From Actinocatenispora rupis (GTDB lineage Bacteria > Actinomycetota > Actinomycetes > Mycobacteriales > Micromonosporaceae), in contig NZ_BOMB01000029.1 of the NCBI RefSeq assembly GCF_016861975.1, positions 1-64,000 of the forward strand: a DNA stretch of 64,000 nt, given 5' to 3'. Under the pieces are notes generated by a model. That model was not told the DNA's origin and made no database searches. It was given only the letters and a program-made list of their open reading frames with translations. Below, in pieces: positions 1 to 64,000 of the stretch. The position numbers and the translations under genes are program-made. Each line of letters opens with the position of its first letter. Position 1 is the stretch's first letter.

Positions 1-1
1 G

Positions 2-238
2 TCAGGCGGCGGGCAGGTCGAGTTCAGGGCGGCCGGCCGGCGCGGACCGCTTGGTGCGGCGGGTGCCGGTCTGGACCGCGACCGACAGTCGGAGGTAGAC
101 GCGAACGTGCCCGGCCAGCTCGGTGGGGTGGAGATCGCCGATCTGCAGCCAGGTACCGAGCGGGGCGAGCGCGTCGCGGATGGCGGCCAGGTCGGCTTTC
201 GTTCCGTGGAGCCAGATTTCGGTGCCGAGCGTCGCCAC
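2..238 (-). CDS. Hypothetical protein of element A (78 aa)
   Basis: I do not recognise this protein. I chose the GTG start at 238 because it lies two bases after the stop of the upstream gene (241-567), with a GGGGCGG stretch ahead of it. A longer reading frame in phase would overlap that gene heavily. The N-terminal half looks folded (GTEIWLHGTKADLAAIRDAL, then a LGTWLQIGDL segment) and could form a small alpha/beta domain. The C-terminus is basic and proline-rich. It is the last gene of the leftward transfer operon visible here, and the operon may continue past the window edge. Confidence 0.55.
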   Translation of the reverse strand: MATLGTEIWLHGTKADLAAIRDALAPLGTWLQIGDLHPTELAGHVRVYLRLSVAVQTGTRRTKRSAPAGRPELDLPAA

Positions 239-240
239 GG

Positions 241-567
241 CTACCGCCCCGTAACGGCGTCCGGCCGCAGACGCGTTTGGCGGGTGCCGCAGTACCGGCA
301 CCACCGGTTCTGATGGCCTGGCGCGTCCCAGCGGCGGGCCCATCCGGTCCACTGGTGTGCGCTGATGCGGCACACCTCGGCCCGGACGCAGTCCGGGCAC
401 CGCGCGGTTCGTCCGTCGCGGGTGAACTGCCAGCCTTCGCGTTCGCCGGAGTCGATGGCGGCCTCGACGGTCGGGAAGTGGCTCCCCTCGTCGTCCTCAC
501 CGATGTAGGCGAGGCAGTCGGGGGTATCGCAGGACACGACCAGACAGGTGTGGGTGCTGATGCTCAT
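241..567 (-). CDS. Small zinc-ribbon protein (108 aa)
   Basis: Cysteine pairs suggest two small metal sites: a C-x4-C pair near residues 14-19, CPDC near 57-60, and CRYCG in the C-terminal part (WCRYCGTRQ). A GAGGAGAAC Shine-Dalgarno sequence lies just before the ATG. Small cysteine-rich proteins of this kind are common cargo in actinomycete conjugative elements and their role is unknown. DNA or RNA binding is only an inference. Confidence 0.7.
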   Translation of the reverse strand: MSISTHTCLVVSCDTPDCLAYIGEDDEGSHFPTVEAAIDSGEREGWQFTRDGRTARCPDCVRAEVCRISAHQWTGWARRWDAPGHQNRWCRYCGTRQTRLRPDAVTGR

Positions 568-576
568 CGGTTCTCC

Positions 577-693
577 TCACGAGGTGTCGGTGTGGTGGGT
601 GATCAGGCGGCCGATGTGTTCGGCGACGGCGGGTACGTGTTCATCGGACGCGCGGGGCCGGCCGCGCCGGCGCGGGACGGGCGGGCCGGCCAC
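577..693 (-). CDS. Possible short ORF between coupled genes (38 aa)
   Basis: A reading frame ends in a TGA ten bases before the next gene start, the spacing typical of coupled genes in this operon. Its C-terminus (VAEHIGRLITHHTDTS) looks more protein-like than the frame upstream. The only plausible start is a GTG at 693 that overlaps the preceding gene, and it has no clear ribosome site. A 13-codon ORF from an ATG at 644 also exists in another frame. This is a weak call. Confidence 0.3.
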   Translation of the reverse strand: MAGPPVPRRRGRPRASDEHVPAVAEHIGRLITHHTDTS

Positions 694-1003
694 CGAACGG
701 TCGGCCGCCGCGGATGGGCACTCGCCCGCGCACGGTGGCGCCGGCGGGTCGGCGGGTGGCGCCGTGGGCGGTGTCGACGCGGCGCCCGACCGGCGGGGCG
801 CTGTACCCGTGCGGCACGTACCACCACGCCACGCCGGCGCCGTACCGGTCGCATCGGCGGTCGTCGACGCGCCGGTGGGTGTGCCGGTCGATGCAGACCC
901 GGGCGTAGTCGTCACCGGCGTTGCAGGCGACGACGCCGGCCAGGACGGAGGCGCCGAGTACGGCGGCGAGCAGGGTTCGGATGGTCACGGCGGCCTCCGT
1001 CAT
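641..1003 (-). CDS. Probable small lipoprotein or secreted protein (120 aa)
   Basis: The N-terminus has a hydrophobic segment (residues ~7-26) ending in LAGVVAC, which fits a lipobox, so the protein is probably anchored outside the membrane. A C-x-D-x-hydrophilic-x-RVDDRRCD stretch follows, as in many small actinobacterial envelope proteins of unknown function. The tail is basic and proline/arginine-rich. The ATG at 1003 overlaps the TGA of the upstream gene (ATGA), so translation is coupled. Confidence 0.6.
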   Translation of the reverse strand: MTEAAVTIRTLLAAVLGASVLAGVVACNAGDDYARVCIDRHTHRRVDDRRCDRYGAGVAWWYVPHGYSAPPVGRRVDTAHGATRRPAGATVRGRVPIRGGRPFGGRPARPAPARPAPRVR

Positions 1004-1281
1004 CGGTTGGCGTCGGCGCGGAGTCGGCGGAAGTGGTTGATGACGCGGCGGCCGGTACGCAGCCGGGCGCCGGTGCCCTTGCAGCGGCGGCAGCGCCGCC
1101 AGGCGCGGCCGGACGGGGCGTGGAAGCGGCCGAGTCCCTTGCACTTGCGGCAGTTGGCGAACGGCCAGACCGCGCAGGAGGCGAGGTAGCCGCCGACGAT
1201 CAGGGCGACGACGGCGGCGATGCACAGCCAGGCCAGCGCGGAGGACGCCGCGCTGCCTGCGGTAGCGGCGAGGTGGGTCAT
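1000..1281 (-). CDS. Membrane protein with DnaJ-type zinc motif (93 aa)
   Basis: One transmembrane segment lies at about residues 14-42. After it come two C-x-x-C-x-G units (CRKCKG near residue 44 and CRRCKG near residue 64), which resemble half of a DnaJ-type zinc finger. The predicted topology puts the zinc part on the cytoplasmic side. The gene sits just downstream of the translocase gene and overlaps the next gene by four bases. A role in mating-pair or spread functions is an inference from position. Confidence 0.65.
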   Translation of the reverse strand: MTHLAATAGSAASSALAWLCIAAVVALIVGGYLASCAVWPFANCRKCKGLGRFHAPSGRAWRRCRRCKGTGARLRTGRRVINHFRRLRADANR

Positions 1282-1326
1282 GAGCGGCCTTCCAGGGCGG
1301 TTTTGAGGGCGTGAAGGGTCCGCGCC

Positions 1327-1447
1327 GCTACCCGCTACCGCGGATATAGGCGCTGATCAGGGGCTATGTAGGCGGTAGCGTGGGCCGGTAGCGCAGCCGC
1401 TACCTGTTGCGGCGGCTGCGCTACCGGATTCGGGCCGTCAGCTACCG
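1327..1447 (-). other. Cluster of seven GCTACC repeats, candidate clt transfer locus
   Basis: The hexamer GCTACC or its complement occurs at 1327, 1334, 1374, 1387, 1399, 1420 and 1441, often extended to GCTACCG. All seven lie within 121 bp immediately downstream of the FtsK/TraB-like gene and overlap its last codons. In Streptomyces plasmids TraB binds short direct repeats in the clt locus near its own gene. The match in position and repeat architecture is seen; function is inferred. Confidence 0.5.
1385..1427. repeat. Perfect 16-bp inverted repeat inside the GCTACC cluster
   Basis: Arms 1385-1400 and 1412-1427 are perfect reverse complements around an 11-nt loop and each carries a GCTACC unit. 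There is no T-tract on either side, so a simple intrinsic terminator is not obvious. It could be a terminator for the translocase gene, part of a transfer site, or a strand-specific origin. Confidence 0.6.
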
Positions 1448-3609
1448 GTCTGGCGGCGTTCCGCGGCGGCACCCAGGTGCGCCAGGTACGCGCCGCGCGG
1501 CCTCGCGTCGGCGTCGGGCAGGCTCTTGTCCCGGCCCGGCTTGGACGGCACCTTGAGCTTGCGCAGCTCGGCGGAGACCGCGTCGGCGTTGGTGTTGGCG
1601 TAGTGCTCCGGGATCTGCTCGGCGAGCCGGGCGGCGAGGGTCTGCCAGGACAGGAACGTCTCGCCGGTCAGGTACACGCTGGCCGCGTCGGCGAGCACGT
1701 CGCGCAGGTCGCGGGTTAGGTCCTCACCGGCGGCCTGCCCGGACAGCGTGCCGGCGGCCTGCCGGTGCTTGCGGGCGGCGGTCAGGATCTTCTCCGCGTC
1801 GGCGTGATCGGCCAGGTAGGTGCGGGTGATCGGGGTGTCGTCCGACGCCCCGTACAGGATCCCGACGCCGCGGTACTTCTCCCCGGCCGGCAGCGACGAC
1901 GCGTCGAACCCCTCGGAGTAGGCGTCACCGCCGAGGACCGCGTCGGACACGACCCGGTTGCCGCACTTGAGCGCGAACCGGACCGCGTGGTTGTCCCGGT
2001 ACCGGTTGAAGAGCCGCTGCACGTCACCGGCACCCACACCGGACGGCTTCTGCGACGACGACAGCAGGATCACCCCGGCCGACGGGCCGACCGCCTGGAT
2101 GTAGGCCAGCAGGCTGGCGATCTCCTTGTTGACCTCCTGGTCCTCGGTCTCGAAGTACGCCTGGAACTCCTCCATGACCAGCAGCCACACCCGCAGCTCC
2201 GGGTACTTGCGGGTCAGCTCCCGGGTCAGCTTGCCCTCGGGGCACTCGTCCACCGGCAGCTTGGACAGCAGGTCGTTGACCTGCTGGATGTGCGCCTTGA
2301 CCTCCCGCAACGCCTCCAGCAGGTGGCCGAGCGGGTCGTCGTCGCGGGAGTTCGGGACGGTGCCGAAGATGATCCGGTGCGCGACCAGCCGGAACTTGTC
2401 CCAGTCGGCCGACATCTTCCCGTCGGCGATGATGATCCGCACGTACGGATCCAGCGCCGCGTACAGGGCCAGCAGCCGCGCGGAGAACGTCTTGCCCTTG
2501 CGCGGCTGCGCACCGACCAGCACCGAAATCCACATCATCAGCAGCGACACCTTCCGGCCCCGCTCATCCAGACCGAACGGCGCCGGCTGCCAAATGTCGG
2601 TCGGCTTGCCCGACAGCAGCGGCGTACGGCCGGCCGCCACCGCCAGCGGATCCCGGTCGGCCACGAACAGCTTGTGCCGCCGGTTGCTGGACTCGTCGGC
2701 GGTGAGAAACACCTGGTTGAGCGACACGTCCAACCCCGACGCCAGCGATCCCTTGTTCTTCACCACGTCGGCGAACGTCTTGCCCCACGGCAGATCCACC
2801 ACCACCTCGGAGCCCTGCCCCAGCGGATCACGGGCCATGCCGGGCGGCGGGAACGCCACCTGCGCATCCTTCTTGTCGGGGTTGTGCAGCCCCGCCGCCT
2901 GGTACGCGCGCAGGATCACGTCGTAGTTCAGCTTCCGGTACCGCGGCGTCAGCACCGCCGGCGTGGTGATCGACCGGCCCGCACCGCGCCCGGTCCGGGC
3001 CAGCACCGGCCCGGCAACCGCGGTGGCCAGCATGTTCGCCCACCACGGCGCCGCCATCGCCATGAACGCGCCCGCGGCACCCACGGCCAGCAACTCCCCG
3101 CCGAGCACGACGCCGCGCCAGGCACGGACCCGGCGGGCCTCCCGGTGCAGCTTGTGCCACGTGTCCGGGTCGTTGTTGTCCCCGGCCGCGCGACGCAACG
3201 CCTCGGACTCCGACAGCCACCACCAGCGGCCCTGCTTCGCGGCGATGACGAACACGCCCTTCACCGCGAAAAACGAGCCCACCGCCAGGTACAGCGGGGA
3301 ACGCAGCCCGTGGTATCGGACCTGGTGCCACCAGCGGCCCACCGTGGTCTTGACGTGCGCGCGGAACGCCGCCACCGACCGCAGGGCCGGCGGCAGGATC
3401 GGCATCCGGGTTTCCACACCCAGCGCCGTCGGGGCGGTGAACTCCGGCGCCAGCACCGCCCGCGGCGCCGACTCCGGCTCCGGATCCAGCGCCACCTCGT
3501 ACGACGTGGCCGCCGGTGACACCGGCGCCGCGTCCTCCTTCGGGTCAGTGGTACGGGACAGGTCGGCCAGCGCCGCGTCCCAGTCCCGCTCACGGTCCTC
3601 GCTTGACAT
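1438..3609 (-). CDS. TraB/FtsK-like conjugative DNA translocase (723 aa)
   Basis: This is the element's DNA-transfer motor of the FtsK/SpoIIIE superfamily. Members of the TraB group form hexamers that move double-stranded DNA between mycelial cells. Visible parts are a hydrophilic N-terminus, membrane segments at about residues 107-125 and 167-205, a Walker A-like loop near 365 (GAQPRKGKTF) and a Walker B near 475 (LLVMEEF). The Walker A is divergent (PRKGKT rather than GxxGxGKS), as in many AICE translocases. The start at 3609 is an ATG after a GAGG-type site. The gene is unrelated at first sight to the second FtsK-like gene at 29136. Confidence 0.88.
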   Translation of the reverse strand: MSSEDRERDWDAALADLSRTTDPKEDAAPVSPAATSYEVALDPEPESAPRAVLAPEFTAPTALGVETRMPILPPALRSVAAFRAHVKTTVGRWWHQVRYHGLRSPLYLAVGSFFAVKGVFVIAAKQGRWWWLSESEALRRAAGDNNDPDTWHKLHREARRVRAWRGVVLGGELLAVGAAGAFMAMAAPWWANMLATAVAGPVLARTGRGAGRSITTPAVLTPRYRKLNYDVILRAYQAAGLHNPDKKDAQVAFPPPGMARDPLGQGSEVVVDLPWGKTFADVVKNKGSLASGLDVSLNQVFLTADESSNRRHKLFVADRDPLAVAAGRTPLLSGKPTDIWQPAPFGLDERGRKVSLLMMWISVLVGAQPRKGKTFSARLLALYAALDPYVRIIIADGKMSADWDKFRLVAHRIIFGTVPNSRDDDPLGHLLEALREVKAHIQQVNDLLSKLPVDECPEGKLTRELTRKYPELRVWLLVMEEFQAYFETEDQEVNKEIASLLAYIQAVGPSAGVILLSSSQKPSGVGAGDVQRLFNRYRDNHAVRFALKCGNRVVSDAVLGGDAYSEGFDASSLPAGEKYRGVGILYGASDDTPITRTYLADHADAEKILTAARKHRQAAGTLSGQAAGEDLTRDLRDVLADAASVYLTGETFLSWQTLAARLAEQIPEHYANTNADAVSAELRKLKVPSKPGRDKSLPDADARPRGAYLAHLGAAAERRQTGS

Positions 3610-3652
3610 GATGGGGTGACCTCTTCCTGCCGATGACGTGGGTTGAAGGGGG

Positions 3653-3697
3653 CCGGGACACGGCCGCGGTTTCTCAGGCCATGGGGCCGTGTCCCGG
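3653..3697 (-). repeat. Intercistronic hairpin H1
   Basis: Thirteen-base arms (3653-3665 and 3685-3697) pair perfectly around a 19-nt loop, 44 nt upstream of the translocase start in the sense of transcription. The loop side shares a 19-base string (TTCTCAGGCCATGGGGCCG) with hairpin H2 while the stem bases differ, so the fold rather than the stem sequence is kept. No U-tract follows. Confidence 0.6.
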
Positions 3698-3703
3698 GCG
3701 TAA

Positions 3704-4645
3704 CTACTCGGTGCGGACCAGGTGGGCCAGCGCGGCGCCCATGCCGAGTACGGCGACGGGCAGGCACGCGACGGCGGTGACGATCGGCCACGGGGCGTGC
3801 GTGACGTGGTTGGCGGCCAGCAGGTGGTAGGTGACCTGGCCGAGCGCGCCGGTGACCAGCGACGCGAACGCCGACCACTTCGCGAACCTGCGGGCCCGGG
3901 GCGGGATGTTGCCCGACAGCCACACCCACAGCGCGTACGCGGCGTAGACCTCGACGCCGATCGGCAGCGTGATCGCGGTGTTCAGGGTCGCCTCGTCCCA
4001 GATGCCCGGCAGCGGGTGCACCACCCCGAAGCCGGCCATGCCGCCGAGCGACACCCAGCCGGACCAGATCGCCACCAGCGCCGGCATCGTCAGCGCGATC
4101 ACCGGCCACGTGGAGACCCGCCGCGGCGTGCCGTTGGCCGGCTCCGGGGCCGGGTCGGGGTTCGGCGGCGTGGCCGGCTCCGTACCGGTGTCCACCTCGG
4201 CCGAGGCATCCGGCGCCGCGGTCGGCTCGGCCGGCTCCGGCGGCGTCTCGGGCGCCGGGACAGTGTCGTCCGGCGCCGGCTTCGGGGCGGTGTCGTGGGT
4301 CGGCTCCGAAGCCGGCTGCGACGCCGTGTCCGGCGCGTCGTCGGACACGGCGTTATCCGGCCCGGCCGTGGCCGACTCCCCGTCGCCACTGGCGGCGTCG
4401 GTGTCGTTGGTGTCGGCGGGGACGAGGTGAAGGTCGGGGCGGTGTAGCGCGGCCAGGACCTCCCGGGCCTTCGGCTGACCGATGCGCAGCCGGCGGCACA
4501 GGTCGTTCTGGGACGGGATCGCGCCCTGCTCCTCGGCCAGGGTGCGGGCCTCGGCGAGCAACTCGTCCATCGGGCGCGGGTACGCCGACTTCGGCTTCGG
4601 CCGTCGCATCCGGCGCTTCGGCGGTGCGGTCGCGGTCGTGGTCAT
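3704..4645 (-). CDS. DUF2637-like spread protein with N-terminal HTH (313 aa)
   Basis: The N-terminal ~75 residues resemble a helix-turn-helix region (LAEEQGAIPSQNDLCRRLRI). A ~100-residue acidic, proline- and threonine-rich linker follows, then four hydrophobic segments between about 180 and 310. This layout is that of the DUF2637/SpdB-type proteins found beside tra genes in actinomycete plasmids and AICEs, which are linked to plasmid spreading within mycelium. It lies upstream of the translocase with hairpin H1 between them. Confidence 0.75.
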   Translation of the reverse strand: MTTTATAPPKRRMRRPKPKSAYPRPMDELLAEARTLAEEQGAIPSQNDLCRRLRIGQPKAREVLAALHRPDLHLVPADTNDTDAASGDGESATAGPDNAVSDDAPDTASQPASEPTHDTAPKPAPDDTVPAPETPPEPAEPTAAPDASAEVDTGTEPATPPNPDPAPEPANGTPRRVSTWPVIALTMPALVAIWSGWVSLGGMAGFGVVHPLPGIWDEATLNTAITLPIGVEVYAAYALWVWLSGNIPPRARRFAKWSAFASLVTGALGQVTYHLLAANHVTHAPWPIVTAVACLPVAVLGMGAALAHLVRTE

Positions 4646-4647
4646 GT

Positions 4648-4860
4648 CTACCCTCCAAAGAAGTAGTTGGCGATGCCGTTGAGCGTCGAGCGGAGACCGT
4701 CCACCACGCTGTGCGCCGCGTGGGCGAGTCCGCCGTCGGACCCGGCGATCACCACACCCAGCAGCAGCCCCACGACCACCGCGAGCGCGGCGCGCCAGTT
4801 CTTGTAGGCCAAGGCGACTGCGGTGATCAGCAGTCCGAGTCCGAACAGGGCCAGGCTCAT
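4648..4860 (-). CDS. Small membrane protein (70 aa)
   Basis: Two hydrophobic segments are present, at about residues 1-18 and 25-43, followed by a short soluble tail ending in YFFGG. It lies two bases upstream of the spread-protein gene. Tiny Spd-like membrane proteins occupy this position in related elements, so a role in intramycelial spread is a reasonable guess but has no direct support. Confidence 0.65.
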   Translation of the reverse strand: MSLALFGLGLLITAVALAYKNWRAALAVVVGLLLGVVIAGSDGGLAHAAHSVVDGLRSTLNGIANYFFGG

Positions 4861-4864
4861 GGCG

Positions 4865-5116
4865 CTACCTCCGTTCCTTCACGGGGCGCACACCCAGCAG
4901 CGGCAAGACGTGGACCATGTACCACTCGCCTTCGCACGTGTCGGCGCCGTCGCTGGTGGGAAAGCTGACTTCCTTGCCGATCCAGCCGCACTCGCACGCG
5001 GCGACGTACGACCAGACCTTCTCGGTGGCGCGGCCCCGTACCAGTCGGCCGCCCGCGATCTGCTGGGCGACGTAGCCCTGATGGCCCGGGATCCTCGGCG
5101 CTACCCGCTGGCCCAT
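4865..5116 (-). CDS. Hypothetical protein with CxCGW motif (83 aa)
   Basis: The central motif VAACECGWIGKEV resembles a small zinc-binding or redox pair. The ATG at 5116 shares bases with the TGA of the upstream gene (TGATG), and the same arrangement recurs at the next three junctions, so these genes are translated in series. An in-frame extension upstream would cover the preceding gene and is rejected. Function unknown. Confidence 0.65.
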   Translation of the reverse strand: MGQRVAPRIPGHQGYVAQQIAGGRLVRGRATEKVWSYVAACECGWIGKEVSFPTSDGADTCEGEWYMVHVLPLLGVRPVKERR

Positions 5117-5397
5117 CACGCCACCTGCCCGCCGGTCGTGTCGGTCACGGTGACGGTGCGGGTCACGGCCACCGTGCTGGCACGGTGGCGCCGCAGGCGC
5201 CGCCAGGCGCTCCCTGCGCCGAATGACACCGGGAACCAGACCGAGACGTACTCGCCATCGGTTCGGACCGCGGCGACGCGGGCGGAAAGCGTGTCGCCCC
5301 AACCGATCGGGACCTCAACCAGGTCGCCGGGGCGTACCTGCGTGACCGGGACCGTCTGCCGCTGCTCGGTCGTGTGCGACCACACCGTCACCCGCAT
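5116..5397 (-). CDS. Hypothetical beta-rich small protein (93 aa)
   Basis: The first half alternates hydrophobic and polar residues (VTQVRPGDLVEVPIGW, then VRTDGEYVSVWF), which suggests a small beta-barrel. The tail is basic, then threonine/valine-rich. The ATG at 5397 is in a TGATG junction with the upstream gene, and a GTG three bases earlier is the only alternative. No family recognised. Confidence 0.65.
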   Translation of the reverse strand: MRVTVWSHTTEQRQTVPVTQVRPGDLVEVPIGWGDTLSARVAAVRTDGEYVSVWFPVSFGAGSAWRRLRRHRASTVAVTRTVTVTDTTGGQVA

Positions 5398-5906
5398 CAC
5401 GCCACCTCCAGCACAGTGCTGGCGTGGCGGGAGGCAACGTCACGTGCCAGGCGCATGATCGCGGCCGGCCCGGGGTCGCTGAACTCGCCACGCCACCAGG
5501 TGTCGGGAGTGCCGTCGGGCAGGCCGAACATCCGGTACAGCTCGGCGAACGTGGGCACATTGACCAGCCGGAACTCTCCGCCGAAGTGTCTGCGTTCGGC
5601 CTCGGCTTCCCGCCAGTGCCGGGCACCGTGCACATCCAGCAGCAACCCATCCGGGGTGATCACGGCGGCATGCACCCACGACCACGCGCCGGTCGCATAG
5701 CTCTGTTCTAGGACCCCGAACGGCCAGCCCGTGATCTCGTGCAGCGCGCACGCCAGCAGGTGGCACAGGCCCCAGGAGAACGCCTCCCGCACGTCGTCAT
5801 CGACCACTCCCGGCCGCAGCACCACGCTGCGCAGCCCACGGCGCTGCGTTGGGCGATTCTCGAAGTCCAGACGGACCGCGGCACCAGTAATCAACTCCAC
5901 GCCCAT
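5397..5906 (-). CDS. Putative cysteine hydrolase-like protein (169 aa)
   Basis: The sequence shows a Cys followed by a helix (LCHLLACALHEITGWP, ~residue 50), a His in a W-V-H-A-A-V strand (~80) and an Asp in LLLDVHG (~92). This Cys-His-Asp order resembles papain-like folds such as the NlpC/P60 and transglutaminase groups, and similar small proteins occur in other actinomycete elements. Activity is an inference. Start 5906 is in a TGATG junction. Confidence 0.6.
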   Translation of the reverse strand: MGVELITGAAVRLDFENRPTQRRGLRSVVLRPGVVDDDVREAFSWGLCHLLACALHEITGWPFGVLEQSYATGAWSWVHAAVITPDGLLLDVHGARHWREAEAERRHFGGEFRLVNVPTFAELYRMFGLPDGTPDTWWRGEFSDPGPAAIMRLARDVASRHASTVLEVA

Positions 5907-6232
5907 CACGCCACCTGCCACGTGATACGGGGCAGCGCCCCGTAGACCGCGACGTGCACCCCGTCGATGGCGGGGCGGGGGCAGGGGACCCCGTAGTGCA
6001 CCCCCGAACCGGCCGAGTAGCTGTTGGCCGGCAGGTCGAAGGCGTCGGCCAGGCTGTCGACCGCCGCCACCACCGCGGCGTTGTCGTCGGAGCCGCGGAC
6101 CTGCAAGTCCAGCGACACCACGACCGGCGCTGGCAACGGCGTGTCCGGGTCGGAGGGGCCGGCCAGCTCGATCCGGTCGGCGATCGCCCGAAGTGCCGCG
6201 GCGATCTCGGGCCTGTGGGTGAAGGTGTCCAT
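5906..6232 (-). CDS. Hypothetical protein (108 aa)
   Basis: The predicted fold is alpha/beta: an N-terminal helix (PEIAAALRAIADRIEL), a strand (VVVSLDLQVRG), a helix and another strand (VHVAVYGAL). No known motif is visible. The ATG at 6232 is coupled by TGATG to the DUF6284-like gene upstream. A 23-residue in-frame extension would overlap that gene and lacks a ribosome site. Confidence 0.65.
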   Translation of the reverse strand: MDTFTHRPEIAAALRAIADRIELAGPSDPDTPLPAPVVVSLDLQVRGSDDNAAVVAAVDSLADAFDLPANSYSAGSGVHYGVPCPRPAIDGVHVAVYGALPRITWQVA

Positions 6233-6516
6233 CACGCGACCTGCTTCCTGTCGGACGGGCGGTGCGGGGTGGTGGGCTGCGTGGCGCGGTAGATCCGCCA
6301 CGCGGTGAACAGCGCGCGTTCGGCGGCCCGCAGGCGCCGCCAGGTCAGTTCGGTGGCACCGGCCAGCACGGCGATCTCCGCGTCGACCAGCGCCACCTCC
6401 GCGTCGATGACCGGTTCCTCGGCCTGGAGCGCGGCCATCTCGTCCGCGGTCGGCCCCTCCAGCTCCTCCAGCTTCTCCAGCGACGGACCCTCGTCCGGGT
6501 CGGTGTTGTCGTTCAC
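6232..6516 (-). CDS. DUF6284-like small helical protein (94 aa)
   Basis: The pattern of acidic helices ending in TWRRLRAAER, with the repeated hydrophobic run PVIDAEVALVDAEIAVL, is that of the DUF6284 family often found beside actinomycete integrative elements. Function is unknown. I chose the GTG at 6516, which follows a GTGAGG site. It is the first gene after hairpin H2 and begins a run of five TGATG-coupled genes. Confidence 0.6.
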   Translation of the reverse strand: MNDNTDPDEGPSLEKLEELEGPTADEMAALQAEEPVIDAEVALVDAEIAVLAGATELTWRRLRAAERALFTAWRIYRATQPTTPHRPSDRKQVA

Positions 6517-6566
6517 GTGAACCTCACTTCTGCTCGATCGGTTGGCAGTGCAGGGAAGAAGGGGGG

Positions 6567-6611
6567 CCGGGGCATGGCTGCCGTTCTCAGGCCATGGGGC
6601 CGATGCCCCGG
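6567..6611 (-). repeat. Intercistronic hairpin H2
   Basis: Arms 6567-6575 and 6603-6611 form nine base pairs, and further pairing is possible inside. It lies about 50 nt upstream of the DUF6284-like start, the same relative position as H1 before the translocase gene. It shares a 19-base loop string with H1 but has different stem bases. It sits between that gene and tRNA-like repeat 1. Confidence 0.55.
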
Positions 6612-6641
6612 CGCGTACCGGCGCCGTACAGGGCGCCTCGT

Positions 6642-6681
6642 GCCCGCCTCGGACTCGAACCGAGGTGTCTGCCGGTCGGGC
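6642..6681 (-). repeat. tRNA-like minihelix repeat 1
   Basis: Read on the minus strand it has a 5-bp acceptor-like stem (GCCCG/CGGGC), an 11-nt linker ACCGGCAGACA, and a T-arm with stem CCTCGG/CCGAGG and loop TTCGAGT. The T-stem differs from most copies by paired changes. It lies 11 nt downstream of the stop of the 6693-6887 gene. Confidence 0.75.
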
Positions 6682-6692
6682 GGATGTGGCCG

Positions 6693-6887
6693 TTAGCGCA
6701 GGCGGCGACGCAACTGGGCGACGAGGGTGTCGGCGGCGCCCTGAAGCACGGCGGTCTCGAACGCCTTCGCTTCCTTGGCGTGGCCTTCCCGGCGCATCTG
6801 TGCGATGACCGCGGCGATGCCGTCGATGTCGTGGCGCATCATCGCGGCCCTGATCTGCTCCCACTTGGCCTGCTGGTACGTGTTCAC
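6693..6887 (-). CDS. Small helical hypothetical protein (64 aa)
   Basis: The GTG start at 6887 follows an AAGGAGCG site. The protein looks like two or three amphipathic helices (WEQIRAAMMRHDIDGIAAVIAQM) with a basic end (LRRRLR). No family recognised. tRNA-like repeat 1 follows its stop codon. Confidence 0.6.
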   Translation of the reverse strand: MNTYQQAKWEQIRAAMMRHDIDGIAAVIAQMRREGHAKEAKAFETAVLQGAADTLVAQLRRRLR

Positions 6888-6916
6888 GCGGAGCGCTCCT
6901 TGGTCTCTGAGGTGTG

Positions 6917-7159
6917 TCAGGCGATGCCGAGTGCGGCGGTGCCCAGTCCGGTGCGCAGGTAGACGCCGCGGCGGCGGTTGCGTTCGGCGCGGATGCCGGC
7001 GTGGAGCTGTTCGAGGCCGTGCCCGGACTTCACGGCGTTGCCGACGATGTCGGCCAGGTCGAGCAGGTCCCGGTCGGTGAGGATCCCGATCCGGCTGCGG
7101 ACGGTGGTGTCCAGCCGGGCCGACGCCGCGGGCCGGCCCGCGGTGGTGTTCCGCTGCAT
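6917..7159 (-). CDS. Small hypothetical protein (80 aa)
   Basis: The ATG at 7159 follows a GGAGG site. A longer in-frame reading would run through tRNA-like repeat 2 and is rejected. A central helical stretch (LTDRDLLDLADIVGNAVKSG) is followed by a basic segment (RAERNRRR) and a hydrophobic C-terminus. Function unknown. Confidence 0.6.
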   Translation of the reverse strand: MQRNTTAGRPAASARLDTTVRSRIGILTDRDLLDLADIVGNAVKSGHGLEQLHAGIRAERNRRRGVYLRTGLGTAALGIA

Positions 7160-7210
7160 GTGTGCCTCCGTACGGTCGTGGCGCCAGCCCTGCTGTGCCG
7201 GTGCCGTCGT

Positions 7211-7250
7211 GCCCGCCCACGGCTCGAACGTGGGTGCCTGCCGGCCGGGC
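7211..7250 (-). repeat. tRNA-like minihelix repeat 2
   Basis: Acceptor-like stem GCCCG/CGGGC, linker GCCGGCAGGCA, T-stem CCCACG/CGTGGG, loop TTCGAGC. It lies nine nucleotides after the stop of the 7260-7463 gene and upstream of the 6917-7159 gene. Confidence 0.75.
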
Positions 7251-7259
7251 AGTGGCTGG

Positions 7260-7463
7260 TCAGCGACCGCGTTCACGTCGCTTGACGGCCTTCAACGCCT
7301 CTTCCGCGCGGCACACGGCGTCGTTGAGGTCGTTGAACTCCGGGGTCTCGTGGCGGATCCCGGCCTTCTTGTCGCGCTTGCCCTTGTCCTCCAGCGCCTT
7401 GTACGCGGCGTCGAGACGGGCCTCGGCGGCCTTGCGCTCCGGGCTCTTGTTGAACAGGCCCAC
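7260..7463 (-). CDS. Small MGLFxK-type hypothetical protein (67 aa)
   Basis: The GTG start at 7463 follows GGAGG. The N-terminus MGLFNKSP resembles MGLFDKAD of the protein at 7969-8124, and both continue as lysine/alanine-rich helices, so they are probably paralogues within this element. A long charged helix or coiled coil fills most of the protein. Confidence 0.65.
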   Translation of the reverse strand: MGLFNKSPERKAAEARLDAAYKALEDKGKRDKKAGIRHETPEFNDLNDAVCRAEEALKAVKRRERGR

Positions 7464-7508
7464 GGTGTTCCTCCGTCGGTCGGTGGCGCCGCGTCTCGGC
7501 GCCGTCGT

Positions 7509-7549
7509 GCCCTTCCCGGGCTCGAACCGGGGGTGCCTGCCAGTTGGGC
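7509..7549 (-). repeat. tRNA-like minihelix repeat 3
   Basis: The outer stem here is GCCC/GGGC with an A-A mismatch at the inner pair. The linker is shared with repeats 4 and 6 (ACTGGCAGGCA), the T-stem is CCCGG/CCGGG and the loop TTCGAGC. It is the most divergent outer stem besides repeat 5. Confidence 0.7.
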
Positions 7550-7565
7550 GACCGTGCGTGTGCGG

Positions 7566-7733
7566 CTACTTGCGGGCCTTCTTGCGGCACGTGGAGCAGG
7601 ACACGCTGTCGGCGCTGAGGAACTCGTCCGACGACCAGGCGAGCTTCGTGCCGCACAGCGCGCGTAGCCCGCTGCTGTCGGCGATGTGGACGGTGTTGCC
7701 GCTGTACTCCTTGCCGGCCATCACGCGCTTCAC
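7566..7733 (-). CDS. Small zinc-ribbon-like protein (55 aa)
   Basis: Cysteines in ALCGTK and in VSCSTCRKK suggest a one-metal ribbon. The GTG at 7733 follows a GGAGG site seven bases upstream. An ATG four codons later is an alternative start. It ends in a basic tail (CRKKARK). tRNA-like repeat 3 follows its stop. Confidence 0.6.
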   Translation of the reverse strand: MKRVMAGKEYSGNTVHIADSSGLRALCGTKLAWSSDEFLSADSVSCSTCRKKARK

Positions 7734-7775
7734 AGGGAAACCTCCAACTCGTGGCTGTCCTGTGTGGACAGTCGT

Positions 7776-7816
7776 GCCCGTCCCCGGGCTCGAACCGGGG
7801 TGCCTGCCAGTCGGGC
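7776..7816 (-). repeat. tRNA-like minihelix repeat 4
   Basis: Outer stem GCCCG/CGGGC, linker ACTGGCAGGCA, T-stem CCCCGG/CCGGGG, loop TTCGAGC, with one extra A between T-stem and outer stem. It is the downstream member of three repeats (6, 5, 4) that follow each other with only 27-28 nt spacers and no reading frame between them. Confidence 0.75.
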
Positions 7817-7844
7817 GACCGCCGGCCGTGCGCGGCTCCTGCCT

Positions 7845-7886
7845 ACCCATGCCTCGGGCTTGAACCGAGGTGCCTGCCGGTCGGGT
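7845..7886 (-). repeat. tRNA-like minihelix repeat 5
   Basis: The T-stem is CCTCGG/CCGAGG and the loop TTCAAGC, so both differ from the neighbours while pairing is kept. The outer stem is ACCC/GGGT with a possible G-U pair. It stands between repeats 6 and 4 without an intervening gene. Confidence 0.65.
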
Positions 7887-7913
7887 GATCGAGGGTTCGC
7901 GCTGTGCCTGCGT

Positions 7914-7953
7914 GCCCGCCCCGGGCTCGAACCGGGGTGCCTGCCAGTCGGGC
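7914..7953 (-). repeat. tRNA-like minihelix repeat 6
   Basis: Outer stem GCCCG/CGGGC, linker ACTGGCAGGCA, T-stem CCCCGG/CCGGGG, loop TTCGAGC. It lies about 15 nt after the stop of the 7969-8124 gene. Confidence 0.75.
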
Positions 7954-7968
7954 TCCTTGACCTGGGGG

Positions 7969-8124
7969 TCAGCGGCGGTACCAGGGCAGCTTCCGGGCGG
8001 CGTCCTTGTTGGCCCGCAGGTACTCGGCGTCGGGCTTGTCGCGGGTCGGAAGCTTGTCCAGCGCCGCTTTCGCTGCCTTGTACTCGCGCACCGCCGCCGG
8101 GTCGGCCTTGTCGAACAGCCCCAT
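7969..8124 (-). CDS. Small MGLFxK-type hypothetical protein (51 aa)
   Basis: The ATG at 8124 follows GGAGGTCCCC. The sequence is helical and highly charged (REYKAAKAALDKLPTRDK) and ends in WYRR. It resembles the protein at 7260-7463 at the N-terminus and in composition. Function unknown. Confidence 0.65.
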   Translation of the reverse strand: MGLFDKADPAAVREYKAAKAALDKLPTRDKPDAEYLRANKDAARKLPWYRR

Positions 8125-8171
8125 GACGGGGACCTCCATCCGTACGGGCACCGGCGAATCCGGCGCCTCGT

Positions 8172-8211
8172 GCCCGCCCACGGCTCGAACGTGGGTGCCG
8201 GCCAGCCGGGC
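8172..8211 (-). repeat. tRNA-like minihelix repeat 7
   Basis: Outer stem GCCCG/CGGGC, linker GCTGGCCGGCA, T-stem CCCACG/CGTGGG, loop TTCGAGC. It is nearly identical to repeat 11. Confidence 0.75.
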
Positions 8212-8218
8212 GGGTGTG

Positions 8219-8395
8219 TCAGCGGATGACTTCGCGGTGAAGGTGCGCACCGCGGTGCCCGGCGGGCTTGTCGCACCGCTTCCCGCAGCACTCGGTGCGC
8301 TGTCCGCAGGGGCCGCCTACCTGGATGACGCCGGACAGGTTGCCGGCCTGGATGCCGACCACGCCGCCGTTGCTGATGTTCGTGACGTTGCCCAT
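8219..8395 (-). CDS. Glycine-rich small protein with cysteine-rich tail (58 aa)
   Basis: This short gene reads MGNVTNISNGGVVGIQAGNL and continues with a second G-x-I/V-x-G strand, then a tail with four cysteines (PCGQRTECCGKRCDK) and histidines. An AGGAGAC site precedes the ATG. The N-terminal repeats suggest a small beta-structure, and the tail could bind zinc. I know no characterised relative. Confidence 0.6.
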   Translation of the reverse strand: MGNVTNISNGGVVGIQAGNLSGVIQVGGPCGQRTECCGKRCDKPAGHRGAHLHREVIR

Positions 8396-8443
8396 TCGCT
8401 TGTCTCCTACCGACAGGGCGCCGAGCGGACCTCGACGCCTCGT

Positions 8444-8483
8444 GCCCGCCCCGGGCTCGAACCGGGGTGCCAGCCAGTCGGGC
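8444..8483 (-). repeat. tRNA-like minihelix repeat 8
   Basis: Outer stem GCCCG/CGGGC, linker ACTGGCTGGCA, T-stem CCCCGG/CCGGGG, loop TTCGAGC. It lies between the genes at 8496-8663 and 8219-8395. Confidence 0.75.
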
Positions 8484-8495
8484 GTTGGGGCCGGG

Positions 8496-8663
8496 TTACC
8501 GGGTGTTGCGCACGGCGCGGGCCAGCCGCGCGGCGGCGGCTCGCTCGTCGCGCTTCGCCGCTTCTCGCTTGACCGGATCCCGCTCTACCGCCTGACGCCG
8601 GTCGGACGCGGCGTTGAGTTCGCGGGTGAGTCGCTGAACGGTCAAGTCATCGCCGGCAAGCAC
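8496..8663 (-). CDS. Small charged helical protein (55 aa)
   Basis: The GTG start at 8663 follows GGGAGACA. The translation is a nearly continuous charged helix (VQRLTRELNAASDRRQAVER, then REAAKRDERAAAARLARA), probably a coiled coil. Stop, tRNA-like repeat and next gene follow as at the other junctions. Confidence 0.55.
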   Translation of the reverse strand: MLAGDDLTVQRLTRELNAASDRRQAVERDPVKREAAKRDERAAAARLARAVRNTR

Positions 8664-8709
8664 TCGCTGTCTCCCTTCACCTCGGCACCGGACAGCCCGG
8701 CGCCGTCGT

Positions 8710-8749
8710 GCCCGCCCACGGCTCGAACGTGGGTGCCTGCCAGCCGGGC
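8710..8749 (-). repeat. tRNA-like minihelix repeat 9
   Basis: Outer stem GCCCG/CGGGC, linker GCTGGCAGGCA, T-stem CCCACG/CGTGGG, loop TTCGAGC. Identical over its length to repeat 10. Confidence 0.75.
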
Positions 8750-8757
8750 GGTGTGCG

Positions 8758-8847
8758 TCAGTGGTGTGTGACGCCCATGTAGATGGCGAAGGCGAGAGCG
8801 GCGAAGCTCGCCACGATGCCGAGCAGGTACGCGCCGGATCCGCGCAT
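8758..8847 (-). CDS. Single-span membrane microprotein (29 aa)
   Basis: An AGGAGGTCAGCC ribosome site precedes an ATG that opens a 29-codon gene. Its product is almost entirely one transmembrane helix (YLLGIVASFAALAFAIYMG) with short ends. It is flanked by tRNA-like repeats 9 and 10. The strong ribosome site and intact frame support a real gene despite its size. Confidence 0.55.
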   Translation of the reverse strand: MRGSGAYLLGIVASFAALAFAIYMGVTHH

Positions 8848-8886
8848 GGCTGACCTCCTGGGTCGGGTGGGTTGGTTGGTGTGCGT

Positions 8887-8926
8887 GCCCGCCCACGGCT
8901 CGAACGTGGGTGCCTGCCAGCCGGGC
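8887..8926 (-). repeat. tRNA-like minihelix repeat 10
   Basis: Outer stem GCCCG/CGGGC, linker GCTGGCAGGCA, T-stem CCCACG/CGTGGG, loop TTCGAGC. It lies between the stop of the 8943-9131 gene and the microprotein gene. Confidence 0.75.
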
Positions 8927-8942
8927 GGTGGCGCGGTGACGG

Positions 8943-9131
8943 TTACTGGCGCCAGCCGACGAGACGGCCCATGTCGGCGATGACCTTCTGGTAGAAGGCC
9001 CGCTGTTTCGGGGTGAGCTTGTTGCCGTGCTCGGCCAACTCCCGCGTGGCCATGTCGACCAGTCGGATACGCGCGTCGTACTTCTGGGCCGGGGTCCGCT
9101 CGTCGGCGGCGGCCTCGTTGCGGGTGGCCAC
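8943..9131 (-). CDS. Small helical hypothetical protein (62 aa)
   Basis: The GTG at 9131 follows a GGAGG site. The sequence is helical with alternating charge (PAQKYDARIRLVDMATREL, then KLTPKQRAFYQKVIADMGRL). No known domain. It may be a DNA-associated or regulatory microprotein, but nothing in the sequence proves this. Confidence 0.6.
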   Translation of the reverse strand: MATRNEAAADERTPAQKYDARIRLVDMATRELAEHGNKLTPKQRAFYQKVIADMGRLVGWRQ

Positions 9132-9185
9132 GGGTGGCCTCCTTCGATGGATGGGGAAACGGCGCCGGTGAGTCCGGCGCCTCGT

Positions 9186-9225
9186 GCCCGCCCACGGCTC
9201 GAACGTGGGTGCCGGCCAGCCGGGC
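9186..9225 (-). repeat. tRNA-like minihelix repeat 11
   Basis: Outer stem GCCCG/CGGGC, linker GCTGGCCGGCA, T-stem CCCACG/CGTGGG, loop TTCGAGC. It lies downstream of the 9253-9441 gene. Confidence 0.75.
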
Positions 9226-9252
9226 AGCCTTGCGGGGGAAGGGAAAGCGGGG

Positions 9253-9441
9253 TCAGCAGTGGGAGCCGTGCGGGTAGCACTGCTGGCACCAGCGGACCTG
9301 CTTGGCGTGCGCGTGCCCGACCGACGTACGCGCCGCGCTACGGGCGCTGCGGGCGTGGTTGCTGTCGGGCCGGTGCGCGATGCCGTCGACCAGGACGGTG
9401 TCGTCGGTGTTGGACAGCCGCTGTTCCAGGACGGTGGCCAT
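9253..9441 (-). CDS. Small His/Cys-containing protein (62 aa)
   Basis: The C-terminal part VRWCQQCYPHGSHC contains three cysteines and two histidines, which suggests a metal site. The ATG at 9441 is in a TGATG junction with the upstream gene, so both are read from one ribosome pass. Function unknown. Confidence 0.6.
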   Translation of the reverse strand: MATVLEQRLSNTDDTVLVDGIAHRPDSNHARSARSAARTSVGHAHAKQVRWCQQCYPHGSHC

Positions 9442-9686
9442 CAGAACTTCATGGACCGCATCTGCTTCGGGGACATGCCCCGCAGCTGCTGCATGCCCTT
9501 GTGGAAGTCGCCGCCGCCGAGCGCGGTGACGGTGTGCATGAAGTCCTCCACCGACACCGACGAGTGGGTGCGGCGGTTGTACTCCCCGGCCACCTTGTCG
9601 GCCGCCTCCGCCATCCAGGCGGTCACCTTGTGCTTGTCCATCAGCGCGCGGCCGAGGCGTCGCAGCAGGGGCTTGTTCTGTGCCAT
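9441..9686 (-). CDS. First gene of the leftward operon, hypothetical (81 aa)
   Basis: A helical protein (LLRRLGRALMDKHKVTAWMAEAADKV) with a glycine-rich turn and a basic end (MSPKQMRSMKF). A GAGAGGTG site precedes the ATG at 9686. It is the first coding sequence after a ~390-nt leader that contains hairpin H3 and tRNA-like repeat 12. No recognised family. Confidence 0.6.
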   Translation of the reverse strand: MAQNKPLLRRLGRALMDKHKVTAWMAEAADKVAGEYNRRTHSSVSVEDFMHTVTALGGGDFHKGMQQLRGMSPKQMRSMKF

Positions 9687-9724
9687 GATCGAGGCACCTC
9701 TCTCCTGAGAAGGGGTAAGGGGTG

Positions 9725-9770
9725 CCGGCCCGATCCCGTTGCTTTCCAGGGCTTTCAGGGATCGGGCCGG
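9725..9770 (-). repeat. Leader hairpin H3
   Basis: Thirteen-base arms at 9725-9737 and 9758-9770 pair perfectly around a 20-nt loop. It lies about 40 nt upstream of the first operon gene, the same position relative to a gene start as H1 and H2. It contains a TTTCAGG string similar to the TTCTCAGG of the other two. Confidence 0.55.
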
Positions 9771-9775
9771 TCCGT

Positions 9776-9815
9776 GCCCGCCCCGGACTCGAACCGGGGT
9801 GTCAGCCAGCCGGGC
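9776..9815 (-). repeat. tRNA-like minihelix repeat 12 (in the operon leader)
   Basis: Outer stem GCCCG/CGGGC, linker GCTGGCTGACA, T-stem CCCCGG/CCGGGG, loop TTCGAGT. It is the promoter-proximal copy and lies in the leader, so the repeats are not only intercistronic. Confidence 0.75.
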
Positions 9816-10084
9816 AGTTGTGTGCGGCCCTCGGTTGGGCGGAGCGGGCGGACAAGTCGTGCGGCCGGACACGTCAACGGCCGAACACCCGCGCGCCACC
9901 CCTAGGCCGCGTGCTTCCGGAGAAGAAGCGCAGAGATCGTCTGCGTGCCTCCGGGTAGTCGCTGTGCAGTTCTCAAACTTCGTTTGCGCGCGGCAGATCA
10001 GGGGCGTGCGCCTCCGGCGCCTTCCCCTCAGTGCTGTCGCTGCTTGTTGTCCCGATGCGCTCCTCGGCGACCGGAACAAGAAGC

Positions 10085-10114
10085 AAGTTACAGGTGTTCT
10101 AGAACACCTGTCAA
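10085..10114 (-). promoter_or_regulatory. Leftward transfer-operon promoter overlapped by a 22-bp operator
   Basis: On the minus strand TTGACA (10114-10109) and TAACTT (10090-10085) are separated by 18 bp, a good sigma-70-like promoter. A perfect 22-bp palindrome with core AGGTGTTCTAGAACACCT occupies 10090-10111, covering the whole spacer. Binding here would block the promoter. The likely ligand-responsive repressor is the adjacent GntR protein (10203). Confidence 0.65.
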
Positions 10115-10136
10115 TAGGGTCGACCAAGGTCGACGT

Positions 10137-10177
10137 TTGCGCAGGTCAAGGCGCAAGCTAGGATGTGTTCTAGAACG
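10137..10177 (+). promoter_or_regulatory. Rightward promoter of the GntR-purC operon with second operator
   Basis: TTGCGC (10137-10142) and TAGGAT (10159-10164) are 16 bp apart and point toward the GntR gene. GTTCTAGAAC at 10167-10176 repeats the core of the leftward operator directly downstream of the -10, consistent with autoregulation. The spacing to the ATG is about 26 bp. Confidence 0.5.
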
Positions 10178-10202
10178 CGAGCAACGACCGTGGGAGTTGG
10201 GG

Positions 10203-10961
10203 ATGGCCCCTCAGATCAGCAGAACGCCGCCGCCGTACATGCAGGTCGCCCAGTCCATTCGGGACCAGATCGCGTCCGGTCAGCTCAAGGACGGGGATCG
10301 GATCCCCTCGGCTCGGGCGATCGCGAAGGAGTGGAACGTCTCGCACGCCACCGCCGCCAAGGTGCTCACGCAGCTTCAGTCCGAAGGCCTCGTACGCGGG
10401 GTGCAGGGGAGCGGCACCGTCGTGTGTGCCGGCGAGAACAGCCACGAGACCGCTCGGGATCGGGTGACCTCGATCAAGCGGACGGGCCGGATCTACCCGC
10501 AGGGCCAGCAGGCACGCATCGTCGCCGCCGACCTGGTGTCCGCGCCCGACCAGGTGGCGAGCGCGCTGGGTGTGTCGGTGGGTGCGCCGGTGATTCGGCG
10601 CCAGCGCGTGACGTACCGCGGGGACGAGGCGGTATCCACGTCGGTGAGTTGGTTCGATGGCTCGCTGGCGAAGGCTGCTCCGCTGTTGCTGCGGGCGGAA
10701 CGTCTCCCGCAGGGAACGCCGATGTACATCCAGGAATCCACCGGCCGCGAGGGCGTATCTGGCCGCGACCAGGTGGCGGCGCGCGCGGCCACCGACGAGG
10801 ATGCCGAGGTGCTTGGCGTGCCGGCCGGATCCCCCGTGCGGTGCGGCCGGAACTGGGTCTACGACACTGACGGTGGAGTCATCGAGTACGGCGAGAGCGT
10901 GTCACTGCCCGAGCGGTGGGCGTCGTACGACTACAAGATCGAGCGGGAGCAGAACGCGTGA
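10203..10961 (+). CDS. GntR-family regulator, HutC/UTRA type (252 aa)
   Basis: The N-terminal winged helix (IRDQIASGQLKDGDRIPSAR, then AIAKEWNVSHATAAKVLTQL) is followed by a UTRA-like effector domain from about residue 85. This is the architecture of KorSA-like repressors that keep transfer genes of integrative elements silent. Two TGTTCTAGAAC sites flank its promoter region and the leftward tra promoter, so it probably represses both. It overlaps purC by four bases (GTGA). Confidence 0.85.
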   Translation: MAPQISRTPPPYMQVAQSIRDQIASGQLKDGDRIPSARAIAKEWNVSHATAAKVLTQLQSEGLVRGVQGSGTVVCAGENSHETARDRVTSIKRTGRIYPQGQQARIVAADLVSAPDQVASALGVSVGAPVIRRQRVTYRGDEAVSTSVSWFDGSLAKAAPLLLRAERLPQGTPMYIQESTGREGVSGRDQVAARAATDEDAEVLGVPAGSPVRCGRNWVYDTDGGVIEYGESVSLPERWASYDYKIEREQNA

Positions 10962-11803
10962 AGCACGTCTACAGCGGGAAGATCCGCGACCTCTACCAGG
11001 ACGACAACGGCGACCTGATCCTCGTCGCCTCCGACAAGGTCTCGGTGTACGACGTGGTGCTGCCCACGCCGATCCCGGACAAGGGCAAGCTGCTGACACA
11101 GCTGTCGCTGTGGTGGTTCGAGCAGCTCGCCGATGTGGTGCCCAACCACGTCATCTCCAGCACCGACGTACCCGCCGAGTGGGCAGGTCGCGCCGTGCGG
11201 TGCCGGCCGTTGAAGATGCTGACGGTCGAGTGCATCGCCCGCGGCTACCTGGCCGGTCTGGGGCTCAAGGAGTACGAGAAGCAGGGGTCGGTGTCGGGCG
11301 TCGCGCTGCCGGCCGGCCTGGTCGAGGGATCCAAGCTGCCCGAGCCGATCTTCACGCCGACCACGAAGGCGACCGAGGGGCATGACGAGTTCATCACCTT
11401 CGATGAGGTGGTCAGTGAGTTCGGCGCCGACATGACCACGCGGCTGCGTGACCTGACGTTGGAGATCTACAGCCGTGGCGCGGCGGTCGCCCGTGAGCGC
11501 GGCATCATCATCGCGGACACTAAGGTCGAGTTCGGTATCGACGCCGAGGGTCGCGTGGTCCTGGCCGACGAGGTACTCACCTCCGACTCGTCCCGCTTCT
11601 GGGCCGTTGACGAGTGGGAGCCGGGACGCCCCGGCGGTCAGCGGGCGATGGACAAGCAGTTCGTACGCGACTGGTCCTCGACCCTGACCGACTGGGACCG
11701 CACGTACCCCGGGCCGGAGATCCCGGCCGACATCGTCGCCGCCACCCGTGCCCGCTACGTCGAGGCGTACGAGCGGATCACCGGCAACACATGGGAGTCC
11801 TGA
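10958..11803 (+). CDS. purC: Phosphoribosylaminoimidazole-succinocarboxamide synthase (281 aa)
   Basis: SAICAR synthase joins aspartate to CAIR with ATP in purine synthesis. The protein is full length for the family, with the N-terminal nucleotide-binding start (YSGKIRDLY, LVASDKVSVYDVV), the central GSVSGVALPAGL and PEPIFTPTTKATEGHDE motifs, IIIADTKVEFG, and the SSRFWAVDEWEPG-FDKQFVRDW-type C-terminus. I chose the GTG at 10958, coupled to the GntR stop. Finding it inside a conjugative element under a transfer regulator is unusual. Whether the host has another purC cannot be seen here. Confidence 0.9.
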   Translation: MKHVYSGKIRDLYQDDNGDLILVASDKVSVYDVVLPTPIPDKGKLLTQLSLWWFEQLADVVPNHVISSTDVPAEWAGRAVRCRPLKMLTVECIARGYLAGLGLKEYEKQGSVSGVALPAGLVEGSKLPEPIFTPTTKATEGHDEFITFDEVVSEFGADMTTRLRDLTLEIYSRGAAVARERGIIIADTKVEFGIDAEGRVVLADEVLTSDSSRFWAVDEWEPGRPGGQRAMDKQFVRDWSSTLTDWDRTYPGPEIPADIVAATRARYVEAYERITGNTWES

Positions 11804-12150
11804 TGTCCGAGCCCACGACCCAGATCTACGACCCCAAGGCACTGCTCGCCGACCTGGCCGGCTTCATGCAGGCGTGGGGGCTCACGTTCGTACCTGAGCG
11901 CGAGCACCTCGGGTTGGTCGGTGCCGCGCGCATGCTCGAAGCGTTCGATGTGAACCCTGGGCCAGTCGACGAAGACATCCCGACCCTGGAAGCGGCGCCG
12001 CGATCCTCCGTCTTCAACCAAGAAGAGCTGATCGCCGACCTGATCCGCGAGGTACGGAACTGGGCGGAGCAGCGTGGCTTCTCACCGCGCGAGGTCAAGC
12101 CCATTGACGCCGTACACAGCGCAGGGCTACTGCTCACCGCGTACCGGTAG
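11803..12150 (+). CDS. Hypothetical acidic protein coupled to purC (115 aa)
   Basis: The ATG at 11803 shares a base with the purC stop (TGATG). The sequence has two similar halves: ALLADLAGFMQAWGL near the start and ELIADLIREVRNWAEQRGF near residue 75. This suggests an internal duplication of a helical unit of about 40 residues. Function unknown; co-translation with purC suggests a linked role. Confidence 0.65.
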   Translation: MSEPTTQIYDPKALLADLAGFMQAWGLTFVPEREHLGLVGAARMLEAFDVNPGPVDEDIPTLEAAPRSSVFNQEELIADLIREVRNWAEQRGFSPREVKPIDAVHSAGLLLTAYR

Positions 12151-12228
12151 TCCCCCGCAGCGCCCTCGTCACCTGAATTGCCCCCCGTCGCCCGGTTTAC
12201 TGGAGCGGCGGGGGCATCTGCCGGCCAT

Positions 12229-12252
12229 CTGTCACTCTGTCACTCTGTCACT
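12229..12252. repeat. Three tandem CTGTCACT units near the element end
   Basis: CTGTCACT occurs three times head to tail at 12229, 12237 and 12245, about 120 bp inside the right end of element A. Short tandem repeats next to an attachment site can be recombinase arm-binding sites. A GC-rich inverted repeat without T-tract lies just before (about 12179-12217). Confidence 0.4.
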
Positions 12253-12372
12253 CCCGTACGGTGCTATCCGAGGGTGTGACGAGGACAGGCAACGCGGACC
12301 CCGGCGGCGAATGCGCGGTGACGTGAGCGAGTCAGGCAGTGTTTTTGCAGGTCACGAGTGTGCTTCAACCGC

Positions 12373-12431
12373 TCTTGAAAACCGCTAGGGCGGTAACCCC
12401 GTCCTCGTGGGTTCGAATCCCACGCCCTCCG
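12373..12431 (+). other. Attachment site of element A: displaced 3' half of tRNA-Ser(UGA)
   Basis: From the anticodon loop CTTGAAA (12374-12380, anticodon TGA) the sequence continues as a normal tRNA-Ser: variable arm, T-arm GTGGGTTCGAATCCCAC and acceptor 3' strand CCCTCC-G. The bases before the loop (CCGCT) do not pair with ACCGC after it, and no D-arm or 5' acceptor is present. This is what remains opposite the intact tRNA after integration in a tRNA 3' end. The intact gene should lie left of the window. Confidence 0.75.
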
Positions 12432-12470
12432 CCCCGCCAGCGCATCACGTGCGCTGAGCTGCGCAGACGT

Positions 12471-13067
12471 TCACCGGTCGATGGTGTGCGCGGTCGTTAC
12501 CGCGGGGTCGACGGCGGCCACGTCCGGTACGGTGTCGGCCTCGCGTACGCCGAGCCGGCTGCCGAGTTCCTGCGCGGCCTGGTCGGCCAACTGTTGTCGC
12601 GCCTGGGATTCCGCGGTACGCAGCGCGGGCAGTCGTCGCCAGACGTCGGCCTGGTTCACCCGGGACTGCTGTCCGCTGGCGTGCGCCATCGTCGCGCTGC
12701 TCAGCATCGAGTTCGCGAGAACGATCTCGTTGACGACCTTGCGCCATTCAAGAAAGAGCGTGTGCACCGTTTCGGACCCGAAGGCGAGAATGCGCGCCTC
12801 GGCGCGGGCCTGGGCGGCGAGGCTGGGCAGCGGCGGCGGGGCCTCGCCGTACCGGATGAAGGGTCGGACGAGGGCGACCCACTGGCCGGTCTCGCTGGCC
12901 AGCGTCAGAAGCTCGACGTACGCGTCCGCGAGCCGGCGCTGTCTTCGTTCGGTTTCCGCCCTGTTCTTCGCCTGGTACTGGCTGAGCTTGATCGAACGCC
13001 AGGTGAAGTACATCGCGGCGAGTGCCACTGTGGCTGATGCGGCGGGGCTGACCCATTCCCATGCCAT
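12471..13067 (-). CDS. Membrane-anchored hypothetical protein (198 aa)
   Basis: A short N-terminal membrane segment (VSPAASATVALAAMYFTW) is followed by a long charged helical region and an acidic C-terminus. I prefer the ATG at 13067 (MAWEWV) because the membrane helix then sits at the N-terminus. A 19-residue extension is possible. It is the first chromosomal gene after the element A attachment site. Function unknown. Confidence 0.6.
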   Translation of the reverse strand: MAWEWVSPAASATVALAAMYFTWRSIKLSQYQAKNRAETERRQRRLADAYVELLTLASETGQWVALVRPFIRYGEAPPPLPSLAAQARAEARILAFGSETVHTLFLEWRKVVNEIVLANSMLSSATMAHASGQQSRVNQADVWRRLPALRTAESQARQQLADQAAQELGSRLGVREADTVPDVAAVDPAVTTAHTIDR

Positions 13068-13098
13068 GCGGCCATTCTGCGACGGCCCGCGGCAGCAT

Positions 13099-13272
13099 TC
13101 ATCGACTTCGGCCCATCCCGTCACCGTCGTCCCACGTTGCGGGGAGCGGCGCCAGCGGGATCGGGTCGCGGGACGCCCACTCGTACCGGCGGCGGTCGCG
13201 AGGGAACGTGAGCGGAGCAGGTCCCGGACGCCACCACCAGTGGTCCCGGAGTTCCGTCGGGTCGGGGGTCAT
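13099..13272 (-). CDS. Short protein resembling an RNA-ligase-family N-terminus (57 aa)
   Basis: It begins TPDPTELRDHWWWRPGP, similar to what I recall of the first ~20 residues of actinobacterial 2'-5' RNA ligase-family proteins, but stops after 57 residues without the HxT catalytic motifs. It overlaps the regulator upstream by ATGA. Either a truncated remnant or an unrelated small protein. Confidence 0.4.
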   Translation of the reverse strand: MTPDPTELRDHWWWRPGPAPLTFPRDRRRYEWASRDPIPLAPLPATWDDGDGMGRSR

Positions 13273-14264
13273 GTCGGGGCCGCCTCCGGGGCCGGGGTGA
13301 GGAGGGTGGCGAGGGACTCGCCCCGGTCGGTACGCCGGTAGAGGACGTGCCGGCCGGTGCGGGCGCCGACGACGACACCGGCGTCGCGGAGTACGGCGAG
13401 GTGGGCGGAGACGGTGCCGAGCGAGAGGCGCAGCGACCGGGCGAGCTGGGTACTGGTGGCCGGATGGTCGAGGGCGCGCAGGACGCGGGCGCGGCCCGGT
13501 CCGAGGAGGGTGGCGAGCGGGTCGCGGCCGGGCGGGTCGACGTCGGCGGCGGGCCCGCGTGCGGGGTAGACGAGGGCGTACCGCGGGGATCGCTCGCAGG
13601 TCCACCAGCCGCCGCCGCTGGTGTACGGGACGAAGATCAGGCCCTCGTCGGTGACCGTACGGTCCGGGTAGGTCTGGTCGGAGAAGCGGATCGCGTCGTC
13701 GCCGACCCAGGTCGGGCGGCGGGTCATGCCGGCCACCGCCTGCCGCCAGCCGTACGCGGCGAGCACGCCGGCGCGGTGCATCACGTCGCGTTCCAGTACG
13801 GCGCGGCGGCGGGGCCAGTCGGGCGCGACGAACCGGTCCCAGCCGTACCGGAGGGTGGTGGCGAGGCGTGGGGCGAGGCCGGATCCGGTCACCCAGCCGG
13901 TGTCCTGCGGCCGCCAGCTCGCGGCGACGGCCTCGGCGACCTCACCGCGTACGGCGGCGTCGGGGTGCGCCGCGACCTCGGCCAGCTCGTCCTCGATGCG
14001 GGTCGCCATCCCGCCGGTGGGCGGCGGGGTCACCGCGTCGGGCAGCCATTTCGTCGCCGCGACCAGCGACAGCAGTCCGGCCGCGACCGTGTCCCCGGCC
14101 AGCCATTCCGCGTACGCCGGGCGACGCTCCGCGTACCAGTCGGCGAGCCAGGGGTCGGGGTCGGGCCGGTGCAGGGTGATGAGCGCGCCGAGCGTCTCGG
14201 CGAGCGGGGACAGCGCGAACCGGCTGCGGGACAGCGCGGCCGGGCCGAGTCGGAGCAGAGTCAT
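13269..14264 (-). CDS. ArsR-type regulator with long N-terminal domain (331 aa)
   Basis: The C-terminal ~85 residues form a winged helix (RARVLRALDHPATSTQLARS, then LGTVSAHLAVLRDAGVV) of the ArsR kind. The ~240-residue N-terminal part (FALSPLAETLGAL onward) matches the layout of the actinobacterial family with a DUF5937-like domain. No metal-binding cysteines are visible, so it is probably not a metal sensor. It is divergent from the acetyltransferase at 14352 and may control it. Confidence 0.75.
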   Translation of the reverse strand: MTLLRLGPAALSRSRFALSPLAETLGALITLHRPDPDPWLADWYAERRPAYAEWLAGDTVAAGLLSLVAATKWLPDAVTPPPTGGMATRIEDELAEVAAHPDAAVRGEVAEAVAASWRPQDTGWVTGSGLAPRLATTLRYGWDRFVAPDWPRRRAVLERDVMHRAGVLAAYGWRQAVAGMTRRPTWVGDDAIRFSDQTYPDRTVTDEGLIFVPYTSGGGWWTCERSPRYALVYPARGPAADVDPPGRDPLATLLGPGRARVLRALDHPATSTQLARSLRLSLGTVSAHLAVLRDAGVVVGARTGRHVLYRRTDRGESLATLLTPAPEAAPT

Positions 14265-14351
14265 CGTTGCGCCTTTCGCCGCAACGATACCGAGCCGGCG
14301 GCCGGGCGGGGCACACTCCCGTCACCGCAGCTCACCGACGGAAGGACGACC

Positions 14352-15266
14352 GTGTCCGGGCTCGTGCCACACCTGCCGGACGGCTACCGGAGCCGACCAG
14401 CCACCGCCGCCGACGTACCCGGGATCCAGGCGCTCGTCGCCGCCGCCGAACGCGCCCTGCACGGCCGGGTCCAGACCGACACGGACACCGTCGCCGCCGA
14501 CCTCGCCCGCCCCGGCCTCGACCCCACCACCGACACCCTCCTCGTGTACGACCGCGACGGGGTACTCGCCGGGCGTGCCTGGGTGAACCGCCGGTCCGAG
14601 GTCGACGTACACCCGGACCACCGCGGGCGCGGGCTCGGCGGAACGCTGCTCGACTGGGTCGACGCCCGCGCACGGGACGCCGGGGCCGGGCAGGTGGTGC
14701 AGACCGTGCCCGACGACGACGCGGCGGCCGTCGCGCTCGTCACGTCCCGCGGGTACGTGCCGATGGTGACCGCGTGGCTGCTCGGCATCGCGCTGCCCAC
14801 CGAGCCCTCCGTACCCGAGGCGCCGGACGGCGTCACCGTGCGGCACTACCGCGACGGCGACGGGCCGGACGTACACCGGCTGACCGAGGACGCGTTCGAC
14901 GAGTGGCAGCAACGTCGCAGGTCGTACGACGAGTGGGCGCTGACGACCGTCGCGCGCGAGACGTTCGCCCCGACCCTTTCGCCCCTCGCGTACGCCGGCA
15001 CCGACCTGATCGGCGCCGTCCTCTCGCTCGACGTCCCGGACGACGACGAGGGGTACGTCGAACGCGTCGCCGTACGCAGGGACCACCGGAACCGCGGCGT
15101 CGCGCGACTGCTGCTGCGCCACGCGTTCCGCGACGTGTGGCGGACCGGCCGGCGCGGCTGCACCCTGTGGACCCACTCCGACACCGGCGCCCGCGCGCTC
15201 TACGAACGCGTCGGCATGACCGTCCGCCGCTCCGCCACCGTCTACCGCAGAACCCTTACCCCGTAA
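14352..15266 (+). CDS. Tandem GNAT-family N-acetyltransferase (304 aa)
   Basis: Two acetyl-CoA-binding GNAT units are visible. The first has VDVHPDHRGRGLGGTLLDWV near residue 90, the second has VERVAVRRDHRNRGVARLLL near residue 240. A GGAAGG site precedes the GTG start. Double-GNAT proteins of this kind include enzymes acting on small amines, but the substrate cannot be read from sequence. Divergent from the ArsR-type gene. Confidence 0.8.
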   Translation: MSGLVPHLPDGYRSRPATAADVPGIQALVAAAERALHGRVQTDTDTVAADLARPGLDPTTDTLLVYDRDGVLAGRAWVNRRSEVDVHPDHRGRGLGGTLLDWVDARARDAGAGQVVQTVPDDDAAAVALVTSRGYVPMVTAWLLGIALPTEPSVPEAPDGVTVRHYRDGDGPDVHRLTEDAFDEWQQRRRSYDEWALTTVARETFAPTLSPLAYAGTDLIGAVLSLDVPDDDEGYVERVAVRRDHRNRGVARLLLRHAFRDVWRTGRRGCTLWTHSDTGARALYERVGMTVRRSATVYRRTLTP

Positions 15267-15381
15267 GCGATCCCGTACGGTGCGGGCGCGTACCGGGGGG
15301 TCGTACGCGCCCGCCGTGCCGCCCGGCCCCGAGCGATCGTTGGCGCGGGGCGACCGTTTCCGGTCGGCAACGATACGACGC

Positions 15382-15744
15382 CTAACCGGGGATCTTGTCC
15401 AGGAAGCCGTGGACCACGGTGATCCGGTCGCCGTCGAGTACGGCCACGTCGGAGCCCTCGACCACCGACTCTCCGCCACCCGCCGGCACCAGCTCCCACC
15501 GGAACCGCACGATCGTGTGGTGCGCGTCCACCGCCCCCAACAGCCGGAACTCCAGCCCCGCGAACTGCTGCTGCGCCCCACCGATCACCGCGTCGATCGC
15601 GTCGTGCCCGCGCACGTCCGCCAGCGGATCCAGGTACCCGCCGTCCTCCGCCCACAGCGCGCCGACCGCCGCCCGCCGCGCCACCGGGTCCGTCTCGTTC
15701 CACGCCGCGATGTACCGCTCGACGATGCCTGCCGCGTCGCTCAT
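15382..15744 (-). CDS. SnoaL/NTF2-like protein (120 aa)
   Basis: Small alpha+beta barrel of the SnoaL-like/NTF2 superfamily: VERYIAAWNETDP at the start, then a WAEDGGYLDPLADVRG segment and a C-terminal VLDGDRITVVHGF strand pair. Members bind small hydrophobic molecules and include cyclases and isomerases. The start is the ATG after a CAGGAGTACG site. Standalone gene. Confidence 0.75.
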   Translation of the reverse strand: MSDAAGIVERYIAAWNETDPVARRAAVGALWAEDGGYLDPLADVRGHDAIDAVIGGAQQQFAGLEFRLLGAVDAHHTIVRFRWELVPAGGGESVVEGSDVAVLDGDRITVVHGFLDKIPG

Positions 15745-15897
15745 CTCGTACTCCTGAGGTGTCGTTTCCCTTGACACCACAGAGATTGCCAGCGCCGCGG
15801 CACCCGGTCGATGACCCCGGAGGTCATGCCCGCCCGTCGCGGGCGCGCGGTTCCGCGGGGGAGTCGGTTGCACCGGACCCGTTTCGTACCAACGGAT

Positions 15898-16614
15898 TCA
15901 GGCGGCGACGGCGGCGGTGAGCTGACGCTCGGCGTCGTCCAGGCAGGTGCGGAGGGCGGAAGCGGCCGCGGTACGGTCGCCGCGTTCGAGGAGGGTGGCG
16001 ATCTCGTCGTTGCGCTCCAGGTACGGCTCGTGGAAACGGCGCGGATCCGCGAGTACGTGGAGAGCCAGGCGCAGCTCGGCCAGCAGCCGCCGCATCAACT
16101 CGTCCAGGTGCGAACTGCCCGCCAGCGCCGTGATCGCCTGGTGGAAATGGAGATCCGCCGTGCCGACCGTGGCCCAGACACCGGCCTCGGCAGCCTGCTG
16201 ACCCTCGCGTACGGCGGCGCGGACAACCGCGAGCGCGGCGCCGTCGTCCGACGCCCGCTCGACCGCCGCGCACTCCACGACCCGGCGCGCCGCGAAGATC
16301 TCCCCCAGATCGTGTACGTCGACAGTGCGCACCCGTACGCCCCGGTGCGTCTCATGTACGAGCAGGCGCTCGTGCACCAGCAGGCGCATCGCCTCGCGCA
16401 GGCTGTGCCGCGAGATGCGGAAACGCTTCGACAGCGACTCCTCCGGGAGACGCGTGCCCGGACCGTACGCGCCGTCGATGATCTCCTGGCGGAGCAGCGC
16501 CGTCATGGTCTCGACGACGGTCGGGCGGGGCAGATCACCGGCGAGACGCGCCGCGAACTGGTCGAACACGCTGCGGTCGATCGGCGACTCATAGCTACCT
16601 TGTTCAATTGTCAC
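15898..16614 (-). CDS. FadR-type GntR transcriptional regulator (238 aa)
   Basis: An N-terminal winged helix (LLRQEIIDGAYGPGTRLPEE, then FRISRHSLREAMRLL) is joined to an all-helical FCD domain with the expected histidines (DLHFHQAI and others), which usually binds a carboxylate or metal. The GTG at 16614 follows AGGGGAC. A TTGTTCAA-CTG-TTGAACAA palindrome sits directly upstream and overlaps the leader, which suggests autoregulation. The same motif recurs at 47.9 and 51.7 kb. Confidence 0.85.
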   Translation of the reverse strand: MTIEQGSYESPIDRSVFDQFAARLAGDLPRPTVVETMTALLRQEIIDGAYGPGTRLPEESLSKRFRISRHSLREAMRLLVHERLLVHETHRGVRVRTVDVHDLGEIFAARRVVECAAVERASDDGAALAVVRAAVREGQQAAEAGVWATVGTADLHFHQAITALAGSSHLDELMRRLLAELRLALHVLADPRRFHEPYLERNDEIATLLERGDRTAAASALRTCLDDAERQLTAAVAA

Positions 16615-16643
16615 ATTGTCCCCTTGTTCAACTGTTGAACAAT
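16605..16643. promoter_or_regulatory. TTGTTCAA palindrome at the FadR-type gene
   Basis: TTGTTCAA, three bases, TTGAACAA at 16624-16642, plus another TTGTTCAA half-site at 16605-16614. The motif overlaps the ribosome site and start of the regulator gene. It is a strongly AT-rich patch in a ~70% GC background. Confidence 0.55.
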
Positions 16644-16653
16644 ATCCGGTCAC

Positions 16654-17243
16654 CGAAAATACCCCACGTCCGCACGTACAGCGCAGACGCCCCAGAACGG
16701 CCGCTTCCTCGTCGCTGCTCAGTCGGTCGGTACGGTGCGGTCGGTCCCGTCGCCCCGTCGGCCCGGTGGGCCCGGTCGGCCCTGTCGGCGCGGTCGGTTC
16801 GGTTGGTCGGGGTCGGCCCGGTCGCCTCGGTTGGTTCGGTTGGTCGGGCTTGATCCCGGTTGGCCGGTCAGTTCTGGTCGGCCCGCCTGCCTGGTTGTCC
16901 GGTCGGCCCGACTGGCCCAGCAGGCCACGCCAGCAACGTCATCACTCCCCGGGATATGCGCCGCCTCAGCCGCTGCGCGACATGGTCGCGCCGGTGCGGC
17001 TGGCCCGCTGGTTCGAGCCGGTCACCGGTGAGCTGCGGCTGGGGCCGCACCAGGTGGAGGGCAACGCCACCGGCGAGGTGGCGGCGTGCGAGCCGCCGCG
17101 TACGCCGTGGGCGTACGAGCCGGTATGCACGGCCAACTCGTCGCAGGAACAGCGCGGTAGCCGCCAGCCGGGTGAGGCGTGACCGATGTCCGGGCGATCG
17201 CCGGTACGGGCAGCGGGCGGTACGGTGGTCGCCGGGAGGCGCC
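16654..17243. other. Low-complexity intergenic stretch upstream of smr
   Basis: From about 16,715 to 16,930 the plus strand is built from GGTCGG/CGGTCGG-like units (GGTCGGT, GGCCCGGT, GGTTGGTCGG). Several reading frames cross it but none has a credible start, domain or composition. The last ~280 bases before smr show no gene I can support. A short GGGAGGC ribosome site precedes smr. Confidence 0.5.
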
Positions 17244-17498
17244 ATGAAGCTGAAGCTGGACCTGCACGACATCTTCAACCGCGGTCAGGACATCGACCGC
17301 GCGCTCAACGGCATCATCCAGGAAGCCATCAGCAAGAAGGCGACCCTCGTCGAGATCATCCCCGGTAAGGGTTCCGGCCAGCTCAAGAAGCGCGTACTCC
17401 GCTTCCTCGACCGCCGTGACATCAAGCCCCTCTACCACCGCGTCGAGAAGGACTCCCGCAACTTCGGCCGCCTCTTCGTCCACTTCCGCCACAAGTGA
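17244..17498 (+). CDS. Small Smr-domain protein (84 aa)
   Basis: The whole protein is one Smr (small MutS-related) domain: LDLHDIFNRGQDIDRALNG at the start and VEIIPGKGSGQLKKRVLRF in the middle, including the GKGSG loop. Smr domains bind or nick nucleic acids, and the N-terminal LDLH motif matches the LDxH motif linked to nuclease activity. Its last codons overlap the presumed attachment core of element B. The reconstructed pre-insertion gene would still end after the same Lys codon. Confidence 0.85.
   Translation: MKLKLDLHDIFNRGQDIDRALNGIIQEAISKKATLVEIIPGKGSGQLKKRVLRFLDRRDIKPLYHRVEKDSRNFGRLFVHFRHK
17484..17496 (+). other. Candidate left attachment core of element B
   Basis: TTCCGCCACAAGT in the last codons of smr recurs exactly at 35090-35102, 38 bp after the integrase gene. 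After the core the left copy reads GA (stop TGA) and the right copy AG (stop TAG), so the smr product is unchanged by recombination. Thirteen bases alone could match by chance; the positions make it notable. Confidence 0.45.
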
Positions 17499-18068
17499 CC
17501 TCGGCCGTTTCGCCGGCCCAGGCCACGGCCGTTCTCCCGTACCTGACCAGCTAAAACGCCGGTCATCGATGGTCATCACTGGTCGTCGCGAGTCCCTGTA
17601 GGACGGCCCGGCCACGGCCCAGACGGCCCAGGGACGGCCCCGCTAGTCCACAGTGGACAGTTCGTTCTGCGCCCTCCGTCGGCATCTTCGGCGGAGGGCG
17701 CGGTGCTGTGCGCGTCCGGCCGGTATCGGGTCTCCTGCGGTGCGGCGGCCGGCCGTGGATGGCGACCACCAGCTTCCGGTGCCGAGGTGGCCCCGGGGTT
17801 GGGCCGGCTCGGCGTCGATCGCCCGGAAGCAGAGACCGGAGCGACCATGCAGGGCGATCGTCGGCCGCAACCCACATCGGGCTGGTGGTCCTGGCCCTCG
17901 TGCAGCTCGGTCGGGCGCCGGCTCGGCGGCGGCGCTCCGGCCCCGTAGGCGCCAGCCGAAGGGGCCGGACCTTACCGCCGTCGGGCCGGCGCCGCGCCGC
18001 GCTCGCGCGGCGCCTTGATCATGTAGAGAACAAATCGGCAATCCCTGTGAGCTGGACTCGTCGACGAG
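17499..18068. other. Left end of element B, no gene seen
   Basis: About 570 bp without a credible gene. It contains GGTCATCGATGGTCATCACTG-type short direct repeats near 17560-17585, which could be recombinase arm sites. It also holds a 20-bp sequence (17622-17641) repeated at the 3' end of the integrase gene, and a GTCCACAGTGGAC palindrome at 17644-17656. Confidence 0.5.
17622..17641 (+). repeat. 20-bp direct repeat shared with the integrase 3' end
   Basis: The sequence GACGGCCCAGGGACGGCCCC is identical to 35020-35039, inside the last codons of the integrase gene. It may be a second attachment candidate, a recombinase-binding site, or a scar of a related element. Confidence 0.5.
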
Positions 18069-18539
18069 TCATGCGGTACGAACGCGTTTGAGTGCATCGA
18101 CTTCGTCCGAGATTTGCGAGACTATCTCCGCGGTGGGCTCATGCTCCCAGAATCGCAGTACGGACCATCCAATGTCTGCCAGATGATGGGTCGTTTCGAG
18201 ATCTCGAGAGGAGTTCCTGTCAAACTTCGATCTCCACCAGGCATCATTGTTGCGCGGAACCTGGCCATGAATTGGACAGCTATGCCAGAAGCAGCCATCC
18301 AAGAAGACGGCTAGCCTCATGCGGGGAAACCCAATATCCATCGTTCTTCGACTATAGCCCGGAACGCGCAAATGCACACGATAGCGGTATCCTCGAGCGT
18401 GGAGGAGTCTTCTCACCCGTAACTCGACCGAAGTGTTCTGCGTTGACTGCAGTCGCATGCGATCCGAGACGCCATCAGAGCTCGGCCCAGGTCGGCGATG
18501 GGCCTGTACTTTATCGTCCTCAATCCCGCTCATCGTCAT
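18069..18539 (-). CDS. vsr: Very-short-patch-repair endonuclease (156 aa)
   Basis: Vsr nicks beside T:G mismatches formed when 5-methylcytosine deaminates and so protects cells that carry a C5 methyltransferase. The sequence has the family core: SVELRVRRLLHARGYRYRVH, the DIGFPRMRLAVFLDGCFWH segment with catalytic Asp/His/Cys-Phe-Trp region, and a CPIHGQVPRNN zinc-region motif. The N-terminal ~28 residues are outside the domain, so an internal ATG (MRLQSTQ) may be the start. It lies near the C5 methyltransferase gene at 19089, as expected. Confidence 0.88.
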   Translation of the reverse strand: MTMSGIEDDKVQAHRRPGPSSDGVSDRMRLQSTQNTSVELRVRRLLHARGYRYRVHLRVPGYSRRTMDIGFPRMRLAVFLDGCFWHSCPIHGQVPRNNDAWWRSKFDRNSSRDLETTHHLADIGWSVLRFWEHEPTAEIVSQISDEVDALKRVRTA

Positions 18540-18945
18540 GGCTTTCGTCTGAGCTGGGAGTGGTCGCTACCCAGAGACCGCCGCCGCGGTTCGCGGCGGT
18601 GCCTCTACGTTGAAGATACGAGAGACTCGCGCTAACGGCATCGAGAGTGACGATCTGGCCTGCGTCGGCCAGTTTTTCAGCGATAGCGTTGCGGTCCAAC
18701 GGCGCGCTGGCTTCCCGGAGTACGCGGCGTACCTGCGGCGTGACACGATGACCCCGCTTGGGCGGGCGCCCGAGGCGGCGTGGCGACGGCTTAGTGGTAG
18801 GCGTGCCCGTCAGCCGCTCCAGAGCGAGAAGAAGGCCGTGCTCCTCATCTCTGAGGGCTTCAAGGTGCGAAACCGTCGAAGCGATTTCGCGACGCACCGA
18901 CGCAAGCTGGTCCCGCAGGGCGTCTGCTCGCAGCTTGTATCCCAC
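18520..18945 (-). CDS. Coiled-coil and winged-helix protein (141 aa)
   Basis: Residues 1-45 form a coiled coil (LRDQLASVRREIASTVSHLE). A basic linker with RRLGRPPKRG (an AT-hook-like RGRPP variant) follows, then a winged-helix-like region (PLDRNAIAEKLADAGQIVTL, LSYLQRRG) and an acidic tail. It overlaps vsr by 20 bp. It could regulate the restriction-modification genes, but this is inferred from position only. Confidence 0.6.
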   Translation of the reverse strand: MGYKLRADALRDQLASVRREIASTVSHLEALRDEEHGLLLALERLTGTPTTKPSPRRLGRPPKRGHRVTPQVRRVLREASAPLDRNAIAEKLADAGQIVTLDAVSASLSYLQRRGTAANRGGGLWVATTPSSDESHDDERD

Positions 18946-19088
18946 GCCCAGAAGCTAGCAAGACAGCGGCGGCGGCCCAACTTGACTTGACTTGACTTGA
19001 TGAGGGCGATGCCGTAGGGTGGTGCTAACCGGTGACCGCCTGGCTGTGGGCGGTCCCTGCCGTACTAACCTGTCGGGCTGGAGGACCG

Positions 19089-20309
19089 TTGCGGGACGGG
19101 CGATTCACCGTTGTAGACCTGTTCTCGGGTGGTGGTGGGATGAGCTATGGCTTCCATGCTCATCCCGGTTTCTCGCTAGTTGGGGCTGCGGATGTAGAGG
19201 TTGGCAAACCGAGTACCGGGCACGGGGCGATCGGCTGCAACGCGACGTATGCGGCGAATATTGGCATAAAACCCTTGGGTGTAGATCTATCCGCTATCAC
19301 TCCGGCTGAGCTTTCCGACGCAATCCTCCCGGGCCAGAGCGAGATCGATGTCCTTCTTGCTTGCCCACCGTGCACGGGGTTTTCGCGAGCGATATCCCGC
19401 AACTACGTCGAGGACGATCCTCGTAACTCGCTCGTGGCGACGGTGGCGGACTTTGCCGCGGCGCTGAAGCCCAAACTCATAATGATGGAGAACGTTCCGC
19501 AGCTGATCAATGGAAACTTCCGTCATCACTTCATCGCCTTTAAAGAGAAGCTTGAAGAGCTCGGCTACTCGGTGGCCGCTCGTGCATACCGGTTAGACAA
19601 CTTCGGTCTACCGCAGCAACGTGAGCGGGCGATCATAATAGCCGCAAAGCAGCGGTCTATGCTCAGAACCTTAGATGACCTTTGGGCTGGGTACAGGATT
19701 GCGCCAGGTGCGACGACAGTTCGACGAGCCATTAGCGGACTTCCCGCCATCGAAGCCGGTGGGACAGCGCCTAATGACCCCAACCACACATGCCCAGCTC
19801 TTTCGGGCGATTCCTTGATGAGGATCACGGCGATGCCTCACGATGGAGGAAGTTGGCCGGATCTACTGGGCGATGCGACGACCGAGAAGTACCTGATTCC
19901 TTCGATGTGGAAGGCCGTTAGCCGAGGGCGCCTCAATGCGTACTGCGATGTTTACGGCCGAATGTCCTGGGATCGACCCGCCCCAACAGTGAAGCGCGAA
20001 TGCTCTCACGTAGGTAACGGTCGATATGCGCATCCTGAACAGGACCGCCAATGCACCGTTCGGGAACTGGCAATCCTGCAGGGCTTTCCGGCTGATTATC
20101 GTTTCGTGGGCAACAGTCGAAAGAATCTGTATCGCCAGGTTGGAGATGCGGTCCCCCCGCTTGTGTCTTATCAGTTGGCCCATGTCGCCAATTGGGTCCT
20201 AACGGGGACTCGACCCAACATTGAGCATGTTCTGCTCCCGAAAACGCATCTGACGGCCTCCGATTTGGAAGCCTATGACTCGGATCCCACGCAGCTGGCG
20301 TTGGTGTGA
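19089..20309 (+). CDS. DNA (cytosine-5-)-methyltransferase (406 aa)
   Basis: All main C5 motifs are present: I (VVDLFSGGGG), IV (ACPPCTGFS with the catalytic Cys), VI (MMENVPQL), VIII (GLPQQRERAIII), IX (RPAPTVKRE) and X (QVGDAVPPLVSYQLA). I prefer the TTG at 19089, which follows GGAGGACC and puts motif I close to the N-terminus. A GTG at 19032 would add 19 residues but has no ribosome site. Its 3' end overlaps the convergent restriction endonuclease gene by 37 bp. Lower GC than the chromosome points to transfer. Confidence 0.9.
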   Translation: MRDGRFTVVDLFSGGGGMSYGFHAHPGFSLVGAADVEVGKPSTGHGAIGCNATYAANIGIKPLGVDLSAITPAELSDAILPGQSEIDVLLACPPCTGFSRAISRNYVEDDPRNSLVATVADFAAALKPKLIMMENVPQLINGNFRHHFIAFKEKLEELGYSVAARAYRLDNFGLPQQRERAIIIAAKQRSMLRTLDDLWAGYRIAPGATTVRRAISGLPAIEAGGTAPNDPNHTCPALSGDSLMRITAMPHDGGSWPDLLGDATTEKYLIPSMWKAVSRGRLNAYCDVYGRMSWDRPAPTVKRECSHVGNGRYAHPEQDRQCTVRELAILQGFPADYRFVGNSRKNLYRQVGDAVPPLVSYQLAHVANWVLTGTRPNIEHVLLPKTHLTASDLEAYDSDPTQLALV

Positions 20310-21106
20310 TCATCGGGCACGGGAGACTTCGGAGCAGACATAGCCCAAGTCCCATGATGAATGCAGAAATCTCGGGCGTACCACAGTCTCACTTTTTCCA
20401 CGCTCGAGTCAAAGAGAATCCTAAACGCCCTCGCATCATGGTTGGGGAGATAGAAGTCTGCCCCGAAGCTCGGTGACTTCTTGTTTTTGGAAAACATCTC
20501 AGGTGTCGCTAGTTCGATGCATGCTGTGAGGGTTTTAATCGGTACTTCCTCAAGCACGTATCGGAGCCCATCGGCCCCAATAAAAGCGCGAAGAACCATG
20601 ATGCGATCGTAGCCACTCAGATGCCGAGGAAGGCGCAGTTTAAGTGCATCGCAGCACGCTTCCGGCGTGGTGCAATCTCGAATCCAGCGCGCTTCCATTA
20701 GCTTTTCAATCTTTACCTGATTGGAGGATATCCCTTTCGCTGCCTCCGTCTTCAATGACCATCTGGTACCTGCGCCTATTACGTCGTAAGGATGAAGGCC
20801 CGGTGTCGAGTTTAGGTTGGCCTCGAAACCTTGTGCAATGAGACATTGCTTATAAATGTATTCAAATGGCTTCTTGTTTAGTGGCTCCTCGTGCAGGGCA
20901 TGGTGGACGGCAAGGAAATTAGCCATGGTTTCGATGAATGGTTCACCCACGATGTCCGAGTCTGAGGCAGCGGTATAGGTTATGGGGGTTTTGAACGCAT
21001 TCACCATAGAACGAACAGCTTTGAGCTGGCTTCGCGTCATCCCAAAGGTGTCGCGTAGCAACGCTTCGCGTTCGGCAGCATGGTCCTCTAGGGGCATAGA
21101 GCGCAT
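20273..21106 (-). CDS. Putative type II restriction endonuclease (277 aa)
   Basis: A PD-(D/E)xK-like core is visible: GLHPYDVIGAGTRWSLKTEAA near residue 110, where YDVIG supplies the Asp and SLKTE the Lys. The specificity family is not recognised. Tail-to-tail overlap with the C5 methyltransferase gene and the nearby vsr make a restriction partner the best reading. Substitutes would be another nuclease of the same fold. The start at 21106 has only a weak ribosome site. Confidence 0.72.
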   Translation of the reverse strand: MRSMPLEDHAAEREALLRDTFGMTRSQLKAVRSMVNAFKTPITYTAASDSDIVGEPFIETMANFLAVHHALHEEPLNKKPFEYIYKQCLIAQGFEANLNSTPGLHPYDVIGAGTRWSLKTEAAKGISSNQVKIEKLMEARWIRDCTTPEACCDALKLRLPRHLSGYDRIMVLRAFIGADGLRYVLEEVPIKTLTACIELATPEMFSKNKKSPSFGADFYLPNHDARAFRILFDSSVEKVRLWYARDFCIHHGTWAMSAPKSPVPDDHTNASCVGSES

Positions 21107-21346
21107 GATACGGGCAGAGAGGCAGGAGCTTCTCCGAGCACCGTGACGTGGCTCCTGCTGGTAGCTCGTTCCTGCAAGGTGGGCCCGTCGTCAAGAGTTG
21201 GGCCGGGCGTGCTCGCTGGAGAGCAGTGATCTACCTCGATTCTCGTGCTAGGCATCCCTGGCCGGCGCCATGGCGCTTGCTCGCAGGCCAGGCTCTGATA
21301 TAACTCAAGCCTGGGTGCCAGGACGTCTGCCTTACGGAGACCGCTC

Positions 21347-23128
21347 ATGAACTCGACGCTTGATGCTATTGCCAGCATGCTCGCTGCAGGGAAGTTTGAG
21401 CCGTTTATCCGACACATCCGGTTTCCCCATTATCGTAATCTCCGCGAGGGCACTCGGGTTGAGTTCCTTCATCCCGTGACAGCGCTCGTTGGGCCGAACG
21501 GCACAAACAAGACGGCAATTCTTAGGGCACTGCAGGGGGCGCCGGAAGGTGCGAACCTTGGTCAGTATTGGTTCTCGACGAATGTCGACCGGATTCTGGC
21601 TGAAGATCGGCATCGTTTCATTTATGGATACCTTGCCGGATCGATCCACGAAATCGTGGAAGTAGTGAAGTCGCGAATCGTTCGTGAAGGCGATCCGGAC
21701 TATTGGGAGACGGCTCGGCCACTTGCTAGTGATGAGATGGCACCGATGCCGCGGGTAGAACGCGGTGCGCTCATGCCACCTGAACGAAATCGAACGCGGT
21801 GGAAAAGCATCCGGAAACCGGTCGTGTATCTCGACTTTCGGTCAGAACTGTCGGCATATGACAAATTCTTCTTCCATGTTCCGTATCATGGTGCACAGAA
21901 CCTCACGGAGAAGAAGAAGTTTATCCGGAGGCGGTCAAGGCATTTACGCAGTGTCCTGGATGGTGGGACCAGTAAATCTCTGTACCGCCGAGAGCGTATC
22001 TTGGCGCCAGCTTTTACTCTGAGTAAGCAGGACACCAAGGTAGTGTCGTCCATTGTCGGTAAACAGTATCGACGGATACGTATAGTGCGTCATGACCTCT
22101 TCGATGTTCGAGGCGCGACTGTCGTGCTGGACACACCTGACCTCAGGTATTCGGAAGCATTCGCTGGGAGTGGCGAGTTTGCAGTCGTGATGATGGTGAG
22201 GGCAATCTCCGAGGCTGAGCCGGGTTCCCTCATACTGTTGGATGAACCGGAGGTGTCGTTACATCCCGGCGCTCAGGGTAAGTTGATGGACTTCATTGCT
22301 GCGTCGGCCAAAGCCAGCCAGCATCAGTTCGTCATTTCCACCCATGCGCCGGAGATAATTAGGAACCTTCCGCCGCAGGCGATTAAAGTCTTCGTGCCTA
22401 ATGAGAAAGATGGCAAGATCGACCTCATAGCACAGGAAGCAGATCCCGCGGACGCTTTTTTTCGCCTTGGACTCCATGCTGGCGACAAGTGGACTGTTTA
22501 TGTCGAGGATCGGCTAGCTATGGCGGTGGTAAAGCGTGCCGCTAGGAAACTTGGTAAGGCGGCCAACTCTCGTCTGGATGTGAGGGTCCTGCCCGGAGGC
22601 GCCGAGGCCATTAAAGGTCGACTGATTCCAACTCTAGCGTTGACGAACCAGCCAAGGTGCCTTGTGCTTCTGGATGGGGACCAAAGACCAAAGTGTCCCC
22701 AGGTTGATCCTTCTGGGCTGGTCGACGGTGATCTTGAATCTGCGCTTACTGAGCTGATGCGTTGTAAGATTTTGCTCATGCTGGACGGTGCGGCTGGGCA
22801 TTCGGCTCCGGGCCAGGAGGCGACCCAGCGGCGATGTGTTCTGGACTGGTGCTTCAAGCATCTCCGTTTTCTACCGCACACGACTCCCGAGGCTCTCATC
22901 CTTCTGATGGAGGGGCGTCCGGGGGCCTCCGGTGCGCAACCGGGTAAAGAAACATGGCTGACGCGTACACGGCAGGCATTGGGTCGTGAGGATTGGGAAT
23001 CGGTAACGGGACAAGAAATTCTCTATGAACAGGAACGAGCGCTGGCGAAGGTGAATGAAGATTGCGATGAACTCGTTCAGGTTCGTGACGTTATATCGAA
23101 CTTCCTGGCGGTAACCAATCACGCATAG
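21347..23128 (+). CDS. OLD-family ATPase with TOPRIM nuclease domain (593 aa)
   Basis: An ABC-type ATPase comes first: Walker A GPNGTNKTAIL near residue 46, signature-like SGEFAVVMM, Walker B LILLDEPEVSLHP near 300 and H-loop STHAPE. A C-terminal TOPRIM domain follows, with acidic motifs VYVEDRLAM (~385) and LVLLDGDQR (~440). This is the OLD/GajA architecture of anti-phage nucleases. No UvrD-like GajB helicase is next to it, so it is not a standard Gabija pair. It is divergent from the restriction gene and shares its low GC. Confidence 0.85.
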   Translation: MNSTLDAIASMLAAGKFEPFIRHIRFPHYRNLREGTRVEFLHPVTALVGPNGTNKTAILRALQGAPEGANLGQYWFSTNVDRILAEDRHRFIYGYLAGSIHEIVEVVKSRIVREGDPDYWETARPLASDEMAPMPRVERGALMPPERNRTRWKSIRKPVVYLDFRSELSAYDKFFFHVPYHGAQNLTEKKKFIRRRSRHLRSVLDGGTSKSLYRRERILAPAFTLSKQDTKVVSSIVGKQYRRIRIVRHDLFDVRGATVVLDTPDLRYSEAFAGSGEFAVVMMVRAISEAEPGSLILLDEPEVSLHPGAQGKLMDFIAASAKASQHQFVISTHAPEIIRNLPPQAIKVFVPNEKDGKIDLIAQEADPADAFFRLGLHAGDKWTVYVEDRLAMAVVKRAARKLGKAANSRLDVRVLPGGAEAIKGRLIPTLALTNQPRCLVLLDGDQRPKCPQVDPSGLVDGDLESALTELMRCKILLMLDGAAGHSAPGQEATQRRCVLDWCFKHLRFLPHTTPEALILLMEGRPGASGAQPGKETWLTRTRQALGREDWESVTGQEILYEQERALAKVNEDCDELVQVRDVISNFLAVTNHA

Positions 23129-23199
23129 TTTCATGACTTACCGTATTCGGCGCGTGATGACATGTCCAACGTTTGTTCGTGTGAGATTCCTTGGCGGCG

Positions 23200-23982
23200 C
23201 TAGTCGTTAATGCATGCGATGATGGTATCTATTAGAGGTGCGGAAGATGCGATCAGCGACTGAGACGTAAAATTGTGGGTATACCCCTTGTGGTCGCGCA
23301 CCATCGCTCCCGATTCGGCGGCAATGGCAAGGCCAGCTGCAACATCCCATGGATGATTACTCAAAAAAATGCAGGCATCGAGAGTTCCGCTAGCGGTTAA
23401 GCAGAGGTCGATGGCGGCGGAGCCGAGCATGCGGATGCGTTGGACTCGGGGGGCGAGGGCTTCGGTGACGGCGAATCGTCCCCGGTTCTTGGCTTCGGCG
23501 CCTTCGCCTACGGCGTAGTCGCCGATGGACACGATGGCGTCTTCCAGCCTTGTCGTGGTGTTGACGCTGATTGAGTCGCCGTCGCGGTAGGCGCCGCTGC
23601 CTTCGGCGGCCCAGTACCGCTGGTCGAGGGCGGGGAGGAAGACGGCGCCGAGGATGGGGCGGCCGGCTTCGACCAGGGCGAGGGAGACCGCGTACAGGGG
23701 GAGGCCGTGGAGGTAGTTGGCGGTGCCGTCGACGGGGTCGAGGATCCATGCGGTGGCAGTGGCGGGGTCGGCTCCGCCGTGTTCTTCGCCGAGGAAGTCG
23801 ATCTCGGGGGTTTCCTTGGCGAGGAAGGTGCGTAGGTCGTCCTCGACGGCGTAGTCCACCTCGGAGGCCATGTCTCGGTCGCCCTTGGTGGTGATGGTGC
23901 CGGGGTCTTGCTGGCGGATGCGGGCGGTGGCGCGTTCGGCGGCTTCGAGGGCGACGGGTAGCAACTCGGCGGGGTCGATCAC
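23200..23982 (-). CDS. Inositol-monophosphatase-family protein (260 aa)
   Basis: The family metal-site motifs are clear: GEEHGG (Glu), the WILDPVDGTANYLHG signature and the C-terminal HPWDVAAG. Substrates may be inositol-1-phosphate, fructose-1,6-bisphosphate or another sugar phosphate. The GTG at 23982 overlaps the stop of the DUF5919-type regulator gene, and an in-frame ATG at residue 38 would delete the first helix. The 3' third is less GC-rich, close to the defence island. Confidence 0.85.
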   Translation of the reverse strand: MIDPAELLPVALEAAERATARIRQQDPGTITTKGDRDMASEVDYAVEDDLRTFLAKETPEIDFLGEEHGGADPATATAWILDPVDGTANYLHGLPLYAVSLALVEAGRPILGAVFLPALDQRYWAAEGSGAYRDGDSISVNTTTRLEDAIVSIGDYAVGEGAEAKNRGRFAVTEALAPRVQRIRMLGSAAIDLCLTASGTLDACIFLSNHPWDVAAGLAIAAESGAMVRDHKGYTHNFTSQSLIASSAPLIDTIIACIND

Positions 23983-24863
23983 AGTGCGGTGCTCCCGTCG
24001 CGGATGGTGTCGTAGACCTGCGTGTAGGTGAAGTACAGGCCCTCGTCGCCCTGGCGGTGGATCAGGAACGTGGGCGAGTCGAGTCCGCGGGTGTCGGGCA
24101 GGTACGGCTGGGCCACGCAGATCTGGTCGTCGATCAGGGTGACGTTGACGCGCGGTACCGCCTCGTAGGTGGCGAGGGTGAACCGCTCCTGCGCCGCCGG
24201 CGTCAGCTTGGACCGCAGCCGCTTCATGATGTGGATGTTCACCTCGGTCAGGTCCGCGAGGTGGTTCTCCGGCAGGCTCTCCTCGATGGCGCGGCTGCGG
24301 ATGGCCTGGCCGTGCGGGTCGAGGAACAGGCACGTGATCGTGGTGCCGGACTCCAACAGGCGGCGGATCTTCTGGTCCGGGTAGCTCTGACACAGGATGT
24401 TGAGCGACAGGCCGAGGATGCGGATGTCCTTGGCGCTGTCGAACAGGCTGGCCGGGGTGAGGTCGGCGGCGAACTCGGTACGGCTGGTGTAGACGGCCTG
24501 CAGGTCGGCGTACTTGCCCGCAGCGAGCACCGGTGCGGGCTTGGTGACGTGGTCGCTCGGCGTGGTCTCGCCCTCGGCGCGGTGCAGCGGCTCGGCGGGC
24601 AGGTCGGCCGGCGGCGGGGCGAAGAGCGCTTCGGCTTTCCACCCGGTGAACATCACTTCGAGCACGCGGCAGTGGTGCTCGTACGGCAGCTTGGTCACCT
24701 GGCCGGTCACCCACCGGTGCAGCTGCGCGCGACTCGGCGCGCCACCGATGAGACTCGGGTCGATCGTCTTCGCGGCGCGGTCGTACTCGGCGGTGAAGGT
24801 CCGGTGTGCGGTCCACCGGCGGCGTTCGAGCAGCACCTTGAGCAGGGTCTCTGCCTCTGACAC
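23979..24863 (-). CDS. DUF5919-type regulator-like protein (294 aa)
   Basis: The N-terminal ~75 residues look like a helix-turn-helix (GGAPSRAQLHRWVTGQVTKLP). The C-terminal part (DIRILGLSLNILCQSYPDQK, TTITCLFLDPHG) matches the DUF5919 family, which resembles phospholipase-D-like folds. I chose the GTG at 24863, which has a GGAGCGG site. Pairing with a phosphatase gene is common in actinomycetes. The upstream 120 bp holds repeated GAGAC/AGACGG units that could be operators. Confidence 0.7.
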   Translation of the reverse strand: MSEAETLLKVLLERRRWTAHRTFTAEYDRAAKTIDPSLIGGAPSRAQLHRWVTGQVTKLPYEHHCRVLEVMFTGWKAEALFAPPPADLPAEPLHRAEGETTPSDHVTKPAPVLAAGKYADLQAVYTSRTEFAADLTPASLFDSAKDIRILGLSLNILCQSYPDQKIRRLLESGTTITCLFLDPHGQAIRSRAIEESLPENHLADLTEVNIHIMKRLRSKLTPAAQERFTLATYEAVPRVNVTLIDDQICVAQPYLPDTRGLDSPTFLIHRQGDEGLYFTYTQVYDTIRDGSTAL

Positions 24864-25019
24864 GTCCGCTCCCCACGTTTGCCCGGTCAAGCAGACAACA
24901 GGCTATCGCCTCGGAAGAGACAGGACGAGACACAGACGAGACGGGTCGGCGCGTAGACGGTCAAGACGGGACAGTGGCGGCCTCGCGACGCAACGTGTTT
25001 CTTCACCAGACTTCGTCTC

Positions 25020-25199
25020 ATGATCGATTCGCAGGAACCGCGGCGGCCGTGCCTGTCGTGCCGTGGCCGGGGCTGGAAGTACGTCACCTCCCGGCGCGTG
25101 CTCGTCGGCCAGGCCGATACCGAGGCGGCCGGGCTGTGGAACGTGCGAACCTGCCGTGACTGCACACCCCCGCAGACCCCGACGCGGGACGCGGCATGA
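25020..25199 (+). CDS. Small DnaJ-type zinc-finger protein (59 aa)
   Basis: This short gene encodes CLSCRGRGWKYV near the start and CRDCTPP near residue 46, i.e. CxxCxGxG plus CxxC, half of a DnaJ-like zinc finger. It overlaps the next gene by ATGA. Such proteins are usual members of actinomycete integrative elements. Function unknown. Confidence 0.65.
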   Translation: MIDSQEPRRPCLSCRGRGWKYVTSRRVLVGQADTEAAGLWNVRTCRDCTPPQTPTRDAA

Positions 25200-25501
25200 C
25201 CGGCCCGGAGCCCCGCGGCGAGGGGCTGATGCAGGCCGGTCCGCACTCGCACTGGTACCGGGTGCGTCGCGCCGTCGACGGGCTGCCGTCCGGGCTGGCG
25301 GTCTCCACGGTCATCGTCTATCCGGCGTCCGGGGTGCTGTCGCTGCACTGGGGGTCGGGTTCGATGTCGAGGCTGCCCGGGGCGGAGGCGTGGGCGGTCG
25401 CCGCGTGCCTGGGCGAGGCAGTCAGGCGCAGCCTCCCTCGCGTCGGGTCGGCGGGGCTGGTGTTGGAGGCGGACCGCGGGCAGGGCTGGTTCCGCGTCTG
25501 A
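25196..25501 (+). CDS. Hypothetical protein (101 aa)
   Basis: An alpha/beta sequence with strands (HWYRVRRAV, LAVSTVIVYPASGVLSLHW), a helix (GAEAWAVAACLGEAVRR) and a final strand. No family recognised. Its ATG overlaps the TGA of the zinc-finger gene, so the two are co-translated. Confidence 0.65.
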   Translation: MTGPEPRGEGLMQAGPHSHWYRVRRAVDGLPSGLAVSTVIVYPASGVLSLHWGSGSMSRLPGAEAWAVAACLGEAVRRSLPRVGSAGLVLEADRGQGWFRV

Positions 25502-25760
25502 ACCAACCAACAAGGCTCGTCCGGTGGAGGTAGCCGTCACCGCCGGGCGTAGGGGCAGGGCGGGGCGCGCGCAGGAACAGGCGTGCCCTCCGTACCAGGG
25601 CGCGGCGCGCGTTCCCGTCCTGTCCACCACAGGCCGGCACCGGGACGGACGCAGGCGCCCCGCCGCGTCCCCACGCGGCAGGACACGGGTCCACTCCCCG
25701 ACCCGTGGTAGCCCGTCCGTCCTGGTGCCATCCAACGGCGCACGGGAAGGGATCGCAGTC

Positions 25761-26066
25761 ATGGCAACGGTTTCCGTTGGCCGCTTCGTTCCGCTACCGG
25801 GACAGACCGTGTACCTGACCGACCGCGCCTCACCCCGCTTCGCCGGGCACCCCGTACGGCTGCTGATCACCGCCGAAACCACCCCGTCGGAGTTCGACGA
25901 CCGGCGTGGGCACTCGGCGCGGAACGCGGCGTGGCTCTCGCTGACCGGGTACGAACTCGACCCGCGCGGCCGACGGCTGAACCTGCGCGAACACGTCTCG
26001 GTGTACGCCGCGGGCATCATCCTGGTCGGCGAACCCGGCGTTCCGCGCCACGCCGATCGAGCGTGA
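25761..26066 (+). CDS. Hypothetical beta-rich protein (101 aa)
   Basis: A GGGAAGGG site precedes the ATG. The sequence has strands at VGRFVPLPGQTVYL, VRLLITAE and VYAAGIILVG and resembles a small beta-barrel, possibly related to the 5116-5397 protein of element A in composition but not in clear sequence. Function unknown. The 259 bp upstream show no gene. Confidence 0.6.
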   Translation: MATVSVGRFVPLPGQTVYLTDRASPRFAGHPVRLLITAETTPSEFDDRRGHSARNAAWLSLTGYELDPRGRRLNLREHVSVYAAGIILVGEPGVPRHADRA

Positions 26067-26192
26067 CGGCGCGCGCTGGGTCGGTGCCTCGTCACGCTGG
26101 CGTGACTTTTCGAGCCGGGTCAGCTAACTTGTCCTGACAGGTGTAACACGCTTGACAGGTCGTACAGCGACGTTGGCCCCGCAGGAGTGGTA

Positions 26193-26921
26193 ATGGCGTT
26201 CGAGGCGAAGCTGAGCAAGTACGCCGTGATCGCGTCGACCCTTCAGGGGCGCATCGAGGACGGCACGTACGCGCGGGGCGACTGGCTGCCCAGCGAAGCG
26301 CAGATCGCGGCCGAGTTCAACGCGTCCCGGCAGACCGCCGTGCGGGCGCTGAACATCCTCAAGCAGGACGGCTGGATCGACAGCCAGCAGGGCAAGGGGT
26401 ACGTCGTTCGCGGCCGTCCGGCAGGCTCCCGGCTCGGCGCACCGGACTACATCGAGGAACTGCTCAACGCCGAGGAAACCTCTGCCCGGCTGCTCGGCGT
26501 CGAGGCCGTGTTGGCCTCGCCTCGTGTCGCGGATGCGTTGGGAGTCAAGGAAAACAGCGCAGTGTTCGAACGGCGCCGCCTGGTTTCCGGCGCCCGCGGA
26601 CCGGTCGCGCTGTCCACCGCGTACCTTCCAGTGCAGATCGCCGTGGCGGCATCCGCCGACGGCTCCGACCCGGTCTCCGGCAACCTGCGGGACCGCATCG
26701 AGTCGACCCGCGGTACCCGCTTCGACTTCGTCACCGAACGCATCACCGCCCGGCCGCCCACCGCCGATGAGGCCGAGCTGTTGAAGATGGACCCGTCCGA
26801 CTCGGTGCTGTGGCTGCTGCTCACCGTCCACGCCCCGGACGGCTCATCCCTGGTCACCTACGACGTCGTCCTCCCCGGCGACCGCCACGAACTCGTCGAC
26901 AGCTTCGCCCTCGGCTCCTGA
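26193..26921 (+). CDS. GntR-family regulator, HutC/UTRA type (242 aa)
   Basis: Winged helix at residues ~10-70 (GRIEDGTYARGDWLPSEAQI, then FNASRQTAVRALNILKQDGW) and a UTRA domain from about 95. It is probably the transfer repressor of element B, like the one at 10203 for element A. CTTGTCCTGACAGGTG and a second GACAGG unit lie upstream, next to a TTGACA-like -35. The ATG at 26193 has an AGGAG site. Confidence 0.82.
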   Translation: MAFEAKLSKYAVIASTLQGRIEDGTYARGDWLPSEAQIAAEFNASRQTAVRALNILKQDGWIDSQQGKGYVVRGRPAGSRLGAPDYIEELLNAEETSARLLGVEAVLASPRVADALGVKENSAVFERRRLVSGARGPVALSTAYLPVQIAVAASADGSDPVSGNLRDRIESTRGTRFDFVTERITARPPTADEAELLKMDPSDSVLWLLLTVHAPDGSSLVTYDVVLPGDRHELVDSFALGS

Positions 26922-26941
26922 CACGAGCGATTGGCGACGCG

Positions 26942-27313
26942 GTGCTCTTCGAACGGCTGATGGCCGCCTACGACGCGGTTGATGATGAGTCGGCTTGGTC
27001 CTCTTTCGTCGCCGCTGTCATCGCCGAGGTCCGAGGGGCCGGCACTGAGTCAAGCGAGGCGGAGAGCTTCCTAGAGTCAGCGGGCCGGCTGCTGAGCGAA
27101 GGTGGCGGAGAAGATGACTACACCTCGCTGAGGGTGGCAATCTGGCGCTACCTCGACGACAAGAACGGCTCCTCGACGGTCATCCGAGACGTCGATGACC
27201 GTGCGCTGCGCGCACTCCTTACCGTGCTGATGGGGCCTACACCTGGTGCTCGCGACGACGTCGAGGAAGCAGCTTGGTGGGTTGCATCCCTGCTCGCCGG
27301 TCTCAGCGCATGA
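26942..27313 (+). CDS. Hypothetical acidic helical protein (123 aa)
   Basis: Helical and acidic (FERLMAAYDAVDDESAWSSF, then ESAGRLLSEGGGEDDY). It starts 20 bases after the GntR stop, and an ATG at 26960 is the alternative start. No known domain. Confidence 0.5.
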   Translation: MLFERLMAAYDAVDDESAWSSFVAAVIAEVRGAGTESSEAESFLESAGRLLSEGGGEDDYTSLRVAIWRYLDDKNGSSTVIRDVDDRALRALLTVLMGPTPGARDDVEEAAWWVASLLAGLSA

Positions 27314-27395
27314 ACGTCTCACGATCGCTCATCCTGCTCGCGCGCGGCTTGGCTCCCCGGCGATGACGCGTCCGCATGCCCGTCAGGATGCAGAC

Positions 27396-27830
27396 ATGGA
27401 TTGTTCGACGGAGTTCTTCATAGCATCAGACGATGAGGTGGCCGCGCAGGTGAAGGGTACGGAAGCCGGAAGGGCCTTCGAGTCGCTGCCTGGCGGTGCC
27501 TACGATCCGGCAGACGTGGTCGTCGAGTGGGAGAGCCTTTTTACCGGCGCCCACGCACACGCGCTGATGCAGGCAGGTGAGCCTCGGTTCGTCACGGAGG
27601 TCACCAACGACGGTTGCTGTGTCTTCGTGGTCTCGCGCAACCTGGTCACTTCGCTGGCGACGAGCGATCGAACCACATTGGAAGCGATCGCTCGCCAGTG
27701 GGCCCACATGCGACAGGAGGATGGCGAGGACATCGGCGAGGACGAAGCCGTCCGCCACCTCGGCGAGTTGGCGCGACTGGCCGCCTCTGCCATTCGTCAA
27801 GGTGAGCGGCTCTACTGCTCCGTGACGTAA
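27396..27830 (+). CDS. Hypothetical protein (144 aa)
   Basis: It begins MDCSTEFFIASDDEVAAQV and has the look of small YfbM/DUF1877-like or immunity-like proteins (acidic, single domain), but I cannot assign a family. An upstream ATG at 27363 would add eleven residues. Base composition is slightly lower in GC than its neighbours, typical for accessory genes. Confidence 0.55.
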   Translation: MDCSTEFFIASDDEVAAQVKGTEAGRAFESLPGGAYDPADVVVEWESLFTGAHAHALMQAGEPRFVTEVTNDGCCVFVVSRNLVTSLATSDRTTLEAIARQWAHMRQEDGEDIGEDEAVRHLGELARLAASAIRQGERLYCSVT

Positions 27831-27873
27831 TGGCCACGTACGTCCTGGTCGAGCCTCGGAAGCCATGCTCGGC

Positions 27874-28137
27874 TCATGGGCGGCCCGGTCGCTGCGGCAC
27901 TTGTCCGCGGGAGCGAGCGAGTTGGTCGTACAGGCGGCGGGCGTTGATCAGTTCGGAGATCGCGTCTTGAAGTTCCAAGATCACGGAGATCGTGACGCGG
28001 TCCCATGCCGGCGGCTGCGGCATCGACGGCGGCCAACCGAGCGGTACGCCGTACTCATGGAGTAGCGCGAGTGCGTTCGTCGCCCGCACCGACGCCGCGC
28101 GCAGGTCGCTCTGCGCCCGACGTAGCTCCGTCTTCAA
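27874..28137 (-). CDS. Hypothetical helical protein (87 aa)
   Basis: I chose the TTG at 28137 because a GGGGGGA site lies six bases before it. Alternatives upstream lack one. The product has a long helix (LRRAQSDLRAASVRATNALAL), a proline-rich link and a second helix (ISVILELQDAISELINARRL). It is divergent from the transfer module. Confidence 0.5.
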   Translation of the reverse strand: MKTELRRAQSDLRAASVRATNALALLHEYGVPLGWPPSMPQPPAWDRVTISVILELQDAISELINARRLYDQLARSRGQVPQRPGRP

Positions 28138-28242
28138 GCTCGGTCCCCCCACGACGTCATTCGAACACAGGTTCGAACAGCGCCGCAACCAGGGGCAACG
28201 CTCGGCGGGCGCGACTCGGACACAACTGGTCGTGCCGATTGA

Positions 28243-28256
28243 CTTGCATGTACAAG
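28243..28256. promoter_or_regulatory. Candidate operator upstream of the element B transfer module
   Basis: CTTGCATGTACAAG is an inverted repeat (CTTG-x-ATGTA-x-CAAG type) placed next to TTGACT (28240-28245), about 85 bp before the first transfer gene. A GntR-type repressor such as the one at 26193 is the likely ligand. No promoter spacing is fully convincing. Confidence 0.4.
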
Positions 28257-28340
28257 ATGGCCATGCCTACACTTCGTGCATTGGTCAAGCGGCTCTAGCT
28301 TGATCGGACAACCGGTTTAATGATGGAGGTTGAGTAGACA

Positions 28341-28793
28341 ATGGCTATCCAGATGGGGCTGCGGGTCGAGATCCCGTCCATCGCGGCGTTCCCGAACAAC
28401 GCCCTGTTCCTCGGCGTCCAGGCCGAGACCGACTTCGACAAGCGCGGGCAGGGCGACGACCAGGCGCGCGACAAGCAGACCGGTCAACGCGTGTGGACGG
28501 TGACCGCGATGGACCTGGACCCGGACGCGGCGAAGTTCGGCCGGAACGCGCAGATCAAGGTCAAGGTGCTCGCCGAGCACCAGCCCGTGCCGCCGGCCTC
28601 GCAGATCCCCGGCTACCCGCCGGTGATCGAGTTCGAGGGCTTGCAGTTCACGCCGTACGTCGACGACAAGAAGTGCCGCGCGCCGCAGGACGGCCGGCAG
28701 CACAAGTGCAAGGCGCAGCAGACGTACTCGTTTCGCGCGACCGGCATCCGTGCCGCGTCGACCCTGCCCGCTGCCGACGACTCGGCGGCCTGA
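28341..28793 (+). CDS. SCO3933-like element protein (150 aa)
   Basis: First gene of the conserved replication/transfer module. The product (MAIQMGLRVEIPSIAAF..., VWTVTAMDLDPDAAKFG) matches the group of AICE proteins annotated as SCO3933-like regulatory or plasmid proteins, with single-strand-binding-like strand pattern. The C-terminus has a C-x15-C pair (KKCRAPQDG, HKCKAQQ). Exact role unknown. Confidence 0.7.
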   Translation: MAIQMGLRVEIPSIAAFPNNALFLGVQAETDFDKRGQGDDQARDKQTGQRVWTVTAMDLDPDAAKFGRNAQIKVKVLAEHQPVPPASQIPGYPPVIEFEGLQFTPYVDDKKCRAPQDGRQHKCKAQQTYSFRATGIRAASTLPAADDSAA

Positions 28794-28811
28794 CCCTCAC
28801 CCGTTCATGAG

Positions 28812-28853
28812 GCGCGGGGCGGCCCTGCTTGGCGGCTGACGACCGCCCCGCGC
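28812..28853 (+). terminator. Intercistronic GC hairpin before the zinc protein gene
   Basis: Eleven-base arms (28812-28822, 28843-28853) pair perfectly around a 20-nt loop, 29 nt upstream of the next gene. A short pyrimidine run (TTCTCCT) follows but no real T-tract. It may be a partial terminator or processing site, like H1-H3 of element A. Confidence 0.45.
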
Positions 28854-28881
28854 TTCTCCTGCCGTACAGGAGGAAACCAGC

Positions 28882-29136
28882 ATGTCACGCGACGCTGATT
28901 GGCGTTCGTTGATGGGCACCCGCCTCGGTGTGCCCGGTGAGTTGTGCACCTGCGGCCGTCAAGCGGTCGAGGTGTTCTCGACGGAGTTCGGCCTCGTGGG
29001 TTACTGCGGAGTCGCCGACGGCGGTAACGACGTCGGTCCCTGCCCGTTCTGCTCATCGCCGCGCAAGCACTTCGACGCGGCGGGGACTCCGGTCCGCTGC
29101 CCGCAGTACCGGCTGCGTCCGGGCGGTGAGCAGTGA
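28882..29136 (+). CDS. Small zinc-binding mobile-element protein (84 aa)
   Basis: Cysteine pairs LCTCGRQ (22-24), YCGV and CPFCSSPRKH form a zinc ribbon-like pattern. A CAGGAGGAAACC site precedes the ATG. Proteins like this are often called 'mobile element transfer protein' in actinomycetes without known activity. It overlaps the FtsK-like gene by TGATG. Confidence 0.7.
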   Translation: MSRDADWRSLMGTRLGVPGELCTCGRQAVEVFSTEFGLVGYCGVADGGNDVGPCPFCSSPRKHFDAAGTPVRCPQYRLRPGGEQ

Positions 29137-30725
29137 TGGCGGCACGTCGTGAGCCGCAGTTGGTGCGGTTGCAGTCGTCGGTGTTCGCGGTCCCGCGGTG
29201 GGCGCTACTGGTCGGCCTGATGTTCCGCGGGCTGTACCGCGGTGTCCGTCTGGCGTTCCGGTACTGGCGGGTGACCGGCCCGGTAGTCCTGCTGATCTGG
29301 CTGGGTTGGCGGGCCGGTTGGCAGGTCATCCCGATCATCTTGCTGTTGGCGGCGGCCGGGTTGTCGGGGTGGCGGATCGGGCACCGTGACTCGTTCGGGG
29401 TGTGGGTGAAGTGGCCGTGGTTGTCGCGGTGGCGCCGCTGGTGGCTGTACCGGCGTGGCTGGGAACCCACCATGCGCGGCTGCGGCCTGTCGACCGCGCA
29501 CGGGTCGGTGCAGTACTGGCCGCCGATCCTGTCGGTCAAGTCCTCGCCCGCCGGTGACGTCGTCCGCGTCCGGCTGCTGCGCGGCCAGACCCCGGACACG
29601 TGGTCGGGCAGGTCGGCGGAGCTGGCGTACGCGTTCGGCACGCGGCTGTGCCGGGTGTTCTCCGGCCGGATCAACGTGCTGCCCAAGATCCGCGCCGGCC
29701 GGCTCGGCGTCCTGCTGGCGTGGTGGGACCGACGCCGGTTCGGCCGGGACCGCCCGACCGAAATGACCCTCGTGTTCGTGCGTGGCGACCTGCTGGCCTA
29801 CCCGGTCCCCGCGATCGGCCCCGACTCGATCCCGCACACCCCGGACCTCGCCTGCCTCCCTGTTGGCCTGCGGGAGGACGGGTCGTGGCTGCGGATCGTC
29901 CTGGAACAAACGCATGTGCTGATCGCGGGGGCGACCGGGTCGGGGAAGGGGTCGGTGATCTGGTCGATCCTGCGCGCGCTGGCCGGCGGTATCCGGTCGG
30001 GGCTGGTGCAAGTGTGGGCCATCGATCCGAAGGGCGGCATGGAACTGGCCATGGGACGGCGGCTGTTCTCCCGCTTCGCCTACTCGTCGCTGCCAGAGAT
30101 GGCCGACGTCCTGGACCAGGCCGTCGAGGTCATGCGGGAACGGCAGACCCGGCTGGCCGGCTCGGTGCGACAGCACGTTCCCTCCCCGGCGGATCCGACC
30201 ATCGTGGTCCTGGTCGACGAGCTGGCGGCGCTGACCGCGTACCTGACCGACAAGGATCTCCGTAACCGGATCGAAGCAGCGTTAGCGGTGCTGTTGTCAC
30301 AGGGCCGGGCGCTGGGCGTGCACGTGATCGCGGCGGTACAGGACCCGCGCAAGGAGGTCGTCAAGTTCCGCGACCTGTTCCCCACCCGCGTCGGGCTGCG
30401 GATGACCGAAGACGAACAGGTCGACATGGTGTTGGGTGCCGGCGCCCGCAAGCGCGGCGCGCTGGCTGACCAGATCCCGGCCAGCCTGCCGGGGGTCGGG
30501 TACATGGTGCTTGACCAGCGACCCGAACCCGTCCGGGTGCGGTTCACCCACGTCACCGACGAACACATCCGCGACATGAACGCGCGGTACGCGACCCCGA
30601 CCCCGGCGCCGTCGTCAGCTGCTCCTGTGCCGTCGCAGCGCACCGTACCCGCCTCCGGGAACGGGAACGGGTCGGGGCCGCTGCCGGCGGAGCTGTTCAA
30701 CAAGCTGCGCGGCGGTGACCGATGA
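29136..30725 (+). CDS. FtsK/TraSA-like DNA translocase of element B (529 aa)
   Basis: Two membrane segments lie at about residues 45-85. A classic Walker A (AGATGSGKGSVIW) follows near 265 and a Walker B (TIVVLVDELAAL) near 360, then an HVIAAVQDPRKE sensor region and a proline/serine-rich tail. It is the transfer motor of the pSAM2 group. Overlaps with genes on both sides (TGATG, ATGA) show tight coupling. Its Walker A is canonical, unlike that of the element A translocase. Confidence 0.88.
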   Translation: MAARREPQLVRLQSSVFAVPRWALLVGLMFRGLYRGVRLAFRYWRVTGPVVLLIWLGWRAGWQVIPIILLLAAAGLSGWRIGHRDSFGVWVKWPWLSRWRRWWLYRRGWEPTMRGCGLSTAHGSVQYWPPILSVKSSPAGDVVRVRLLRGQTPDTWSGRSAELAYAFGTRLCRVFSGRINVLPKIRAGRLGVLLAWWDRRRFGRDRPTEMTLVFVRGDLLAYPVPAIGPDSIPHTPDLACLPVGLREDGSWLRIVLEQTHVLIAGATGSGKGSVIWSILRALAGGIRSGLVQVWAIDPKGGMELAMGRRLFSRFAYSSLPEMADVLDQAVEVMRERQTRLAGSVRQHVPSPADPTIVVLVDELAALTAYLTDKDLRNRIEAALAVLLSQGRALGVHVIAAVQDPRKEVVKFRDLFPTRVGLRMTEDEQVDMVLGAGARKRGALADQIPASLPGVGYMVLDQRPEPVRVRFTHVTDEHIRDMNARYATPTPAPSSAAPVPSQRTVPASGNGNGSGPLPAELFNKLRGGDR

Positions 30726-30985
30726 CCAGCATCGAACGCCGCGCGGCCCGGCTGTGGCGTATCCGGGTCCCCGGCGCACTGCTGTCCGGCACGGCGGTCA
30801 CGGTCCGGCTCGATGCCAGCGAGACGGACGTACGGATGTGGGTCGCGGTCGGCGCCGGACGCCGTCGCCTGCCGCTCTCGGTGCCGGAGGCGTGGGCGGT
30901 GTTCAAGCTGCTCGGCGAAGCACTCGACATCACCGGCGACCCACCCGACTTCGTCCGTACTCCTGTTACCCCGTCGAGCCGATAG
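30722..30985 (+). CDS. Hypothetical protein of the transfer module (87 aa)
   Basis: The ATG overlaps the translocase stop by ATGA. The sequence is a compact alpha/beta domain (WRIRVPGALLSGTAVTVRLD, LPLSVPEAWAVFKLLGEAL). Similar small genes lie between tra and spd genes in related elements. Function unknown. Confidence 0.65.
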   Translation: MTSIERRAARLWRIRVPGALLSGTAVTVRLDASETDVRMWVAVGAGRRRLPLSVPEAWAVFKLLGEALDITGDPPDFVRTPVTPSSR

Positions 30986-30995
30986 GAGGGTCGTT

Positions 30996-31766
30996 GTGTC
31001 TGCTGGAGTGAAGGTGGAGAGCGCGGCCCGGCTGGTGATCATGGGTGCGATCGGGGTCATGGCCGGGGCGGCGTCATTCACGCACATGCATGACTGGACG
31101 ATGCAGAACGCGCCGGACGGCACGCCGGAATGGTTCGGCTGGGCCAACGCGGTCGTCTCCGAGCTGACCCCCGCGCTGGCGTTGTTGGAATGGCGGCGCC
31201 GTCGCCGGGCCGGCGGTTCGATCGGGTATCCGGTGGCGCTGCTGGTCGGCTCGGGGCTGCTGTCGTTGGCGGCGCAGGTGTCGCAGGCCAACGCGTCGCT
31301 GTCGAGCAAGGCTCTCGCCGCGCTACCCGCGATCGCGTTCACGCTGTTGATCAAGCTGGTGTTCTCCAGCCTGCCCGGCCATACGGCGACGCGCGCGGAG
31401 TCGGCCTCCTGCGTCGCCGATCACCGCGATACCAACGCATCCGCCGAGCAGGATCAGCCGGTGGCCGATGTTTCCGGTGGGGTCGCCCTCGGCCAGGTCC
31501 ACGGCGGTGGTGGTGGCGACGCTGGTCGCACCGCCGACGCCGAGCCAGTACGCCACGTACCAGCCACCGTGAGTGACCCGCCGACGGTCGGCCCATCGTC
31601 GCAATCGCCCGAACAGCATGACCGGACGGTATCGGCCCCAGACCGGAACCACATCGGCGATCCGGCTCGTCCCGCGACCGTTCGTCCCCTCGTGGCCCGT
31701 GTCGTGGCTCCGGCCCGGCCGGTGGCGCGGGTCAACGGTTCTGCTCGGGAGGTGCCGTCGGTATGA
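30996..31766 (+). CDS. DUF2637/SpdB-like spread protein (256 aa)
   Basis: The first ~125 residues carry four hydrophobic segments (LVIMGAIGVMAGAASFTHM, VSELTPALALLEW, GYPVALLVGSGLLSLAAQV, ALPAIAFTLLIKLVF), the DUF2637 fold. The tail of ~120 residues is compositionally odd and lies opposite a minus-strand frame that looks like a membrane protein. A GGAGGG site precedes the GTG at 30996. The stop overlaps the replication gene start (ATGA). Confidence 0.72.
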   Translation: MSAGVKVESAARLVIMGAIGVMAGAASFTHMHDWTMQNAPDGTPEWFGWANAVVSELTPALALLEWRRRRRAGGSIGYPVALLVGSGLLSLAAQVSQANASLSSKALAALPAIAFTLLIKLVFSSLPGHTATRAESASCVADHRDTNASAEQDQPVADVSGGVALGQVHGGGGGDAGRTADAEPVRHVPATVSDPPTVGPSSQSPEQHDRTVSAPDRNHIGDPARPATVRPLVARVVAPARPVARVNGSAREVPSV

Positions 31767-33565
31767 GCAGCATCAAGGCAACGGCCGTCGTGCTCCCGGA
31801 CCTCGGGCGGGAGGAGACTCCGCGGCCGGGGACGCGGGCGGCTCGGTTGTTGCAGCCGATCGCGAAGGACGTGGCTGCGGATCTGGCGAAGCAGTTCGGG
31901 GTGTGCGTCAAGCCGGTGTGGCTGCGTCGCACGAATACCGCGACCGGCGAGACGGAGCTGATCTCCGTGCCGTGCGGGGCTACCTCGGCGGCGAAGTGCG
32001 AACCGTGCGCCGAGGCCAACCGGCGGCTGCGCATGCAACAGATCCGGGAGGGCTGGCACCTGATCGACGAACCGGTCACCACGCCGGACGCTCCGACCGA
32101 TGAGCAGCGGGAGTTGGTCGAGTACCGGGCCGTGTTGGAGTTCGCCCGGACCTCGGTGGTGCTGGCCGCCGAGTGGGACCAGGTCGCCGAGCTGGACGCC
32201 GAGATCGACCAGGTGGAAGAGCAGATCACCGCGGCCGGTATCCGCGGCTCGGTCCTGCCCGGTGGCCGTAAGGACGGTACCGACGGGCAGGAGGCGGCTC
32301 CGGCGCGGAAGCGGTCGACCAAACGCCGGCAGGACGCACCCGACCTGCCCCGGCTGCCCGTCGCGAACCGGACCATCCCGCACCCGCACATCGGCTCCGA
32401 CGGGCGGGAGCACCGGGACTCGATGTTCCTCACGCTCACCCTCGGCTCGTACGGTGCGGTCCACTCCGCGTACTGGCGGCGGGGGCGGGTCCAGCCGTGT
32501 GAGTGCGGGGAACTGCACGCGCAGCATGACCCGCGGCTGGGTACGCCGGTCGATCCGGACAGTTACGACTACCGGGCCGCGGCGCTGGATGCCGTGCACT
32601 TTGCCAAGGTGATCGACCGGTTCTGGCAGAACCTGCGCCGCGCGGTCGGCTGGAAAGTCCAGTACGCCGGATCGATCGAAATGCAGAAACGCCTCGCCCC
32701 GCACGGGCACTTCGCGGTGCGCGGTGCGCTGGCCCGCAAGCTGGTCAAGCAAGTCGCTGCGGCCACCTACCACCAGGTGTGGTGGCCCGCCCACGACCGG
32801 CTCGTCTCTGACCCCGACGGTCCGCTCCCGACCTGGGACGCCGACGCGCTGACCTACCGCGACCCCGACACCGGGGCCGCACTGCCCACCTGGGACGAAG
32901 CCCTCGACGCCATCGACGACGACCCCGACGCCGAACCGGCGCACGTGGCCCGGCTCGGCACGGTCGACGTCAAGGGCGTGCGCGGCGGCTCCGAGAGCGC
33001 CGAGAAGACCATCCGCTACATCACCAAGTACATCGCCAAAGACATCACCGACGCCGTCTCGCCCGACTCGCGGGCGCAGGAACAGCACATGGCCCGCCTG
33101 GCGGCCGAGCTGCAAACCCTGCCCTGCTCTCCCACCTGCCCGAACTGGCTGCTCTACGGCATCCAACCCAAGAACGCCAAAGCCACGGCACGGCCGGGAC
33201 GGTGCAAGGGCAAGGTGCACCAGCGGCGCACCCTCGGCTTCACCGGCCGCCGCGTGCTGGTCTCCCGGCAGTGGTCGAACAAGACCCTCGCCGACCACCG
33301 CGGCGACCGCAAAGCCTGGGTCAAAGCCCTCCTCGCGCTTTCGGCAACCGGCGACGAGGACCAGGCGGACAACGGCGAGCAAGACCAGGCGGATGAACTC
33401 GACCGGTTCGAGTACCAACTCGCCTCCCGCGACGACCCTGACGTCCCGCCGCCACAGGTGCACTTCCTGCGCAAGATCGCCGAACGGCAAGCCTGGCGCG
33501 CGCAACTCGACGCGGCGAAACAGCTAGTCCTTCAACGCCTTTCGGCAACCGGCCACGCGGCTTGA
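31763..33565 (+). CDS. RepSA-like replication initiator (600 aa)
   Basis: The layout matches initiators of pSAM2-type elements that start rolling-circle replication. It has an N-terminal cysteine cluster (CGATSAAKCEPCAEANRRL), a central part with FLTLTLGSYG, RFWQNLRRAVGWKVQYAGSI and the LAPHGHFAVRG motif (an H-x-H metal site), and a C-terminal CSPTCPNWLLYGIQP region. The start overlaps the spread-protein stop. It lies before xis and int, the usual order. Confidence 0.85.
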   Translation: MSSIKATAVVLPDLGREETPRPGTRAARLLQPIAKDVAADLAKQFGVCVKPVWLRRTNTATGETELISVPCGATSAAKCEPCAEANRRLRMQQIREGWHLIDEPVTTPDAPTDEQRELVEYRAVLEFARTSVVLAAEWDQVAELDAEIDQVEEQITAAGIRGSVLPGGRKDGTDGQEAAPARKRSTKRRQDAPDLPRLPVANRTIPHPHIGSDGREHRDSMFLTLTLGSYGAVHSAYWRRGRVQPCECGELHAQHDPRLGTPVDPDSYDYRAAALDAVHFAKVIDRFWQNLRRAVGWKVQYAGSIEMQKRLAPHGHFAVRGALARKLVKQVAAATYHQVWWPAHDRLVSDPDGPLPTWDADALTYRDPDTGAALPTWDEALDAIDDDPDAEPAHVARLGTVDVKGVRGGSESAEKTIRYITKYIAKDITDAVSPDSRAQEQHMARLAAELQTLPCSPTCPNWLLYGIQPKNAKATARPGRCKGKVHQRRTLGFTGRRVLVSRQWSNKTLADHRGDRKAWVKALLALSATGDEDQADNGEQDQADELDRFEYQLASRDDPDVPPPQVHFLRKIAERQAWRAQLDAAKQLVLQRLSATGHAA

Positions 33566-33585
33566 ACTTACGGGGAGAGAACCAA

Positions 33586-33780
33586 GTGTCCACAAAGGAC
33601 GCGACGTTAGAGCGCACATGGACGATCGATGATGTGGCCGGGTACCTGCGGGTCCCGGTCGAAACTCTGCGTACGTGGCGCAAGAAGCGAACTGGTCCAC
33701 CGGCTCGCCGGTGTGGCAAGCACCTCCGTTACGACCCGGCTGCGGTCCGGGCCTGGCTCAACGACAGCGAAGCGGCGTAG
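33586..33780 (+). CDS. xis: Excisionase-like HTH protein (64 aa)
   Basis: A MerR-type helix-turn-helix (WTIDDVAGYLRVPVETLRTW) followed by KHLRYDPAAVRAWL is the signature of Xis proteins in actinomycete elements, which direct the integrase toward excision. I chose the GTG at 33586 with its GGAGAG site over an upstream ATG at 33562. Nine bases separate it from int. Confidence 0.82.
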   Translation: MSTKDATLERTWTIDDVAGYLRVPVETLRTWRKKRTGPPARRCGKHLRYDPAAVRAWLNDSEAA

Positions 33781-33789
33781 GGGGCCGGT

Positions 33790-35052
33790 ATGGCGCACAT
33801 CGAAGACCGCTGGTTCAAGCCGCGGAAGGACGCAGACGGTCACTTCGTTCTCGACGCCAAGGGGCGGAAGGTACTTGAGCCAACGTCCCGGCACAGGAAG
33901 GGCGACCGGTACCGCGTTCGCTACGTCGATCCTTTCGGCAACGAGAAGAGCCGGTCGTTTCCCGACGGCAGGAAGCGGGCGGCCGATGCCTTCTTGGTCG
34001 AGGTCGAGTCAACGAAGATGCGCGGCGCCTACGTCGATCCTGATGCGGGCCGGGTCATGTTCCGCGAGTACGCCGAGAACTTCATCCGGACGCATGCCGT
34101 GGATGAGTCCACGCGGCAGAACCTCGAATCACGGGTCAGGAAGCACCTCTACCCCTACTTCGGTCATCGGCAGATCAAGGCAATCTCACCGGGTGTCGTC
34201 CGCGAGTGGAACCACGAAGGGGCCGATGGTCTCGCCGACTCGTCGCACGGGCTCGTCTTCGCGAGCTTGAAACTCATCCTTGGTGCTGCTGTGGATGACG
34301 GCAGGATCCCCAAGAATCCCTGCCTCGCGAAGTCCGTCAAGAAGCCTCGCGTACAGGCAACACAGGTGGTGCCGTGGGAGTTCGCACGTGTTCGTGCGGT
34401 ACGCGCTGGTCTGGAAGAGCGGTTCCGGCTGATGGTGGACGTCGGTGCCGGCTGCGGTCTTCGGCAGGGCGAGATCTTCGGGCTTGCGGCCGACGACATC
34501 GACACGGAAGCCGGCTGGATCCATGTTCGGCGTCAGGTGAAGCTCATCCGAGGTGGCCTCGCCTTCGGCCTCCCGAAGAACGACCGGGAGCGGCGCATCC
34601 CGCTTTCGGCAACGATCGGCCGTGCCCTGCTCGACTACATGGCAACGGCCAGGTACGAGCCGGCGGAGATCACGTTGCCTTGGGAGAACCCTGCGAGCGA
34701 CGAGACGCGGACGGCATCGCTGGTCTTCACGACGAAGTGGCGGCGAGCGCACAACCGCAACACCTTCAATCACTACATCTGGCGACCGGCACTCACGGCC
34801 GCCGGCGTCGTTCCCGGCCGTACCAACGGGATGCACGCGCTGCGCCACTTCTACGCCTCGGCGCTCCTGGACGCTGGGGAGAACATCAAGGCGCTCTCGG
34901 CGTACCTGGGCCACCACGACCCCGGCTTCACGCTGCGGACCTACACCCACCTGATGCCGGCCAGCGAGGACCGTACCCGGCGGGCAATCGAGCAGCTCTT
35001 CAGCGAGACGCCGGACCGGGACGGCCCAGGGACGGCCCCAGAGGCGGCGTGA
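33790..35052 (+). CDS. int: Tyrosine site-specific integrase (420 aa)
   Basis: Catalytic residues of tyrosine recombinases are visible: Arg in AGCGLRQGEIFGL (~residue 222), H-x-x-R in MHALRHFYASALL (~355), a His in YLGHHDPGFTLRTY and the nucleophile Tyr in RTYTHLM. An N-terminal arm-binding domain and a core-binding SAM-like domain precede them. An AGGGGGCC site lies before the ATG. Its end contains a 20-bp sequence repeated at 17622, and the candidate attR lies 38 bp downstream. Confidence 0.92.
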   Translation: MAHIEDRWFKPRKDADGHFVLDAKGRKVLEPTSRHRKGDRYRVRYVDPFGNEKSRSFPDGRKRAADAFLVEVESTKMRGAYVDPDAGRVMFREYAENFIRTHAVDESTRQNLESRVRKHLYPYFGHRQIKAISPGVVREWNHEGADGLADSSHGLVFASLKLILGAAVDDGRIPKNPCLAKSVKKPRVQATQVVPWEFARVRAVRAGLEERFRLMVDVGAGCGLRQGEIFGLAADDIDTEAGWIHVRRQVKLIRGGLAFGLPKNDRERRIPLSATIGRALLDYMATARYEPAEITLPWENPASDETRTASLVFTTKWRRAHNRNTFNHYIWRPALTAAGVVPGRTNGMHALRHFYASALLDAGENIKALSAYLGHHDPGFTLRTYTHLMPASEDRTRRAIEQLFSETPDRDGPGTAPEAA

Positions 35053-35089
35053 GTAGTGTCAATGCAGGTCAGGCGGGTACTGATGGTAT

Positions 35090-35102
35090 TTCCGCCACAA
35101 GT
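35090..35102 (+). other. Candidate right attachment core of element B
   Basis: Exact copy of the 13-bp sequence at the end of smr (17484-17496), followed by AG so that AAG-TAG would close the smr frame in the uninterrupted chromosome. The element between the cores would be 17.6 kb. Confidence 0.45.
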
Positions 35103-35316
35103 AGCGGCCGAGGCGCGCAGTCCGCGTGCAGCGGGGACCTCGGCATGGCGCGCCAGAGTCGGTCCACGAACCTGCCGTGACCGACCCCCGACGACGTTGG
35201 GCGTGCCTGCGTAGTCCACAGTGGACGGCCTGCTTCGGCGCCACGCGCGTGTGGGTGTCGGCCACCTCGGTCAGGACGTCGTACGCGATCAGGAACGGCC
35301 TGGAGCGCCACCGCGT

Positions 35317-35819
35317 TCATGGTTCGGGGTTCTGGCGCCAGGGCAGTACGCGGGGCTCCGGCGACCGGCGGCCGGCGATGAGGTCCGCGAGCAGTGCCGC
35401 CAGACCGTTCGGGTACACGAGGTCGCCGGTGGTGGCGAGGTCGGCGGGTTGCCACCAGCGGTGGCCGGCGAGTTCGTTGCGCTCGTACGGGGTTTGGCCG
35501 CGGGTGTCGACGGTGTGGGCCGTACGCGGAGAAAGTAGAAGTCGTCGCGGTACAGGCCGGCCACGCCGCCGAGCTCGGCGCGGCCGGCGGTGACGGCGAC
35601 TGGCCCGCCGAGGTCGGCCGGAGTTGTGGCGAGGCCGATCTCTTCCCGGAGTTCCCGTACGGCGGCCTGCGCCAGGGTCTCGCCCGCCTCGACTCCACCG
35701 CCCGGCGTGACCCATCCGGTACTCGTCGGTGTGCGGAAACGCAGCAGCAGTACGCGATCGGTGTCGTCGACGAGCAGGATGCGCGCCGACCGTCGGGTGT
35801 ACGGCCCCTTCTGCGCCAC
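35317..35819 (-). pseudogene. Nudix hydrolase gene with frameshift
   Basis: The first frame carries an intact Nudix box (GGGVEAGETLAQAAVRELREEIGL) and continues to YRDDFYFLRVR. The expected C-terminal part (DTRGQTPYERNELAGHRWW..., LVYPNGLAALLADLIAG) is then in another frame. One base appears to be missing near 35515-35545. If translated without correction the C-terminus is nonsense up to 35289. It is either a recent pseudogene or a sequencing error. Confidence 0.7.
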
Positions 35820-36086
35820 CCGACAGTACGGCGCCCCCCGTAGGCGCGACCGAGCCGCCCCGGCGGCCTCAGCGGGCCGTCCAAACGCGACCACGCAGCG
35901 GCGGCAGCGGACTGTCCGCCGCGCGAGCGGGACTGACCACCAGCGGCCGCAGCGAACTGTCCGTCGCGCGAGCGACTCGACGATTCAGCGGCCTCGACGC
36001 AGCGCGCGAGCGACCATCCGGCGGTACGTGACGACTCGCCGGGGCTGGCAGCCACCGGAACCAGAAGGTCTACAGTGGACGGTCGG
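35820..36086. repeat. Low-complexity intergenic repeat
   Basis: Imperfect repeats of GCGGCCGCAGCGRACTGTCCG and GCGAGCGACTxG-like units fill about 35,880-36,020. No gene is credible. A CTACAGTGGAC half-palindrome lies at 36070-36080. Confidence 0.45.
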
Positions 36087-36800
36087 TCAGGCGAGTACGC
36101 AGAATTCGTTGCCGTCGGGGTCGGCGAGGACGACCCAGGGTGCGTCGGCCTGACCGATGTCGACGCGGGTGGCGCCGAGGGACAGCAGCCGTTCGACCTC
36201 GGTCCGCTGGTCGCTGTCGGCGGCGGGGGCGAGGTCGAAGTGCAGCCGGTTCTTGCCGTGTTTGGGCGCGACGGGCGGGCCACCCCAGGTGATCTTGGGG
36301 CCACCCTGCGGGTTGCGGATCGCGGTTTCCTCGTCCTGGTCCCAGACGAGGGGCCAGCCGAGGGCTTTGCTCCAGAAGTACCCGACGGCCTGGGTGCCGT
36401 CGCTGGAGAGGGCGCCGAGGAAGCCGCACTCGGCGAGGAACCTGTTGCCGTACGGGATGACGCAGAACTCGTTGCCTTCGGGGTCGGCGAGTACGACGTG
36501 TTCCGCGTCGGGGCCCTGGCCGATGTCGAGGTGCCGGCCGCCGAGCGCGAGGGCGCGGGCGACGGTCTCCTGCTGCGCCTCGGGGGTCGGGCTGGTCAGG
36601 TCGAAGTGCATCTGGTTGGGGCCGGTCTTGGGCCGGTCGGTCGGCGGGAACCGGAGCAGGAAGCCGGTGTCGTCGTTCGGTTGGAGCGTCACGCCGCGCG
36701 GGTCGTCGACGGTGTCCCAGCCGAGTACGCCGGCCCAGAAGTGGGCGAGGGCGGCGGGATCGTTCGCGTCGAAGCAGAGCGCGTGGAGGTGTGTGGTCAT
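36087..36800 (-). CDS. Tandem VOC-family protein (237 aa)
   Basis: Two glyoxalase/bleomycin-resistance-like units of ~115 residues each: HALCFDANDPAALAHFWAGVLGW ... VVLADPEGNEFCVI, then VGYFWSKALGWPLV ... VVLADPDGNEFCVLA. Metal-ligand positions His and Glu are present in both (NQMHFDL, NRLHFDL; EGNEFC, DGNEFC). Related proteins often serve as small-molecule binding or resistance proteins. Substrate unknown. Confidence 0.82.
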   Translation of the reverse strand: MTTHLHALCFDANDPAALAHFWAGVLGWDTVDDPRGVTLQPNDDTGFLLRFPPTDRPKTGPNQMHFDLTSPTPEAQQETVARALALGGRHLDIGQGPDAEHVVLADPEGNEFCVIPYGNRFLAECGFLGALSSDGTQAVGYFWSKALGWPLVWDQDEETAIRNPQGGPKITWGGPPVAPKHGKNRLHFDLAPAADSDQRTEVERLLSLGATRVDIGQADAPWVVLADPDGNEFCVLA

Positions 36801-36940
36801 CCGGCTCCGCACCTCCGTTCTGCTGGCGGCGCGCCGCACGGGCACGCGGTACGGTCCGTGGCCGACCACGCTAGGCGTTCCGCGGACGGCGCCGCAAAGC
36901 ATTTGCCCAGCCCGACCCGACCCGATCCGGGCGTACTAGC

Positions 36941-37576
36941 GTGTCCGGGGTGATACGAGACGCGTACCTGGGTGCCGCCGCGGTCGCGGCGACGCTGCTG
37001 CACGATCCGGCCGTGGCGGACCGCTGGTCGGCGCCGAGCGCGCTGCCGGACTTCTCCGTCGCGGGCCTGGCGCGGCACCTGGCGAACCAGGTCACGCACA
37101 CGGTCGCGCTGCTGGCCGCGCCGCCGGCCGCCACCGCGATCCCGGTACTGGCGCACTTCACCGGGAACGAGTGGACCACCACCGGTACGGACAGCGAGGC
37201 GAACGTGGGGATCCGGCGGCGCGGTGAGCGGGACGCGGCGGCCACCACGCCCGCCGCGCTGGCCGACACGACGGACGCGGCGCTCGCCGAGCTGCGCCGG
37301 ATCGTACCGGGGGAGCCGGTGGACCGGATCGTGGACGTGGGCGACTGGGGTCTGCGGGTCGACGACTTCCTGCTGACGCGCCTGATGGAACTGGTCGTGC
37401 ACGGGGACGATCTCGCGGTGAGCGTGGGCGTACCGACGCCGGAGATGCCGCCGGCGGCGACGGAGGCGACCATCGACCTGCTCGCCCGGGTCGCCGCGTG
37501 GCGGCACGGACCGCTCGCCGTGGTCCGCGCCCTCTCGCGTACGGAGCGGGCGCCGGCCACGATCAGCGCACTCTGA
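36941..37576 (+). CDS. Mycothiol-dependent maleylpyruvate isomerase-like (DinB-fold) protein (211 aa)
   Basis: An N-terminal four-helix MDMPI/DinB-like domain is seen (FSVAGLARHLANQVTHTVALL with a metal-ligand His, and later ELVVHGDDLAVSVG with the second His pair). Family members use mycothiol or bind metal. A GTG at 36950 is an equally good start. Confidence 0.7.
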   Translation: MSGVIRDAYLGAAAVAATLLHDPAVADRWSAPSALPDFSVAGLARHLANQVTHTVALLAAPPAATAIPVLAHFTGNEWTTTGTDSEANVGIRRRGERDAAATTPAALADTTDAALAELRRIVPGEPVDRIVDVGDWGLRVDDFLLTRLMELVVHGDDLAVSVGVPTPEMPPAATEATIDLLARVAAWRHGPLAVVRALSRTERAPATISAL

Positions 37577-37638
37577 CGGCCGGTTCGGGCGACGGCCTCG
37601 ACGCGCGGATCGGTTGGGCCCCAACGGTTCGGCGTAGC

Positions 37639-39144
37639 TCACGCACCCGAAGCGGCGTACCGGTAGGTGGTGATGCTGTGGCCGGGTGCGGGGACGGTGT
37701 CGCCGCGGGGTGGCGCGACGGCGGCCAGATCGTGCGTCCCGTCGGTACGCCAGGCGCCGGTGGCGTGCGCGGATCCCGGGAACCGTACGGGAAAGGCGGT
37801 GTCGGCGGTGGTGTTGTTGACGACGACGAGCGTCCACTCCCGCCCGGTACGGAACGCCAGCGCGTGGACGCCGTCGGGCGTGCCGGTCACCTCGTGCCGC
37901 ACCGCGCCGGGGCGTACGAAACGGCTGAAGTTTCCCAGTGCCCACAGGCGTTTCGTCGGGTAGAGCCGGTAGTTGTGGTGGCTGGAATACTGCGGGTCGT
38001 AGTAGACGAGGCCGTCGTTCCAGCCTTCCGGGTTTGCCTGGCCGGTGCAGGACGCGCCGGTCGTCGGGTCGCAGCCGAGCGCCGCCGACATCGCCACCCA
38101 CCACTGGAACGCGGAGTCGTCGGCCTGCGTCAGGTCCTGCGCGACGATGTCGGCGAGGGCGAGACCGCCGGTGATGGTCGGGTCGTACCCCTGGCTCCAC
38201 GCCGGCTTGCCGCCGGCCAGTACCGAACAGCAGATTTCGGTGGCCCACAACGGTTTCCCGTACCCGTGGGCGAGGTCGCGCGCCTGGTTGAGCGTCGCGT
38301 CCGACGGGAAGTCGTACGTGTGGTGGGCGAGCGCGGTGGTGGCCGCCGCCGCGCCCGGGTCGGACATCCACTGCGGCGTCTCCGGCAGGAACTGCGTGTC
38401 CACCCGGCTGGACTCGTCCGCGATGATCCCCGTACCGGCGGGCAGCGCGGCGCGCAGCGCGGTCAGCGTGTCCGCCCGCCGATCCGCCGGTACGGCCATG
38501 CCCTCCTGCGTGCACTCGCCGCGCGTGTAGTCCGGCTCGTTCATCGGGCTGACGTGGTTCACGTTGGCGTGCCAGGAATCCCGGGCGTGTCTGACCACAG
38601 TGGACAGATATTCCGCGTAGGCCCGCTCGGCGCCCGGCGTCAGCGTGCCGCCGCACGACTGGTGGTTGGTGGTGAAGTCCGGCGGCGCGCTCACCGCGAA
38701 CCCGATCACGTCCGGCACCCGGTACTTCGCCGCCAGCTTGAGCATCGCCGTACCGCCGGCGTCCACCGACCAGTCGTACCGGCCGGGGGCCTGGTAGAAG
38801 GTGTCGGGGGCGCGGTTCCTGGCGCCCAGCTCGGACTCGCCGCCGGTCGGCACGGTGACGCCGACGCCGCCACCGCCGATGTTCCAGCGCCACTGGCTGA
38901 GCGCGATCCCGCCGTCCGGGGAGAACAGCAGCCGGGCCAGCTGCTCCCGTACGGGTGCGGGAAAGCGCGCGACGTCGATCGTCCACCACGCGCCGGACGC
39001 GCCGAACCCGGTCATCGTCTGATGTGCTTTCGCTTGTACCACAACGGTTTCCGGGGCCGCGCCGGCCGGTGCGCCGGTGAGTACGGTGATCGCGGCGGTC
39101 AGGGACACGAGCGCGGCGAGTGCGCGTCGACGGGCCATCGTCAC
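37639..39144 (-). CDS. Secreted GH30-family glycoside hydrolase (501 aa)
   Basis: A signal peptide (basic MTMARRR, hydrophobic stretch, cleavage near APAGAA) is followed by the TIM-barrel start MTGFGASGAWW. Acid/base Glu lies in SPMNEPDY (~residue 200) and nucleophile Glu in WATEICC (~300), and a C-terminal beta-sandwich closes the protein. GH30 includes glucosylceramidases, xylanases and endo-beta-1,6-galactanases; the N-terminal WRWNIGGGGVG is closest to the last group in my judgement. Confidence 0.83.
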   Translation of the reverse strand: MTMARRRALAALVSLTAAITVLTGAPAGAAPETVVVQAKAHQTMTGFGASGAWWTIDVARFPAPVREQLARLLFSPDGGIALSQWRWNIGGGGVGVTVPTGGESELGARNRAPDTFYQAPGRYDWSVDAGGTAMLKLAAKYRVPDVIGFAVSAPPDFTTNHQSCGGTLTPGAERAYAEYLSTVVRHARDSWHANVNHVSPMNEPDYTRGECTQEGMAVPADRRADTLTALRAALPAGTGIIADESSRVDTQFLPETPQWMSDPGAAAATTALAHHTYDFPSDATLNQARDLAHGYGKPLWATEICCSVLAGGKPAWSQGYDPTITGGLALADIVAQDLTQADDSAFQWWVAMSAALGCDPTTGASCTGQANPEGWNDGLVYYDPQYSSHHNYRLYPTKRLWALGNFSRFVRPGAVRHEVTGTPDGVHALAFRTGREWTLVVVNNTTADTAFPVRFPGSAHATGAWRTDGTHDLAAVAPPRGDTVPAPGHSITTYRYAASGA

Positions 39145-39263
39145 TCCTCGGGGCGTGAGGGTGCGTGCTTCGCACGAGACTGGCCCGGCCCGGCGCCGGT
39201 GTCAAGATAAGTACTAAAAAATTGAAAAACGGCCCCGCGTGGAGCGGTCGGTGGCGGCGCGGG

Positions 39264-39746
39264 TCAGGCGTCGGAGAGGTCGTCGGTCGCGCCGCGCCCC
39301 GCCTCCGCCGTACGCCGGAAAAAGTCCGCGAGCAGCTCCAGCTCGGCCGCGTCGTACCTGGCGCAGATGTCGTCCATCGAGCGGTTCATCCCCGCGTACA
39401 GCCGGAGCACCTCCGCGGTACGGTCGCGCACCGCGCGCACGGTGACCGCGCGACGGTCGACCGCGTCACGCTCCCGGACGATCCACTTCTCCCGCTCCAG
39501 CCGGTCGAGGATGCCGGTGATGGTGGCCGGGTGCAGCCCGGCGCGCCGGGCCAGCGCGCTCGGCCCGATCGGCCCGTGCCGGGTGATCAGGTCGAGGCAG
39601 TCGAGGTCGACGTCCTTGAGCCCGAGCTGCCGGCCGACCTGGTGGTTGAGGAGCGAGAGCTGGCTGCTGAGGTCCCGCAGCGACGTCTTGATCGACGTAC
39701 GGGACCGGCGGCGGCGCCGCGCGTCCTCCTGCGTTTCGGCAGTCAT
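39264..39746 (-). CDS. MarR-family regulator (160 aa)
   Basis: The winged helix is complete: GPIGPSALARRAGLHPATIT as recognition region, then DRLEREKWIVRERDAVDRRAVTVRA with the DRR wing. It is divergent from the sulfatase gene at 39909, which it may control. The intergenic 160 bp contains no clear palindrome that I could single out. Confidence 0.85.
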   Translation of the reverse strand: MTAETQEDARRRRRSRTSIKTSLRDLSSQLSLLNHQVGRQLGLKDVDLDCLDLITRHGPIGPSALARRAGLHPATITGILDRLEREKWIVRERDAVDRRAVTVRAVRDRTAEVLRLYAGMNRSMDDICARYDAAELELLADFFRRTAEAGRGATDDLSDA

Positions 39747-39908
39747 ACCGTCCGCTCCTCGTAACGTATGCCGTGCGTACGGCAACGATACCGGGTCGCG
39801 GTGCGGTTGACCCGGGTCCTCCGCCCGGCCTAGGTTGCCGACCGACGGGCAGGCGGCCCGATCGCGGTCGCCGCGCCCGGAACGAGTACGACCGGACGGA
39901 GCCGACCC

Positions 39909-41288
39909 ATGCCCGCAGCCCGCCGTCCCAACGTGATCCTCATCGTCTCCGACGACCACGGGTACGCCGACCGTTCGGCCCTCGGGCTCCGGGACGACGT
40001 GGCGACACCGGCGCTGGACCGGCTCGCCGCCGGCGGCGTCTCCTGCACCGAGGCGTACGTGACGGCGCCGGTGTGCAGCCCGTCGCGCGCGGGCCTGATG
40101 GCCGGCCGCTTCCAGGAACGGTGGGGCGCCCGCTGGTTCGACTCGTCGCGGTTCGCGCCGGACGGCGCCAGCCTCGCCGAACGCTTCACCGAGAACGGCT
40201 ACGCCACCGGGTACTTCGGCAAGGTCCACTATGGACCGGAGCGCCCCGGCGACCGCGCCTGCCCGCCGCACCACGGCTTCGCCGAGTCGTACTACGGGCT
40301 CGCCGGGATGCAGCAGGGCCGGCTGCACTACCTGCGGCACTCGACCGCCGCCGTCGAGGAGTACGGGCCGGAGGCGTCGTGGCGGATGGCCGTGCAGCCG
40401 ATGTACGAGGGGGACGAGCCGGTCGAGCTGGAGGGCTTCCTCACCGCCGAACTCGGCCGGCGCGCGCGGGATTTCGTTGCGCGGCACGAGAATGCGCCGT
40501 TCTTCTGCATGGTCGCGTTCAACGCGGTGCACAACTTCTGCTGGCAGCTGCCGCCCGAGGAGCTCGACCGCCGCGGGCTGCCCGGCTTCGAGGACTGGGA
40601 TCCCGGCGTCGGCGACTACGTCGACTGGTACGACGGGGCGATCAGCCCCAAGCTCCCCGACGGCCGCGCGTACTACGCGGCGCAGCTCGAACTGATGGAC
40701 GCCGAGATCGGCCGCCTGCTGGACGAGCTGGACGCGCGTGGCCTCGCCGACGACACGATCGTCGTCTACACCACCGACAACGGCGGATCCACCTGCAACT
40801 ACGGCGACAACACGCCACTCGCCGGTACCAAGTACACGTTGTGGGAGGGTGGGATCCGCGTGCCGATGCTGGTGCGCTGGCCGGGCGGTGACGTACCGGC
40901 GGGTGTGGAGCGCGCCGGCCTCGTCTCCACCGTCGACCTGTACCCGACGCTGCTCGGGGCCACCGCCGCGCCGTACGCGGACACCGACGGGGTGGACCTG
41001 CTTCCGTTGCTGCGCAACGGATCCGGCGGGCACGACGAGCTGCACTGGGAGTGTGGCTGGCAGTGGGCCGTGCGCCGCGGCGACTGGAAGCTCCGGTACG
41101 TGCAGCCCGACTCGCCGTACGCCGACGGCATCCGTACGGTCGAGCACACCGACCCGGGCCGCGGCCTCACCCTGTACGACCTGGCCGCCGACCTCGGCGA
41201 GACCCGCGACCTCGCCGCCGACCACCCCGACCTGGTACGCGAGCTGACCGGGCGGCACGAGTCCTGGCGCGCCGCCCTCGCCGGCTGA
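39909..41288 (+). CDS. Sulfatase (459 aa)
   Basis: Type I sulfatase: metal-binding DD in LIVSDDHGYAD, the CSPSRAGLMAGR signature whose Cys56 would become formylglycine, and later TTDNGG (metal) and TKYTLWEGG motifs. No signal peptide is visible, so it may act in the cytoplasm or be exported otherwise. It needs a formylglycine-generating enzyme that is not in this window. Substrate unknown; neighbouring GH30 suggests sulfated glycans. Confidence 0.88.
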   Translation: MPAARRPNVILIVSDDHGYADRSALGLRDDVATPALDRLAAGGVSCTEAYVTAPVCSPSRAGLMAGRFQERWGARWFDSSRFAPDGASLAERFTENGYATGYFGKVHYGPERPGDRACPPHHGFAESYYGLAGMQQGRLHYLRHSTAAVEEYGPEASWRMAVQPMYEGDEPVELEGFLTAELGRRARDFVARHENAPFFCMVAFNAVHNFCWQLPPEELDRRGLPGFEDWDPGVGDYVDWYDGAISPKLPDGRAYYAAQLELMDAEIGRLLDELDARGLADDTIVVYTTDNGGSTCNYGDNTPLAGTKYTLWEGGIRVPMLVRWPGGDVPAGVERAGLVSTVDLYPTLLGATAAPYADTDGVDLLPLLRNGSGGHDELHWECGWQWAVRRGDWKLRYVQPDSPYADGIRTVEHTDPGRGLTLYDLAADLGETRDLAADHPDLVRELTGRHESWRAALAG

Positions 41289-41361
41289 CGGCGACCCGCT
41301 GGGTGGGACGGCACCCCGGGAACCCGCTCGCCCAACGGTCCGACCACGTACCATCGCGCGG

Positions 41362-42432
41362 ATGAGTGCAAAAGCCCCGTGGCCGCCCGTCGGCACCTGC
41401 GTGGCGCACCGCGGCGCCTGCGGTACGACGCCGGAGAACACCGTCGTCGGGTGCGTCGAGGCCATCCGGCAGGGCGCGCTGGCGATCGAGGTCGACCTGC
41501 AGCGCACCAGCGACGACGAGCTGGTCATCGCGCACGACAGCACGATGGCCCGCACCACCGACATCGCCCAGGTGCTCCCGGACCGGGCGGACACCCGGCT
41601 GGCCGAGCTGAGCCTCGCCGAGCTGCGCAAACTCGACGCCGGGTCGTGGTTCGACCCGCGGTTCGCCGGCGCCACCGTGCCCACCCTCGGCGAGCTGCTC
41701 GACGCGATCGCCGGCCGCGCCACGCTGCTCGTCGAGATGAAGTGGCCGGACCGGTTCCCCGGCATCGAGGCCCAGCTCGTCACCGAACTCCGGCGCTGCC
41801 TCGGCCCCGCCCTCGACCGGGCCGACCTGCCGCCCGTCGCGCTCCAGGCCACCGACCCCGACCTGCTGCGTACGCTGCGCGACCTGGTGCCGCCGACCGT
41901 GCCGCTCGTCCTCATGACCGGCGTACGGCCGCCCCTCGACCTCGCCGACTTCGCCGGCCTCGGCGACTGGATCTCCGCGTACGTGCCGCTCGGCCGCGAG
42001 CTGCCCGACGGGTACGTCGACGCCGTACACGGGCACGGGGTGCGGGTCCTGCCCTGGACCGTCGACGCGCCCGAGGGGGTCGCCGCGATGGCCGCGCTCG
42101 GCGCCGACGGCGTCATCACCAACCACCTGCCGTACGCGGCGCCCGTGCTGCGCGGCGACCCCAGCGGCCTCGCCCGTACGCCGGTGCGGGTCGCCCGCGC
42201 CTCGGTGCCGGACGAGTACACGGTGCTGACCGCGGACGCGGACACCGACCTCGGCGGCTGGGCGCTCCGCAACCAGCTGATGGAACGCCAGTGGCTGCCC
42301 GACACCACGCTCGCCGCCGGCGCCGACCTCGTCATGCCCGCGCCGGACCCGGCGTACCTGGACAACTACGGCGACACGCTCACCCTGTACGACCCCACCG
42401 GCGCCGTCGTCGACCTGCACTTCTACCGCTGA
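41362..42432 (+). CDS. Glycerophosphodiester phosphodiesterase with C-terminal lamin-tail-like domain (356 aa)
   Basis: GDPD catalytic features: AHRGACGTTPENTV at the start (His, Glu), EVDLQRTSDDELVIAHD (Glu, Asp, His) and LLVEMKWP. The last ~85 residues (EYTVLTADADTDLGGWALRN, then LTLYDPTGAVVDLHFY) look like a lamin-tail/LTD beta-sandwich, an unusual partner. No signal peptide. It ends at a hairpin facing pfkA. Confidence 0.85.
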   Translation: MSAKAPWPPVGTCVAHRGACGTTPENTVVGCVEAIRQGALAIEVDLQRTSDDELVIAHDSTMARTTDIAQVLPDRADTRLAELSLAELRKLDAGSWFDPRFAGATVPTLGELLDAIAGRATLLVEMKWPDRFPGIEAQLVTELRRCLGPALDRADLPPVALQATDPDLLRTLRDLVPPTVPLVLMTGVRPPLDLADFAGLGDWISAYVPLGRELPDGYVDAVHGHGVRVLPWTVDAPEGVAAMAALGADGVITNHLPYAAPVLRGDPSGLARTPVRVARASVPDEYTVLTADADTDLGGWALRNQLMERQWLPDTTLAAGADLVMPAPDPAYLDNYGDTLTLYDPTGAVVDLHFYR

Positions 42433-42436
42433 CCGC

Positions 42437-42467
42437 CCGGCCCGGGGCCCACGTGGCGCCGGGCCGG
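42437..42467. terminator. Bidirectional hairpin between GDPD and pfkA
   Basis: Nine-base GC arms (42437-42445, 42459-42467) with a 13-nt loop between two convergent genes. No T-tract, as is usual in very high-GC actinomycetes. Confidence 0.5.
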
Positions 42468-42477
42468 TACGAGCGGG

Positions 42478-43509
42478 TCAGAGCAGGGCGCGCAGCTCGG
42501 CGCAGGTGTCGCCGGGCACGGTCTTGAGCCGGGCGACCGCGTCCGCCAGCGGTACCAGCTCGATCTCGGTGCCGCGCAGCGCCGACATCATCCCGTACTT
42601 GCCGTCGCGGACGGCCTCGACGGCGCGCCCGCCCAGCCGCGACGCCAACACCCGGTCGTACGCGGTCGGGGTGCCGCCGCGCTGGAGGTGCCCGAGCACG
42701 GTGGTGGTGACGTCGCGGTCGGCGCCGAGCCGGCGGCTGATCTCCAGCTGGAGCTGCCGCGCGATGCCGGCGAACCGCCGGTGCCCGAACTGGTCCACGT
42801 GCCCCTGGTCGAACTCCATCGTGCCGGGCGCCGGGACCGCACCCTCGGCCGCGACGAGTACGGCGTGGTTGTCGCCGGCCTCGAATCGGCGCTGCAGCCC
42901 GGCGCACACCTCGGCGATGTCGAACGGCGTCTCCGGAGTCAGCACCTGGTGCGCGCCGGCGGCGAGGCCGGAGTGCAGCGCGATCCAGCCGGTGTGCCGG
43001 CCCATCACCTCGACGATCATCACGCGCTGGTGCGACTCGGCGGTGGTGTGCAGCCGGTCGATCGCGTCGGTGGCGATCTCCACCGCCGTGTCGAACCCGA
43101 ACGTCACGTCCGTGCAGTCGATGTCGTTGTCGATCGTCTTCGGTACCCCGACGACCGGGATGTCGTGCGACGACAGCCAGTGCGCCGCCTGCAACGTCCC
43201 CTCCCCGCCGACCGGGATGAGGGCGTCGATGCCGTTCTCGTCGAGTACGCCGCGGATCGTGTCGATGCTGGACGTCAGGTGGTCCGGGTTGACCCGGGAC
43301 GAGCCGAGGATCGTGCCGCCCCGGGCGAGGATCCCGCGTACCCGCGACGGCACCAGGTCGACGTGATGGTTCTCCAGTACGCCGCGCCAACCGTCGCGGA
43401 AGCCGGTGACCTGCCAGCCGTGGTCCCGGACCGCGCGCAGCACCACCGCGCGGATGACCGCGTTGAGACCCGGGCAGTCGCCACCCCCGGTCAAGATACC
43501 GATACGCAC
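42478..43509 (-). CDS. pfkA: 6-phosphofructokinase (343 aa)
   Basis: Phosphorylates fructose 6-phosphate in glycolysis. Motifs GILTGGGDCPGLNAVIR, PVGGEGTLQ and VPKTIDNDID are present, then MGRHTGWIA. The GGEGT plus PKTID combination is that of the actinobacterial group III enzymes. Those I know of (for example from Streptomyces) use ATP although some relatives use PPi. I chose the GTG at 43509, which starts right at the first beta-strand. Confidence 0.92.
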   Translation of the reverse strand: MRIGILTGGGDCPGLNAVIRAVVLRAVRDHGWQVTGFRDGWRGVLENHHVDLVPSRVRGILARGGTILGSSRVNPDHLTSSIDTIRGVLDENGIDALIPVGGEGTLQAAHWLSSHDIPVVGVPKTIDNDIDCTDVTFGFDTAVEIATDAIDRLHTTAESHQRVMIVEVMGRHTGWIALHSGLAAGAHQVLTPETPFDIAEVCAGLQRRFEAGDNHAVLVAAEGAVPAPGTMEFDQGHVDQFGHRRFAGIARQLQLEISRRLGADRDVTTTVLGHLQRGGTPTAYDRVLASRLGGRAVEAVRDGKYGMMSALRGTEIELVPLADAVARLKTVPGDTCAELRALL

Positions 43510-43665
43510 GTGCGTGTCCCTTCCTCTGGCCAGACGGCACGGCGCTGTACCGGTCTTCCGCGAACAGGGTAGAGGGTGACCGGCGCCCCGCGGCAACGCA
43601 CCTTTGGTGAACCTTGAGCGTCCCGTCACACGCCCGTCATCGGCATGGTGTCCACCGGACCCCGA

Positions 43666-45105
43666 TCACCTGGTACTCGCGGCCGCGGTCACCGTCTCCT
43701 CCCGACGCGCGTCCGCCCCGCCCGGCGTACGGAGCAGGGCGAACGCGAGCGCCAGCCCGGCCGCGACCAGTACCGCGGCGACGAGGTAGCCGAGGTGGTG
43801 GCCGGCGACCCGGGCCGGTACGAGGGCGACACCGTCGGCGCGCAGCGCGGCGGTACGGGTGGCGGCGACGGTGGCCAGTACGGCCAGGCCGAGTGCCCCG
43901 CCCACCTGCTGCCCGGTGTTGAACAGCCCGGACACCAGCCCGGTGTCGTCCGGCGCGGCACCGGACATCGCGAACCCGGTCAGCGCCGGCATCCCGATCC
44001 CGAAGCCGAGTCCGACGAGGACGAGCGCGGGCAGGATCCGCGTCGGGTACCCGGCGGCGAGCGGAACCGTGGCGAACAGGGCGAGACCGGCGGCGATCGA
44101 CACCAGCCCGGCGAGCAGCACCCGGCGCGGGCCGTACCGGGCGATCAGGCGGGCGGAGAGCAGCAGCGAGGTGGCGGCGATGACCAGCGACACCGGCAGG
44201 AACGCCAGCCCCGTGCGCATCGCGTCGTACCCGCGGACCTGCTGCAGGTAGAGCGTGGTGAGGAACTGGAACCCGTACAGGCCGGCGACCATCGTCAGCA
44301 GGACGGCGATCGCGCCGGACACCGGCCGCGACCGGAAGATCCGCAGCGGTACCAGCGGGCTGGCCGCGGCGCGCTGGCGCAGTACGAAAGCGACGAGCAG
44401 GGCCACCGCGACGGCACCGGTACCGGCGGTCGCGAGCGGACCGTGCTGCTCGACCGTGACGATCGTGTACACGCCGAGCATCAGGCCGGCGGTCACCAGC
44501 AGCGCGCCCGGCACGTCGGCGCCGGACCGTACGCCGAGGCCCGGTTCGGCCGGCAGTGCCCGCATCGCGAGCGCGGCCGCGACCAGCCCGATCGGTACGT
44601 TGATCAGGAAGATCCAGTGCCAGCCGAGGCCCTGCGTCAGGACGCCGCCGAGCAGCGTACCGACGGACGCGCCGCCCGCCCCGACGAACGTGAACGCGCC
44701 GAACGCCCGCGCCCGTTCCCGCGGGTCGGTGAACGTCGTCGTCAGCATCCCGAGTACGACGGCCGAGGCGAACGCGCCGGCCACGCCCTGCGCGAAGCGC
44801 GCGACCACGAGTACCGCGGCGTCGGTGGCGAGTCCGCAGGCGAGCGACGTGGCCACGAACCCGAGCAGGCCGAGCGTGAACACGCGGCGGCGGCCGACCA
44901 GGTCGCCGAGCCGCCCGGCGAGCGGCAGCAGCCCGCCGAAACCGACCAGGTACGCGTTGAGCACCCACGCGAGCCCGGTCGGGCTGAACCGCAGGCCGTC
45001 CTGGATCGCGGGCAGCGCGACGGTCACGATCGTCCCGTCGAGGATGACCATGACCTGCGCGCCGCACAGCACCACCAGGGCGAACCATCGTTGGCGTGCC
45101 GACAT
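43666..45105 (-). CDS. MFS drug transporter, DHA2 (14-TMS) type (479 aa)
   Basis: The sequence has about 14 hydrophobic segments and the DHA2 motifs: LDGTIVTVALPAIQ in helix 1, GRLGDLVGRRRVF between helices 2 and 3, and GGASVGTLLGGVLTQGLGWHWIFLINVP at helices 5-6. A GGAGGCAAGGG site precedes the ATG at 45105. It probably exports an antibiotic or dye by proton exchange. Divergent from an HxlR regulator. Confidence 0.9.
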   Translation of the reverse strand: MSARQRWFALVVLCGAQVMVILDGTIVTVALPAIQDGLRFSPTGLAWVLNAYLVGFGGLLPLAGRLGDLVGRRRVFTLGLLGFVATSLACGLATDAAVLVVARFAQGVAGAFASAVVLGMLTTTFTDPRERARAFGAFTFVGAGGASVGTLLGGVLTQGLGWHWIFLINVPIGLVAAALAMRALPAEPGLGVRSGADVPGALLVTAGLMLGVYTIVTVEQHGPLATAGTGAVAVALLVAFVLRQRAAASPLVPLRIFRSRPVSGAIAVLLTMVAGLYGFQFLTTLYLQQVRGYDAMRTGLAFLPVSLVIAATSLLLSARLIARYGPRRVLLAGLVSIAAGLALFATVPLAAGYPTRILPALVLVGLGFGIGMPALTGFAMSGAAPDDTGLVSGLFNTGQQVGGALGLAVLATVAATRTAALRADGVALVPARVAGHHLGYLVAAVLVAAGLALAFALLRTPGGADARREETVTAAASTR

Positions 45106-45187
45106 CCCTTGCCTCCCAAAAAGGTGCACGACTTGTTACTGAGGCCATCATGTGTGACCATCGAGGTCGGCGTAAGGAGGCACATTC

Positions 45188-45574
45188 ATGTCACGGAGTA
45201 CCACCGATGTACCAGCGCAGGTGGCGGGCGCCGACGCGTGCACCGTGCGTGAGGTACTCGACAGGGTCGGCGGCAAGTGGTCGATCGGCGTGATCGTGGA
45301 GGCGAGCCGCGGGCCGGTCCGGTTCACCGAGCTGGAGCGGGCGGTCGAGGGCATCAGCCGCCGCATGCTCACCCTGACCCTGCGCAATCTCGAACGCGAC
45401 GGGCTGCTCACCCGCACCGTCCACCCGACCGTTCCGCCGAAGGTGGAGTACGTGGCGACGCCGATGGCGCGCGAGCTGTACGACGCGCTCCTGACCCTCA
45501 CCACCTGGGCCGACCGGCACCGTGGCGACATCGCCGCCGCCCGCCACCGGTACGACGAGGCGCGCGCGGACTGA
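45188..45574 (+). CDS. HxlR-family regulator (128 aa)
   Basis: Typical HxlR winged helix: CTVREVLDRVGGKWSIGVI with the conserved Cys and GGKW, then GISRRMLTLTLRNLERDGLL. The Cys may respond to electrophiles. An AAGGAGG site precedes the ATG. The 82-bp divergent space with the MFS gene is the probable control region. Confidence 0.87.
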   Translation: MSRSTTDVPAQVAGADACTVREVLDRVGGKWSIGVIVEASRGPVRFTELERAVEGISRRMLTLTLRNLERDGLLTRTVHPTVPPKVEYVATPMARELYDALLTLTTWADRHRGDIAAARHRYDEARAD

Positions 45575-45659
45575 GCCGAACCGGCCGCCGGTTCCCCTTC
45601 TCCTCTGTTGGAACGTGGTGCAGGATGTGCGGAGGCGTTTGAAACAGGGGAGTGGCGAC

Positions 45660-47834
45660 GTGAACGTTCAGACCAGCCGGGGCGGCGAGCAGGTCGGCAT
45701 CGCGTACGACGAGACGCACCGGGTGTGGCTGCTCCGCACCCCGCACTCGGCGTACGCGGTGGCCTGCCCGAGCAGCGTGACCGTGCACCACCAGGAGATC
45801 CCGGACCCCCTCCTCCACGTGTACTGGGGCGAACCGGTCACGCTGGCCGACGCCGTACACATCGGGACGGTCAAGCGGCAGCGGTGGAGCCGGCGCGGCT
45901 TCGAGTCACCGCTCGACGGGGCCGAGGAGTACCCCGTGCGGGGTGGGATCCGGTTCGGGCGGGCGGCGCTCGCGGCGCGGTTCGGCGCCACGCGGTCGAT
46001 CGAGTGGCGGCTGGTCGGCAGCAACACCACCCGGGACGGCGACACGCACCAGCTCACCGTCGAGTTCGCGGACGGACCGCTGCACCTGGCCCTGCACTAC
46101 CGGATCCGCGCGGACACCGACGTGATCGAGCGGTGGGCGGTCGTCACCAACACCGGCGACACCCCGATCGAACTCGACCGGTTCGACTCCGCGACGTGGA
46201 CCGTACCGGAGGCCGACGAGTACCGGCTGAGTCACCTGTCGGGGCGGTGGAGCGCGGAAACCCAGCTGCGCCACCAGATCCTGACCGACGGCGAGTTCGT
46301 CATCGGCAGTCGCCGCGGCACCACCAGCCACCAGGCCAACCCCTGGTACGCGATCGACGACGGGTCGGCGACCGAGGAGTCCGGCACTGTCTACAGTGGA
46401 GCGTTGGCGTGGTCCGGGGTCTGGCAGCTGGCCACGCAGAAGCTGTCGCACGGCGGTGTCCAGGTACTCGGCGGGGTCGGGCACGACGGCTTCGGCCCGT
46501 ACCGGCTGGCGCCCGGGGAATCGCTGACCGCGCCGGTCTTCGCCGGCCTGTACACGGCCGACGGGTTCGGCGGCGCGAGCCGGGCGTGGCACGCGTACCA
46601 GCTGCGGCACGTCATGCCGAACCCCGACGCCGACCGGCCCGTACTGTACAACTCTTGGGAGGCAACGGGTTTCGACGTCAACGAGGAGAACCAGAAGGCG
46701 CTCGCGGCGCGCGCCGCGAGCATCGGCTGCGAGCTGTTCGTGATGGACGACGGCTGGTTCGGCGCGCGCGTCGACGACCACGCCGGCCTCGGCGACTGGA
46801 CCGTCAACCCCGAACGCTTCCCCAACGGGCTCGCCCCGCTGATCGACGAGGTGCACCGGCTCGGCATGGACTTCGGCATCTGGGTCGAACCCGAGATGGT
46901 CAACCCCGACTCCGACCTGTACCGCGAACACCCCGACTGGGTCTACCACTTCGCCGACCGTACCCGGCACACGATGCGGAACCAGCTCGTCCTCAACCTC
47001 GCCCGCCCCGACGTCGCCGACTGGCTGTACGACCGGATCGACGCGCTGCTCTCCGACCACGACATCCAGTTCGTCAAGTGGGACATGAACCGGCCGTTCA
47101 CCGAAGCCGGCTGGCCCGCCGAGACCGACAACCCCGAACGCCTCTGGCTCGACCACGTGCACAACCTGTACGCGGTGCTGGATCGCTTGCGCGCCAAGCA
47201 TCCCGGCGTCGCGTTCGAATCCTGCTCCGGCGGCGGCGCCCGGATCGACATGGGCATCCTCGCCCGCACCGACCAGGTCTGGACCTCCGACAACACCGAC
47301 GCCCCCGACCGGCTGATCATCCAGCACGGCTACAGCCAGGTGTACCCCGCGCGCGCCATGTCCTGCTGGGTCACCGACGTGCCCAACTTCCTCGACCCGC
47401 GTACGGTCCCGCTCCGCTACCGGTTCCACGCCGCGATGGCCGGCGTACTCGGCGTCGGCGGCGACCTGTCCGAATGGTCCGACGCCGACCTCGCCGAAGC
47501 CACCGACCTGATCGCCGAGTACAAGACCGTCCGGACCATCGTCCAACATGGACAGTTGTACCGGCTGCGGCCGCCGTCCCCCGGACTCTCCGCCGTCCAG
47601 TACGTGGCACCCGACCGGTCCGAAGCCGTCGTCCTCGCGTACCTCGGGGCACAACGGTTCGGGGAAAGGCCGCCACTGCTGCGACTCGCCGGACTCGACC
47701 CGCACGCCCGGTACCGCGTCGACGGCGTCGACGACCCGCTGACCGGGGCGGCGCTGCACGGGTTCGGGCTGCCGTTGCGGCTCAACGGCGACTACGACAG
47801 TACGCTGCTGCACCTCACGCGGGTCGGCGACTGA
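45660..47834 (+). CDS. GH36 alpha-galactosidase (724 aa)
   Basis: Cleaves terminal alpha-galactose. An N-terminal beta-supersandwich is followed by the barrel with NSWEATGFDVNEE, LFVMDDGWFG, the nucleophile Asp in KWDMNRPF (~residue 474), CSGGGARIDMGIL and acid/base Asp in TSDNTDAPDR (~543). The length is standard for the ~80 kDa bacterial group. No signal peptide, so it is intracellular. The GTG at 45660 follows AGGGGAG. Confidence 0.92.
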   Translation: MNVQTSRGGEQVGIAYDETHRVWLLRTPHSAYAVACPSSVTVHHQEIPDPLLHVYWGEPVTLADAVHIGTVKRQRWSRRGFESPLDGAEEYPVRGGIRFGRAALAARFGATRSIEWRLVGSNTTRDGDTHQLTVEFADGPLHLALHYRIRADTDVIERWAVVTNTGDTPIELDRFDSATWTVPEADEYRLSHLSGRWSAETQLRHQILTDGEFVIGSRRGTTSHQANPWYAIDDGSATEESGTVYSGALAWSGVWQLATQKLSHGGVQVLGGVGHDGFGPYRLAPGESLTAPVFAGLYTADGFGGASRAWHAYQLRHVMPNPDADRPVLYNSWEATGFDVNEENQKALAARAASIGCELFVMDDGWFGARVDDHAGLGDWTVNPERFPNGLAPLIDEVHRLGMDFGIWVEPEMVNPDSDLYREHPDWVYHFADRTRHTMRNQLVLNLARPDVADWLYDRIDALLSDHDIQFVKWDMNRPFTEAGWPAETDNPERLWLDHVHNLYAVLDRLRAKHPGVAFESCSGGGARIDMGILARTDQVWTSDNTDAPDRLIIQHGYSQVYPARAMSCWVTDVPNFLDPRTVPLRYRFHAAMAGVLGVGGDLSEWSDADLAEATDLIAEYKTVRTIVQHGQLYRLRPPSPGLSAVQYVAPDRSEAVVLAYLGAQRFGERPPLLRLAGLDPHARYRVDGVDDPLTGAALHGFGLPLRLNGDYDSTLLHLTRVGD

Positions 47835-47847
47835 GTCGCGCTCAACG

Positions 47848-47878
47848 CCGGGATCCGTTGTGTGGCAACGGATCCCGG
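47848..47878 (+). terminator. Terminator hairpin after the alpha-galactosidase gene
   Basis: Thirteen-base arms (47848-47860, 47866-47878; CCGGGATCCGTTG and its complement) around a 5-nt loop, 13 bp after the stop codon. No T-tract. Confidence 0.7.
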
Positions 47879-47903
47879 GGTGTGGCGGGGTGGGCTCAGG
47901 CAT

Positions 47904-47964
47904 ATTGTTCAATTGTGTCATTGTTCAACAATTGGACAGTTGAACAATGACACAGTTGAACAAT
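47904..47964. repeat. TTGTTCAA long inverted repeat
   Basis: Arms of 25 bases (47904-47928 and 47940-47964) pair with a single mismatch around an 11-nt loop. Each arm holds two TTGTTCAA/TTGAACAA half-sites. A further AATTGGACAA follows. It lies 26 bp after the previous terminator and ~300 bp before the aldo-keto reductase gene. The stretch 47,976-48,250 after it is low-complexity (repeated GAACCCGCCGA, GACCGCAC units) with no gene. Confidence 0.65.
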
Positions 47965-48270
47965 TGGACAATCGATTTCTGACCCCACCTGACCGCGAAC
48001 CCACTGAACCCGCCGACCGCACTCGACCTTGAACCCGCCGAACCCGCGGACCGCACCCGACCGTGAGCGCACGGCCACGCGCTCGACGTGACCGTGCAGG
48101 CCGGGATTCTGGCTCTGCTGAGCCGGCTCCGCGACGACACCGGCCTGTCCGACCGTGGAGCCCTCGCCCGCAAACCCTGCCGGCCCGACCCACGCACACT
48201 GCGCCCCTTGACCTTGAGCCCACTCCAGCATCCAGACTCCCCCGGGTAGCGAGGAATCCGAGGGGGACAC

Positions 48271-49257
48271 ATGAGATACCGGAGCATCGGCGCGGACCCG
48301 GCCACCCGGCGCCAGGTCAGCGTGTTGAGCCTGGGCACGATGCGGTTCGGTACGGACACCGACGAGGCGACGTCGTTCGCGATCCTCGACCGGTACGTGG
48401 CGGCGGGCGGCACGTTCGTCGACACGGCGAACTGTTACGCGTTCTGGGCGAACGGTACGCAGGGCGGCGAGAGCGAGGAGCTGGTCGGCCGGTGGCGCCG
48501 GAGTCGCGGGATCGGTGACGAGGTGGTGATCGCGACGAAGCTGGGCGCGCGTCCGCTGGCGCCCGGTACCGGTTTCGTGGACAACGCGGAGGGTCTGTCG
48601 GCGGCGGTGATCCGGGATTCGTCGGCGGCGAGCCGGAGGCGGCTGGGCGTGGACCGCCTGGACCTGCTGTACGCGCACATCGAGGATCCGGCGACGCCGC
48701 TGGAGGAGACCGTCGAGGGCTTCGCCGGTCTGGTCGCCGACGGTACGGTCGGGCTGCTCGGCGTCAGTAACCACTGGGCGTGGAAGGTCGAGCGGTCCCG
48801 GGCGATCGCGGCGTCCCGCAACCTCCCCGGGTACGAGGTGCTCCAGTACCACCACACGTACCTGCGGCGGCGTACCGACGTGCCGGGGCCGTTGTCGGTC
48901 GACGGTGAGCAGGGTGTCGCGTCCGGTGACCTGATGAGCTACGCCCGCGAGCATCCCGGACTGGCTCTCGTCGCGTACACGCCGCTGCTGTCCGGCGCGT
49001 ACGTGCGGGACGACAAGCCGCTCGACCCGGAACTCGACCATCCCGGTACGCCCCGGCGCAGGGCGGCGGTGCGCGAGGTCGCCGCCGAGACCGGTGCCAC
49101 CGCCAACCAGGTCGTACTCGCCTGGCTGCTCGGCGGGGACGTACCGGTGATCCCGTTGGTGGGGGCGTCGTCGGTGGCGCAGCTGGACGAGAGCCTCGCC
49201 GCCGTCGACCTGGACCTCACGGTCGACCAGCGCGCCCGCCTCGATGCCACGAACTGA
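48271..49257 (+). CDS. Aldo/keto reductase (328 aa)
   Basis: TIM-barrel NADPH oxidoreductase: LGTMRFGTDTDE, DTANCYAFW (Asp and Tyr of the tetrad), the Lys in IATKLGARP, and LLYAHIEDP where the usual His is in YAHIED. A C-terminal VPLVGASSVAQLDES cofactor loop is present. A GAGGGGG site precedes the ATG. Probably acts on a sugar or small aldehyde; neighbouring alpha-galactosidase suggests sugar metabolism. Confidence 0.87.
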   Translation: MRYRSIGADPATRRQVSVLSLGTMRFGTDTDEATSFAILDRYVAAGGTFVDTANCYAFWANGTQGGESEELVGRWRRSRGIGDEVVIATKLGARPLAPGTGFVDNAEGLSAAVIRDSSAASRRRLGVDRLDLLYAHIEDPATPLEETVEGFAGLVADGTVGLLGVSNHWAWKVERSRAIAASRNLPGYEVLQYHHTYLRRRTDVPGPLSVDGEQGVASGDLMSYAREHPGLALVAYTPLLSGAYVRDDKPLDPELDHPGTPRRRAAVREVAAETGATANQVVLAWLLGGDVPVIPLVGASSVAQLDESLAAVDLDLTVDQRARLDATN

Positions 49258-49318
49258 CCGCCCGCCCCGCGCGGCCCGACCGGCTGCGCGGGGCAGCCCG
49301 GTGCCGCATCCTGGAACC

Positions 49319-50161
49319 ATGACGACGGTCGCGGTACTCGGAACGGGCATCATGGGGCTGCCGATGGCGGCGAACCTGCTGGACGCGGGCTTCACCGTAC
49401 GGGCGTGGAACCGTACTGCGGCGCGGGCGGCGCCGCTCGCCGAGCGCGGTGCGTACGTGGCGGCCGATCCCGCCGACGCCGTCGCCGGCGCGGACGTCGT
49501 CCTCACGATGCTCACCGACGGCGCCGCCGTCCACGCCGTCATGACCGACCTGCCCGTCGCGCCCGGCACCCTCTGGGTACAGGCGAGCACGGTCGGCGCC
49601 CGGTACGCCGACGAGTTCGCCGCGCTCGCCGACCGCCTCGGCGTCACGTACGTGGACGCGCCGGTGATGGGTACCAAGCAGCCGGCCGAACGCGGGCAGC
49701 TCGTCGTGCTCGCCTCCGGTCCCGACGACGCCCGCGACCGGTGCGCGCCGCTGTTCGACGCCGTCGGCAGCCGTACCGTCTGGGTCGGTCCGGCCGGCAC
49801 CGGCAGCCGCCTCAAACTCGCCGTCAACGCCTGGGTCACCACCCTCACCGGCGCCACTGCCGAGGCGCTCGCGCTCGCCGCCGGCCTCGGACTCGACGGC
49901 GCCCAGTTCCTCGACACCATCGCCGGCGCCTCCGTCGACAGCCAGTACGCGCACATCAAGGGTGCCGCGATGCTCGCCGGTGAGTACCCGCCGAGCTTTC
50001 CGCTGGCGCACGCGGCGAAGGACGGCCGGCTCATCCGCGACGCCGCCACCGACGCCGGCGTCGACCTTCCCCTCTCCGCCGCCGTACTGGACCGCTTCGA
50101 AGCGGCGGAGGTCGCCGGCCACGGCGACGAGGACATGGCCGCCGTCTACCGCGTGTACTGA
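49319..50161 (+). CDS. NAD(P)-dependent 3-hydroxyisobutyrate-dehydrogenase-like protein (280 aa)
   Basis: A Rossmann start (VAVLGTGIMGLPMAANLLDAG) matches the GxGxMGxPMAxNL signature of beta-hydroxyacid dehydrogenases. APVMGTKQPAERGQL follows, then the catalytic Lys in SRLKLAVNAW and AAKDGRLI. Substrate not determined; the family includes imine reductases and succinic-semialdehyde reductases. Confidence 0.85.
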   Translation: MTTVAVLGTGIMGLPMAANLLDAGFTVRAWNRTAARAAPLAERGAYVAADPADAVAGADVVLTMLTDGAAVHAVMTDLPVAPGTLWVQASTVGARYADEFAALADRLGVTYVDAPVMGTKQPAERGQLVVLASGPDDARDRCAPLFDAVGSRTVWVGPAGTGSRLKLAVNAWVTTLTGATAEALALAAGLGLDGAQFLDTIAGASVDSQYAHIKGAAMLAGEYPPSFPLAHAAKDGRLIRDAATDAGVDLPLSAAVLDRFEAAEVAGHGDEDMAAVYRVY

Positions 50162-50209
50162 CGCCCACGCGCTTTCCGTTGCGGCGCCTGGGTTCCCGGG
50201 CATGGGTCC

Positions 50210-50241
50210 GCCCCGGGGACGTCGGATGCCGTCCCCGGGGC
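50210..50241. terminator. Bidirectional terminator hairpin
   Basis: Twelve-base perfect arms (GCCCCGGGGACG and complement) with an 8-nt loop between the convergent dehydrogenase-like and carotenoid-oxygenase genes. Confidence 0.65.
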
Positions 50242-50343
50242 GCGTACGCAGGGCATGCCGTTCGCGCGCTCGCGGCGGGCGCGTACCGGACGCACCCGCA
50301 CCCCCACCGGCCGACGCGGCCGAACGACCGGCCCCGCGCACGG

Positions 50344-51633
50344 TCAGTCGGCGAACCAGTTGCCGTGGAACCCCGACGGCACCCGGCGCGGCAGCGCCAC
50401 CGCGGCCACCTCCGTCAGGTCACGCGCGTCCACGCACAGCAACTCCGAACCGCCGAGGTCGCTCACGATCGACAGCAGCCAGCCGTCGTCCTCCGCCGTA
50501 CCCCCGGCCGCCGGTACGAACACCGCCTCGCCAGCGTCCCGCCCCAGCCGCAGCGCCTGCACCGCGCCGGAACCCGTGTCGTACTTGAGGATCGCGTCGT
50601 CGCCGACCGCGTACCGGAAGCGGCTGGAACGGCCGAGGCGGTCCTCGTTGACGGTCGGGAACTCGACGGCCCGGTCGTCCAGCGCCTGCTCGGCGAGCGC
50701 GCCGGTACGCGGATCGAGGACCCACCGGTACAGCGTGGCGCCGACCGCCGCGTCGCCCGGCGTGTCCGAACCGCCGATGCCGCGCCAGACCGCGTCGAAC
50801 CCACCCGGCGAGTACCGCACGGCATCCAGTACGACGCGGCCCTCGTCGTCCTCGCTCGCGTTGCCGACATGGAACACGTAGCACGGGTCCACGTCGAACC
50901 AGCGCACGTCACCACCCGCCAGCGGCATCACACCGATGCGCGCGCCGTACCCGTCGTCCCACTGGTACGGCATGCCGCGGCCCACCCGGGACACGTCGAA
51001 CACCACCGGCAGGTCCAGCCACACCGCATGGTGCTCCGTGATCGCGAAGTCGTGCATCATCGTCGGCCCCGGCACCGCGACCACACGGCTCTCCACCAAC
51101 TCCCCACCAGCCGACAACCGGTGGTACGTCAGGAAAGGCGGCATCGCGCCGTACCCGAAGAAGTGCAGCTCGCCGGTGACCGGATCCTGCTTCGGATGCG
51201 CCGTCATCGCCGTACGCAGCCTGCCGCCGAAGTCCACCGGGCCGACCGTCTCCAGCTCCGGCGTCACCTCGTACGGCAGCCCCGACTCCACCAGCGCCAG
51301 AATCCGGTCGTGGTGCCGGATCACGTGCGTGTTCGCCGTGACCGCCGCCCGATCCACCCCGTTCGGCCCCACGAACGGCGCGCCCGCCAACGCCGCCGTC
51401 CGCGTCCACCGGTTCCGGTACCACTCGGCGCGGCCGTTGCGCAGCCGCACACCATGCAGCATGCCGTGCCCAGCGAACCAGTGGCCAGGATCCTGACCGG
51501 GCAACGGATTCGGGCCGTTCCGGAAGTACCGGCCGGTCAGCTCGGGCGGCAGCGCACCCCGCGTCACCGCCAGATCCACCGCGTCGATCTCGTCGGGCAC
51601 CGGGGCCAACAGCCCCTGCAGGTACGCGGGCAT
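50344..51633 (-). CDS. Carotenoid cleavage oxygenase-family protein (429 aa)
   Basis: A seven-bladed propeller enzyme with four iron-binding His. Visible are GRYFRNGPNPLP and HWFAGHGMLHGVRL at the start, TAHPKQDP, PTMMHDFAITEHH in the middle and the final PSGFHGNWF, which fit the four His positions. It cleaves carotenoids or stilbene-like molecules. A TTGTTCAA palindrome cluster lies ~80 bp upstream and a TGACATGTCA palindrome at 51687-51696 is closer, so it is probably regulated. Confidence 0.88.
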   Translation of the reverse strand: MPAYLQGLLAPVPDEIDAVDLAVTRGALPPELTGRYFRNGPNPLPGQDPGHWFAGHGMLHGVRLRNGRAEWYRNRWTRTAALAGAPFVGPNGVDRAAVTANTHVIRHHDRILALVESGLPYEVTPELETVGPVDFGGRLRTAMTAHPKQDPVTGELHFFGYGAMPPFLTYHRLSAGGELVESRVVAVPGPTMMHDFAITEHHAVWLDLPVVFDVSRVGRGMPYQWDDGYGARIGVMPLAGGDVRWFDVDPCYVFHVGNASEDDEGRVVLDAVRYSPGGFDAVWRGIGGSDTPGDAAVGATLYRWVLDPRTGALAEQALDDRAVEFPTVNEDRLGRSSRFRYAVGDDAILKYDTGSGAVQALRLGRDAGEAVFVPAAGGTAEDDGWLLSIVSDLGGSELLCVDARDLTEVAAVALPRRVPSGFHGNWFAD

Positions 51634-51686
51634 CGCGACCTCCGATCATTCCAGTACTGACAGGTCGACGATAGAAGCTCCAGCGG

Positions 51687-51696
51687 TGACATGTCA
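51687..51696. promoter_or_regulatory. TGACATGTCA palindrome upstream of the carotenoid oxygenase gene
   Basis: A perfect 10-bp palindrome 54 bp before the start codon, flanked by CTGACAGG (51658) and GTCAACAG. TetR- or GntR-like operators look like this. No such regulator gene is adjacent. Confidence 0.35.
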
Positions 51697-51714
51697 ACAG
51701 TGGAATATCAGCGC

Positions 51715-51769
51715 GATTGTTCAATTGTTCAACAAGTCAACTGTTGAACAATGCGACAATTGAACAATC
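51715..51769. repeat. Nested TTGTTCAA inverted repeats
   Basis: Outer arms GATTGTTCAATTGT (51715-51728) and complement (51756-51769) are perfect. Inner arms TTGTTCAACA (51725-51734) and TGTTGAACAA (51742-51751) are also perfect. The same half-site occurs at 16.6 and 47.9 kb. The following 51,780-51,940 is again low-complexity (repeats of CGCCAAGCGCC, CTTGAACGCTGCG, CGACCGCCCGA) with no gene. Confidence 0.65.
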
Positions 51770-52019
51770 TGAGTTGATCTTGAACGCTGCGCGCGCCAAG
51801 CGCCAAGCACCAGCGCTTGAACGCTGCGCGTCAAGCGCCCGAGCGCCAAACGCCCGAAGGCCAAGCGCCCGGACGCCCGGCACCTGAGCACCGACCGCCC
51901 GACCGCCCGACCGCCCGACCAGTCACCCACCCCACGACAAGGGCCGGCCCCTCCATCCACAATGGACAGAAGAGCCGGCCCACGTACGCCAGGCCCACCC
52001 GGGCCCGCGCCTCAACCGT

Positions 52020-52922
52020 TCAGGACGCGCAGATCTTGGTGTGGTCCGAGTACGCGTAGGTTTCCTTGGCGGCGCCGTACCCGTCGTACCACTGGAGGAT
52101 GGCCTTGCCGCCGCCCTTGGTGACGAGCGCGAAGGTCTTGCCGGGGGCGACGGTGTGCACGCCGGTCCACGTGGTCTTGCCGTTGTAGCTGACGCCGAAG
52201 TGGAAGTCGCGGGAGCGGCCGCCGGCGGTGTTGGTGATGGTCCACAGGTTCTGGGAGGTACTGGTCGACAGACGGCAGACGTTGGCGCCGACGAGTACGG
52301 AGGGGTCGTTGACGGTCTTGACCAGCGTGGTGCCGGCGACGCCGGTGATGGTGGCGGACTTGGCGCCGGTGCCGGACACGCCGACCCACGCCCATACTGC
52401 GGCGCGCGAGCCGTGGCTGCCGGCGTCGACCTTGTCGCGGGTGAGCGTGGTGTCGACGTTGTACAGGACCTGGTCGCCGGCGGGGCCGACGTAGTAGCCG
52501 TCGGCGGAGAAGGACAGGTAGTGCCCGTCGGCGTTGGTGTCGATGTAGAGGTTGGTCGAGGTGGCGGCGGCGCCGGGCCCGTCGACCTGGATCCCCTTGA
52601 ACGTCCCGTCGGCGTTGAACAGGTCGCCCACCGTGCCGACCGGCACGATCACGCCGGCGTCGGCGTACTCGTTGGTGGCGGGCTTGGTGGTGACGGTGAC
52701 GCCGGTCGAGCCGACGGTCTCACCCGAGTCGGGCTGGCTGAGGGGCATGCCGCTGACCTGCCAGACCGCGCCGTTCTTGTAGTTCGACGCGAACTGGTAC
52801 GCGCCGGTCGGCTGATACGTGGTCACCTGCGGCGTGACGTCCGCGCTGGCGAGGGTGCTGCCGGCACCGATGACCAGTGCCGACACGGCCAGCGTCGCGC
52901 CGAGGAGCCTGCGTACGCGCAT
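52020..52922 (-). CDS. Secreted hypothetical protein (300 aa)
   Basis: A signal peptide (MRVRRLLGATLAVSALVIGAG, cleavage near ASA) is followed by a beta-rich sequence with many Thr, Gly and Asn residues (NLYIDTNADGHYLSFSADGYYV). Two cysteines (ANVCRL and the C-terminal KICAS) could form a disulfide. No catalytic motif recognised. The ATG at 52922 is favoured because it begins the signal peptide and has a GGAGAGG site. Confidence 0.7.
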   Translation of the reverse strand: MRVRRLLGATLAVSALVIGAGSTLASADVTPQVTTYQPTGAYQFASNYKNGAVWQVSGMPLSQPDSGETVGSTGVTVTTKPATNEYADAGVIVPVGTVGDLFNADGTFKGIQVDGPGAAATSTNLYIDTNADGHYLSFSADGYYVGPAGDQVLYNVDTTLTRDKVDAGSHGSRAAVWAWVGVSGTGAKSATITGVAGTTLVKTVNDPSVLVGANVCRLSTSTSQNLWTITNTAGGRSRDFHFGVSYNGKTTWTGVHTVAPGKTFALVTKGGGKAILQWYDGYGAAKETYAYSDHTKICAS

Positions 52923-53114
52923 GGGGAACCTCTCCGGTTGGGGAACGTGTGCATGCGGCGACGCAGCGGACGCTGGGCGGGGGTAGGGCACCACGCGAGG
53001 GGGCGGGCGCGGTCGCCGCCTGACGACCGTAGTCCAGGCGACGGCCCGCGGGTCATCCGCCGATCGGCCGATTCCGGCGACCGTCCACTGTGGAACTCCG
53101 GACGACCGGCGGGG

Positions 53115-53441
53115 TCAGCGCGCCGCGCGGACGAACATCAGTACGGTGCAGGCGAGGCAGAGGATCAGCGCGACCAGCGCCGGCCCGTGGTACTGCACGG
53201 AGAACAGCACGAGCGCGATCAGCCCGTACGCCGCGGCGCCGATGAGCGCGAAGATCCGACCCAGCGGTACGCCCCGGTCGGCGCGGCGCATCTCCCGCCA
53301 CGCCCGCCGTTCCGCCGCGGCCCGCGCGTCCCGCAGGTACTGCTCGGCGTCGATCTCGCCGGACAGGAACGCCTCGCTCGCCTTGGTACTCAGTGGTGTC
53401 GTGATGCCGGGCCGATCCGCGTGCAGGTCCTCGGACGTCAT
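53115..53441 (-). CDS. Small membrane protein with SHOCT-like helix (108 aa)
   Basis: An N-terminal soluble part with KASEAFLSGEIDAEQYLRDARA, reminiscent of short SHOCT/DUF1707-like helices, is followed by two membrane segments (FALIGAAAYGLIALVLF, LVALILCLACTVLMFV). A GTG two codons upstream is an alternative start. Function unknown. Confidence 0.65.
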   Translation of the reverse strand: MTSEDLHADRPGITTPLSTKASEAFLSGEIDAEQYLRDARAAAERRAWREMRRADRGVPLGRIFALIGAAAYGLIALVLFSVQYHGPALVALILCLACTVLMFVRAAR

Positions 53442-53508
53442 GGCCACCGCGCCCCCCGATCCCCACCGACTGGACGTCCACCCAGTATCGCAGTGGCGGT
53501 ACGGCGTG

Positions 53509-54291
53509 TCACGTCTCGTCCCGGGCGAGGCCGGCGGCGAGCGCGTTCGCGATGAGGATCAGGTAGCCGAGGTCCACCTCGGTGAGGCTGTCCGGCACGT
53601 CCGAGTCGACCATCAACAGTCCGTGGCTCTTTCCGTTGGCGCGCACCGGAACCGCGAGGAACGACCGGTGCTGCTGCCCCGGGTACAGGCAGTCGGAGCT
53701 GTCCCGGCGTACGTCGCCGATGAGTCGCGCGCGCTCGCCCTGCGCGAGCATCACCATCTCGCGCTCGGCCTCACCGGCCGTCGACGTGTACCGGTCGCGC
53801 GGCGAGTTGCCGAGCCAGCCGCTCTTGAGCGGGTTGGCCAGCTCGGTACCGTCCCGGCTCAGCGTGTAGAACACGCTCCGGGTACGGCAGCCGGTCTCCT
53901 TGCGCCCGCACTGCGACGCGGCCAGCTCGACGCTCTTGGTGACGAGCACCTCCAGGTGGCGCTTCCGTTCCACCTGCGCCTTCGTACCGACGACGCGGCC
54001 GAGTACCTCAAGGAGGGGTTGGCCGGCGCGGGACAGCGACTCGCCCAGCTCGGCCCTCGCCTGCACGGCGGTCACCCGCATCCGCTCGGCCTTCCGCGCC
54101 TCGCTGACGTTCAGGTATCCGGCGATCAGCGTCACCGCGACCGTCCCGAGGATCCAGTACACCCGGACGGGGCCGGCGGTCACCGACGCCGCGGCGGTCG
54201 TCACCACCGTCGCGACGGGCAGCACCACGATCAGCCCGTACCGGGCCCATCGTGGGAACCGTTCCCGACCCCCCTCGTCCGTCTCGGGCAC
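53509..54291 (-). CDS. Membrane-bound GAF-domain protein (260 aa)
   Basis: Two membrane segments near residues 17-60 (YGLIVVLPVATVVTTAAASV, YWILGTVAVTLIAGYL), a short coiled coil, then a GAF-like sensor domain (RSFLAVPVRANGKSHGLLMVDSDVPDSLTEVD). Cysteines in SQCGRKETGCRTRS may bind metal or form a disulfide. No kinase or output domain. Likely a sensor. Confidence 0.7.
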   Translation of the reverse strand: MPETDEGGRERFPRWARYGLIVVLPVATVVTTAAASVTAGPVRVYWILGTVAVTLIAGYLNVSEARKAERMRVTAVQARAELGESLSRAGQPLLEVLGRVVGTKAQVERKRHLEVLVTKSVELAASQCGRKETGCRTRSVFYTLSRDGTELANPLKSGWLGNSPRDRYTSTAGEAEREMVMLAQGERARLIGDVRRDSSDCLYPGQQHRSFLAVPVRANGKSHGLLMVDSDVPDSLTEVDLGYLILIANALAAGLARDET

Positions 54292-54375
54292 TGTCCACTC
54301 CTCAGAGGTTTGTCGGCTTTACCCCACGGTACCGACCAGCCTCCGGTTTCTGCCCCCTCGCGCCGGCGTCGCAGG

Positions 54376-54810
54376 TCAGGCGTGGGGGAAGCGCGTGACG
54401 TACCGGCGCTGCCAGGGCGTTTCGACGGCGCGCCGCACATACCCCGCCCGCACGTACGCGACGGCCTCGCGCGGCGGCACCCCGTCGAGTACGGCGAGGC
54501 ACGCCAGCGCGGTCCCGGTACGGCCGATCCCGCCGCCGCACGCCACCTCGACCCGTTCGGTGCCGGCCCGCCGCCACGCCTCGCGCAGCGCGTCGAGCGC
54601 GTCGTCCCGGTCGGCCGGCAGCCGGAAGTCCGGCCAGCGCAGCCACCGGCTCGGCCAGTCCACCGCCGGCGGCTCCGAGCCCAGCAGGTACAGCCCGAAC
54701 GTCGGTGTCGGCCCGGCGGGCAGCGGCTTCCGCAGCCCACGCCCGCGTACCAACCGGCCCGACGGCAGCCGCAACACGCCCGCCGTACCCGGTTCCCAGC
54801 GCCCATCCAT
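54376..54810 (-). CDS. Protein tyrosine/dual-specificity phosphatase-like protein (144 aa)
   Basis: The P-loop CGGGIGRTG (Cys91, Arg97) follows a VEVA strand, as in C-x5-R phosphatases. The general acid Asp is probably in WPDFRLP (~61). The protein is short, about the size of a minimal domain. I chose the ATG at 54810. Confidence 0.8.
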   Translation of the reverse strand: MDGRWEPGTAGVLRLPSGRLVRGRGLRKPLPAGPTPTFGLYLLGSEPPAVDWPSRWLRWPDFRLPADRDDALDALREAWRRAGTERVEVACGGGIGRTGTALACLAVLDGVPPREAVAYVRAGYVRRAVETPWQRRYVTRFPHA

Positions 54811-54839
54811 GCGCCCGAGCGTACGGCCGGGTGGTTTGG

Positions 54840-55685
54840 TCAGAGGTTGCGGAGGCGCTGCTCCGCGCGGGCGAGGGCGCGGCGCGCGGTCTCGTGGTCG
54901 CGCGCGCACCGGTCCCGCGCCCGCATCGCCTCGCGCAGCGCGTCGCGCAGGTCGGTCAGCGTGGCGTCGAGGTCGGCGAGCCGCTGCCGGGTCTCGCGTT
55001 CCTTGCCGGCCGCCTCGTCGCGCGCCCGCTCCGCCTCCGCCCTGCGATCCGGCTTCGCCTCCGCCTCGGCCTTCCGCCCGGCGCCCGCCCTGCGCCCCGC
55101 ACCCGCCGCCTTCTCCTTGCGTACGGGTTCGGCCCGGTCGCCCGCCGACCGCAGCCGCCGCTCCGCCCCCGGTACGTCCGGCGACGCGGCCGGCATCGCC
55201 GGACCGAGCCCCGAGTACCGCTCCGGACGGACCACGACCCCGTCCCGTACCCGGGCGGCGATCTCCGGCTCCACCAGCGCCGCCGACAGCGTCTCGCCCA
55301 CCTGCGCCAACACCGCGTCCGTCGCCCGCCGCCCGCTGTCCTCCGCGTACCGGCCGGTCAGGTCCACCAGCTCGGCCAGCGCCCGCTGCCGCTCCGTGGA
55401 CAGCTCGCGGACCTGCCCGGCGTCACCCGCCGCGTACGCCGCTCGGAACCGCTCCGCCAACTCCAACAGCGCCGCCACCCGCTCCGGCGCGTCCGCCGCC
55501 AGCCGGTTCACCAGCCACGCGGCCAGCAACGGCTTACGCGCCGCGGCGAGCGCGCCCGCCAGTTCCGTGTCACCCGACCGGCGCGCCGCACGCACCAGCC
55601 GGTCACGGGTCGCCACGAACTCCTCGATCGGCGCCCGGTACAACTCCCGTACCGCGTCAGGCGTCATCCGCCCATGCTCGCCCAT
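54840..55685 (-). CDS. Coiled-coil hypothetical protein (281 aa)
   Basis: The N-terminal half is helical (EEFVATRDRLVRAARRSG, AAWLVNRLAADAPERVAALL). A Lys/Arg/Ala/Glu-rich linker leads to a C-terminal coiled coil (LADLDATLTDLRDALREAMR). Similar proteins are common in actinomycetes with no known function. An ATG six codons downstream (55667) is the other possible start. Confidence 0.65.
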   Translation of the reverse strand: MGEHGRMTPDAVRELYRAPIEEFVATRDRLVRAARRSGDTELAGALAAARKPLLAAWLVNRLAADAPERVAALLELAERFRAAYAAGDAGQVRELSTERQRALAELVDLTGRYAEDSGRRATDAVLAQVGETLSAALVEPEIAARVRDGVVVRPERYSGLGPAMPAASPDVPGAERRLRSAGDRAEPVRKEKAAGAGRRAGAGRKAEAEAKPDRRAEAERARDEAAGKERETRQRLADLDATLTDLRDALREAMRARDRCARDHETARRALARAEQRLRNL

Positions 55686-55826
55686 CCCGACCCCGCCGGC
55701 ACCCCGAACGTCCACCACGGCCACGTACAGCCGGTGCCCGTGAAGCCGCGTGCCCGCCGGCCGGGGTACCCCCCGACGCACCCCCGTACCAACCCGCTAC
55801 ACTCATGAACCGGTTCTCGTGACCAT

Positions 55827-55899
55827 GCGCCCGTAGCTCAACGGATAGAGCATCTGACTACGGATCAGAAGGTTGGGGGTTCGAATCCCTCCGGGCGCA
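55827..55899 (+). tRNA. tRNA-Arg(ACG)
   Basis: A complete 73-nt cloverleaf: acceptor GCGCCCG/CGGGCGC, D-arm with TAGCTCAACGGATAGAGCA, anticodon arm CTGACTACGGATCAG with anticodon ACG, and T-arm GGGGGTTCGAATCCCTC. The 3' CCA is not encoded. The debris-rich region downstream suggests it has served as an insertion site. Confidence 0.95.
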
Positions 55900-55907
55900 C
55901 TTTCCCA

Positions 55908-55937
55908 CCCCAGGCAGACATCGCGTCTGACCTGGGG
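55908..55937 (+). terminator. Terminator hairpin after tRNA-Arg
   Basis: CCCCAGG (55908-55914) pairs with CCTGGGG (55931-55937), and an inner AGAC/GTCT pairing extends the stem. It starts nine bases after the tRNA. Confidence 0.65.
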
Positions 55938-55959
55938 CTTCGTCATTTCGGGGCCCCTT

Positions 55960-56799
55960 GAACCGGTTCGATGATCATCGGCCATGCGCCCGAGATGTGC
56001 CCGAGCCTCGGATCCTGGACTCCTCGACACCCTGCGGGCTCAGGCGGCACGACTCGGGGTCGATCCGCGCGTTGGTACCCGGCAGTGTGAGGTAGTAGTC
56101 GGCCTCATGGGGACCGTGCCAAGTTGTGTTGCCTTCCGTCGTCGCCGCTGGCTGAGACGGTCGGGTCGCGGCGGCACCAGTGGGGGCAGGTGGGTTCCTC
56201 ACCGCCGACCACGGCCGTCGGTAAGGACACGTCCACCAGTACGGCAGCGTGTCCGACCTGGAGGCCGCAGCCGGCAGAGCAGAGATCTACGGCGGGTTCG
56301 ATGCGTCGTCCACCACGCTGATCACCTCCGAGGCCGCCAGCCCGCGGGCTCCCGGGCCGGCCGCCGTCCGAGGATCCGAGGGGAGGCCGAGACGGCCTCG
56401 CGGCGGTACGGCTCGCCGGGCCCGCCCATCCCGGTGTGGTCCTGATGGACCTGCGGATGCCGGTACGCGACGAGGTCGGTGCCACCGAACGCATCCTGGC
56501 CCAGCGCCCCGCCACCGGGACCGTCGTACTGGCCACGTTCGACGACGACGATCGCCTGTACCCGGCGCTGACGGCCGACGCCGTCCTGTTCCTCGCAAAG
56601 GACCTCGTGCCCGCCGACCGCTCGCCACCGAACGCCGGGCCGCCGTAGGCAACACCCGTGCAGCCCCGCGGTACTGCGCTGCCGAAGTCACGCAGAACCC
56701 GTGGCAGCACACGAGCAGGTCGGTGGGGTCGCCGCCGCCAGGTCTGCGCCAGCGCCAACGCGTTGCGCAGCGCGCCGTGTACCCCAGGCGGCGACGCGG
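55960..56799. other. Degenerate region downstream of tRNA-Arg
   Basis: No intact gene in 840 bp. On the minus strand around 56,100-56,230 a CPHWCRRDP fragment and, in another frame, a WHGPHEADYYLTLPG fragment look like pieces of one broken small protein, possibly DUF6907-like. On the plus strand a receiver-domain fragment follows. This fits repeated insertion and decay beside a tRNA gene. Confidence 0.5.
56436..56648 (+). pseudogene. Fragment of a NarL-type response regulator
   Basis: VVLMDLRMPVRDEVGATERI contains the phospho-acceptor Asp of a receiver domain, and TVVLATFDDDDRLYPALTADAVLFLAKD the Thr and Lys positions. The N-terminal acidic pair and the LuxR-type HTH are missing. It is a broken remnant. 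Confidence 0.65.
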
Positions 56800-57600
56800 T
56801 CAGTCGACAAGGACGCCATCTCGTCGCAGCCAGGCCGCGCACGCGGTCGTCCAGTTCGCGGTGTGCGGCTCGCGCGCGATGGACGGGTGTGGCGCGCCGC
56901 CGTACTCCACCCCGTCGGCGAGTCCGATGCCGTGGCCACCGGCCGGGTAGACGTGCAACTCCACCGGTACCGCGGCAGCCGCCAGCGCCCGGGTCCACTC
57001 CAGTGCGTTGGGCAAGCCCGGCGGGTCCTGCGCGGTGGCCCAGACGAAGGTCGGGCACACCGACGCGTCCACGTGCTTGGCCGGGGACAGCTCGTCCTTG
57101 ATGGGCAGCAGGTCACCGAGCAGGTTCTCGACCACCGGCGGCGGCAGCAGGTCGAGGTCGGCCAGCGCGTACGCCAGGATCGCGAAGTCCGGGCGGGGCG
57201 GGTCGGCGACGCCGTCCTCGATGGACAGGACCTGTCCGGTCATGAGCAGGCCGGCGAGTTGGCCGCCTGCGCTCGAACCGATGACGCCGACCCGGCCGAC
57301 GTCGAGGCCGTGGTCGCCGCTGCGGATGTGGTCCAATCCGGCCCGGGCGTCTTCGAGCGGGGCCGGGAACCGGTCCGGCAGCAGCCGGTAGGACAGGACG
57401 AAGGCGTGGATGCCGAGGCCGGACAGCCAGCGTGCGTAGCCTTCGCCCTCGTGCGGCGGGAGTTCCCGGAAGCCACCGCCGGGCAGGACGAGGACGGCGG
57501 GTCGGGGCCCGACGAACCGGTCCTCGGCGGGATAGAGCGTGATCTGCTGTGAAACGGGGGCGGTAATGGTCGTAGCCACCTTTCGACGCGAAGCCTTCAT
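56800..57600 (-). CDS. Alpha/beta hydrolase, esterase/acetylxylan-esterase-like (266 aa)
   Basis: Contains an oxyanion-hole LPGGGF, the nucleophile elbow GSSAG (Ser110), a DASVCPTFVWATAQD segment with the likely Asp, and the catalytic His in YPAGGHGIGL. Typical of the BD-FAE/HSL-like serine esterases. The ATG at 57600 is taken; a GTG seven codons later is possible. Substrate unknown. Confidence 0.82.
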   Translation of the reverse strand: MKASRRKVATTITAPVSQQITLYPAEDRFVGPRPAVLVLPGGGFRELPPHEGEGYARWLSGLGIHAFVLSYRLLPDRFPAPLEDARAGLDHIRSGDHGLDVGRVGVIGSSAGGQLAGLLMTGQVLSIEDGVADPPRPDFAILAYALADLDLLPPPVVENLLGDLLPIKDELSPAKHVDASVCPTFVWATAQDPPGLPNALEWTRALAAAAVPVELHVYPAGGHGIGLADGVEYGGAPHPSIAREPHTANWTTACAAWLRRDGVLVD

Positions 57601-57941
57601 GCCTGACGATCGATCCACCACCGGCACGCGACGCCGCTTGGAACCAGAGCCGCGAAGGCCAGATGGGCGGGTCCTGGCCGTCGGCCAGGCTGGTGGGTAG
57701 CGCTGGGGAGCGCTGGATGTGTTGTCGGACAACGGATGCAGGTGCCGCGGCGGCGATCGCGGCGGACAGGTGTGGTGTGCCCGACCGGTTGCAGGCGTCC
57801 GTCGAGTCGGCCGAGCAGCAGTGTGTCCAGGCGGGGCGCTCGACGAACCCGGCGCCGGCGATGTTTCGGCACCGGTGCGCCCCACAGTGGGTCCGGCCGG
57901 GTGCGGGTCGTGGCGTGTGCTGCCGGACCCGGCTGGTGGCG
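57601..57941. other. Intergenic region, no gene supported
   Basis: About 340 bp. Reading frames on both strands cross it but lack starts and recognisable sequence. A TGTTGTC-GGACAACG inverted repeat lies at about 57719-57733. Possibly gene debris. Confidence 0.4.
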
Positions 57942-58340
57942 TCAGTCGGCGTCGAAGGTGTAGGTGAGGGTGAGGACGCCGTGTCGGGCTTCGGTGGCAT
58001 GGCCGGACAGGCCGGCGAGTTCTGCCGTACCCGAGTGCGGGACGACGGTGCCGAAGGTGCTCTGGTCCGTACCGTCAGCCAGACCGCCGTGTTGGATCAC
58101 GAAGGTGCCACTCCGGCCGTCCAGCGTTGCCTGGATGTGTTCGGAGGCAACGTAACCGGCGCCTGCCGCGCCTTGGGCGGTGAGAACCTCGGCGACGCCG
58201 GTACCGTCCAGCGTCCCGCGGTAGGTCTTGCGGATGGTGACCTTGGTCAGCTTCGGTCCCTCGGTGGGTTCGAGGTACGGGGTCTCGTCCCAGTCGTCGA
58301 TCTCGAACTCGGCGTCGATCGTTCGCGGTGTGGTCGTCAT
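57942..58340 (-). CDS. DUF3224-family protein (132 aa)
   Basis: A single beta-barrel domain with the family pattern: VTIRKTYRGTLDGTGVAEVLTAQ near residue 35, then GTFVIQHGGLADG and a closing HGVLTLTYTFD. Family function is unknown; the fold resembles allene-oxide-cyclase-like barrels. Same strand as the Vgb-like gene downstream of which it lies. Confidence 0.85.
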   Translation of the reverse strand: MTTTPRTIDAEFEIDDWDETPYLEPTEGPKLTKVTIRKTYRGTLDGTGVAEVLTAQGAAGAGYVASEHIQATLDGRSGTFVIQHGGLADGTDQSTFGTVVPHSGTAELAGLSGHATEARHGVLTLTYTFDAD

Positions 58341-58362
58341 GGCTTCCTCTTCTGCGTCGTTG

Positions 58363-59241
58363 TCAGTGGGTGATGCGGGCGAGCGCGCCGATCTCCAGCG
58401 CCGCCCACAGTGCGCCGTCCGGGCCGAGGGTGATTCCGTGCGGTTCCGCGCCCGGGGTGGGCAGGTCGTACATCTGGATCTGGCCGTCGACGGTGACCGA
58501 GCCGATGCGGTTGGCCGCCCATTCGGTGAACCAGTACCTGCCGTCGCCGCCGGCCGTGATGGCGTGCGGTTTGGCCGTCCGGTCCGGCAGCGGGAATTCC
58601 GTGATCGTGCCGTCCGGGCCGATCCGGCCGAGCTGGCCGGCCGCGATCTCGACGAACCACGCGGTTCCGTGCTCGCCGGCGGTGATCCCGACCGGTCCGG
58701 CAGCGGGCGTGGGCAGCGGGTGCACGTTCACGGTGCCGTCGAGTTCGACCCGGCCGATCGCGTTGGCCTGGTTGAGGGTGACGTACATGGCGCCGTCGTC
58801 CGCCACGGCGATCGCGGACGGGAACGCGTCGTCGACCGGGAGCGGGTACTCGGTGACCTGCCCGTCGGGCGTGATCCGGCCGATCTGGTTGGCGGCGGTC
58901 TCGGTGAACCACAGCGCACCGTCCGGCCCGGAGGCGATGCCGAACGGCCCGGAGTCCGGGGTGGGCAGCCGGAACTCGCGAACGGCTCCGTCGAGGGAGA
59001 TCCGCCCGATCCGGTGTGCCTGGTACTCGGTGAACCACAGCGCAGCATCCGGCCCGACCGTGATGATCGTCGGGCCGCAGCCCGGTTCGAGCTGATGGCT
59101 GGCGGCCCTCTCGCCGGGGACCAGCCGACCGATGCTGCTGCCGCCGACCATGGTGAACCACAGCGCACCGTCGGGGCCGGCCGTGACCGCGTACGGGCCG
59201 TCGCCCGGCACCGTGTACTCCTCGATGGACACGGACGTCAT
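58363..59241 (-). CDS. vgb: Streptogramin B lyase, Vgb-like (292 aa)
   Basis: A seven-bladed propeller made of repeats of the type [16 protein letters not shown]. The family linearises type B streptogramins by elimination. The residues that align with the catalytic His228, Glu268 and His270 of staphylococcal Vgb are present as His226 (AKPHAITAG), Glu266 and His268 (AEPHGITLG). Length (292 against 299) also fits. Its ATG overlaps the stop of the acetyltransferase gene (ATGA). Confidence 0.88.
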
Positions 59242-59897
59242 GCGTCCTGCTCCAGGTTGTGCTCGACCGCGATGCGCTCGATGTCGGCCGGGGTGCCGGC
59301 GATGATGACGCGTACGTGCTCGGTGACCAGGGCGGCCGGCCAGTCCCACCAGGCGGCCCGGCGCAGGCGCTCGACGTCGGCGTCGTCGTACCGCTGGCGG
59401 ATCGTTCGGGCCGGATTGCCACCGACGATCGTGTACGGCGGCACGTCCGCGGTGACGACCGAGCCGGCCGCGACGACGGCCCCGTCGCCGATGCGTACTC
59501 CGGGCATGACGGTGACCTGGTGGCCGAACCAGACGTCATGGCCGACGACGGTGTCGCCCCGGCTCGGCATCGCGGTCACGATGTCCAAAGTCCGTTCGGC
59601 CCACTCGCCGCCGAACATCGTGAACGGGAAGGTGGACGCGCCCAGCATCGGATGCTCGGCCGCGGCCATCAGGAAGCGCGTCCCGGCGGCGATCGCGCAG
59701 TACCTGCCGATGACCAGCCGTTCAGGGCCGTAGGCGTAGAGCACGTTCCGTTGCTCGAAGCGGGTCGCGGCGTCGGGGTCGTCGTAGTAGGTGTACTCAC
59801 CGACGATGATCTTCGGCGAGCTGACCAGCGGTTTGAGGAACACCACCCGCGGGTGTGCGGCCAGCGGATGGATGGTCAGCGGATCAGGCGACAACAT
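59238..59897 (-). CDS. vat: Streptogramin A O-acetyltransferase, Vat-like (219 aa)
   Basis: A left-handed beta-helix xenobiotic acetyltransferase. It follows the Vat pattern throughout: [31 protein letters not shown], the catalytic His in [41 protein letters not shown] and [10 protein letters not shown]. It should acetylate group A streptogramins; chloramphenicol-acetylating relatives (CatB) share the fold. Co-translated with vgb. Confidence 0.87.
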
Positions 59898-60111
59898 GGG
59901 CCCTTCCTGTGCATTGGTGTCGACGAGCGTGGGTCTGCGCCGGTCCTGCCACATTCACCGGTACTCACTGCGGACCGCCCGTTCGAGGTGGAGGTCGACG
60001 CTGCGCTCCCGGTGCTGGCCATCACGCTAAGCGGGGATCCGCACGGTCGAATCCGTCACGGCATGAGTACTTGGCTCCGGCGCAATGAGGAGCCCTGGGT
60101 ACGGTGCGCGC

Positions 60112-62829
60112 ATGATGCACGGGCGCGCCGACGAGCTGACGGTCATCGACCGGCTACTTGCCGGGGCGTACGACCAGGCCAGTGGTGCCCTGGTCGTTCG
60201 CGGCGAACCGGGCATCGGCAAGACCACGCTGCTGGCGTACGCGGCCGACGCCGCGGCGGACTGGCGCGTACTGCGCGGGAGCGGTGTCGAGACCGAAGTC
60301 GACCTGCCCTACGCGGGCCTGCACCTGCTGCTGCGGCCGGCGCTGGATCGTCTCGGCGCCCTGCCGGAGCCGCAGCGGAACGCGTTGCAGCGTGTGTTCG
60401 GTCTCGCCGCGGTCCCAGGTCAGGAGCCGGCGGACCGGTTGCTCGTCGGCGTGGCCGTACTGTCGCTGCTGTCCGAGCTCGCGGAGGACGGACCGCTACT
60501 GTGCCTGGTCGACGACGCGCACTGGCTTGACCCCGCGTCAGCGCAGGCGCTCGTCTTCGCCGCCCGCCGGCTGGGTACCGAGGGTGTGGTGATGGTGTGC
60601 GCCGCCCGGGACACCGAGAGCGTCTTCACCAGCTCCGAGCTGCCGGAACTGCGGCTCAGCGGCCTGGATCCGTCCGCGGCCGCCGCGCTGCTCGACGAGC
60701 GGGTCCATGACCTGGCACCGGAGCTGCGCCGCAGGATGCTGGCCGAGGCGGGTGGCAACCCGCTCGCCATCACCGAGCTGCCCGCCGCTGTGGCGAACCT
60801 CCGCGCCAGCGACGTCCGAACACTGCCGGCGACGCTGCCTCTGACCGACCGGCTGCGGGAGGCGTTCGCGGGCCGGATCCGGAGCATGCCCGACGCCACC
60901 CGCATGCTGCTGGTCGTTGCGGCCGCACACGACACCGGCGAACTCGACGTCGTGCTACGGGCAGGGGCGCGGCTCGGGGCGGCGCCGGGCGACCTGGAGC
61001 CGGCAGAGCGGTCGGGGCTGGTCCGCGCGGACCTCGCCGCCGTGACGTTCCGGCATCCGCTGGTACGCGCGGCTGTCTACGAGTCGGCCCCCCACCGGTA
61101 CCGTGTCGACGCCCACGCGGCGCTCGCCGCGGCGCTGGACGGCCCCCACGACGCCGAGCGTCGGGCCTGGCATCGCGCCGCCACCGCAACCGACCCCGAC
61201 GAGGACATCGCGGCGGAGCTGGAACGCAGCGCGGAGGCGGCGGCGGCGCGCAGCGGCTACGCGGCAGCGGTGTCCGCCCACGAGCGGGCGGCGCAGCTCA
61301 CCCCGCCGGGCGAACGACGCGCCCGCCGCCTTGCCCTCGCCGCCGAAGCCGCCCTCAACGGTGGCGATCTCCAAGCCGCGACCGACCTCGCGGACCGGGC
61401 CGCTGCCCAGACCACGGACCTCGTCCTGCGCAGCCGGTTGGCCGGCGCGCAGGGTACGGCGGCGTTCTATCGTGGGTCGCTGCCCGAGGCGCGCCGCCTC
61501 CTGGTCAACGCCGCCTCGATGGTCGCCGCCGACGACCCGCGCCGGGCGGCCGACCTGCTCCTCGACGCCGTGCACGTCGGCTGGTACCTCGGCGCGCAGC
61601 CGGTGACCGACGCTGCCGAACGCCTCGCCGTCCTCCCGCTACCGCCCGACGACCCGCTCTCTCATGTCGTACGCCTGCTGGTGTGGTGCGTCCGGGACGC
61701 CGTCGACAGCCCGAGCCCGGACAGCCTCACGGCGGTCGTCACCCGAGCACGCGACACCGGGTACGGCGGACCCGACCGGCTCATCCTCGCCGCCACCGCA
61801 CTCCAGGCGACCGGACAGGACGCCGAGGCACACCGCGTCGCGACACGCATGCTTCGTAACCACCGGGAACGGGGCTGGCTCGGCCAGCTACCGCCCGTCC
61901 TGTCCTGCATGGCACGCTCGCAGCTGTTCCACGGTCAGCACCTGGCGGCGCGCGACGCCGCTGAGGAGGGCGTACGCATCGCCCAGGCCGCCGGACACGA
62001 CACCCTGGCCACCGACCTCAGCGGCGTGCTCGCAGTACTGGCCGCGTTTCGCGGTGACGCCGACGCGTGCCGAGCCCACTCCGACGACGCGCGCGCCGCG
62101 CCCGGGCCGGACCTGCTGGCGCCCGGCCTCGCATGGGCACACTGGGCGGACGGTCTGCTGCACCTCGGATCCGGTCGCTGGGAGCGGGCGTTCTCCCACC
62201 TCGACGCCCTCAGCCGGTCGCCGGCTCGCCACCACCTGCCCGGCAGGCGCAGCATCCCCGACCGTATCGAGGCGGCGACACGGCTCGGTCGAACGGCGCA
62301 CATCGTCGACGCTCTTACCCAGCTCACCGAGTGGGCCGACCGTGTCCGGCAACCCTGGCTCGACGCGGTGGTGCTCCGCTGCCGGGCCATGCTCGCGCGC
62401 GACAGCGACGCCGACGACCTCTACCGCGCCGCGATCCAGCGACACGAACCCGACAACCGCGGCTTCGAACGAGCCCGCACCCATCTGCTGTACGGCGAAT
62501 GGCTGCGCCGCTCCCGCCGGAAGGCCGATGCCCGTACTCACCTGCGCGCGGCGCTCGATGTGTTCGAACCCCTCGGCGCCGTACCGTGGGCGGCGCGGGC
62601 TCGCGGCGAACTCAGCGCCGCCGGCGGCGCGATCGCCCCGTCTGCCCCGGGTGACACGACCGTCCTCACCCCACAGGAACAGGCGGTCACCCGACTCGCC
62701 GCGCAGGGACTGTCCAACCGCGACATCGCCGCCCAGCTCTTCCTCAGCCCCCGCACCGTCGCCAACCACCTGTACAAGGCATTTCCCAAGCTCGGCATCG
62801 CCACCAGAACCGATCTGCCGGTCCCATGA
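60112..62829 (+). CDS. LAL-type LuxR-family regulator (905 aa)
   Basis: Large ATP-binding LuxR regulator: Walker A GEPGIGKTTLLAY near residue 35, Walker B PLLCLVDDAHWLD near 130, a TPR-like helical middle and a C-terminal LuxR HTH (TPQEQAVTRLAAQGLSNRDIAAQLFLSPRTVANHLYK). Such proteins activate secondary-metabolism or resistance genes. It is divergent from the vat-vgb genes, 214 bp apart, and may respond to the antibiotic or control them. Confidence 0.87.
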   Translation: MMHGRADELTVIDRLLAGAYDQASGALVVRGEPGIGKTTLLAYAADAAADWRVLRGSGVETEVDLPYAGLHLLLRPALDRLGALPEPQRNALQRVFGLAAVPGQEPADRLLVGVAVLSLLSELAEDGPLLCLVDDAHWLDPASAQALVFAARRLGTEGVVMVCAARDTESVFTSSELPELRLSGLDPSAAAALLDERVHDLAPELRRRMLAEAGGNPLAITELPAAVANLRASDVRTLPATLPLTDRLREAFAGRIRSMPDATRMLLVVAAAHDTGELDVVLRAGARLGAAPGDLEPAERSGLVRADLAAVTFRHPLVRAAVYESAPHRYRVDAHAALAAALDGPHDAERRAWHRAATATDPDEDIAAELERSAEAAAARSGYAAAVSAHERAAQLTPPGERRARRLALAAEAALNGGDLQAATDLADRAAAQTTDLVLRSRLAGAQGTAAFYRGSLPEARRLLVNAASMVAADDPRRAADLLLDAVHVGWYLGAQPVTDAAERLAVLPLPPDDPLSHVVRLLVWCVRDAVDSPSPDSLTAVVTRARDTGYGGPDRLILAATALQATGQDAEAHRVATRMLRNHRERGWLGQLPPVLSCMARSQLFHGQHLAARDAAEEGVRIAQAAGHDTLATDLSGVLAVLAAFRGDADACRAHSDDARAAPGPDLLAPGLAWAHWADGLLHLGSGRWERAFSHLDALSRSPARHHLPGRRSIPDRIEAATRLGRTAHIVDALTQLTEWADRVRQPWLDAVVLRCRAMLARDSDADDLYRAAIQRHEPDNRGFERARTHLLYGEWLRRSRRKADARTHLRAALDVFEPLGAVPWAARARGELSAAGGAIAPSAPGDTTVLTPQEQAVTRLAAQGLSNRDIAAQLFLSPRTVANHLYKAFPKLGIATRTDLPVP

Positions 62830-63210
62830 CCGGGGAGGCCCGCTCTGTGGTACTCGGGCAAGGGCGTAGCGCATCTGGTCGTCGCGTACTGGTCCCGGAT
62901 GTTGTGCTCGATCTCGCCGGCGTCGTCGCCGAGATCTGGCCGGAATCCGCCGCGCAGGGGAGCGCTGATCCGGCGGAGCTCCGGTCCGGCCCGAGAATCC
63001 CGCGCGGGCAGCCTTCAGGGTCACCTCGTGCCACGAGGAGCCGCCCGCCGATCCGGTGTAGTCGATCGTGACGGTGTGGTCGCTGACGCGCGGGCCGCGC
63101 GTACCCGCCGTCGATCGGCTGGAGCTTCGCCCAGCCGCCTTCGTCGTGGCCATCGTGGCCGAGGCTCACGGCTCTCCACATCCGCGCTCAGCGCAGTGCG
63201 CCGGTACGCG
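62830..63210. other. Region without a supported gene
   Basis: About 380 bp. A minus-strand fragment (RVSDHTVTIDYTGSAGGSSW...) looks protein-like over 30 residues but has no matching frame on either side, so it may be debris. No RNA gene or repeat seen. Confidence 0.4.
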
Positions 63211-63789
63211 TCATTGGACTTGGTCGAGGAACGCCAGAGTGCGGGACAGCAGCAGTGTTGCGGCCTGTTCGCGGTAGGAGGGCAGCGTCGGGTCGGCGAA
63301 GTAGTGCTGGTCGCCGGGGTAGACGAACAGCTCGCCACGGTCGGCCTGGGCGACCACTTCGCGCGCTGCGTCCAGGTCACCCTCGCCGGCGAAGTACGGG
63401 TCGTCGTCCATGCCGTGTACCTGCACCGGCACGCCGCGCGGCCAGGCGGCACCGAACTCGGCGAGCGGTACGCAGGCGTAGTACAGCAGTGCGCCTCGCG
63501 CGCCAGGCCGGGTCTGCGCCAGCTTCTGCGCGGGCAGCACGCCGAGCGAGAATCCGGCGTAGACGACCTCGGCGGGCAGCGTCTCGGCCGCCCGGGTGCC
63601 GCGGTCGAGCACGGTGCCGAAGCCGATCTCGCCGACGTGTCCCATGCCGGCCTCGATGCTGGCGAAGGTGCGGCCCTCGAACAGGTCAGGCGTGTGCACG
63701 GTGTGCCCGGCATGGCGCAGCTCGTCGGCGAAGCCGGTGATGCCCGGGGTGAGCCCCAGAGCGTGATGGAACAGGACGATCTCGGTCAT
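63211..63789 (-). CDS. Dienelactone hydrolase-family protein (192 aa)
   Basis: Alpha/beta hydrolase with LFHHALGLTPG at the start, nucleophile elbow YAGFSLGV (Ser81 instead of the Cys of classical dienelactone hydrolase), Asp in GMDDDPYF and His in GDQHYFADP. Short, single domain, cytoplasmic. The substrate is probably not dienelactone given the Ser. Confidence 0.85.
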   Translation of the reverse strand: MTEIVLFHHALGLTPGITGFADELRHAGHTVHTPDLFEGRTFASIEAGMGHVGEIGFGTVLDRGTRAAETLPAEVVYAGFSLGVLPAQKLAQTRPGARGALLYYACVPLAEFGAAWPRGVPVQVHGMDDDPYFAGEGDLDAAREVVAQADRGELFVYPGDQHYFADPTLPSYREQAATLLLSRTLAFLDQVQ

Positions 63790-64000
63790 GCGTCCTCCAG
63801 CTGTTCGACGGCTCCGCATTTGATCCAACAAATTAGTATATTCGAGTAGTCTCGATCAATAGCGCATCGTCGACGATGACGTGGAGGGACGCAGGGTCGC
63901 CACGACCCCACGAGTCGCGTTCGCCTGTGCCGCCACCATCGTCGACTCGGTACGGTCGGAACCGACCCGGTGCGCCGCACCCTGGCCAGGCCACGTCAGT
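63790..64000. other. Upstream region of the hydrolase gene
   Basis: An AT-rich patch (AACAAATTAGTATATTC, 63828-63844) and a TCGAGTAGTCTCGA inverted repeat at 63842-63855 form a likely promoter/operator for the hydrolase gene. No gene can be supported up to the window end. Confidence 0.4.

Follow-up and report, generated by a model that had tools for sequence, protein, structure and literature searches.

Repeats of about 40 bases in phages and mobile elements of actinobacteria copy the tRNA elbow and end and may be marks for host tRNA-cutting enzymes

Why should a bacterial operon of small genes carry the same short repeat at one gene junction after another? We studied a 64,000-nt stretch of Actinocatenispora rupis DNA (the window), whose minus strand carries 12 units of about 40 nt (Table 1), as an earlier sequence-only reading had said. 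The copies at 7914, 7845 and 7776 share one intergenic stretch, and five copies have 30 identical nt in common. A covariance model built from the 12 (R1) recovered these 12 from the 7.8-Mb genome of the host at E <= 8.8e-7 and nothing else below E 1; the next match had E 3 (this search scored 150 out of 26320 first-look candidates).

At gathering score, Rfam gave no match at the copies and in the window only a tRNA at 55827. The tRNA model RF00005 did not match positions 6000-10200 even at E 5, and ARAGORN made no call at the copies and found no tmRNA in the window. A plasmid search with the window DNA as query gave no match. No description of the family was found in the open-access literature among the matches listed, including the available portions of PMC5311408 and PMC11536984, and a word search of the available text of PMC10656467 gave no occurrences; this agrees with the earlier remark that no described family of this layout is known. 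Single-sequence folding of nine copies with their flanks was mostly not significant (z from +0.24 to -2.14). As the sequence is GC-rich, folding thermodynamics alone is uninformative, and the support for structure is comparative.

Table 1. Features of the window discussed in the text
Feature	Coordinates	Strand	Remarks
Copy 1, mini-tRNA-like element	9776..9815	-	67.9 bits, E 1.9e-9 in own genome; leader of first operon gene, 89 nt before start, without operon gene upstream
Copy 2	9186..9225	-	Covariance model match; 27 nt past stop, 54 nt before start
Copy 3	8887..8926	-	Covariance model match; 16 nt past stop, 39 nt before start
Copy 4	8710..8749	-	Covariance model match; 8 nt past stop, 46 nt before start
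Copy 5	8444..8483	-	74 bits, E 1.1e-10; 12 nt past stop, 48 nt before start
Copy 6	8172..8211	-	Covariance model match; 7 nt past stop, 47 nt before start
Copy 7	7914..7953	-	Covariance model match; 15 nt past stop; first of three in a single intergenic stretch
Copy 8	7845..7886	-	54.7 bits, E 8.8e-7; divergent: A-U first acceptor pair, 2-nt bulge
Copy 9	7776..7816	-	Covariance model match; 1-nt bulge between stems; 42 nt before start
Copy 10	7509..7549	-	62.6 bits; offset CCCGG T-stem; 16 nt past stop, 45 nt before start
Copy 11	7211..7250	-	Covariance model match; 9 nt past stop, 51 nt before start
Copy 12	6642..6681	-	Covariance model match; 11 nt past stop, 125 nt before start
Twelve consecutive small genes (29-94 aa), copies 2-12 among them	6232..9686	-	GC3 and SD gene call, own script
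FtsK/TraB-like DNA translocase gene, further along operon	1438..3609	-	34% identity, E 7e-84, to FtsK-like protein of G002 element
GntR/UTRA regulator gene, divergent, at operon head	10203..10961	+	Pfam PF00392 and PF07702

The units fold into two stems, and their structure is near certain. In the 12 window copies the T-stems CCCACG, CCCCGG and CCTCGG occur with matching 3' sides, 95.9% of cells being paired, and none of 500 shuffles equalled this value; the paired changes noted by the sequence-only reading were therefore genuine. The covariance model also found relatives, from which a stem alignment was made using the best 150 of 237 matches (the 87 weaker ones enter no count). In 119 distinct sequences 10 of the 11 stem pairs varied on both sides, and 99.8% of cells were paired, compared with 74.3% after shuffling. 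Five pairs in each stem varied with compensation, unlike the fixed asymmetric DNA sequence of a stoperator or operator. The first acceptor pair was G1-C72 in 199/215 copies of this type (type I). From the T-loop to the putative cut site the helix has 11 bp in type I and 12 bp in a second structural type (type II); a real tRNA has 12 bp.

We then asked how the 11-nt linker between the stems behaves, using 230 distinct cores among the matches listed, of which 15 with indels were left out to give 215 copies. Beyond the stems of the model, all 215 copies pair position 14 with position 29 of the T-loop, and 214 pair position 7 with 13. In the pruned set of 70, both couplings exceeded those in all 5000 permutations. 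Positions 15-28 are CG in 214 copies and GC in one, and positions 10-25 are GC in 215/215, a constancy partly set by the retrieval patterns. A9 always occurs with G24 (6/6 such copies), so that 9-24 is coupled like tRNA G18-Psi55; this coupling comes from few loci (two cases in the pruned 70, with 2 of 5000 permutations equally high). The main retrieval pattern fixed GG, C11, A12, C15, A16, the T-loop, pair 22-30, G5 and C36, held R14 and Y29 as classes, and left free columns 7 and 13, pairs 1-4 and 18-20, the choice of A/G against C/U at 14-29, position -1 and positions 73-75. A second pattern additionally fixed the acceptor letters, C7 and G13. The constancy of the GG, CA and T-loop letters is therefore partly a matter of sample choice. 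From the pairs 14-29 and 7-13 and the coupled 9-24, it follows that the linker acts as the strand of a D-loop and docks onto the T-loop. Counterparts of G18-Psi55 (9-24) and G19-C56 (10-25) and a T-loop of the form TTCRANY are all found, the mapping of positions being our own, and a length of about 40 nt leaves no space for the anticodon arm of a cloverleaf. The claim that the D-arm is absent has to be corrected: there is no D-stem, but the linker behaves like the loop strand of a D-arm.

In its letters, the 3' end of the element matches that of host tRNA genes without encoded CCA. Position 73 is a purine in 215 of the 215 copies, 74 is C in 214 and 75 is G or U in 188, with a mild bias toward A73-C74 since models R1 and R2 were trained on copies mostly ending in AC; the host CCA-less genes have C74 in 39/39 and G or U75 in 31/39. 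CCA follows the element in only 4/215 copies. Since position 75 rarely holds C, only part of the RCC contact is available, which is also true of the host CCA-less genes. At position -1, A is found in 65% of copies; host tRNA leaders have C or U. Avoidance of pairing between -1 and 73 was considered and dropped, the counts being about what composition gives. An origin from tRNA-Leu, suggested by GCCCG and TGGCAGAC, was also dropped, because the strand, compared by eye, looks like the form general in the host, YGGCAGAGCA.

For type II, a pattern fixing the linker, the loop, pair 22-30 and C36 gave 87 matches and 64 distinct sequences, 62 of them with both stems. C74 was kept in 56/62, G at position 1 in only 41/62 and a purine at 73 in only 45/62. 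With G1 and R73 weak in type II, it is only type I that shows these two RNase P-like features.

Phages of Streptomyces, Mycobacterium and Gordonia contain relatives of the element, as do four other genomes of the host's family. In all, 278 model matches fell in 117 further loci, nearly all viral; 113 Streptomyces records matched at E <= 10, duplicates included. A set of 16 records was picked because of having a match. In nine annotated phage regions, all 58 tabulated copies lie between genes on the coding strand, and 43 of them sit 5-16 nt from the upstream stop codon; five lie 109-134 nt past it, and the median distance to the next start is 46 nt. Not tabulated were the weaker matches L085 3010 and L206 4598 (minus strand, minus-strand genes), both of which fall between genes, and three Rope copies outside the region analysed. 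Across the loci, stop codons peak 5-9 nt upstream of the element. In multi-copy loci all copies were on one strand (41/41), and in some loci several occur within one leader. Weak matches at L034 8469, L031 8523, L051 7614 and L041 6252 were left out, the last of them running against the direction of the remaining L041 copies. In at least one phage record, a unit has been misread and annotated as a tRNA. Together, the stem and tertiary covariation, the tRNA-gene-like 3' end, the two types, the placement at gene junctions and the further matches strongly support likeness to tRNA and the selection on RNA structure that had been proposed.

The operon in the window is, judged by protein similarity, conjugation-related, as the sequence-only reading had it: its FtsK-like protein shares 34% identity with the one encoded by a complete relative element. 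The repeat family itself belongs to phages no less than to conjugative elements. By tblastn, the translocase gene matched annotated FtsK on Streptomyces and Pseudonocardia plasmids, and its product had no Pfam, NCBIfam or PDB match. Profile scans took in six of the 12 small-gene products: those of 81, 80 and 51 aa had no Pfam match and those of 67, 58 and 29 aa no NCBIfam match, the sole NCBIfam match of the 81-aa product being below cut-off (E 0.07). A relative element (L030) has the parts expected of an actinomycete integrative conjugative element, namely an integrase, Prim-Pol for replication, FtsK (below cut-off) and 25-bp repeats, one of which is inside tRNA-Tyr, and it also has GntR. The window element runs into the contig start, so that an integrase and att would lie outside the visible part.

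The best reading of these data, to which we give an even chance and which fits the RNase P cutting suggested by the sequence-only reading, is that the units are mini-tRNA punctuation that would be cut by host RNase P and perhaps by RNase Z. Each unit is an RNA element, a miniature tRNA that consists of an acceptor stem (5 or 6 bp), a D-loop strand bearing two docking G's and a T-arm with a 6-bp stem, ending in R73-C74-G/U75 as most host CCA-less tRNA genes do. Its stems form a helix of 11-12 bp, and in real tRNAs the T-loop and the cut site are separated by a similar 12 bp. Host RNase P would read the elbow, the acceptor end and C74 and cut just before position 1, a few nt past the upstream stop. 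Polycistronic RNA of the phage or conjugative element would become shorter messages, each with a tight structure closing off its 5' end. RNase Z may make a cut behind position 73, and the net effect would be tRNA punctuation without whole tRNAs. In the available text of PMC11143913, G1-C72, the 3' RCC and the T-loop/elbow are contact points of RNase P, which also cuts acceptor plus T-arm hairpins and shows NAIM interference at G19, G53 and A58; the elbow is recognised by both RNase P and RNase Z in the part of PMC4810234 consulted. Against the RNase P reading count the several copies per leader (7914/7845/7776 here), which punctuation does not need, the 11 bp of type I instead of 12, the weak G1 and R73 of type II, the rarity of C75, and the A at -1, unlike the C/U of host tRNA leaders. 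Just short of an even chance is our estimate for the wider proposal that phages and conjugative elements of actinobacteria evolved elbow-only tRNAs of at least two structural types at many small-gene junctions, where host RNase P (and RNase Z) would cut the polycistronic RNA into messages of smaller size.

It is unlikely, though well worth considering, that the elbow is bound and not cut, so that the ribosome E site/L1 stalk, the CCA enzyme, a modification enzyme or another regulator uses it to set how the next gene is translated or how stable its RNA is, or else the copies act as decoys that titrate such a factor. The kept elbow letters and pairs, the regular distance to the next start and the retention of the elbow in type II without G1 or R73 all fit such binding, several copies per leader fit titration, and many elbow binders are known (PMC4810234, in the text available); by itself, however, binding leaves C74 and the tRNA-gene-like 3' signature of both types unexplained. 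We regard it as improbable that 3' processing dominates, with an RNase Z cut after position 73 and perhaps CCA addition giving the upstream message a protective 3' end that resembles a tRNA, as some lncRNAs and plant viral RNAs have. The elements lie mostly directly after stop codons, and CCA, which would block RNase Z, is rare behind them; copy 1, on the other hand, has no operon gene upstream and the five distant phage copies lie far past the stop, so that protection of a 3' end would make little sense in these places, and G1-C72 is kept in type I.

Very improbable is a role as DNA-level sites (repressor stoperators, recombination linkers or gene-shuffling repeats). The identity shared by five window copies speaks for it, as does the intergenic, single-orientation layout of stoperators (PMC3029335, partial text), but stem letters vary freely if the arms match and the tertiary pairs covary, which a fixed DNA site would not do. 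We give scarcely any credence to the idea that the units are remnants of tRNA genes, or of attachment sites that integration into tRNAs left behind. Three relative elements do have end repeats at tRNA genes; yet a single consensus runs across phages and elements that use different tRNAs, and compensatory change and regular gene-junction placement argue against it.

In the tRNA punctuation of mitochondrial polycistronic RNA and the t-elements of plant mitochondria, tRNAs or tRNA-like structures lie between genes and tRNA-processing enzymes release the mRNAs. The present units share this placement, but those are whole tRNAs or t-elements in organelles, whereas these have about 40 nt, no anticodon arm or D-stem, occur in bacterial phages and conjugative elements, and are only presumed to be cut. 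The tRNA-like domain of tmRNA has an acceptor, a T-arm and a D-loop without D-stem; all three are shared, and the tag-coding domain is lacking here. Start-associated repeats are repeated, oriented and intergenic. So are mycobacteriophage stoperators (PMC3029335, as far as available) and the present elements, but the former two are short DNA sites with fixed letters and the elements covary as RNA. The AT1 model hairpins for RNase P are artificial (PMC11143913, available text); the elements are natural and multi-copy, with a D-loop strand paired to the T-loop. Natural RNase P substrates, namely P1/P7 C4 RNA, T4 gene 32 and E. coli operon mRNAs, set a precedent, since in them RNase P acts on phage RNA or operon mRNA, but as single cases for which the available sections of PMC11143913 name no common repeated element. 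With plant RNA virus structures such as that of TYMV, the elements share viral mimicry of the tRNA elbow and pseudoknotting, but those form the 3' ends of RNA genomes, are almost full-sized and end in CCA (PMC4810234 and PMC12710915, in the portions available), whereas these are between genes in DNA phages, many per genome, with the pseudoknot at the elbow.

If the punctuation reading is true, the elements are a bacterial-virus counterpart of mitochondrial tRNA punctuation and an RNA family overlooked in about 100 deposited actinophage records. They show how small a part of a tRNA suffices to form its elbow, may supply natural minimal RNase P substrates and suggest how compact phage operons separate messages.

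A hairpin was also seen just 3' of the element, where 7 of the 12 window copies fold at <= -14 kcal/mol. Over 113 loci its mean z was -0.92, with 39 below -1.5, against 0.02 and 11 for the next 32 nt. We treat this hairpin as suggestive and kept it outside the element definition.

We found all 12 units of the sequence-only reading in the window sequence, at the positions it had claimed and every one on the minus strand. A covariance model built from these copies (R1) recovered all 12 in the host's own genome (E ≤ 8.8e-7); beyond them, none of the 150 first-look candidates scored (out of 26320) gave an R1 match at E < 1. Rfam and ARAGORN gave no match at the 12 units.

Type I units have 11 stem pairs (acceptor and T-arm). 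Both sides were found to change in nine of these pairs among 54 distinct copies and in 10 among 119, with 99.8% of cells paired in the larger set; shuffles reached 74.3% and slid versions 31-52%. Both alignments were fitted to the stems. This does not apply to the tertiary pairs, which emerged when 215 distinct copies of 45 nt were scanned for mutual information without guidance. Pairs 14-29 (AU 109, GC 84, GU 8, UA 7, CG 7) and 7-13 (CG 162, GC 25, AU 23, rarer 4, unpaired 1) ranked among the stem pairs, while 9-24 (GU 208, AG 6, GC 1) ranked lower. When the set was pruned to one copy per locus and reduced to 70, 14-29 and 7-13 were each paired in 70/70 (0/5000 permutations as high), and 9-24 showed two A-G cases (2/5000 as high). 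A-G was also present at 9-24 in 3 of 15 indel copies. The window copies combine A14 with U29 in two cases and G14 with C29 in 10. In our own mapping, position 24 corresponds to T-loop 55, 29 to T-loop 60 and 9/10 to G18/G19. C15-G28 (CG 214, GC 1; n=215) adjoins 14-29, and the two pairs together make a 2-bp pseudoknot with the T-loop.

In type I, the bases that follow the acceptor stem are R73 (215/215), C74 (214/215) and G/U75 (188/215). For comparison, 48 distinct host tRNA genes were read at 30 loci sampled from 65 genome tRNA matches, part of this sample sitting in arrays with unusual tRNAs. CCA was absent from 39 of the 48, and these had C74 in 39/39 and G/U75 in 31/39. The host RNase P RNA reads GGGTAG where the L15 loop was placed by eye.

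Gaps without a model match in phage Konstantine contain related units with the linker AUGGUCGNAG. A scan for this second type (type II, 12 pairs), which fixed the linker, the loop, one T-stem pair and one more letter, gave 79 viral stretches. Across all fetched loci, 62 of 64 distinct sequences had at least five of six pairs in each stem, and 58 had all 12. The tail again carried C74 (56/62) and G/U75 (45/62), and the upstream stop codon most often ended 5-9 nt before the unit; G1 (only 41/62) and R73 (only 45/62) were weaker features. Konstantine and Endor1 each carry both types. Other gaps show more divergent units by eye.

In nine annotated phage regions, 58/58 tabulated copies were intergenic and on the coding strand, 43 of them 5-16 nt from the upstream stop, and the median distance to the next start was 46 nt in each of two phage-region sets. 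Stop codons per copy (n=257) reached 0.61 in the 5-9 nt bin, compared with 0.09-0.14 per bin past 25 nt. A Shine-Dalgarno (SD) sequence and start lay within 120 nt downstream of 193/257 copies and 405/1300 random places. All copies shared a single strand in 41/41 multi-copy loci. Many gaps of 80-120 nt contained one copy, some a divergent unit and some none.

With stricter filters, R1 at E 0.001 matched 5 of 354 family genomes, the own genome included: 12 copies there, seven in G002, one in G003, and two copies apiece in two genomes from a different genus. G003 also has a weak additional copy (E 0.0068; acceptor GCTTG/CAAGC). In a phylum-wide draw, 3 of 396 genomes matched at E 0.001, also with stricter filters, own counted. 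The G002 carrier (L030) looks like an actinomycete integrative element; it contains an integrase, Prim-Pol, GntR and an FtsK-like protein to which that of the window operon is 34% identical, and is flanked by 25-bp repeats, the first in tRNA-Tyr. End repeats were found at two other loci (59-bp at tRNA-Ser, 48/29-bp at tRNA-Pro), and comparable ones were not found in the 18 kb looked at for loci L031 and L034. The window operon starts at the contig start.

Locations of features and side observations
Feature	Location	Remarks
PIN-domain protein (PF18476)	L030 13424-14767	Within G002's integrative element
GntR/UTRA regulator gene and SAICAR synthetase (purC-like) gene	window 10203-11803	The first overlaps the second; beside operon
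~100-nt leader (GCGGCCTAGGGGTGGCGCGCGGGTGT...)	window 9820-9910; L030 11990-12090	Alike, ahead of first unit in each; perhaps promoter region
tRNA-Gln (ARAGORN)	window 51802-51886	Repetitive GC-rich sequence, no Rfam match; probably false
Dense tRNA arrays, own genome	C48 39000-40900; C17 218300-218900	Unusual tRNAs, as on mobile elements
tRNA-Arg annotation, Streptomyces phage Endor2	L208 3452-3534	Overlaps CDS, covers unit at 3493; looks like a misread unit
Multi-unit leaders, fetched loci	L137 9800-11500; L151 1400-3100; L092 6500-7200	~60 nt NNGGC pentamer repeats (GGCATGGCAAGGC...) between units

A pattern scan matched five genome contigs and 13 viral contigs, among them Corynebacterium halotolerans, present in both sets, and Streptomyces phage phiHau3; a looser scan gave at least 120 viral stretches. 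Another model (R2) found copies in Mycobacterium phage Rope (10), Vanseggelen (8) and Saftant (8), and also in Konstantine, Oaker and Gordonia phage Aleemily. Used as a BLAST query, a 42-nt consensus hit 182 phage records at E ≤ 10, of which 113 are from Streptomyces phages, 47 from Mycobacterium phages and four from Gordonia phages; 140 of the 182 cover at least 80% of the query, and some weak rows are chance or genuine tRNAs. Another consensus gave 309 records, many weak. Few matching genomes, with elements and phages as carriers, suggest that the units are a trait of mobile DNA. Phage Sitrop has a tRNA-Arg label similar to Endor2's beneath its BLAST match.

The family is matched by neither Rfam nor ARAGORN and is not named in the literature searched, though an earlier description is possible; a word search of a few phage papers found no mention of the units. 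As tRNA mimicry is an already known idea, what would be new here is the RNA family, the elbow pseudoknot and the proposed gene-junction role, rather than RNase P itself.

The units are best read as sites for tRNA-processing enzymes, because they keep the elbow and the tRNA end, finish in C74 and lie just past stop codons; from this we infer cutting. RNase P would be the favoured enzyme, since it recognises the elbow, the end of the acceptor stem and 3' RCC, cuts acceptor-plus-T-arm hairpins and has phage and operon RNAs among its known substrates (PMC11143913). The elbow is also read by RNase Z, in CCA-less precursors (PMC4810234). Cutting does not explain why single leaders can hold several units, why type I has only 11 bp, or why position 1 is free in type II. 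In type II units at loci L210 and L213, the AC of the unit is followed at once by ATG (ACATGAGC); a cut at this point would leave an almost leaderless message.
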